Made by a program: the position numbers and the translations under genes
Part shown: positions 1 to 24,202 of the stretch, piece by piece
Layout: the number at the start of each line of letters is the position of its first letter
Position numbering within the stretch: the stretch's first letter is position 1
Notes under the pieces: generated by a model
Seen by the model: the letters and a program-made list of their open reading frames with translations, nothing else
The model's database searches: none
Told to the model about the DNA's origin: nothing
Virus record (IMG/VR): IMGVR_UViG_3300029448_000431
Location: 1-24,202 of that record
Strand: one strand, 5' to 3'
From: a virus
Length of the DNA: 24,202 bases

Positions 1-532
1 TAGTTGATTCAGGGACTATATCTTTTCTTATCTTTTTTAAACCTTGTAATTCTTTGTCTATAGATTTTTCATCTCCATGTGTTAATAATTTAAAAGTTAG
101 TAGAGTTTTTGAATGTGGTAAAGTAAACTCAAATTCATTTATACCTTCTTCTATTAAATCATTAGGGTTTAAATTTTTATCATCTAAAGTAGTTAAATCA
201 ACTGTTATTTTTTCTGTACCATATCTAAATTCATAATCTTTTCCATAACCTAATACACGTGCTGCTATTAATAGTGCATTTTTATCACCAGTAATTAAAT
301 CATTATAATTTATTTTGGATACTATTAGGGATTCTAATAATTTATCTAATACTATTCCTTTTTGGAGATAATTAACATTAGTTAAAATATCTTCTTCTTT
401 GGCAGTCATATATTTCATTTCTATTTTACCAGAAGATAGGGGATTATCCTTAGGATAAATTAATCCTTTAGATGGTAATTCAACAATTTCAGTTGGGAAT
501 TTAAATTTTGATTCTGTAACTTTTTCTTCCAT
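1..532 (-). CDS. gp26: Baseplate hub protein, gp26-type (3' end cut by window edge)
   Basis: This open frame starts at ATG 532-530 and stays open to the left edge, so at least 177 residues are present and the C-terminus is missing. The translation begins MEEKVTESKFKFPTEIVELP, then has a P-S-K-G-x-x-Y-P motif and K-Y-M-T-A-K-E-E-D-I-L-T at about residues 40-51. I associate this motif order with the T4-type baseplate protein family (gp26-like hub subunit, Pfam T4 bacteriophage base plate protein). Such proteins help form the central hub through which the tail tube is anchored. The gene follows gp19 but is separated from it by a terminator and has its own ATATTTAT motif at 560-567. There is no Shine-Dalgarno sequence. 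The family call is from remembered motifs; a different baseplate subunit is possible. Confidence 0.65.
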   Translation of the reverse strand, partial: MEEKVTESKFKFPTEIVELPSKGLIYPKDNPLSSGKIEMKYMTAKEEDILTNVNYLQKGIVLDKLLESLIVSKINYNDLITGDKNALLIAARVLGYGKDYEFRYGTEKITVDLTTLDDKNLNPNDLIEEGINEFEFTLPHSKTLLTFKLLTHGDEKSIDKELQGLKKIRKDIVPEST

Positions 533-559
533 ACTTTAATAACTTATTTTTTTACGGAT

Positions 560-567
560 ATAAATAT
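560..567 (-). promoter_or_regulatory. Putative late promoter motif ATATTTAT before the gp26-type gene
   Basis: The octamer ATATTTAT on the minus strand lies 27 nt upstream of the gp26-type start. It sits directly behind the gp19 terminator, so a new promoter is needed here if the downstream gene is to be transcribed efficiently. It is one of 11 such intergenic copies. Confidence 0.5.
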
Positions 568-570
568 ATA

Positions 571-603
571 AAAAACAAAAATGGTGCCAAAATTGGCACC
601 ATT
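571..603 (-). terminator. Intrinsic terminator after gp19
   Basis: On the minus strand a perfect 10-bp stem, AATGGTGCCA paired with TGGCACCATT around a 4-nt loop (580-603), is followed by a run of TTT-G-TTTTTT. This is a textbook Rho-independent terminator, placed 26 bases past the gp19 stop codon. Confidence 0.9.
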
Positions 604-628
604 CTCAAAGGTATGGAGGGTTGGGTAA

Positions 629-1114
629 TTAAAAGTTTAATATACAATAATCCATTGCAACAGTGATATCTAAGTTGATAGCTGCGTCAGCTGACCAATC
701 ATATTCACCAAATGTAGCAGTTTTACAGTAAGCTCCTTTGATAACCCATTCGCTTACTACATCTCCTACTGGACCTAATATATCTAATGTTAAATCTTTT
801 TTATAGAAATCTGAATATCCATCTCTACCAGTTACACTTTCATGTGCTAATCTAGCCCATTCCATTATAGCTTGAGCTCCTGATGGAGTTACAGGATCAT
901 ATAGACCTAAAGTCATATCATTCCATCTGACTTTTCCTTTCACTTTTCTGTACACGTTCATGTGGTCAAGAATGATTTCACCCGCTTCAAATCCAGGTGC
1001 AGTTACATTTTTAATTAAATATGCTGGAATACCGTCTACATATAGTATAAATCTATTTTGAACTTTTGGTTCAAAGGCGGTAAACATTATTTCGTTAGGG
1101 TCTAATACTGCCAT
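629..1114 (-). CDS. gp19: Tail tube protein gp19
   Basis: The 161-residue product is the right size for the T4 gp19 tail tube family (T4 gp19 is about 163 residues). It opens MAVLDPNEIMFTAFEPKVQN, continues with a predicted beta-strand R-F-I-L-Y-V-D-G-I-P-A-Y-L-I-K and the A-P-G-F turn at about 40, and has the D-I-L-G-P-x-G-D-V-V-S-E-W motif in the second half, all typical of the family. Stacked hexamers of this protein form the rigid inner tube through which DNA passes. It lies directly downstream of the sheath gene gp18, the conserved T4 order. A putative promoter octamer is 15 nt upstream and a strong terminator follows, so it can be made as its own abundant transcript. No Shine-Dalgarno sequence precedes the start. 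Confidence 0.93.
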   Translation of the reverse strand: MAVLDPNEIMFTAFEPKVQNRFILYVDGIPAYLIKNVTAPGFEAGEIILDHMNVYRKVKGKVRWNDMTLGLYDPVTPSGAQAIMEWARLAHESVTGRDGYSDFYKKDLTLDILGPVGDVVSEWVIKGAYCKTATFGEYDWSADAAINLDITVAMDYCILNF

Positions 1115-1129
1115 TTTCTATTGTTTATT

Positions 1130-1137
1130 ATAAATAT
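1130..1137 (-). promoter_or_regulatory. Putative late promoter motif ATATTTAT before gp19
   Basis: ATATTTAT on the minus strand, 15 nt upstream of the gp19 ATG, in the 38-base gap between gp18 and gp19. The flanks are GGCA on the 5' side and AATAAACAA on the 3' side. Confidence 0.5.
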
Positions 1138-1152
1138 TGCCTTTTTTATTTT

Positions 1153-2889
1153 TTAGAATTCAACTCCTGTTGGTGTTACATTAAAGTCTAGTACTATAAA
1201 TTCAGCTGTTTTAGTTGGTTGGATAAATATTTGTCCTACCATTTGATTTCTATCAATAACATCAGCTGTATTATTTGTATCATCCATTACTACTCTATAA
1301 GCAAATAATCCTTGTCTTTGTTGTATAGATTCTAAAAATGGATTTACTTGATTTATAAATCTATTTCTAGTAGCTGCTGTATTTTGCTCAAATAATAATG
1401 TATTTCCAATATCACCAATTACTCTTTTTAGTTCAATTAATAATCTTCTAACATTTACTCTATCTAAAGCAGTTGCTGCAGTTTGTAATGTTTTCTGACC
1501 AAATACTACTGTTCCATTTCCTGGGAATTGAGCTATTGGATTAACTTTTGCTAAGTATAATTTATCTCTATCCGCTGGAGATAATTTTCTTTCAGTTGTA
1601 ATTACACCACCTACACCACCTCTATTAAATCCTGCTGGAGCAAACCATTCAGCACCTAATCTATCATTTGTAGCATAAACTCCTGGTATTACTGTTGAAG
1701 CTGGTACAAAAACTAATTTACCAGTTTCAATTCCTAGTACTTGAACCCATGGCCAATAAGTAGCAGCATAACTTGAATCAACTGTTGTTGCTGAAGTTAC
1801 TGCTTGGTTTAATGTTGAACCATAATTTCTAGTATCAATTATTGCTATAGCATCACCTCTTTGTGTAACACAATCAATTGCGGCATTTGTAGCAACTGAA
1901 CCATTATGAATTGTTACACCTGGTATAGCTAGTATTTCAAAATCATACTCATCAGTATTTTGTAATAAATTTAATGATGCTGTATAATAAGCTGCTTCTA
2001 ATCCTTGAATGGAAGAAACATCTATTTCATCATACATTTTTAATCTTGTATTTCCATTAGCACCTTTTCCAAATACGCTACCTGCTCCTCCTGTAAATGC
2101 TCCTTGATTTGAACCACTACCTATTTGAGGTAATGATGAAGTAAGTGCTGCTTTAAAGTTACCATCACTATCTAAATAATCTAATGTTGGTTGGCCTACT
2201 GAAGATACTCTTACGAAACGGCTGTTATTAGAGTAAGATCCAGTAATTTGTATGTATCTATTTCCATCACCATCAGTATCAAAATTTCGTCTTTGGTTAC
2301 CAATTACTTGTTCTATGTAATTTGTTGAGTTAGGATCTAATGATAAATCTGTAAAAGATTCTAATATTGTTTTTCTACTTGTAGTATCATCCCCTCTTCT
2401 AATTAATAGGTTAAATGTACCACTTCCTGAATCAACATTTGCAATTTCATATCTTATATTTTCTGATGAACCACTTACTAATGAACCACTTGTAGATACA
2501 CTACCTGAGTTGTTCATTATATCACCTTCAGATAAGGTTTCTAATGTAAATGATGCAGAATCAGCATGCATAAGTGCTCTTACCTCCGCACTTGCAGGTG
2601 TATATGAAGCTGATACAATTCTAGTAACAATTGCAGTTTCACCTCCTTGTTGGAAATAGTTATTAATTGAAATATTCGTTAAATATTCATATTTTATACT
2701 TGCGCTTGTAAATGATCCACCAAACTTATTTACGTAATCACTATATGAAGTAACTACTGTTGGGACATTTACTGGACCTTTTACTGTAGGTCCTAGCACT
2801 GCTAGTCCTGCTACTACAGGTCCTTGAGTAACAAGTGATTGGTCGTTTTCACGTGTTAATACTCCTGGGGATAATAGTGTTTCAGCCAT
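1153..2889 (-). CDS. gp18: Contractile tail sheath protein gp18
   Basis: The 578-residue product begins MAETLLSPGVLTRENDQS, the usual N-terminus of T4-type sheath proteins, followed by the G-P-V-x-x-P-x-x-V-T-S-Y-x-D-Y-x-x-x-F-G motif at about residues 37-58. The C-terminal part carries the strongly conserved domain: F-G-Q-K-T-L-Q near 460, R-V-N-V-R-R-L-L-I-E-L, and a final P-T-K-T-A-E-F-I-V-L-D-F-x-V-T-P-T-G-V-E-F. It is shorter than T4 gp18 (about 659 residues), mainly in the variable outer domains. Sheath subunits surround the gp19 tube and contract to drive it through the envelope. The gene is immediately upstream of gp19. A promoter octamer is 23 nt upstream of the ATG and the leader is A/T only. 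Confidence 0.95.
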   Translation of the reverse strand: MAETLLSPGVLTRENDQSLVTQGPVVAGLAVLGPTVKGPVNVPTVVTSYSDYVNKFGGSFTSASIKYEYLTNISINNYFQQGGETAIVTRIVSASYTPASAEVRALMHADSASFTLETLSEGDIMNNSGSVSTSGSLVSGSSENIRYEIANVDSGSGTFNLLIRRGDDTTSRKTILESFTDLSLDPNSTNYIEQVIGNQRRNFDTDGDGNRYIQITGSYSNNSRFVRVSSVGQPTLDYLDSDGNFKAALTSSLPQIGSGSNQGAFTGGAGSVFGKGANGNTRLKMYDEIDVSSIQGLEAAYYTASLNLLQNTDEYDFEILAIPGVTIHNGSVATNAAIDCVTQRGDAIAIIDTRNYGSTLNQAVTSATTVDSSYAATYWPWVQVLGIETGKLVFVPASTVIPGVYATNDRLGAEWFAPAGFNRGGVGGVITTERKLSPADRDKLYLAKVNPIAQFPGNGTVVFGQKTLQTAATALDRVNVRRLLIELKRVIGDIGNTLLFEQNTAATRNRFINQVNPFLESIQQRQGLFAYRVVMDDTNNTADVIDRNQMVGQIFIQPTKTAEFIVLDFNVTPTGVEF

Positions 2890-2912
2890 TTTAATATTTT
2901 ATTTTATCAATA

Positions 2913-2920
2913 ATAAATAT
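2913..2920 (-). promoter_or_regulatory. Putative late promoter motif ATATTTAT before gp18
   Basis: ATATTTAT on the minus strand, preceded by TTAT and followed by TATTGATAA, 23 nt upstream of the gp18 start. It lies in the 51-base gap between the small coiled-coil gene and gp18. Confidence 0.5.
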
Positions 2921-2940
2921 ATAAGAGAGTTTTAAAAATA

Positions 2941-3198
2941 TTATTCACTATTGGTTATTGCACCTGTTTTTAAATCAATTGATGCATCACCATATTTTTC
3001 TTTTAATTTATCTCCTATTTCTTTTTCTTCTAGAAGAAGTTGTTTATATCTTGTTTCTAAAACTTCTTCTTCTTCATTAATATTTAATTTTCTTAATGCT
3101 AATTGTCCTAATTGATAGGTTATAACATTAATATTTTGTTGGAAATTTTCTAATTCCTTTAACTCCTCGTCTGTTACCTTTGTTTCTTTAATTGCCAT
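2941..3198 (-). CDS. Small coiled-coil protein of unknown function
   Basis: The 85-residue product (MAIKETKVTDEELKELENFQ at the start) is predicted to be almost entirely helical. It has heptad-like spacing of Leu/Ile through about residues 12-68 and an acidic run of five Glu-rich positions near 43. It ends in a short tail, K-Y-G-D-A-S-I-D-L-K-T-G-A-I-T, which resembles the ends of small coiled-coil ORFs often seen in marine T4-like phages. No enzyme motif is visible. It stands between the fibre cassette and gp18, with its own terminator-then-promoter junction upstream, and could be a structural accessory or assembly chaperone; that is a guess from position only. Confidence 0.75.
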   Translation of the reverse strand: MAIKETKVTDEELKELENFQQNINVITYQLGQLALRKLNINEEEEVLETRYKQLLLEEKEIGDKLKEKYGDASIDLKTGAITNSE

Positions 3199-3215
3199 AA
3201 CGTTTTTATTTATAT

Positions 3216-3223
3216 ATAAATAT
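3216..3223 (-). promoter_or_regulatory. Putative late promoter motif ATATTTAT before the coiled-coil gene
   Basis: ATATTTAT on the minus strand, 17 nt upstream of the ATG at 3198. It follows the terminator at 3236-3271, the same terminator-then-motif arrangement seen at 560-603 and 19627-19666. Confidence 0.5.
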
Positions 3224-3235
3224 TTAATTTGTATA

Positions 3236-3271
3236 TGAAAACAAAAAAGAGAACAAATGTTCTCCTTTTTT
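3236..3271 (-). terminator. Intrinsic terminator after the cupredoxin/S74 fibre gene
   Basis: On the minus strand, GAGAACA pairs with TGTTCTC (arms at 3258-3264 and 3249-3255), extended outward by a G-T and several A-T pairs, and is followed by TTTTTTGTTTTC. It begins some 20 bases past the stop codon of the fibre gene. The A-rich other side means it could also work on the plus strand, but no gene there needs it. Confidence 0.82.
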
Positions 3272-3292
3272 AACTAAAATTAAATAACTATA

Positions 3293-5800
3293 TTATTTAT
3301 TTTCTAAAGTTTTAACTCTATCAGATAATTCTTTTACTGCTTGGATTAATACTGCTGTTAATTTATCATACTTAATTGCTTTATATCCATTTTCTCTATC
3401 TGATACTATTTCAGGTAATACTTTTTCTACTTCTTGTGCTATTACACCTATATCTTTCATATCACCATACACGTGAATATCTTCCATAGGAATCCAATTA
3501 TAAGTATATCCTGTTATTTGTTCTACTTTTTCAACTGCACTTCCAATTGGTTCTAAGTTTTCCTTTAATCTTTCATCTGAAGAAGCAAATGCTACAACAT
3601 CATTAGTGGCTAATATAGCTCCTGCAACTCCTGAAGGGGCAACATTAATACCTAAACTTTTAAACCTACCATCATCACTTGAACTCACTGCACCAATTAT
3701 ATTTGTACTACCAGTAATACTTACGGATCCAGATAACATGCTACTACCTGTTACATTAAATGATCCTGTTTGGAAAATACTACCCGTTAATGCAGTACTT
3801 CCAGACATTCTAAGTCCTATTGCAGAACTACCTGTTATTGTTAATGAACCTGATAGAAGAGTAGAACCTGTAATTTGTGTACTACCACTTTGTAGTAAAC
3901 TACCAGATGATACAATACTACCACTATGTAATAAACTTCCTGTTAAAGCTGTACTACCACTAACTCTTATTGCTAGAGCTGAACTTCCTGTTACTAATAA
4001 TGAACCTGATATAGCTCCAGATCCTGAAATGGAAAGGTTACGTACATTACTTGCTAAATCTGCAAAAGATGCTGTAACTGTTGGTGCTAAACCATTAGCT
4101 CTAGTAGCAACTGAGGCTGTTTGTGCTAATACTGCTGTTGATGATGAAATTGCCGATACTGCAGTTATATTAGAACCATCACCTTGATAAGAACCACTAA
4201 ATGAACCACTAGTTATACCACCTAATACATCTACTATTTGAGCCCTATTACCCATTCCATTACCATGAGTTGTACAATAATATCTTAAAGATGCAGATGT
4301 TGCAAAATTAACATCAAAATCTACATATGCACCTGTATTACCTGCAGTTCCAACTGTAGTTACACCTACTGCATAAGAAGTATCATCTAATAATCTAAAT
4401 GCAAATGGGTGACCATCATTAGTCGCATCAGATAAATCAAATCTATATAATTCTCCTCTATTAAGGGATAGAGTTGGAGCAGTTACTCCATTAAATGCAT
4501 ATTTGTTTCCTCCATCATTAACTACTGTTACGGGAATTACATTTGATGTTACTGCTTCATCTGCTTTATCTGCATAACTTGCCGTTACCGTAGGAGCTAA
4601 ACCATTAGCTCTTGTTGCAACCGAAGCTGTTTGAGCTAATACTGCAGTTGATGCAGATGTAGCTGTTACTGTTGGTGCTAAGTCATTTGCTCTGCCAGCA
4701 ACTGAGGCAGTTTGGGCTGCAATAGCTGTTGATGCTGAAGTAGCAGTTACTGTAGGAGCCAAATCATTTGCTCTACCAGCAACAGAAGCTGTTTGGGCTA
4801 ATATCGCCGTTGATGCAGATGCAGCTGTAGCCGCTGGGCTTAAAGTAGTTGCTCTTGCAGCAACAGAGGCTGATTGAATCGAACCTGAAGCTACTACACC
4901 TGTTAATAATGTACCATCTCCTTGGAATGAACCACTAAATCCTCCTACACTGGCTGATATATTACCTATAACAGTCATACTACCTGTTTGTAGTAAACTA
5001 CCTGTAATTTGTTGAATATCAGCTGCTTTATCACCAAAGATATTTGATCCAGATGTTATTATAGTAGAAGCGGATTCAAATACTTGTAATACAAAACTAC
5101 CCGTTTGAGCAGAAATGCTTGTCAACCCTGTTAATGAAGCTGCCGTAGCTCCTAAATCTACTTCTGTTGAACCTATAGTAACACTATCATTTGCTAATTT
5201 AGCATTTGTTACATTACTATTTAATATTTTAGCTGTAATAACTGCATCTGTTGCAATTTTTGTAGCAGTTATGTTACCATCATGTACCGTGCCTGCTACG
5301 TCTGCAAATGAAGCTGTAGCTTGTGCACTTAAAGTAGTTGCTCTTGCAGCTACTGAAGCTGAAGTGGCAGTTACTGTAGGTGCTAATGCGTTTGCTCTTG
5401 TAGCAACAGAGGCTGTTTGTGCTGCAATAGCAGTTGAAGCAGAAGTTGCTGTAACTGTTGGTGCTAAGCCATTTGCTCTTGTAGCCACTGAGGCTGTTTG
5501 TGCTAATACTGCAGTTGAAGCAGATGCTGCTGTTGCCGTAGAGGCTAAAGTATTTGCTCTAGTAGCAACGGATGATGTTTGAGCAGTTGTAGCTATAGAA
5601 GAAGATGTTGTTGTATCAGCAAATGAAGCTGTAACTGTTGGTGCTAAACCATTAGCTCTAGTTGCAACTGAAGCTGAACCAGCTGTCATTGATGCTGTTA
5701 CACTGTTTACTACATAGGAGCTACTTAAAAAAGTAAAGTTTTCATCCATCTCTGAGATGGTAAGTTTTCTACCTAAACCTGATCTTAAAGTAATTGCCAT
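3293..5800 (-). CDS. Large tail fibre/adhesin: 27-residue repeats, cupredoxin-like insert, beta repeats and S74 chaperone
   Basis: The 835-residue product has several modules. Residues 1-35 form an N-terminal segment (MAITLRSGLG start). Residues 38-170 and 305-412 are Ala/Ser/Thr-rich repeats of about 27 residues around S-V-A-T-R-A-N-G-L-A-P-T-V-T-A. Residues 285-300 and 532-547 carry the G-S-F-x-G-D-G-S-x-L/I-T fibre motif. Residues 420-527 resemble a cupredoxin, with possible ligands H464, C509, H512 and M516. Residues 593-702 hold beta repeats of about 12 residues (GSTALTGSLLHS type). Residues 738-835 are a peptidase S74 intramolecular chaperone with S741-D-E-R-L-K and the D-I-G-V-I-A-Q-E-V-E-K motif. 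S74 domains trimerise fibres and then cut themselves off. The likely role is a trimeric receptor-binding fibre. A promoter octamer lies 18 nt upstream and a terminator follows. Confidence 0.88.
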   Translation of the reverse strand: MAITLRSGLGRKLTISEMDENFTFLSSSYVVNSVTASMTAGSASVATRANGLAPTVTASFADTTTSSSIATTAQTSSVATRANTLASTATAASASTAVLAQTASVATRANGLAPTVTATSASTAIAAQTASVATRANALAPTVTATSASVAARATTLSAQATASFADVAGTVHDGNITATKIATDAVITAKILNSNVTNAKLANDSVTIGSTEVDLGATAASLTGLTSISAQTGSFVLQVFESASTIITSGSNIFGDKAADIQQITGSLLQTGSMTVIGNISASVGGFSGSFQGDGTLLTGVVASGSIQSASVAARATTLSPAATAASASTAILAQTASVAGRANDLAPTVTATSASTAIAAQTASVAGRANDLAPTVTATSASTAVLAQTASVATRANGLAPTVTASYADKADEAVTSNVIPVTVVNDGGNKYAFNGVTAPTLSLNRGELYRFDLSDATNDGHPFAFRLLDDTSYAVGVTTVGTAGNTGAYVDFDVNFATSASLRYYCTTHGNGMGNRAQIVDVLGGITSGSFSGSYQGDGSNITAVSAISSSTAVLAQTASVATRANGLAPTVTASFADLASNVRNLSISGSGAISGSLLVTGSSALAIRVSGSTALTGSLLHSGSIVSSGSLLQSGSTQITGSTLLSGSLTITGSSAIGLRMSGSTALTGSIFQTGSFNVTGSSMLSGSVSITGSTNIIGAVSSSDDGRFKSLGINVAPSGVAGAILATNDVVAFASSDERLKENLEPIGSAVEKVEQITGYTYNWIPMEDIHVYGDMKDIGVIAQEVEKVLPEIVSDRENGYKAIKYDKLTAVLIQAVKELSDRVKTLENK
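3695..4024 (-). repeat. 12-residue beta-type repeats in the cupredoxin/S74 fibre
   Basis: This stretch encodes residues 593-702 of the fibre, built from units close to G-S-T-A-L-T-G-S-L-L-H-S, with Gly-Ser at the start and middle of each unit and aliphatic residues between. The pattern fits short strands separated by Gly/Ser turns, as in a trimeric beta-helix shaft. The same unit occurs in the other S74 fibre at 8541-9314. Confidence 0.75.
4220..4543 (-). other. Cupredoxin-like domain inside the fibre gene
   Basis: This encodes residues 420-527 of the 835-residue fibre. It has an all-beta profile with A-P-T-L-S-L-N-R-G-E-L-Y-R-F-D, then N-D-G-H-P-F-A-F, then Y-Y-C-T-T-H-G-N-G-M-G. The order His ... 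Cys-x2-His-x3-Met is close to a type 1 copper site (plastocyanin has His ... Cys-x2-His-x4-Met). I have seen this type of domain in marine phage fibres. Copper binding is inferred only; the fold could be kept without metal. Confidence 0.6.
4565..4888 (-). repeat. 27-residue (81-bp) tandem repeats in the fibre gene
   Basis: Encodes residues 305-412, where the S-V-A-x-R-A-N-x-L-A-P-T-V-T-A block recurs at residues 339, 366 and 393, exactly 27 residues apart, with a degenerate copy at 312. A second array of the same unit occupies 5291-5689. The copies differ at many third codon positions, so the array is not freshly expanded. Confidence 0.75.
5291..5689 (-). repeat. Second array of 27-residue repeats in the fibre gene
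   Basis: Encodes residues 38-170, with S-V-A-T-R-A-N blocks starting near 44, 77, 104 and 131 and a variant S-V-A-A-R-A-T-T-L at 149. Related single units occur in the fibres at 6795-7772, 12613-14301 and 14311-16614. Confidence 0.7.
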
Positions 5801-5818
5801 AGTTAATTAATATATGTT

Positions 5819-5826
5819 ATAAATAT
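5819..5826 (-). promoter_or_regulatory. Putative late promoter motif ATATTTAT before the 835-residue fibre
   Basis: ATATTTAT on the minus strand, 18 nt upstream of the fibre ATG, inside a gap of only 28 bases between two fibre genes. Its presence in so short a gap argues for selection. Confidence 0.5.
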
Positions 5827-5828
5827 TG

Positions 5829-6455
5829 TTAAGTTATTCTAATTTTAATATCGTTTCCATTTCTGTATAACCCTCCTAAAGGAACTCCACCATCTGCAGC
5901 ATTTGTATCGTTTGTAAAGTTAAGACTTTCAGATACTTTAGTTAATATAACTGCCCCCGCAGATTGTTTTACTTGTCCTATTATATCTGCTCCACCTTCT
6001 ATGATAGCTGATCCCGTTGTAATTAATGCTATACCTCCTATATAATCTTCAACATAATTGTCAATATAATCATTTATAGAATTAATTCTTAATTGGTCAG
6101 TACTTATATCTCCCTGGAATGAACCTGAAACTGAACCTGATAAGTTTAATGCAGTTATAGAACCACTAAATATAGCATTATCACTAACTATTAAAGCATT
6201 TCCTCCAAATAAATAGTCATTTACATAAGTGTCATCTACATAATCATTTCCTGGAGAATCTAATGTTAAGTCACCTAAAACTGAAGCGGATCCAGTAAAT
6301 GGGAAAGGATTTATACCCGTTAAATCCGAACCATCACCACTATATGAACCTGTAAATGAACCTGTAAGTGAAGAACCAGTTATTTGGTTATCAACTGATA
6401 AAGAGGATAGAGTAGCATTAGAGCCACTAGTAATAAGTTTTTTCCAACTAGGCAT
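5829..6455 (-). CDS. Short tail fibre-type protein (MPSWKK family, copy 1)
   Basis: The 208-residue product starts MPSWKKLITSGSNATLSSLS, nearly the same N-terminus as the fibre at 6795-7772, so the two probably attach to the same partner. Residues 30-50 carry the G-S-F-T-G-S-Y-S-G-D-G-S-D-L-T-G fibre motif. The middle has two D-Y-x-x-x-x-Y/V-x-x-D-Y segments (about residues 75-85 and 130-140), possibly strand-turn repeats. The end, G-G-V-P-L-G-G-L-Y-R-N-G-N-D-I-K-I-R-I, matches a C-terminal cap that I recognise from marine phage fibres. The role is most likely an accessory or alternative receptor-binding fibre. Its leader is unusually long (65 nt from the promoter octamer) and GC-rich. Confidence 0.75.
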   Translation of the reverse strand: MPSWKKLITSGSNATLSSLSVDNQITGSSLTGSFTGSYSGDGSDLTGINPFPFTGSASVLGDLTLDSPGNDYVDDTYVNDYLFGGNALIVSDNAIFSGSITALNLSGSVSGSFQGDISTDQLRINSINDYIDNYVEDYIGGIALITTGSAIIEGGADIIGQVKQSAGAVILTKVSESLNFTNDTNAADGGVPLGGLYRNGNDIKIRIT

Positions 6456-6520
6456 ATAATTTATTATGGTTGGTTACAGGATTGCCTGCCCACTTCCCTT
6501 AAGGGCCGATAATATCAAGT
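6456..6520 (-). promoter_or_regulatory. GC-rich, possibly structured 5' leader of the short fibre gene
   Basis: Between the promoter octamer and the ATG lies a 65-base leader that is far richer in G and C than anything nearby. On the minus strand it holds the palindrome CCCTTAAGGG, a CAGG-CAAT-CCTG hairpin, and GCCC and GGGC segments that could pair instead of the palindrome. The alternatives suggest a switchable RNA structure or a protein site. I recognise no known riboswitch class. Confidence 0.35.
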
Positions 6521-6528
6521 ATAAATAT
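6521..6528 (-). promoter_or_regulatory. Putative late promoter motif ATATTTAT with a long leader
   Basis: ATATTTAT on the minus strand, 65 nt upstream of the ATG at 6455. With the scaffold gene copy at 22668 it is one of two copies with a long leader. Confidence 0.45.
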
Positions 6529-6559
6529 TTTAAATTTATGGAGGAGAAGTAAAATATAT

Positions 6560-6778
6560 CTATTCATTCTCTTGTAGAGATAAATAAGCTTCTTGGAGTT
6601 TCCAAGTTAGTTTAAAAACCAATTCAATATCTTTTCCTTCAAATGAAGAATTTTTAATCATTTTTAAAAGAACTCGTAATTCTGCCTTATCTAAAAGCAA
6701 ATCCTGAGGTAATTCTGCATTATCAATTACCTTACTTTTTCCCTCTTTTACTTCTATTTTGCTTGCAATAAAACCCAA
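6560..6778 (-). CDS. Small conserved-type hypothetical protein, TTG start
   Basis: The 72-residue product is charged and predicted helical (L-L-L-D-K-A-E-L-R-V-L-L-K-M-I-K near residues 26-41, then S-S-F-E-G-K-D-I-E-L-V-F-K-L). I do not recognise a function, although small ORFs of this style are common between structural genes of marine T4-like phages. The frame opens with TTG at 6778-6776; an in-frame TAA lies 9 bases upstream of it and the first ATG would remove over half the protein, so TTG is the best start. It begins 16 bases after the stop of the 325-residue fibre, without its own promoter motif, so it is probably co-transcribed with that gene. It might be a fibre-assembly chaperone, but only position suggests this. 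Confidence 0.6.
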   Translation of the reverse strand: MGFIASKIEVKEGKSKVIDNAELPQDLLLDKAELRVLLKMIKNSSFEGKDIELVFKLTWKLQEAYLSLQENE

Positions 6779-6794
6779 AACTATTTAAAATTTA

Positions 6795-7772
6795 TTATGA
6801 AGAATAAACGTAAATTTCTCCATTATCAGCTACAAATATATTTCCTTTTTTAGCATATTTAGCTATTGTATCAGTAGGATCATTATCTCCACTACCACCT
6901 TCTATTACTGCTGCTACATATGCTTCTGGAATTATGGTATTTTGAGCCGGATCAAAAGAACCAGTAAAACCCCATCTAGTTACGGCTGAATCATAAGCTA
7001 ATGCCTCTGAATTTTTTGATCCAGATTGAATAACAGCTATACCACCATCCCCTGCAGCATTTGATCCTGATGCTAATCTAATAAATCTATCTGCAACATC
7101 TAAATCAGTTGTATGTTGAAAAGAAGCCGTACCTACAACTGTTAAATTTCTAGTAATAGTGGCATCTCTAGTAACTGTTAAATCTTGTCCAATAGTAACA
7201 TCATCAGGTAAACTAATAGTTGCTTTTACATTAGTACCATCTTTTGTAACGGCAGTTACTATTTCATTTGTAGTACCTAATATTTGTAAATCATCAGTTT
7301 GTAAATCTACATCTTCTTCTCCTGAATCACCATCTACAGTTAAAGTAGTAGCAATTCCTGATAAACTTGAACCATCACCTTGGAATGAACCACTAAATGA
7401 ACCTGAACCACCTCTAGATAAAGTTGATACATCGGCAAATGAAGCAGTTGCAGTTGAACTTAATGTTGAAGCTAAATCTGAAATAGAAGCTGAAGTAGCT
7501 CTATCTGCATGTGATGCTGTAAGTCCTGATCTAATTGTTCCTGCTAAATCAGCAAATGAAGCTGTTGTAGCTGTATCTGATATTGAAGCTGTTGCTGTAG
7601 GAGCTAAAGCATTTGCTCTAGTAGCAACAGAAGCTGTTCCAGCTAATAATGCGGTAGAAGAAGAGGCAATAGTACCTACAACTACTCCTTTAAATGAACC
7701 TGTAAATGAACCTGTAACCGAACTTAGTTCTGCATTAGATCCGGAGACTACGACTTTTTTCCAACTTGGCAT
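6795..7772 (-). CDS. Tail fibre-type protein (MPSWKK family, copy 2)
   Basis: The 325-residue product starts MPSWKKVVVSGSNAELSSVT, a paralogue of the N-terminus at 5829-6455. Residues 35-135 are Ala/Ser/Thr-rich repeats of the T-A-S-V-A-T-R-A-N-A-L-A-P-T type. G-S-F-S-G-S-F-Q-G-D-G-S-S-L-S-G follows near residue 130. From about 190 a strand-rich part (D-L-T-V-T-R-D-A-T-I-T-R-N-L-T-V) leads into A-D-R-F-I-R-L-A-S-G-S near 227 and a C-terminal domain ending G-N-I-F-V-A-D-N-G-E-I-Y-V-Y-S-S. This arrangement is known from marine myovirus fibres and suggests a trimeric receptor-binding fibre. It has a promoter octamer 22 nt upstream. Confidence 0.8.
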   Translation of the reverse strand: MPSWKKVVVSGSNAELSSVTGSFTGSFKGVVVGTIASSSTALLAGTASVATRANALAPTATASISDTATTASFADLAGTIRSGLTASHADRATSASISDLASTLSSTATASFADVSTLSRGGSGSFSGSFQGDGSSLSGIATTLTVDGDSGEEDVDLQTDDLQILGTTNEIVTAVTKDGTNVKATISLPDDVTIGQDLTVTRDATITRNLTVVGTASFQHTTDLDVADRFIRLASGSNAAGDGGIAVIQSGSKNSEALAYDSAVTRWGFTGSFDPAQNTIIPEAYVAAVIEGGSGDNDPTDTIAKYAKKGNIFVADNGEIYVYSS

Positions 7773-7794
7773 TTATGTGATTTTTTATTCTATA

Positions 7795-7802
7795 ATAAAT
7801 AT
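7795..7802 (-). promoter_or_regulatory. Putative late promoter motif ATATTTAT before the 325-residue fibre
   Basis: ATATTTAT on the minus strand, followed by TATAGAATAA, 22 nt upstream of the ATG at 7772. It overlaps the last base of the preceding stop codon. Confidence 0.5.
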
Positions 7803-8179
7803 TAATCTCCGATAAATAGATTACTTCCACTATATAAAATACCGCCCTCAACAGCTGTAGCATTTCCCTGGTATTCTGATAATTGTAAAATTCCTTTATT
7901 ATTTACTTTTAAATCACCATCAGGAGTTCCAACTTTTAGAGCATCTTCAGTATTAGAGGAAGATACTTCTAATTTAGCGGAAGCGGATATTAAACCTATT
8001 CCAACTCTTTTAGATGCTTTATGAATTAAAATTATGGATTCATTTGAAGTACCATCTATAAATTGTACATTTTCAGTACTTCCTACAGTTTGTAATCTAA
8101 TAGAACCAGTAACATCAAACCCGTCACCAGTAAAAAATATAGACCCTGATGCAGGAACAATTCTTACATTTTTAGCCAT
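7802..8179 (-). CDS. Small fibre-tip-like protein
   Basis: The 125-residue product reads like the end of a fibre without a shaft: a strand-rich start (MAKNVRIVPASGSIFFTGDG), K-R-V-G-I-G-L-I-S-A-S-A-K-L-E-V near residues 55-70, and a final A-V-E-G-G-I-L-Y-S-G-S-N-L-F-I-G-D. The V-G-I-G...S-A-K-L-E-V pattern is common just before S74 chaperones in fibre proteins of marine phages and Bacteroidota, but no chaperone is present here. Its first 8 bases overlap the end of the upstream S74 fibre gene (ATGGCTAA holds both its start and the other stop), so translation is probably coupled. It may be a tip or cap working with that fibre, or a split-off fibre end. Confidence 0.72.
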   Translation of the reverse strand: MAKNVRIVPASGSIFFTGDGFDVTGSIRLQTVGSTENVQFIDGTSNESIILIHKASKRVGIGLISASAKLEVSSSNTEDALKVGTPDGDLKVNNKGILQLSEYQGNATAVEGGILYSGSNLFIGD

Positions 8180-10256
8180 TTATCTTTTTCTTAAGTAAAT
8201 CTACTTCTTGTTTTAATTCTTTTATACCTTCTATTAATACAGATACTAATTTTTCATATTTTACAGCTTTGTATCCATTATCTCTATCCGCTACAATTTC
8301 TGGGAATACTTTTTCTACTTCTTGTGCTATTACACCTATATCATGTCCTGAATGTACATGTACTCCTTCCATTGGGACCCAATCATATTCATATCCAGAT
8401 ATTTTAATAATTTTATCTAAAGGATTTTCTATTAATGTTATATTTTCTTTTAATCTCTCATCTGAAGAAGCAAATGCTACAACATCGTTTGCAGCTAAAA
8501 TTGCACCTATAACACCCGAAGCAGCTGTTCCTACTCCTAAACTACCAGAAATTTCTACACTACCTGTAGTTACAGTACTACCACTTTGTAATAGACTTCC
8601 CGTTAATGCTGTACTACCAGTTATTCTTAATGCTAAAGTAGAACTACCTGTTAAAAGTAATGAACCTGATAAGAGGGTAGAACCTGTAATTTGTGTACTA
8701 CCACTATGTAATAAGCTACCAGATAATATAATACTACCACTTTGTAGTTGGCTACCCGAAATTTGTGTATTACCTTTTTGTAGGAAACTTCCGGTTAGGG
8801 CTGTACTACCACTATGTAGTAAGCTACCCGTTAGGGCTGTACTACCCGTAATCCTTAATGCTAAAGTACTACTACCCGTTATTAGTAAAGAACCAGATAA
8901 AATAGTAGAACCTGAAATTTGTGTGTTACCTTTTTGTAGTAAGCTTCCTGTTAATGCTACACTACCACTCTGTAGCATACTACCTGTTACTAATAATGAA
9001 CCAGATATTCTTTGAGATCCTGTAATATTATTACTTCCACTTTGAAATATACTTCCAGATAATGATGTACTTCCACTAACTAATACACTTCCTGTAAAAG
9101 CACTACTTCCAGATACTCTTAGTGCTAAAGTAGAACTTCCAGTTACTAATAAAGATCCAGAAATTACACTAGATCCTGTTACATTTGTACTACCACTTTG
9201 TAATAGACTACCTGTTAAAGCTGTACTACCACTTACTCTTAGACCTAATGATCCAGTTATACTAACTGAACTTGAAATTCTAGTTTCTGATCCTGTAATT
9301 TGAAAAATACTACCTGTATATTTTAACCCTGCTGCACCATTAAGATCACTAGTTGAACCACTAGCTAATAATAAAGATCCTGTAGTATTATTAGATATAT
9401 TTAACCCACCTGAAGTACCTGATGAACCATTAGTACCACTTGTACCCGAAGTACCTGCATTACCAGATCTTGAAAATTGAACTGATAATTTATTGCCATT
9501 AGATGGGATAGCACCTGTTATATAAGCTACAGGTATTTTATAATACCCAGTAGCTGCTGTTACTGCACCTGTTATTTTAAATGAATTTACAACTGTTCCT
9601 GTATCCCTACTGGTTACAATTATTTGTCCACGGTCAGTACTATTAGTTGAATCATCCCAAGTAGCATACCATGCAGTTTGATCTGCACCCCTTTGATCTA
9701 AATTATCTATATAAATAAAAGTTACAGAAGCAATAGATGCATTATTATATTTTATTTCTCCATTTCCTGGATCTGCATCACTAGTATTATTATCAAAGTT
9801 ATATTCTACTCCTCCTTTTTCCCCACTTGTTCCTGAACTACCTGATGAGCCAGATGTACCTGATGAACCATTAGTACCATTTGTACCTGAAGTACCCGAT
9901 GATCCACTTGATCCATTTGTACCTGAAGTACCTGATGATCCACTTGATCCACTTGTACCACTTGATCCTGAAGAACCTGATGTACCTGATGTACCTGATG
10001 TACCAGAAGTTGAATTTCTTCTTGTAAATTTTATATCTCCACTACCTGTATCATATGCTAATAAAAAATCAAAACCGGAACCAGTTTCCGCTAAACTACC
10101 ACTTTTTATTGATAAACTACCTGTAATTCCTACAGAACCAGTTACATAGATATCATTATTTGCTGTTCCATTTAAAGAGTTAATAATTCTTAAGGCATGT
10201 TGGGCCTTAATGACACTACCACTCGCTATACCTGATGTACTTATTGTTGAAGCCAT
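8172..10256 (-). CDS. Tail fibre with G-S/T triplet stalk, 12-residue beta repeats and S74 chaperone
   Basis: The 694-residue product is modular. Residues 1-80 share the start I-S-T-x-G-I-A-S-G-S-x-I with the fibre at 14311-16614, probably the attachment end. Residues 82-146 are Gly-Ser-Ser/Gly-Thr-Ser triplets. Residues 147-265 form an inserted beta domain (T-W-D-D-S-T-N-S-T-D-R-G and G-Y-Y-K-I-P-V-A-Y near 199-245). Residues 267-283 are more triplets, and 315-572 are about twenty 12-residue units of G-S-T-A-L-T-G-S-L-L-Q-S type. Residues 597-694 are an S74 chaperone with S598-D-E-R-L-K, G-H-D-I-G-V-I-A-Q-E-V-E-K and a coiled end. S74 domains fold and trimerise the fibre and then cleave near that serine. 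The gene lies directly after the glycosyltransferase and its Ser/Thr-rich repeats are possible acceptors. Confidence 0.9.
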   Translation of the reverse strand: MASTISTSGIASGSVIKAQHALRIINSLNGTANNDIYVTGSVGITGSLSIKSGSLAETGSGFDFLLAYDTGSGDIKFTRRNSTSGTSGTSGTSGSSGSSGTSGSSGSSGTSGTNGSSGSSGTSGTNGTNGSSGTSGSSGSSGTSGEKGGVEYNFDNNTSDADPGNGEIKYNNASIASVTFIYIDNLDQRGADQTAWYATWDDSTNSTDRGQIIVTSRDTGTVVNSFKITGAVTAATGYYKIPVAYITGAIPSNGNKLSVQFSRSGNAGTSGTSGTNGSSGTSGGLNISNNTTGSLLLASGSTSDLNGAAGLKYTGSIFQITGSETRISSSVSITGSLGLRVSGSTALTGSLLQSGSTNVTGSSVISGSLLVTGSSTLALRVSGSSAFTGSVLVSGSTSLSGSIFQSGSNNITGSQRISGSLLVTGSMLQSGSVALTGSLLQKGNTQISGSTILSGSLLITGSSTLALRITGSTALTGSLLHSGSTALTGSFLQKGNTQISGSQLQSGSIILSGSLLHSGSTQITGSTLLSGSLLLTGSSTLALRITGSTALTGSLLQSGSTVTTGSVEISGSLGVGTAASGVIGAILAANDVVAFASSDERLKENITLIENPLDKIIKISGYEYDWVPMEGVHVHSGHDIGVIAQEVEKVFPEIVADRDNGYKAVKYEKLVSVLIEGIKELKQEVDLLKKKING
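8541..9314 (-). repeat. Long array of 12-residue (36-bp) beta repeats
   Basis: Encodes residues 315-572 of the S74 fibre. Typical units are GSTALTGSLLQS and GSTQITGSTLLS; some units are longer (S-S-T-L-A-L-R-I/V). Gly-Ser pairs recur about every six residues and alternate with hydrophobic residues, as in short-strand beta-helical shafts. Confidence 0.8.
9819..10013 (-). repeat. G-S/T-S/N triplet repeat (collagen-like stalk without proline)
   Basis: Encodes residues 82-146: about 21 Gly-x-y triplets where x and y are almost only Ser, Thr or Asn. Glycine recurs every third residue as in collagen, but proline is absent, so a collagen triple helix is less certain. About two thirds of the residues could accept an O-linked sugar. 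Confidence 0.85.
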
Positions 10257-10287
10257 TAATATTTTTTTTACTTAGGGTTATTCCCTA

Positions 10288-10295
10288 ATAAATAT
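10288..10295 (-). promoter_or_regulatory. Putative late promoter motif ATATTTAT before the S74/triplet fibre
   Basis: ATATTTAT on the minus strand, 31 nt upstream of the ATG at 10256, in the gap after the glycosyltransferase. A 6-bp hairpin (TTAGGG with CCCTAA, 10272-10288) directly follows the motif in the leader. Confidence 0.5.
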
Positions 10296-12580
10296 TAACT
10301 AAGTCTACGAGTAATACCTTCTATTACGGTTTCAGGTAATATTTTTTTAGTGCATTCAAATTGCCTTGGAGTATCTTTATGGACAGGGCACCAATTCCAA
10401 TCACCGGCATCTAATTTGAAATTATTAAAACAAGAATTACATACATTTTTATTAATAATTCTTTCAATATTTGAAGTAAATTCTGTCCAATCAGAACTAA
10501 ATCCAGATATTAATACTACAGGATTTTTAATTGACCAAGATAACCAGGCTAAACCACTAGATACTCCTATATACATTTCTGAATGGTGTAACATATTAAT
10601 TATGTCTTCTATAGGGTGATCACCTGTAGCATCTATTATGTTTGTAAATTTCTTTTGTAAAGGTAATTTATCAGTTTCCCAATTATCATTATATTTTTCT
10701 TTAGAAATCATTACTACTTTATACCCTAAAACATTATTAATATAATTTATAATAGTTTGCCATCCTTCAGGATGGTGCCAATATTTAGCACTTGCAGAAG
10801 CATGTGGAGATATACATATATATTTTTCTTTAAAAGGGCGATCCTTTACTTGATAATTTATCTTAGGTATAATTTCTTTATATTCTAATCCTAATATATT
10901 AGTTGCAGTTTGTTGTAAAGGAAATTGTTTTGGATCATATGGTTGTTTAAAACCTTCTAAATTATCATTATCATCATAATACCAACCTATTTCATACATA
11001 GCATATAAATTAGGAACAGTAGCTCCAGGAGATACAAATTCTAATTCAGGATATTTTTCTTTAAAAAATTTATTCCAAAACGTAGATACAATTACATGGC
11101 AATTATGTTTTTTCTTAAATTCTAAAGCATAAGGGAACCAGGCTAAAGTATCACCTAAAGCTTTAGAACCAAAAGCTATATAAACTCTTTTACCAGATGC
11201 ATTATATTTATGAGAATATATTACTTCTCCAAAATTATCTTTTACTTGTATATCCCAATTTATAAAAAATTTATGAAATGTTTTACCCCAATGGTCATTT
11301 TTTAGATTAACTGAATATTCACTTTGGTTAGTATCTTGATTTATAAAATCTACTAAATATTCTTGGTTAGAATTTCTTAAGCATGCATAAGGACCATCTA
11401 CAAAATTTACATCTAATCTAGGTGTTTTGGTTTTGGGAGTAATTTTTATTTGTTGTAAACGATTATATGCTTTTTTTGCTTGATTTTTCCATGAATATTC
11501 TTCTCTTATTTCTTTAGAACGATCTAAATGCCACTTTTTCCATACATTATAATTATTATAAGAATCTTTTATTTTTTCAACTAAATCATCTAAATCAGGA
11601 GTATAAAAGTTACCAGGTATATTTTTTCCTGCTTTTTCTTCTCCTAATATTTCAACCCCCAATCCTTTACTTTTAGTAAATTCTAATTGCCCTGAACATT
11701 TAGTATAAATTGATGGGGTACCACAAGCTAGAGATTCTATTAAAGGTAAATTCCAACCTTCTGCTTTAGCACAGGAAATTAATACATTAGCATTTTGTAA
11801 TAATTTAATATATTGTTTTCTATTTAAAAATTTTAATATTTTTATTCTATTATCTTCTAATCCATGGTATTTTAATCTTTCTTCTGTTGAATTCATATCA
11901 TCTGTAGGATAAGGATTCTCTACATTTAATAATAATTCAATATCTTGATTATCTGGGAATGCTTTTAGAAAACCTTCAATGCTTTCTTTTATTCCCTTTC
12001 TGTAATCCCATCTCCCAACTATAATAAACTGAAATTTATCTTGTTTTTTTAGTTTAGGATTAGGTTTAAATATTTTTCCATCTACTCCTTCTGGTATTAC
12101 AAATATTTTATTTTCTGGGTATCCTTGTTTAATAGATATTTCTTTTTGCCATTCAGTAGGAACCCATAATTCATCTAAGGTAAGTAATTGATTGAAAAAT
12201 TGATTAGAATATTTAGTTGATTCCCAAACATTATATCCTATTTTATAACCATTATAAGAATCATAAAAATAATGATGATCATGTTCTTCTAAAATTATAT
12301 CTATATCAGATTGGAAATTTTCTTTATGATGGTATATAGGATAATCATTTCTACTTTTATCTGCTTCAAATAATGTTTGTAAATGAAGCATTTTTTTCAT
12401 TTGAGGGGTTATATAAGGTTCTTTGTCATGAGGAGTATTATTAGGCCAATTCCATGATTTTCCTACTGTAGCATTTCTAACCTTAATAGGAATTAATTTA
12501 TCTAATTCAGTAAAAAAAGATTGTGCATGGTTAGCATACCCTGTAGTACCAATAAAACTTGTATGGGCTTGAATTTTCAT
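10295..12580 (-). CDS. Two-domain glycosyltransferase: GT4 half fused to a TibC/Aah-type O-heptosyltransferase half
   Basis: The 761-residue product joins two GT-B transferases. Residues 1-375 look like GT4: V-P-E-G-V-D near 162-167, V-G-R-W-D-Y-R-K-G at 188-196, and the E274-x7-E282 motif in E-G-W-N-L-P-L-I-E-S-L-A-C-G-T-P. Residues 388-761 match the autotransporter O-heptosyltransferase pattern: N-F-V-D-G-P, K-R-V-Y-I-A-F-G-S-K-A-L-G-D477-T-L-A-W-F-P-Y, L-Y-A-M-Y-E-I-G-W, Y-I-C-I-S-P-H-A-S-A-S-A-K-Y-W, and Y-I-G-V-S-S-G-L-A-W-L-S-W. Four cysteines, C714-x2-C717-x13-C731-x11-C743, fit the iron-binding cysteine cluster that I recall from TibC. TibC/Aah enzymes add heptose to Ser/Thr in repeat proteins. 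The neighbours on both sides are Ser/Thr-repeat fibres, which makes virion fibres plausible acceptors. Sugar donors and acceptor are unproven; host surface glycans are an alternative. It lacks a clear promoter octamer and starts 32 bases after the preceding fibre gene. Confidence 0.85.
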   Translation of the reverse strand: MKIQAHTSFIGTTGYANHAQSFFTELDKLIPIKVRNATVGKSWNWPNNTPHDKEPYITPQMKKMLHLQTLFEADKSRNDYPIYHHKENFQSDIDIILEEHDHHYFYDSYNGYKIGYNVWESTKYSNQFFNQLLTLDELWVPTEWQKEISIKQGYPENKIFVIPEGVDGKIFKPNPKLKKQDKFQFIIVGRWDYRKGIKESIEGFLKAFPDNQDIELLLNVENPYPTDDMNSTEERLKYHGLEDNRIKILKFLNRKQYIKLLQNANVLISCAKAEGWNLPLIESLACGTPSIYTKCSGQLEFTKSKGLGVEILGEEKAGKNIPGNFYTPDLDDLVEKIKDSYNNYNVWKKWHLDRSKEIREEYSWKNQAKKAYNRLQQIKITPKTKTPRLDVNFVDGPYACLRNSNQEYLVDFINQDTNQSEYSVNLKNDHWGKTFHKFFINWDIQVKDNFGEVIYSHKYNASGKRVYIAFGSKALGDTLAWFPYALEFKKKHNCHVIVSTFWNKFFKEKYPELEFVSPGATVPNLYAMYEIGWYYDDNDNLEGFKQPYDPKQFPLQQTATNILGLEYKEIIPKINYQVKDRPFKEKYICISPHASASAKYWHHPEGWQTIINYINNVLGYKVVMISKEKYNDNWETDKLPLQKKFTNIIDATGDHPIEDIINMLHHSEMYIGVSSGLAWLSWSIKNPVVLISGFSSDWTEFTSNIERIINKNVCNSCFNNFKLDAGDWNWCPVHKDTPRQFECTKKILPETVIEGITRRLS

Positions 12581-12612
12581 AACCGTGTAATATAATAACC
12601 TTTATTTTAAAA

Positions 12613-14301
12613 TCAAATTCTTTTTGATTCTTTAGGTTTTAAAATATCTAACCTACCTTCATTAAATCTTTGAGCATGAACTATATAATAACAATGTGGT
12701 TTTCCACAATCACAGCCTACTTCAATTTCTCTTTTACTTACGGATTTAACAAAATGTTGGCAAGCATTTCCTATAGGTGTAAGTTGAACTGTAATATCCA
12801 TTTCATCCGTTAATTCATTCCAATAATCTGGTAAATGTATAATATTATTTGTTTTTAATTTACCTCTATAATATATTCCTCTTTCAGGTCCTTCTAATGA
12901 TGAATGAATTAAATAATAACCTTTTAAAGTTGGATGTTGTATTCTAAAGTTTTTAGTTGCAGCATCTAAAGTTCCATCTACAAATACATTTCCTGAAACA
13001 ACTATATCCTGAGATGCGGAGACGATATCAAATTCACCCGAACCTGTAAATGAGCCACTAAATGATCCTGTACCACTTTGTGCAACGGAAGCTGTATCAG
13101 CAAATGATGAACTTAATTCTTTAAATACCTCTACTGACGCTGAAACTGCATATGAAGCAGATATAGCATGTGATGCTGTAATAGCATGTGAGGCACTAAC
13201 TAATCCTGTTAAATCCGAACCATCTCCCTGGAATGAACCACTAAATGAACCACTACCTCCATTTCTAACAGTAGTAGCTATAGTTGCAATTGAAGCAGAT
13301 TCTACAGAACCAGATACTGTAGTTTCTAATTGAAAAGAAGTACCATCTCCTCTATTAAGAGTAATAACATTTTGACTAACACTACCAGCTATTACTCCTC
13401 GTTCAGGGAAAGATGCTGTAGTTGCACTATCTGCTCGTGAAGCTGTTGCAGTTGGAGCTAAAGTATTTGCCCTAGTAGCAACTGAAGCGGTTTGGGCTAA
13501 TACTGCTGTTGATGCAGATGTAGCAGTCCCAATTAAAGAACCGGTAACTGATCCCGATAATGATCCAGTTAATGATGAAGCTACTGAACTTGATAAATCA
13601 GATAAGTATTGATTAATTGCTATATTGTAACCAGCATATTCAGAACCAGCTTTTAAACTTTCCATTCCAGCAACTCCCAATGAGAATCCCGGAGCTATGG
13701 AACCAGTATCAGTTAAATCTATAATTGCAACTTCTTTTTCTGCAGTTTGTAATTCATCACCTGAACCCGATTCTTCACCTTGTTCTCCCCATTCTACAAA
13801 AAATGAAATTTCTGAAGATCCTATGTTTCTTTGGACTACTTCAGATACTGTATAAAGATGAAATCTATTTTTTACTGTAGCATTACTCTTTTTTGCTACA
13901 CCTACTATAGCAAAACTAGATCCCGAATCACTACCACTAATATTATTTACATTTAAATTATTATTTGGATCATTAAAACTAGCGGATTGGAAAAAGTAAG
14001 ATCCTGAAGGGGTTGATAAACCAAATGTATCACCTGATGCATTAGATGTAGCTGCTTTATCTAAAGTAATTTGGGTACGATCAGCATTAACAGATGATAC
14101 TTTTGTATTTGCGGGCAATGCACCAGCTACTGAAAATACAATCTGACCAGGTCTAATTAAATCTTCATCTCCTGAAGATATATTAACATCAGCAATTAAG
14201 GTGGATCCATCTGCAAAATTACCAGTTCCGATAATAAAGTTACTATCAACAATACTATCGGCATTAATAACACCTATAAATCTTTGATCTCTATATGCCA
14301 T
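12613..14301 (-). CDS. Tail fibre with EGPE-type C-terminal domain and cysteine cluster
   Basis: The 562-residue product has a beta-rich N-terminal part (residues 1-215, with I-R-P-G-Q-I-V-F-S-V-A-G and Q-I-T-L-D-K-A-A-T). Ala/Ser/Thr-rich repeats follow at about 235-410, including S-V-A-T-R-A-N-T-L-A-P-T and two copies of G-S-F-S-G-S-F (352 and 412), the first continuing Q-G-D-G-S-D-L-T-G. The C-terminal domain (about 435-562) has H-P-T-L-K-G-Y-Y-L-I-H-S-S-L-E-G-P-E, then I-Y-Y-R-G and L-P-D-Y-W, a domain I know from marine phage fibres and from regions next to S74 chaperones. Unusual for a fibre, it carries C514, C530, C532 and C537 with H516 and H536, a possible metal site. It starts 9 bases after the upstream fibre gene and probably shares its transcript. 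Confidence 0.82.
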   Translation of the reverse strand: MAYRDQRFIGVINADSIVDSNFIIGTGNFADGSTLIADVNISSGDEDLIRPGQIVFSVAGALPANTKVSSVNADRTQITLDKAATSNASGDTFGLSTPSGSYFFQSASFNDPNNNLNVNNISGSDSGSSFAIVGVAKKSNATVKNRFHLYTVSEVVQRNIGSSEISFFVEWGEQGEESGSGDELQTAEKEVAIIDLTDTGSIAPGFSLGVAGMESLKAGSEYAGYNIAINQYLSDLSSSVASSLTGSLSGSVTGSLIGTATSASTAVLAQTASVATRANTLAPTATASRADSATTASFPERGVIAGSVSQNVITLNRGDGTSFQLETTVSGSVESASIATIATTVRNGGSGSFSGSFQGDGSDLTGLVSASHAITASHAISASYAVSASVEVFKELSSSFADTASVAQSGTGSFSGSFTGSGEFDIVSASQDIVVSGNVFVDGTLDAATKNFRIQHPTLKGYYLIHSSLEGPERGIYYRGKLKTNNIIHLPDYWNELTDEMDITVQLTPIGNACQHFVKSVSKREIEVGCDCGKPHCYYIVHAQRFNEGRLDILKPKESKRI

Positions 14302-14310
14302 AACAAGCTA

Positions 14311-16614
14311 TTAGAATGTTACTTTAATCATTGATTTTATTAAAGCACTTAATCCTCCTACTTGGAATATATTAAAGTTTGAGCTTGTGTTAAGTGTTAT
14401 TACTGCTGAGGTGTTTTGGTTTCCATTACTTAAAGCCCAAGCTTGTATTATTGGTGGGTTTTGTGAATATAAAGATCCATTTGCACCAGCTCCATTTTCT
14501 CTAGAGGTCGGCATTGTAAAATCAAATGTTGTTGTTGTTTTAGTTGGCGTGGTAACTTTTGCTGAAATTAATTGAACATTACCTGCACTTGGTGATGATA
14601 TGGTTGCACCTGCTTGTGTAAAAGATGATACTTTAAATGCAGGTATATAGGCACCTTTTTTCCCTGATGTACCTCCTGAATTTGCTACTCCTGTAACTTG
14701 AAATGTGTTTGTTCCAACTGCAGAAGCTGAAGCATATAAGTAATTTTGGTTCATATTTTGAATAACTACATAATCACCATTGGATAACCCATGAGCGGAA
14801 CTACTAATTGATAAAGTAGTACTACTTCTTGTCCAGGTTAATCCACCAAACATAGTTGCTGATGATAATAATTCAACACTTCCATCCGCACCACTGCTTC
14901 CTAAATCAGATGCTAAATATCTTACTTCATTATTAAAAGCTGTGTTGATACCAGCTCCTACTAAATCTGACCCATCCCCTTGGAATGAACCACTAAATGA
15001 TCCACTAAATGTTCCATCACCTGTATTTGCAAATGATGCTGTAGTAGCTCTATCCGCTATTGAAGCTGTAGCTTGTGCGCTTAAAGTAGTTGCCCTTACA
15101 GCTACTGAAGCTGTACCTGCAGTTGTTGCTATAGAAGCACTTGTTGTAGTATTAGCAAATGAAGCTGTTACTATATGAGATGCAGTTGTAGCTGTGTTAG
15201 CTATTGAGGCCGTACCTAATAATGATCCTGTTAATGATCCTGAAATTGAAGATCCAGATACTCCACCAAGTACATTTAAAGCTGCTCCTGTTCCATGTAT
15301 TAATAAACTACCTGATAGTAGTGCACTTCCTGAAAATGGGAATCCTACCCCTGTACCTGATGTACCATTAGTACCACTTGTACCATTTGTACCACTAGTT
15401 CCACTTGATCCTGAAGAACCTGATGTACCGTTAGTACCACTAGTTCCACTTGATCCTGAAGAACCTGATGTACCATTAGTACCACTGGTTCCACTTGAGC
15501 CACTTGAGCCACTTGAACCACTAGAACCGCTAGTACCTGATGTACCAGGAACTGATTCTAGAGTTACATTCCAACTTCCATATGTTCCACTACCTCCTAC
15601 CGCTAATACAGTTACGGATAAAGCCCCAGTACCTGAATTATAACCAGTAATTTTCCCAATCATTTTATCATCCGCATCAGAAGCATAAATAATGGCTACT
15701 GATTGACCTACTACATAGGCCATACCTGCTTCAACTGTTAATGATTTGGCACCTAATCCTATTGCTAATGAAGTTGAGGAAGTAGTTGTAAATTCATCAC
15801 CATCCGCACCTGAAGTTCCTGAACTACCACTTGAGCCACTTGAACCTGAACTACCATTTGTACCATTAGTACCACTAGTTCCACTAGAACCAGATGATCC
15901 ACTTGATCCAGAACTACCTGAAGATCCACTAGTACCATTTGTACCAGGGGCTGCTTCTAAACTTATATTCCATGATGATTTAGTACCACTACCTGTAACT
16001 GATGTTACATTTACTGTTAACGCTCCCGTACCACTATTATAAGCAGTAATTTTACCATTCATAAAATTAGCAGCATTTAAGGCATCTACTATAACAAGGG
16101 ATTGTCCTACTATAAAGGCTAATCCTGCAGCAACTGTAAATCCTTTAGACCCTGTACCTATAGCTGTAGATGTGGAAGATGTAGTTGTAAATAAATTACC
16201 ATCTGCACCTGAAGTTCCCGAACTACCGTTTGTACCACTAGTACCACTTGAACCAGATGATCCACTTGATCCTGAACTACCATTTGTACCGCTTGTACCA
16301 CTTGAACCAGATGATCCATTTGTACCTGAAGTACCTGAAGTACCACTAGTACCTGATCCACCACCACCACCTAAACTTCCTGTACTAAAAAATACATCAC
16401 CCGATGCAGTATTATACATTAAAGCGGTAGGTGCATTATTATTTTCAATAACACTACCTGAAGATATTTTTGTGCTTCCTGATACTGTTACAGATCCCGA
16501 TAGTTTAAAATCAAATGGTCCTGCTTCACCATTTAAAGCATCAATTGATCTTAATATATGTTCTGGAAATATTATACTTCCACTAGCAATTCCTTGGGTA
16601 CTTATTCCTGCCAT
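14311..16614 (-). CDS. Long tail fibre with three G-S/T triplet stalks and a duplicated beta domain
   Basis: The 767-residue product starts with the I-S-T-x-G-I-A-S-G-S-I-I attachment-type N-terminus shared with the fibre at 8172-10256. Gly-Ser/Thr/Asn triplet stalks cover residues 87-138, 225-272 and 357-421. Between them are two copies of the same domain of about 85 residues (139-224 and 273-356), each with F-T-T-T-S-S-T-S, V-G-Q-S, Y-N-S-G-T-G-A-L and S-W-N near its end. Residues 425-550 hold A/S/T repeats and a G-S-F-Q-G-D-G-S-D-L motif. The rest (550-767) is an unrecognised C-terminal domain with the segment S-S-A-H-G-L-S-N-G-D-Y-V-V-I-Q, seen in phage fibres. No S74 chaperone is present, so trimerisation must come from another part. 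It lies downstream of gp15, with a promoter octamer 20 nt upstream. Confidence 0.87.
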   Translation of the reverse strand: MAGISTQGIASGSIIFPEHILRSIDALNGEAGPFDFKLSGSVTVSGSTKISSGSVIENNNAPTALMYNTASGDVFFSTGSLGGGGGSGTSGTSGTSGTNGSSGSSGTSGTNGSSGSSGSSGSSGTSGTNGSSGTSGADGNLFTTTSSTSTAIGTGSKGFTVAAGLAFIVGQSLVIVDALNAANFMNGKITAYNSGTGALTVNVTSVTGSGTKSSWNISLEAAPGTNGTSGSSGSSGSSGSSGSSGTSGTNGTNGSSGSSGSSGSSGTSGADGDEFTTTSSTSLAIGLGAKSLTVEAGMAYVVGQSVAIIYASDADDKMIGKITGYNSGTGALSVTVLAVGGSGTYGSWNVTLESVPGTSGTSGSSGSSGSSGSSGTSGTNGTSGSSGSSGTSGTNGTSGSSGSSGTSGTNGTSGTNGTSGTGVGFPFSGSALLSGSLLIHGTGAALNVLGGVSGSSISGSLTGSLLGTASIANTATTASHIVTASFANTTTSASIATTAGTASVAVRATTLSAQATASIADRATTASFANTGDGTFSGSFSGSFQGDGSDLVGAGINTAFNNEVRYLASDLGSSGADGSVELLSSATMFGGLTWTRSSTTLSISSSAHGLSNGDYVVIQNMNQNYLYASASAVGTNTFQVTGVANSGGTSGKKGAYIPAFKVSSFTQAGATISSPSAGNVQLISAKVTTPTKTTTTFDFTMPTSRENGAGANGSLYSQNPPIIQAWALSNGNQNTSAVITLNTSSNFNIFQVGGLSALIKSMIKVTF
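15352..15546 (-). repeat. G-S/T triplet stalk 3 in the long fibre
   Basis: Encodes residues 357-421, Gly-x-y triplets of Ser, Thr and Asn without proline. It repeats a higher-order block (GTSGTNGTSGSSGSS type) at a spacing of about 15 residues. Confidence 0.8.
15547..15798 (-). repeat. Duplicated fibre beta domain, copy 2
   Basis: Encodes residues 273-356, clearly homologous to residues 139-224. Both copies share T-T-T-S-S-T-S near the start, A-G-x-A-x-x-V-G-Q-S, G-K-I-T-x-Y-N-S-G-T-G-A-L and S-W-N near the end. The domain type is common in phage fibres. Confidence 0.85.
15799..15942 (-). repeat. G-S/T triplet stalk 2 in the long fibre
   Basis: Encodes residues 225-272, sixteen Gly-x-y triplets joining the two duplicated beta domains. 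Its spacing and codon pattern resemble those of stalks 1 and 3, consistent with duplication of a stalk-plus-domain unit. Confidence 0.8.
15943..16200 (-). repeat. Duplicated fibre beta domain, copy 1
   Basis: Encodes residues 139-224. It differs from copy 2 at many positions, for example I-V-D-A-L-N-A-A-N-F-M-N-G versus I-I-Y-A-S-D-A-D-D-K-M-I-G, so the duplication is not recent. Confidence 0.85.
16201..16356 (-). repeat. G-S/T triplet stalk 1 in the long fibre
   Basis: Encodes residues 87-138, about seventeen Gly-x-y triplets made of Ser, Thr and Asn. It is preceded by a poly-Gly run at 82-86. Confidence 0.8.
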
Positions 16615-16634
16615 GTTATTTCTTTATTTCTATA

Positions 16635-16642
16635 ATAAATAT
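16635..16642 (-). promoter_or_regulatory. Putative late promoter motif ATATTTAT at the head of the fibre cassette
   Basis: ATATTTAT on the minus strand, followed by TATAGAAATAAAG, 20 nt upstream of the ATG at 16614. It lies between the gp15 stop codon and the first fibre gene and may drive the fibre genes down to the glycosyltransferase. Confidence 0.5.
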
Positions 16643-16645
16643 ATA

Positions 16646-17524
16646 TTATGCTATTGTTTCTTTAAATACAGTTTTAGTAACGTTATATGATTTTGGACTA
16701 GGTCCGGCCATAGCGGCATTTATACCAGATGGTATTAGATACCCATAAACTAAAACATTCATATTAATTCTATTTGCCCTATCAACTCCATTTTCTAATA
16801 AAACAGGAGTATCAAAATTATCTATATTTGCTCTAAACATAAATCTTTCAGGATCTCCCCAATATGATCTAGCAGCAAATTCTATTGCTTCTGTAATTTC
16901 ATTAGCCTGATCTACATAATCTGTAAAAATAGATAAACTATAAGTTATATCTATATAATCTGGTATTATTCCTACTATATATTCTTTTTGTGGTTTTTGT
17001 CCTCTTAAAACATTAAAATTATCATACACATTTCTTCTTGAATATCCTGTTTCAAAGTATTGTACATTATTTACTTTATTACCATCTAATTTATTTCCTA
17101 TAGTATTATTTTTAGTAAAACTATCTCTTTTAAACATTACAAGAGGTACCATTGTTTTACCATTTTTATCTCTATAAAAACCATCTCCCTGCATAGATTT
17201 CCATCTTTCAGGTGAACCATAAATTATTGGTACAGAAATTCTTCTATCATTTTGTGTTACTGTGGGTTTGATTACATTTTCTAAATAATATAAAATAGCA
17301 CTATCTATATCTTTTAAACCAATAGACATAGTTTTATGTTTAGTATCATCTTTTAAAGATACTTCTAATGCTCTATTAATTTCAGGCTGTCCTGGATTTA
17401 CTTCAGCAGATGTTACTGTTTCAGTTAAAGGGGCAACAACTTCATTAGTATCCGGATTAACATAAGGTTTGTTAAATTTAGATAAAAATTCCCTTTTAGT
17501 ATATGGTCTAGGTTTAAAATCCAT
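16646..17524 (-). CDS. gp15: Tail completion / proximal sheath stabiliser, gp15-type
   Basis: The 292-residue product is close in length to T4 gp15 (272 residues). Visible motifs are V-P-I-I-Y-G-S-P-E-R-W at about 97-107, M-V-P-L-V-M-F-K-R-D-S at about 125-135, Y-F-E-T-G-Y-S-R-R-N near 156-165, and P-D-Y-I-D-I-T-Y-S-L-S-I-F-T-D-Y-V-D-Q near 188-206. I associate these with the marine T4-like gp15 family. The protein caps the tail tube and sheath at the neck end and joins the tail to gp13/gp14 on the head. Its ATG overlaps the gp14 stop by one base (TAATG), so translational coupling is likely. The gp13-gp14-gp15 order matches T4 and supports the call. A different head-tail joining role cannot be excluded from motifs alone. 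Confidence 0.78.
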   Translation of the reverse strand: MDFKPRPYTKREFLSKFNKPYVNPDTNEVVAPLTETVTSAEVNPGQPEINRALEVSLKDDTKHKTMSIGLKDIDSAILYYLENVIKPTVTQNDRRISVPIIYGSPERWKSMQGDGFYRDKNGKTMVPLVMFKRDSFTKNNTIGNKLDGNKVNNVQYFETGYSRRNVYDNFNVLRGQKPQKEYIVGIIPDYIDITYSLSIFTDYVDQANEITEAIEFAARSYWGDPERFMFRANIDNFDTPVLLENGVDRANRINMNVLVYGYLIPSGINAAMAGPSPKSYNVTKTVFKETIA

Positions 17525-18015
17525 TATAATCTTTGTTCTTTAAGTCCTATTCTTTCTGGTCTTGTATAATGACATTCTACTATTATTGAATGACTCGATC
17601 CAAAATCATCTACTGTATCACTATATGGATAAGAAGGATCTTTACCTACTACTAGTTGGTTTTCAACTAGATTATCTACTTCATAATAATCTTCATTCCA
17701 TAATATTACATCTCCTATTTCAGGAACTACATTTGCATCAGTCAAATCTTTTCTAAAAAATCTAGCAGATAATGTTCTATTTCTATCAACACCAAAATCA
17801 TCATTTAATGATGTTTGGTCACCTCTATCTAATAAACATTTTAATAAAACAGGACCAATCCAAGTTTTATTTTGTGCTTCACCATAAATGTTAGAAGGTG
17901 TATTATCTAATTTAGGTTTATAATAACCAACTTGTTGTTCTATAATTTTATGTAAGAGCTCTGTATTAAGCCCTTGAAATAATAATACATCTTTATTTCT
18001 TCCGTATAATGCCAT
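17524..18015 (-). CDS. gp14: Neck protein gp14-type
   Basis: The 163-residue product starts MALYGRNKDVLLFQGLNTEL, followed by L-H-K-I-I-E-Q-Q-V-G-Y-Y-K near 21-33. A beta-rich second half has G-D-V-I-L-W-N-E-D-Y-Y-E-V-D-N-L at about 102-117 and S-I-I-V-E-C-H-Y-T-R near 143-152. The layout fits head-closure proteins that sit on the connector and hold in the packaged DNA. It is shorter than T4 gp14 (256 residues), so the core may be reduced or a T4 extension absent. The gene begins one base after the gp13 stop and overlaps gp15 by one base, forming a tight neck operon. The assignment rests on this synteny plus the N-terminal motif. Confidence 0.75.
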   Translation of the reverse strand: MALYGRNKDVLLFQGLNTELLHKIIEQQVGYYKPKLDNTPSNIYGEAQNKTWIGPVLLKCLLDRGDQTSLNDDFGVDRNRTLSARFFRKDLTDANVVPEIGDVILWNEDYYEVDNLVENQLVVGKDPSYPYSDTVDDFGSSHSIIVECHYTRPERIGLKEQRL

Positions 18016-18016
18016 A

Positions 18017-19168
18017 TTATGCTATGTAAATAGGTAATGGTACTTGATCCAATGTACCTTTCATTGCTTCGGCTTCTTCCGCTTTTCTTTGTAGTTGCAT
18101 TTTTCTAGAATTTTCATCTAAATCTGTTCTTAATTTTTCAATTAAAGCAGCTTTTTCAGCACTAGCAGCTGATATTAAATCCGCTTGATTTAATGAAACT
18201 TCAGCACCAGGTATAGGTACCTGTTGATATTTTCCTCTTACATATCCTAATAATTCTTTAGCTAAAGCTAATGTATATTCAAAAATCCAATATCTACCGG
18301 GCGCATTAACATAAGCATAAGTAGGGTTGTCATAAGGTACATTAGAAATATCCGTTACTAAATTACTTCCTGAATATGCAGCAGTAGTAGGTGCATTTCG
18401 TTCATCTACTTTAATATATTGAATAAATAATTGCCCTTCAGCATTAGGTATAGGAAATACTCTTAAATTATTATTTACTAATTCAAAAGAAAATGCCGAT
18501 TTTCTAATTTGGTCATTCATTTCAATTGCTTGAATTACCGATACATCATAATAAATTGGCATTAATAAGAAGTTAATTGCAGGTGAATAATTTCCAAATC
18601 CAAATACATCTAATAATTGTTGAGAACCATATCCTGTACCAGCATATGGATCAAAATATCTTACAATTGCTGGGGTGTTTTGGAAAAATACCTGTTTTAT
18701 TTCAATTGAACCTGTAATACCTTGTGTTTGTTTCCAATCATTTAAATCATATTCTTGTATAGATGCCGTAAGTGGAATAGATCCTGAATACCAAGTTACT
18801 GTACCTCCTGATCCTGCTTCAGATCCATAATTTTCTGCTAATCTTATAACATTTCCTAAATTAGGATTAATTACATCTTGATTATGAGAAGATCCTGTAC
18901 TAGATGCTTCTAAATTTATAAAATTATTTCTTATTTGATATAAGTAAAGTTCATTACCATATGTAGTAACTGCTTCTTCAAAACAAGCATAAAAAGAACC
19001 ACTACCTAATTCAACATCTACTGTAGGATATCCTAAACGAGATGCACAAAAATCTGCTACTTTATCAGCATCTGTAGTAAAATCTGTATCACTATCATAA
19101 AAAGCAAAAGGAGTTTGTCCTGAGGCAAATGATGAAGATCCGGGCCATATTATAGGTGTTTGAGACAT
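18017..19168 (-). CDS. gp13: Neck protein gp13-type
   Basis: The 383-residue product has the N-terminal pattern I recall from marine T4-like gp13: I-W-P-G-S-S-S-F-A-S-G-Q-T-P-F-A-F-Y-D, then F-x-x-D-A-x-K-V-A-D-F-C-A-S-R-L-G-Y-P at about 30-48 and V-E-L-G-S-G-S-F-Y-A-C-F-E-E-A-V-T-x-Y-G near 52-71. A later P-G-R-Y-W-I-F-E-Y-T-L-A-L-A-K-E-L-L-G-Y-V-R-G-K-Y motif (about 292-315) is also characteristic. It is longer than T4 gp13 (309 residues). With gp14 it forms the neck that closes the filled head and receives the tail. It starts 6 bases after the preceding small gene without its own promoter octamer, so it is probably read from the promoter at 19627. Confidence 0.85.
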   Translation of the reverse strand: MSQTPIIWPGSSSFASGQTPFAFYDSDTDFTTDADKVADFCASRLGYPTVDVELGSGSFYACFEEAVTTYGNELYLYQIRNNFINLEASSTGSSHNQDVINPNLGNVIRLAENYGSEAGSGGTVTWYSGSIPLTASIQEYDLNDWKQTQGITGSIEIKQVFFQNTPAIVRYFDPYAGTGYGSQQLLDVFGFGNYSPAINFLLMPIYYDVSVIQAIEMNDQIRKSAFSFELVNNNLRVFPIPNAEGQLFIQYIKVDERNAPTTAAYSGSNLVTDISNVPYDNPTYAYVNAPGRYWIFEYTLALAKELLGYVRGKYQQVPIPGAEVSLNQADLISAASAEKAALIEKLRTDLDENSRKMQLQRKAEEAEAMKGTLDQVPLPIYIA

Positions 19169-19174
19169 ATTTTA

Positions 19175-19612
19175 TTATGTTGTTGCGATTATATATTCTA
19201 TTTTGGCATTACTACCTGATGGTTCAACTTTTAGTGAAGCAATGTCATCATAAGTAAATACTGCATCACTTCCTGATAGGATACTTCCTGTAATTGCACT
19301 AGTAGATACCATAAAAGATCCTCCAGCATCAATTTTAAAATTAAGTTGTTCTACTGAAGATGATACTTTTAGATTTACAGGTACATCTGTAGAATAATTA
19401 CTAATTCTAGCATATTTTAAACTACTACTTAAAAAAGTTCCTGCTCCTTCTGTATCGCTTAGTGAAAATATAGTAGTTTCTGAACCAGATAATGTATTTA
19501 ATATTCTATTATCTGTATAATTAACTCCTGTAATAGTTTGAGAAAAATCTGATCCTCTTTCTACACCTTCTAATGAAATTCTTTCTTGTATTGTTATGTT
19601 AAAGTTGGCCAT
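19175..19612 (-). CDS. Unidentified small beta-rich virion-type protein
   Basis: The 145-residue product (MANFNITIQERISLEGVERG start) has no recognised motif. It is rich in Ser, Thr and Gly, lacks cysteine, and alternates hydrophobic and polar residues, as expected for a small beta-sandwich (for example V-N-L-K-V-S-S-S-V-E-Q-L-N-F-K-I-D near 79-95). It lies directly after the gp23 terminator, with a promoter octamer only 14 nt upstream, and leads the neck gene cluster gp13-14-15. Position suggests a capsid decoration, head-vertex or neck-associated protein. These are inferences; I see nothing that decides among them. Confidence 0.72.
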   Translation of the reverse strand: MANFNITIQERISLEGVERGSDFSQTITGVNYTDNRILNTLSGSETTIFSLSDTEGAGTFLSSSLKYARISNYSTDVPVNLKVSSSVEQLNFKIDAGGSFMVSTSAITGSILSGSDAVFTYDDIASLKVEPSGSNAKIEYIIATT

Positions 19613-19626
19613 AGATATTATTTGTT

Positions 19627-19634
19627 ATAAATAT
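19627..19634 (-). promoter_or_regulatory. Putative late promoter motif ATATTTAT before the neck gene cluster
   Basis: ATATTTAT on the minus strand, followed by AACAAATAATA, 14 nt upstream of the ATG at 19612, the shortest spacing of the set. It begins a few bases after the T-run of the gp23 terminator, so it must restart transcription if it is functional. Confidence 0.55.
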
Positions 19635-19666
19635 TAAAAAAAAATCCCGCCTTGTGGGCGGGATTT
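19635..19666 (-). terminator. Strong intrinsic terminator after major capsid gene
   Basis: On the minus strand a perfect 10-bp stem (AAATCCCGCC with GGCGGGATTT) and a 5-nt loop CACAA are followed by an unbroken run of T (plus-strand A run 19636-19644). It starts about 24 bases past the gp23 stop codon and is the strongest terminator in the window, which suits a highly transcribed capsid gene. Confidence 0.93.
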
Positions 19667-19689
19667 AATTTAAAGTATACTTGTTGTTA

Positions 19690-21342
19690 TTAGATTACTT
19701 GTAAATCTGCAACATGTACTTTTCCATAGAATTCAGGTCTTACCATTTTCTTAGCATATCTAGTCATAATACCTTTTCTTGGAGTGAAAGTATTAGGATC
19801 GTACACTAATGGTGTCATGATTAATGGAATATATGGAGCATATACAGCACCACTTTCTAGGAATTGGTTACCTCTAAATCCTAACAAGATCGTGTTTTCA
19901 GTCATGTAAGGGTTTTTGTAAACTTTATATCTGCTGTTTAATGCACCAATTTTCTGTACACCAAATGCATATTGCATTTTAGCAGCATCCCCGTCAGTAT
20001 CAGCAGCGAATCCTGGAATAGATTCTAATATTGTAGCTACTGTTGGAGAAACAACCATAAAGTTAGCACCACCTCTTAAAGTTTTCTGGTGGATTAAGTT
20101 AGAGATTTTCTGTAATTTAATTCCAAGAGTTTGGAACCAACTCATTTGTGTATAATATACACCATCTGTGTTAGATGTAAAAGCTGTACCAGCTGTGTTA
20201 ATTTCGTTACCTACTTTAGCTGACCATTCAGCCACCTGAGTTGTAGGTACGTTTTCAATTAACATATCTAAAATTTCAAGATCGATTTCTAATGAAATAT
20301 ACTCACTTAAAATATTAGTTAATTCTGCTTCAGCATCTAATGAATGAAATGCATTTAAATCCTGAGAGAATTCTGGTGTCCATTGTGCTTTTAACTTTCT
20401 TGTTTTAGCAGCAATAGTTTCACTTCTTAATTGAACATCGATTTCTGGGATGTTAATTGCTCTACCAGTACCTGTCTGAGAAGAGTAATTAGCATTATCT
20501 TCGAAGTCACCTCTTGCGTTATCAGCAGTTTGCTTGTTATAGAAAACAGTAATGTCTTCATCACTTTCAACACCTGATGATGTTACAAAGAATTCAACAC
20601 TATCTCCGTTTATCTTAGTTAACGCTGGGAAGTTAAGAGCCTCTGTAATTACAGCTAGTGCTCCGTTAGCACCAGTTACTCTCCATCCTCTTACTCCGTC
20701 TACATCAGCACCTGATAAAGATCCTGTTTTAACAGAAATTTTAGTAATTTGACCTGGAGCAGCAGCTACAGAAGCTGATAAATCCGCGTCAAAGTTTACA
20801 TCAGCATAAGAAGCTGAAGATATAGTGTGGTTAGCGTCAGCAACAGAAGCTGAGAATAGGTTAATTGAATATCCGAATCTACCAGCACCGTAAAGACCAC
20901 CTTCGTTTGTATTACCGAAGTGACCATCCGCATAGCTATCACCATACGTTGAATTTCCATCAGTGAATGGAGTTTTACTATTTCCGTACTGGAAGTCTAG
21001 GTAAAATACTAAACCAGCAGGTAAAGACATTGGCTGTACAGAAACGAATTCCTTAGCAGCGATTTGTCCAAATACCTTTCTTACAAGTGGTAATGCTACA
21101 GCAGCATATTGTTCACCTGTACCTGGAGTAAATGTTCCACCTGTCCCAGTAGTGTTAGCTTCAACAACAAGTTGTTTAGCTTGGTTTTCTAACATAATAG
21201 CCATGTTAGACTTATCAGTTTCCTGAGTTATTCCCTCTAGTAATCCTGATTTTTCCCACTTACCCGCTAATTTAGCAGCATCTTTTTGTACTGATTTGTA
21301 CGGGTTAGCAGTTTCTAATAGTTGATTTACTACGTTTGACAT
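19690..21342 (-). CDS. gp23: Major capsid protein gp23
   Basis: The 550-residue product is a T4-type HK97-fold capsid protein (T4 gp23 is 521 residues). After a charged N-terminal region comes Q-L-V-V-E61-A62-N-T-T-G-T-G, where T4 gp23 is cut by the prohead protease after Glu65 before Ala66, so E61/A62 is the likely processing site. Next are A-L-P-L-V-R-K-V-F-G-Q-I-A-A-K-E-F-V-S-V-Q-P-M and G-L-V-F-Y-L-D-F-Q-Y-G, the family's conserved start of the mature protein. The C-terminal region has Y-A-P-Y-I-P-L-I-M-T-P-L-V-Y-D-P-N-T-F and ends K-M-V-R-P-E-F-Y-G-K-V-H-V-A-D-L. It builds the capsid hexamers. It follows the scaffold gene by 18 bases and ends in a strong terminator. Confidence 0.96.
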   Translation of the reverse strand: MSNVVNQLLETANPYKSVQKDAAKLAGKWEKSGLLEGITQETDKSNMAIMLENQAKQLVVEANTTGTGGTFTPGTGEQYAAVALPLVRKVFGQIAAKEFVSVQPMSLPAGLVFYLDFQYGNSKTPFTDGNSTYGDSYADGHFGNTNEGGLYGAGRFGYSINLFSASVADANHTISSASYADVNFDADLSASVAAAPGQITKISVKTGSLSGADVDGVRGWRVTGANGALAVITEALNFPALTKINGDSVEFFVTSSGVESDEDITVFYNKQTADNARGDFEDNANYSSQTGTGRAINIPEIDVQLRSETIAAKTRKLKAQWTPEFSQDLNAFHSLDAEAELTNILSEYISLEIDLEILDMLIENVPTTQVAEWSAKVGNEINTAGTAFTSNTDGVYYTQMSWFQTLGIKLQKISNLIHQKTLRGGANFMVVSPTVATILESIPGFAADTDGDAAKMQYAFGVQKIGALNSRYKVYKNPYMTENTILLGFRGNQFLESGAVYAPYIPLIMTPLVYDPNTFTPRKGIMTRYAKKMVRPEFYGKVHVADLQVI

Positions 21343-21360
21343 TTTTTTAAATTTAATTTA

Positions 21361-22575
21361 TTAAATAATACCGGCTAGTTTTTGCATTCTAGCTACAAAG
21401 TTATCACTCTCAACAATCGGTTTTTTAGGTGCAACCCCTGCAGCCTTAGAAGCGAATCCTTTAGATTCGTTTACTGGCTTTTTAGTTGCAGTAACTGCAT
21501 CCTTAATTGTTTCGAATAAGTTTTTAACCTCTTTTACTGATTCAGCTTTATCAAATGAATTAATAACTTTTACTTTCTGAGATTCAGTAAGATTCTTTGT
21601 TCTAAATAATTTATTTACGTAAAGAAGTTTAGCATTAAGTAAGTTAACTTCATTAAGTTCTGATTTCAAAGTTTCGATTACTTTAATAGCTTCGTTTAAC
21701 TCAGCTTTTGTTTCATCCATTTTGTCATCTTTCTTAACTTCTGCCATTTCATCCTCTACTTCTACATCTCCATCGTCATCTCCGTCAATAGCAACATCTA
21801 TGTCACCATCTCCATCAACATCGATTTCCATGTCTTCACCATCTCCGCCGCCTAGCACATCTGCCATTACGTCTTTAATGATGTCTTTAAGATCTTCTAC
21901 TGAGATTTCACCTACTTCGTCGTCAGCAGCAGCTTCTTCAGCTACTTCTTCTTCGGATACAGGTGCTTCTTCTACAGTTTCGTCTTTCATCTTGTCTTTA
22001 CCATAGCCCTCTTCAGCGGCTTCTAGTTCAGCAAGTAGTTCGTCAAGATCAATTTCTTCGATTTGACCTTCTTCGTACATGTCTTCATCCATATCTTTAT
22101 CCTTCATTTCTTCGGATACTTCTATAGTTTCATCCATGTCTTCTTTCTTTGCTTCGTCAACGTCAGCTTTAGCTTCGTCCATGTCCTCTTTTTTAGCTTC
22201 GTCCATTTCTTTGTGCTTAGCTTCATCCATGTCGTCCTTTTTGGCTTCATCCATATCGTCCTTTTTGGCTTCATCCATATCATCTTTTGATTTGGCTTCA
22301 TCCATGTCGTCCTTTTTGGCTTCGTCCATGTCGTCCTTTTTGGCTTCGTCCATGTCCTCTTTTTTAGCTTCATCCATTTCGTCTTTTTTAGCTTCGTCCA
22401 TATCTTCTTTTTTTTCTGCTAGATCATCAGATTCTTCTGATAATTTTTTCTCTAACATAGATTGAATCTGTGGAGTAAAAGCTTCTTCAAGAGCGAGTTT
22501 GGCATTAGCTAGAGCAGTTTCTCTAATAGCTTTAGCTTCAGCGATAGCATCGTTGAAAAACTTAGTGTTTGACAT
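21361..22575 (-). CDS. gp22: Prohead core scaffold, gp22-type, with charged octapeptide repeats
   Basis: The 404-residue product lies immediately before gp23, the position of T4 gene 22, and is very acidic and helical, as scaffold cores are. Residues 1-45 form a helical start. Residues 56-150 are about twelve tandem units of K-D-D-M-D-E-A-K type. Residues 160-240 are acidic. Residues 249-270 have an Asp-Gly-rich stretch (D-V-D-G-D-G-D-I-D) resembling calcium-binding loops. Residues 285-365 are a predicted coiled coil (L-N-E-A-I-K-V-I-E-T-L-K-S-E-L). The end is V-E-S-D-N-F-V-A-R-M-Q-K-L-A-G-I-I. I-V-E (residues 387-389) fits the prohead protease preference I/L-x-E. The core shapes the prohead and is then degraded. 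T4 gp22 is only about 270 residues, so the repeats are extra. The gp22 label rests on synteny and composition more than sequence identity. Confidence 0.78.
   Translation of the reverse strand: MSNTKFFNDAIAEAKAIRETALANAKLALEEAFTPQIQSMLEKKLSEESDDLAEKKEDMDEAKKDEMDEAKKEDMDEAKKDDMDEAKKDDMDEAKSKDDMDEAKKDDMDEAKKDDMDEAKHKEMDEAKKEDMDEAKADVDEAKKEDMDETIEVSEEMKDKDMDEDMYEEGQIEEIDLDELLAELEAAEEGYGKDKMKDETVEEAPVSEEEVAEEAAADDEVGEISVEDLKDIIKDVMADVLGGGDGEDMEIDVDGDGDIDVAIDGDDDGDVEVEDEMAEVKKDDKMDETKAELNEAIKVIETLKSELNEVNLLNAKLLYVNKLFRTKNLTESQKVKVINSFDKAESVKEVKNLFETIKDAVTATKKPVNESKGFASKAAGVAPKKPIVESDNFVARMQKLAGII
22126..22410 (-). repeat. Tandem 24-bp repeats encoding D-D-M-D-E-A-K-K
   Basis: Encodes residues 56-150 of the scaffold. 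Ten exact M-D-E-A-K cores and two decayed ones (V-D-E-A-K, M-D-E-T) occur, mostly 8 residues apart, with one 9-residue and one 7-residue spacing. Neighbouring units share most bases, so slippage or unequal crossing over can change the copy number. Confidence 0.9.
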
Positions 22576-22667
22576 TATAAAAATTTTTGGGATTACTTAT
22601 TTGAAAGTAATATAAGTGTGTTTTATTTTGAGGGAGATATTATTGGGAATATCTATCTTATCTGTAA
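22576..22667 (-). promoter_or_regulatory. Long leader of the scaffold gene with two small hairpins
   Basis: Between the promoter octamer and the scaffold ATG are 92 bases without an ORF. On the minus strand AGATATT pairs with AATATCT (22635-22654) and ATTACTT pairs with AAGTAAT (22592-22611). Each has a 7-bp stem and a 6-nt loop and is followed by CCC. Neither is followed by a T-run, so they are not terminators. Confidence 0.35.
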
Positions 22668-22675
22668 ATAAATAT
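22668..22675 (-). promoter_or_regulatory. Putative late promoter motif ATATTTAT before scaffold-capsid genes
   Basis: ATATTTAT on the minus strand, followed by TTACAGATAAG, 92 nt upstream of the scaffold ATG and just after the halogenase stop. It probably drives scaffold and capsid together, with the strong terminator at 19635-19666 as end point. Confidence 0.45.
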
Positions 22676-22683
22676 ATAAAGAT

Positions 22684-24171
22684 TTAGGAAGAATAATTTA
22701 GTTTTATACTTTCTAAAATATCTACATGGTTTACTCTAGGAGGTCCAATAATAGGTAATATTTTTTTATATTCTTCTTTTAAAGATTTTAATTTATCTTG
22801 TGGTAATTGTTGAATTGTTTTTTTGAGTGAATCTTTATCTAACAAATCTAAACCATAATAAGTTTGATAAAAGTTTAATGAACGAAACATTAAATAGGGT
22901 TTATCAAAAAATAATTCATTAGAGAAATTTCCTTTAGAAAAAGGAATAAATGATTCTTTATTAAAGGATGTTATTTCAAAAGGTTTATCTTTCCAGAATT
23001 TACTATCTTTTCTTTTGGAAAAATAATGTAATTGTATATAATCAACATTATTATTAAAAACATCAATCATATGTTTATTGTATTTATTTGAAACTTTTGG
23101 ATTTATTAACCAAGTATTAAAAGAATTTACTAATGCAAAGGCTTGAATTATACTTGATCCTATACTTTGTGCTTCTAAAGGTTCTATAAATCCACTAGAA
23201 AGACCTATATTAACACAATTTTTAACCCAATTTTGATCCACTCTTCCTGCTTCGAATTTAATATCTTTAACAGCCTTTTCTGCATTTATTTTTAAGTGTT
23301 GGTTAAATTCATTTAAGGCACTATCAGTGTTTAAATACCTGTTATCAAATACATACCCATTTCCGTATTTTTTTTGAGTAGGAATTTTCCAAGCCCATCC
23401 CGAATTTAAAGCAGTACATTTTGTATAAGGTTCTATACCTTTATCTAAATTTAAGTTTGTAGATAAAGTAATAGCACGATTCATAGGAAGATATTTTTGA
23501 TAAGAAATAAATTTAGTATTTAGTTTAGAAGATAAAATTCTTTTAAATCCTGTACAATCTATAAAAAAATCTCCCTTTATAGTCTTTTCTTTATTACTTA
23601 ATAAACTGGATATGTTTCCTTTATTATCTAGATTTATATTTTTTATATAATGATCTTCAATTTGTATTTTAATCTCTTTACATTTTTTTTGCAAAAAAAT
23701 ATTTAATTTATGTGTATCAAAATGATATTGATTAGTAGGGTTTAATTCTTGATTGAAATGGATAGAATTTTCCTTAACGAATTTATCAAAATCCATTGAT
23801 AATATATATGGATTATCTTTGGTTTGAATTGATAATAAATCAAACATTTCTATATGTCCTATTGCAGAAGGATTAGGATTAAAATTTATATTATGAACAT
23901 AACTTGATCCAATTTTTTTCCAATCTTTAAATAAAATTCCTAATTTAAAAGTAGCATCAGTTTTTACTATTAATTCCCATGGATCTATACCTACATATTC
24001 TTGAAAATCATTCCAATGTTCAGTAGATCCCTCTCCTACTCCTATTATTCCAACATCAGAAGATTTTATTAATTTAATATTATAATGTGGAAAGGATGTT
24101 TTAAATATTAAAGCTGTAATAAGTCCAGCAGTTCCTCCACCTACTATAACAATATCCCTTATAGGATTCAT
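22684..24171 (-). CDS. Flavin-dependent (tryptophan-type) halogenase
   Basis: The 495-residue product fits the flavin-dependent halogenase family in length. It has the FAD-binding motif G11-G-G-T-A-G16 after a hydrophobic strand, G44-V-G-E-G-S-T, and the catalytic-lysine motif A-T-F-K76-L-G-I. The second flavin motif is D205-C-T-G-F. The halogenase signature W259-A-W261-K-I-P264 is intact, as is S-G-F-I-E-P-L-E333, where PrnA and RebH have their active-site Glu. These enzymes use FADH2, O2 and halide to make HOCl or HOBr, which a lysine directs to an electron-rich substrate. A cyanophage homologue, VirX1, is described as a halogenase. No flavin reductase is seen nearby, so the host must supply FADH2. 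It precedes the scaffold gene; substrate and purpose in infection are unknown. Confidence 0.9.
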   Translation of the reverse strand: MNPIRDIVIVGGGTAGLITALIFKTSFPHYNIKLIKSSDVGIIGVGEGSTEHWNDFQEYVGIDPWELIVKTDATFKLGILFKDWKKIGSSYVHNINFNPNPSAIGHIEMFDLLSIQTKDNPYILSMDFDKFVKENSIHFNQELNPTNQYHFDTHKLNIFLQKKCKEIKIQIEDHYIKNINLDNKGNISSLLSNKEKTIKGDFFIDCTGFKRILSSKLNTKFISYQKYLPMNRAITLSTNLNLDKGIEPYTKCTALNSGWAWKIPTQKKYGNGYVFDNRYLNTDSALNEFNQHLKINAEKAVKDIKFEAGRVDQNWVKNCVNIGLSSGFIEPLEAQSIGSSIIQAFALVNSFNTWLINPKVSNKYNKHMIDVFNNNVDYIQLHYFSKRKDSKFWKDKPFEITSFNKESFIPFSKGNFSNELFFDKPYLMFRSLNFYQTYYGLDLLDKDSLKKTIQQLPQDKLKSLKEEYKKILPIIGPPRVNHVDILESIKLNYSS

Positions 24172-24180
24172 AAAACTATT

Positions 24181-24201
24181 TTAAGCAACAAATACCTGAT
24201 T
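24181..24201 (-). CDS. Possible C-terminal end of an upstream gene
   Basis: Reading into the window from the right edge, one minus-strand frame gives N-Q-V-F-V-A then TAA at 24183-24181, ten bases before the halogenase ATG. The tight spacing resembles other junctions here, so an upstream virion gene may end at this point. Another frame ends at TAG a few bases later, so the assignment is weak. Confidence 0.25.
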   Translation of the reverse strand, partial: NQVFVA

Positions 24202-24202
24202 G

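Follow-up and report, generated by a model that had tools for sequence, protein, structure and literature searches.

Flavin-dependent halogenases (FDH) attach chlorine, bromine or iodine onto aromatic molecules, and the presence of a gene of this family among the head genes of a phage raises the question of whether it encodes a working halogenase, how it came to its place, and what it might act upon. The window analysed here is the entire record IMGVR_UViG_3300029448_000431 (24,202 bases), in which the gene occupies positions 22684-24171 of the minus strand, with an ATG at 24171 and a single unbroken frame of 495 amino acids. The phage is T4-like. Its major capsid protein Gp23 (19690-21342, minus strand; PF07068, E=5.2e-76) is 57% identical to that of Flavobacterium phage immuto and 51% to that of Microcystis phage Mel-JY01, and the window also encodes tail sheath, tube and neck genes, a head-tail adaptor and a baseplate-hub match (Pfam, PHROG). 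Between Gp23 and the halogenase, as the first gene past the latter, lies a scaffold or prohead core-like gene (21361-22575, minus strand), for which Pfam and PHROG searches gave no match and which was assigned because close relatives of this phage have its homologue at the same place, immediately upstream of Gp23. The original prediction of a halogenase beside capsid genes is thus correct. Such lineage mates are plentiful in IMG/VR, their Gp23 being 61-92% identical over the best segment. We consider it likely, from sequence and a structural model, that the gene encodes an intact two-component FADH2-dependent halogenase whose fold is that of PrnA and BrvH, and that it is a single piece of cargo which this T4-like phage carries between its protease and scaffold genes. 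The arguments and the competing readings are given below.

The protein matches PF04820 over residues 6-446 (E=1.6e-95, 321.1 bits at a cut-off of 21) and PHROG 2928 'tryptophan halogenase' (E=5.3e-108); its best PDB sequence match is PrnA (E=1e-61), VirX1 being matched as well (E=2.9e-40). All the elements from which the gene had originally been called complete were located in the sequence and its alignments, namely GGGTAG at 11-16 (GxGxxG), K76, WAWKIP at 259-264 (WxWxIP) and E333 in the stretch E330-P-L-E333. Their conservation was followed in phage homologues (153 halogenase ORFs, 145 of them full-length, 141 distinct after the removal of duplicates). K76 and W259 are invariant (141/141 each), position 261 is W in 121, F in 19 and L in one, and E333 is kept in 138, the remaining three having G (two) or Q (one). 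The near-invariance of the lysine and the glutamate is the pattern expected under selection for FDH chemistry, while the three replacements indicate that loss of the catalytic Glu does occur in the family. In phage Syn1 (L009, 7995-9431), where this Glu is changed to Gln (EPLQATSI), the enzyme may be inactive or altered in function.

These replacements bear on the reading that the window protein is a flavin monooxygenase or a decayed enzyme, which retained the fold and lost the use of halide. One feature, absent from the original prediction, is in line with it: the halide loop reads EPLEAQSI, and its Q335, aligned with T348 of PrnA, is unique among the phage homologues (1/141). So is the long terminal branch of the gene (1.32 in the careful tree described below), which may reflect relaxed constraint or changed function. 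However, K76, W259, W261 and E333 are kept, the frame is open, and the PF04820 score is 321 bits. PrnA, besides, holds chloride via backbone amides at the halide loop, so that a change of side chain need not matter there and Q335 may be tolerated. We find the loss of halide use very improbable; the enzyme is probably active as a halogenase, as judged from its sequence and predicted fold, with Q335 as the caveat.

The AlphaFold2 model, built from an alignment in which the window protein was joined by 34 viral homologues (35 sequences in all), predicts the full FDH fold (mean pLDDT 87.0, pTM 0.90), the substrate-lid region 91-130 being modelled poorly (pLDDT block means 54-69). In VIA-align comparisons with solved structures it reached Z of 44.1 for AbeH and PyrH, 42.0 for BrvH, 39.7 for MibH and 37.2 for VirX1, as against only about 27 for Bmp2 and CndH, which are FDHs of other kinds; the comparison with 8fov gave Z 44.1 and rmsd 2.6 over 477 aligned residues. 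The protein shares the fold and the chemistry residues with PrnA, RebH, PyrH and Thal but, unlike them, lacks the Trp1 and Trp4 substrate motifs, and no reductase gene was seen with it. Its Trp1 stretch is STEHWN, in contrast to ATIPSL or ATFSxx of the free-tryptophan halogenases (motifs as given in the accessible text of PMC8269204), and neither of the Trp4 motifs published there was found when the protein was read by eye. By Trp1 and Trp4 taken together, the protein falls outside both groups of free-tryptophan halogenases, A and B (PrnA/RebH and PyrH). Since both motifs are missing, free tryptophan is unlikely to be the native substrate, which is probably some other aromatic group, to go by the sequence.

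As to the place of the gene, its ATG lies 4 nt past the stop codon of the prohead protease, of which the window edge leaves the last eight codons and the stop (24202-24176, minus strand). The encoded end, QSGICCLK, was recognized by the matching endings in mates (QSGICCLR in L091, L093, L094 and L098, QSGICCIN in L104). On the other side, the leader of the scaffold gene starts within a few bases of the halogenase stop. In the same five mates both flanks are joined by a short spacer with no gene between them, and tblastn for the halogenase found it in none of 158 mate loci. The halogenase is a single-gene cargo insertion in the slot that separates the prohead protease from the scaffold gene. 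This slot is variable in the lineage, as follows from the gap lengths and the other ORFs in mates: among the 102 mate loci that contain both genes (some are pieces of one contig), the gap is 93-232 nt in 71 and 464-1443 nt, with other small ORFs, in 31. In L180 and L197 it is occupied by Cys-rich ORFs (METKICPTCKVEK... and MQTKTCPTCKIEK...), which resemble zinc-ribbon or HNH-type genes. No mobile element (homing or transposition machinery) was seen in the window. A recent foreign origin finds no support in base composition: the GC content of the gene (24.3%) is the lowest among the 20 window ORFs measured, but at third positions its GC (0.109) does not stand out from the rest of the window.

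The IMG/VR scan with the window protein alone gave four pattern matches, none of them a relative, while the scan with an alignment of phage halogenases gave at least 592 relatives; the 79 distinct loci kept derive from the best 80 of these, and numbers taken from them do not stand for frequencies in the population. The genome scan, run with a tighter alignment (A2), gave 266 matching stretches (243 of them relatives), and the EH signature at the Trp1 position was present in 4 of the 80 genome loci kept. Where genome loci fell within the viral clades, the contigs came from MAGs or single cells; one of these loci (L249) is almost identical to the viral locus L042, and its assembly is among the three, of five checked, in which Gp23 was detected (at the assembly level).

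The clade to which the window gene was assigned is all-viral and carries STEHW. In the quick tree (225 rows) the gene is placed in a 49-row clade consisting entirely of viral sequences (SH-aLRT 99), nested in a 100-row clade of 97 viral and three genome-contig rows; in the careful tree (73 chosen rows) it is in a 17-row viral clade (98/96). The four singletons of this clade (L012, L013, L014 and L017), the nearest single-copy relatives, all have gp45 (clamp) on one side and gp44 (clamp loader) on the other. Like the window halogenase, each is one gene placed between two core genes of T4-like phages, but in the replication operon, and their identity to it is 40-41% over the best segment (42% for L014). 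At four of four loci the sister genes stand in another core operon, which supports mobility of the gene.

The spacing of 4 nt behind a late-type protease gene makes late co-expression plausible, and gene spacing and position suggest that the halogenase is co-transcribed with the protease and expressed late, although TATAAATA occurs in the window no more often than by chance. This part of the original interpretation, which took the late structural block as a sign of action late in infection, may stand. It had further considered a protein of the virion as the substrate, and for this the location in the head operon is not in itself evidence: with the sister genes in the replication operon and the gene absent from the 158 mate loci, the position is that of mobile cargo and tells little of the substrate. 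Adjacency to the capsid gene is atypical as well, because Gp23 was found in only six of 50 halogenase-bearing viral records, where some 6 kb or more separate it from the halogenase.

The viral halogenase VirX1 had been brought in as an indication that such enzymes work on diverse small substrates, with a phylogeny proposed as a check. This comparison is weak: in both trees VirX1 (taken as the 530-aa ORF L006_9508 of Syn10, identified by its length and STLGHF motif) falls in another clade, beside bacterial halogenases, and in the careful tree it belongs to a 7-row phage clade (100/100). We therefore dropped it as a guide to the substrate. VirX1 (6qgm) and the window protein are alike in fold, in the catalytic K and E and in phage origin; they differ in the Trp1 stretch (STLGHF vs STEHWN), and VirX1 has a second halogenase ORF next to it. 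The two ORFs of Syn10 (L006, 7995-9518 and 9508-11100) overlap, and only the other one is annotated as a halogenase, that of VirX1 being labelled 'hypothetical'.

The gene may nevertheless encode a small-molecule enzyme, which would halogenate a metabolite in its free form, made by the host or the phage (indole-like, phenolic or linked to a sugar), with a use in signalling, toxicity or competition. VirX1 and BrvH accept diverse small aromatics in vitro, according to the accessible text of PMC8407142 and PMC8269204; in the jumbo cyanophage S-SSM6a a halogenase is placed inside a predicted secondary-metabolite cluster (PMC7824862, in its accessible part); and the halogenase of S-SCSM2R is downstream of a glycan-type biosynthetic cluster. 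Yet VirX1 is not close kin in the careful tree, and no biosynthetic partner genes are present in the window. We hold this reading to be quite possible, though tentatively.

Genes of this kind are already known, and what is new here is the phage lineage and the insertion slot. Phage tryptophan halogenases were tabulated already in 2010 (PMC2984593, PMC3037559), one survey counted a halogenase in 20 of 153 cyanophages (PMC10452541), and a cyanophage cluster of a halogenase, 2OG enzymes and cupins was read as serving secondary metabolism or polysaccharide decoration (PMC7824862), as far as the accessible parts of these papers go. Our literature search found no report of a head-operon halogenase or a halogenated virion protein in phages, nor of a natural substrate for phage halogenases. 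The phage 'PrnA' halogenases (T4-GC 212 / PHROG 2928, in P-SSM2, P-SSM5, S-H38 and S-SCSM2R) share with the window protein the family annotation, 37-38% identity and a larger clade of 43 rows (100/99, careful tree), and the three that were aligned (S-H38, S-SCSM2R and P-SSM2) have the STEHW or STEHF signature. Unlike the window gene, they come from phages of marine cyanobacteria and, within the regions read, none is in a head-gene operon; the window phage differs from those cyanophages in its Gp23, nearest to the Flavobacterium and Microcystis phages. A parallel in position, Pelagibacter phage HTVC008M, has a lone halogenase in a block of virion genes, between the small and large terminase subunits; unlike the window gene, it clusters with bacterial halogenases (98 in the quick tree, 100/97 in the careful one), overlaps a 2OG oxygenase gene and has a different insertion point. 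Related halogenase genes are common in other aquatic phages, and VirX1 has been characterised in vitro, while the window gene, compact and intact, belongs to a viral clade for which VirX1 is not representative; an assay of it or of a sister would reveal the function of the clade.

The company of halogenase genes in other viruses is of interest in this respect. Two to five PF04820 matches are present in 26 of the 50 halogenase-bearing viral records (in G011 two of the five are fragments of one frame). Matches to 2OG oxygenases occur at 57 of the 79 halogenase loci (those kept from the top 80 among at least 592 relatives) vs none of the 158 mate loci, a control that represents a different phage lineage, so that a positional test within records is fairer. 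PF13640, present in 44 of the 50 records, was used for such a test in the 17 records of at least 40 kb, with coordinates transcribed manually: 33 of 40 matches were at most 5 kb from a halogenase, 12.4 being expected (P about 5e-5). Tandem halogenases of different subclades (window-type, VirX1-side and a third type) with several 2OG-type genes were seen in L019, L015, L018, L025, L035, L045 and L087; in L019 (4493-17110) four consecutive halogenases stand beside 2OG, DUF6445 and JmjC_2 genes.

With this set of oxidative enzymes (halogenases, 2OG-Fe(II), DUF6445 and JmjC-type proteins) one could connect tailoring of proteins or peptides, in which Trp or Tyr side chains of a phage or host protein would be halogenated. 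Apart from the multiplicity of halogenases, the clustering of PF13640 near them and the JmjC_2 neighbour in L019, such a role is suggested by the peptide- and protein-acting FDHs MibH, SrpI and ChlH (PMC12518702) and the FDH-like monooxygenase QhpG, which acts on a protein tryptophan (PMC7876137), both as described in the accessible text, and by a TibC-like protein glycosyltransferase already encoded by the window phage. But the window contains no 2OG gene, there is no 2OG match near the four nearest singletons, and the published view of the cyanophage cluster, in the accessible part of PMC7824862, favours a secondary metabolite or polysaccharide decoration. We regard protein tailoring by the window enzyme as rather unlikely. 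Its wider form is more doubtful still. On this view aquatic T4-like phages possess a phage-specific lineage of STEHW-class halogenases, often in tandems of two to five from different subclades and together with several 2OG/JmjC-type oxygenases, by which side chains of phage or host proteins, aromatic as well as aliphatic, would be modified in the course of infection, with the window gene as a lone member at work in a fibre-glycosylating phage.

Returning to the preferred reading, a two-component FADH2-dependent halogenase, we note that no flavin reductase was found among the window ORFs scanned, as had been stated originally for the vicinity of the gene, and that PF01613 (Flavin_Reduct) was found in none of the 50 halogenase-bearing viral records, while the same search was positive in 13 of 14 cellular genomes. 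After late transcription of the halogenase together with the protease, a flavin reductase of the host would supply FADH2, which would react with O2 to form the flavin hydroperoxide; attack by a halide would give HOX, which would move through the tunnel as far as K76, and, while E333 acts upon the substrate, the halogen would be delivered to an electron-rich aromatic ring. The association with 2OG genes and the absence of Flavin_Reduct-type genes both lead to testable predictions.

The glycosyltransferase mentioned above is a 761-aa fusion (10295-12580, minus strand), in which a GT4-type glycosyltransferase is joined to a TibC-like autotransporter heptosyltransferase domain. The protein matches TIGR04414 with 312.9 bits (cut-off 200) and the TibC structure 4rb4 with E=2e-51, the Cys-x2-Cys...Cys...Cys pattern being aligned, and is conserved in several lineage mates (70-82% identity). 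Its gene lies among fibre-like genes rich in Ser and Thr (S+T 23-34% in the four counted), of which two carry collagen repeats and two S74 domains. These sequence features suggest that the phage O-glycosylates its own fibres.

One more feature adjoins the halogenase. The conserved leader of the scaffold gene (22592-22675, minus strand) contains ATATTTAT and two 7-bp hairpins (22654-22635 and 22611-22592), and is also found 5' of the scaffold gene in mates (L091-L241). An Rfam search gave three matches, all under the gathering score and none within the leader. RNAalifold on the MAFFT alignment of the leaders recovered the second hairpin only, because the first was misaligned, and stem 1 was therefore scored per sequence. 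Among 43 distinct copies, all seven pairs of stem 1 are formed in 39 (4.9% of shuffles attain that), with 18 distinct stem sequences and both-sided changes at six of the seven positions; in stem 2 A-T switches to G-C in step in all 43 copies, the remaining letters being fixed by the search pattern. Given these compensatory changes, we propose the covarying leader as a candidate cis-regulatory element of the capsid operon.
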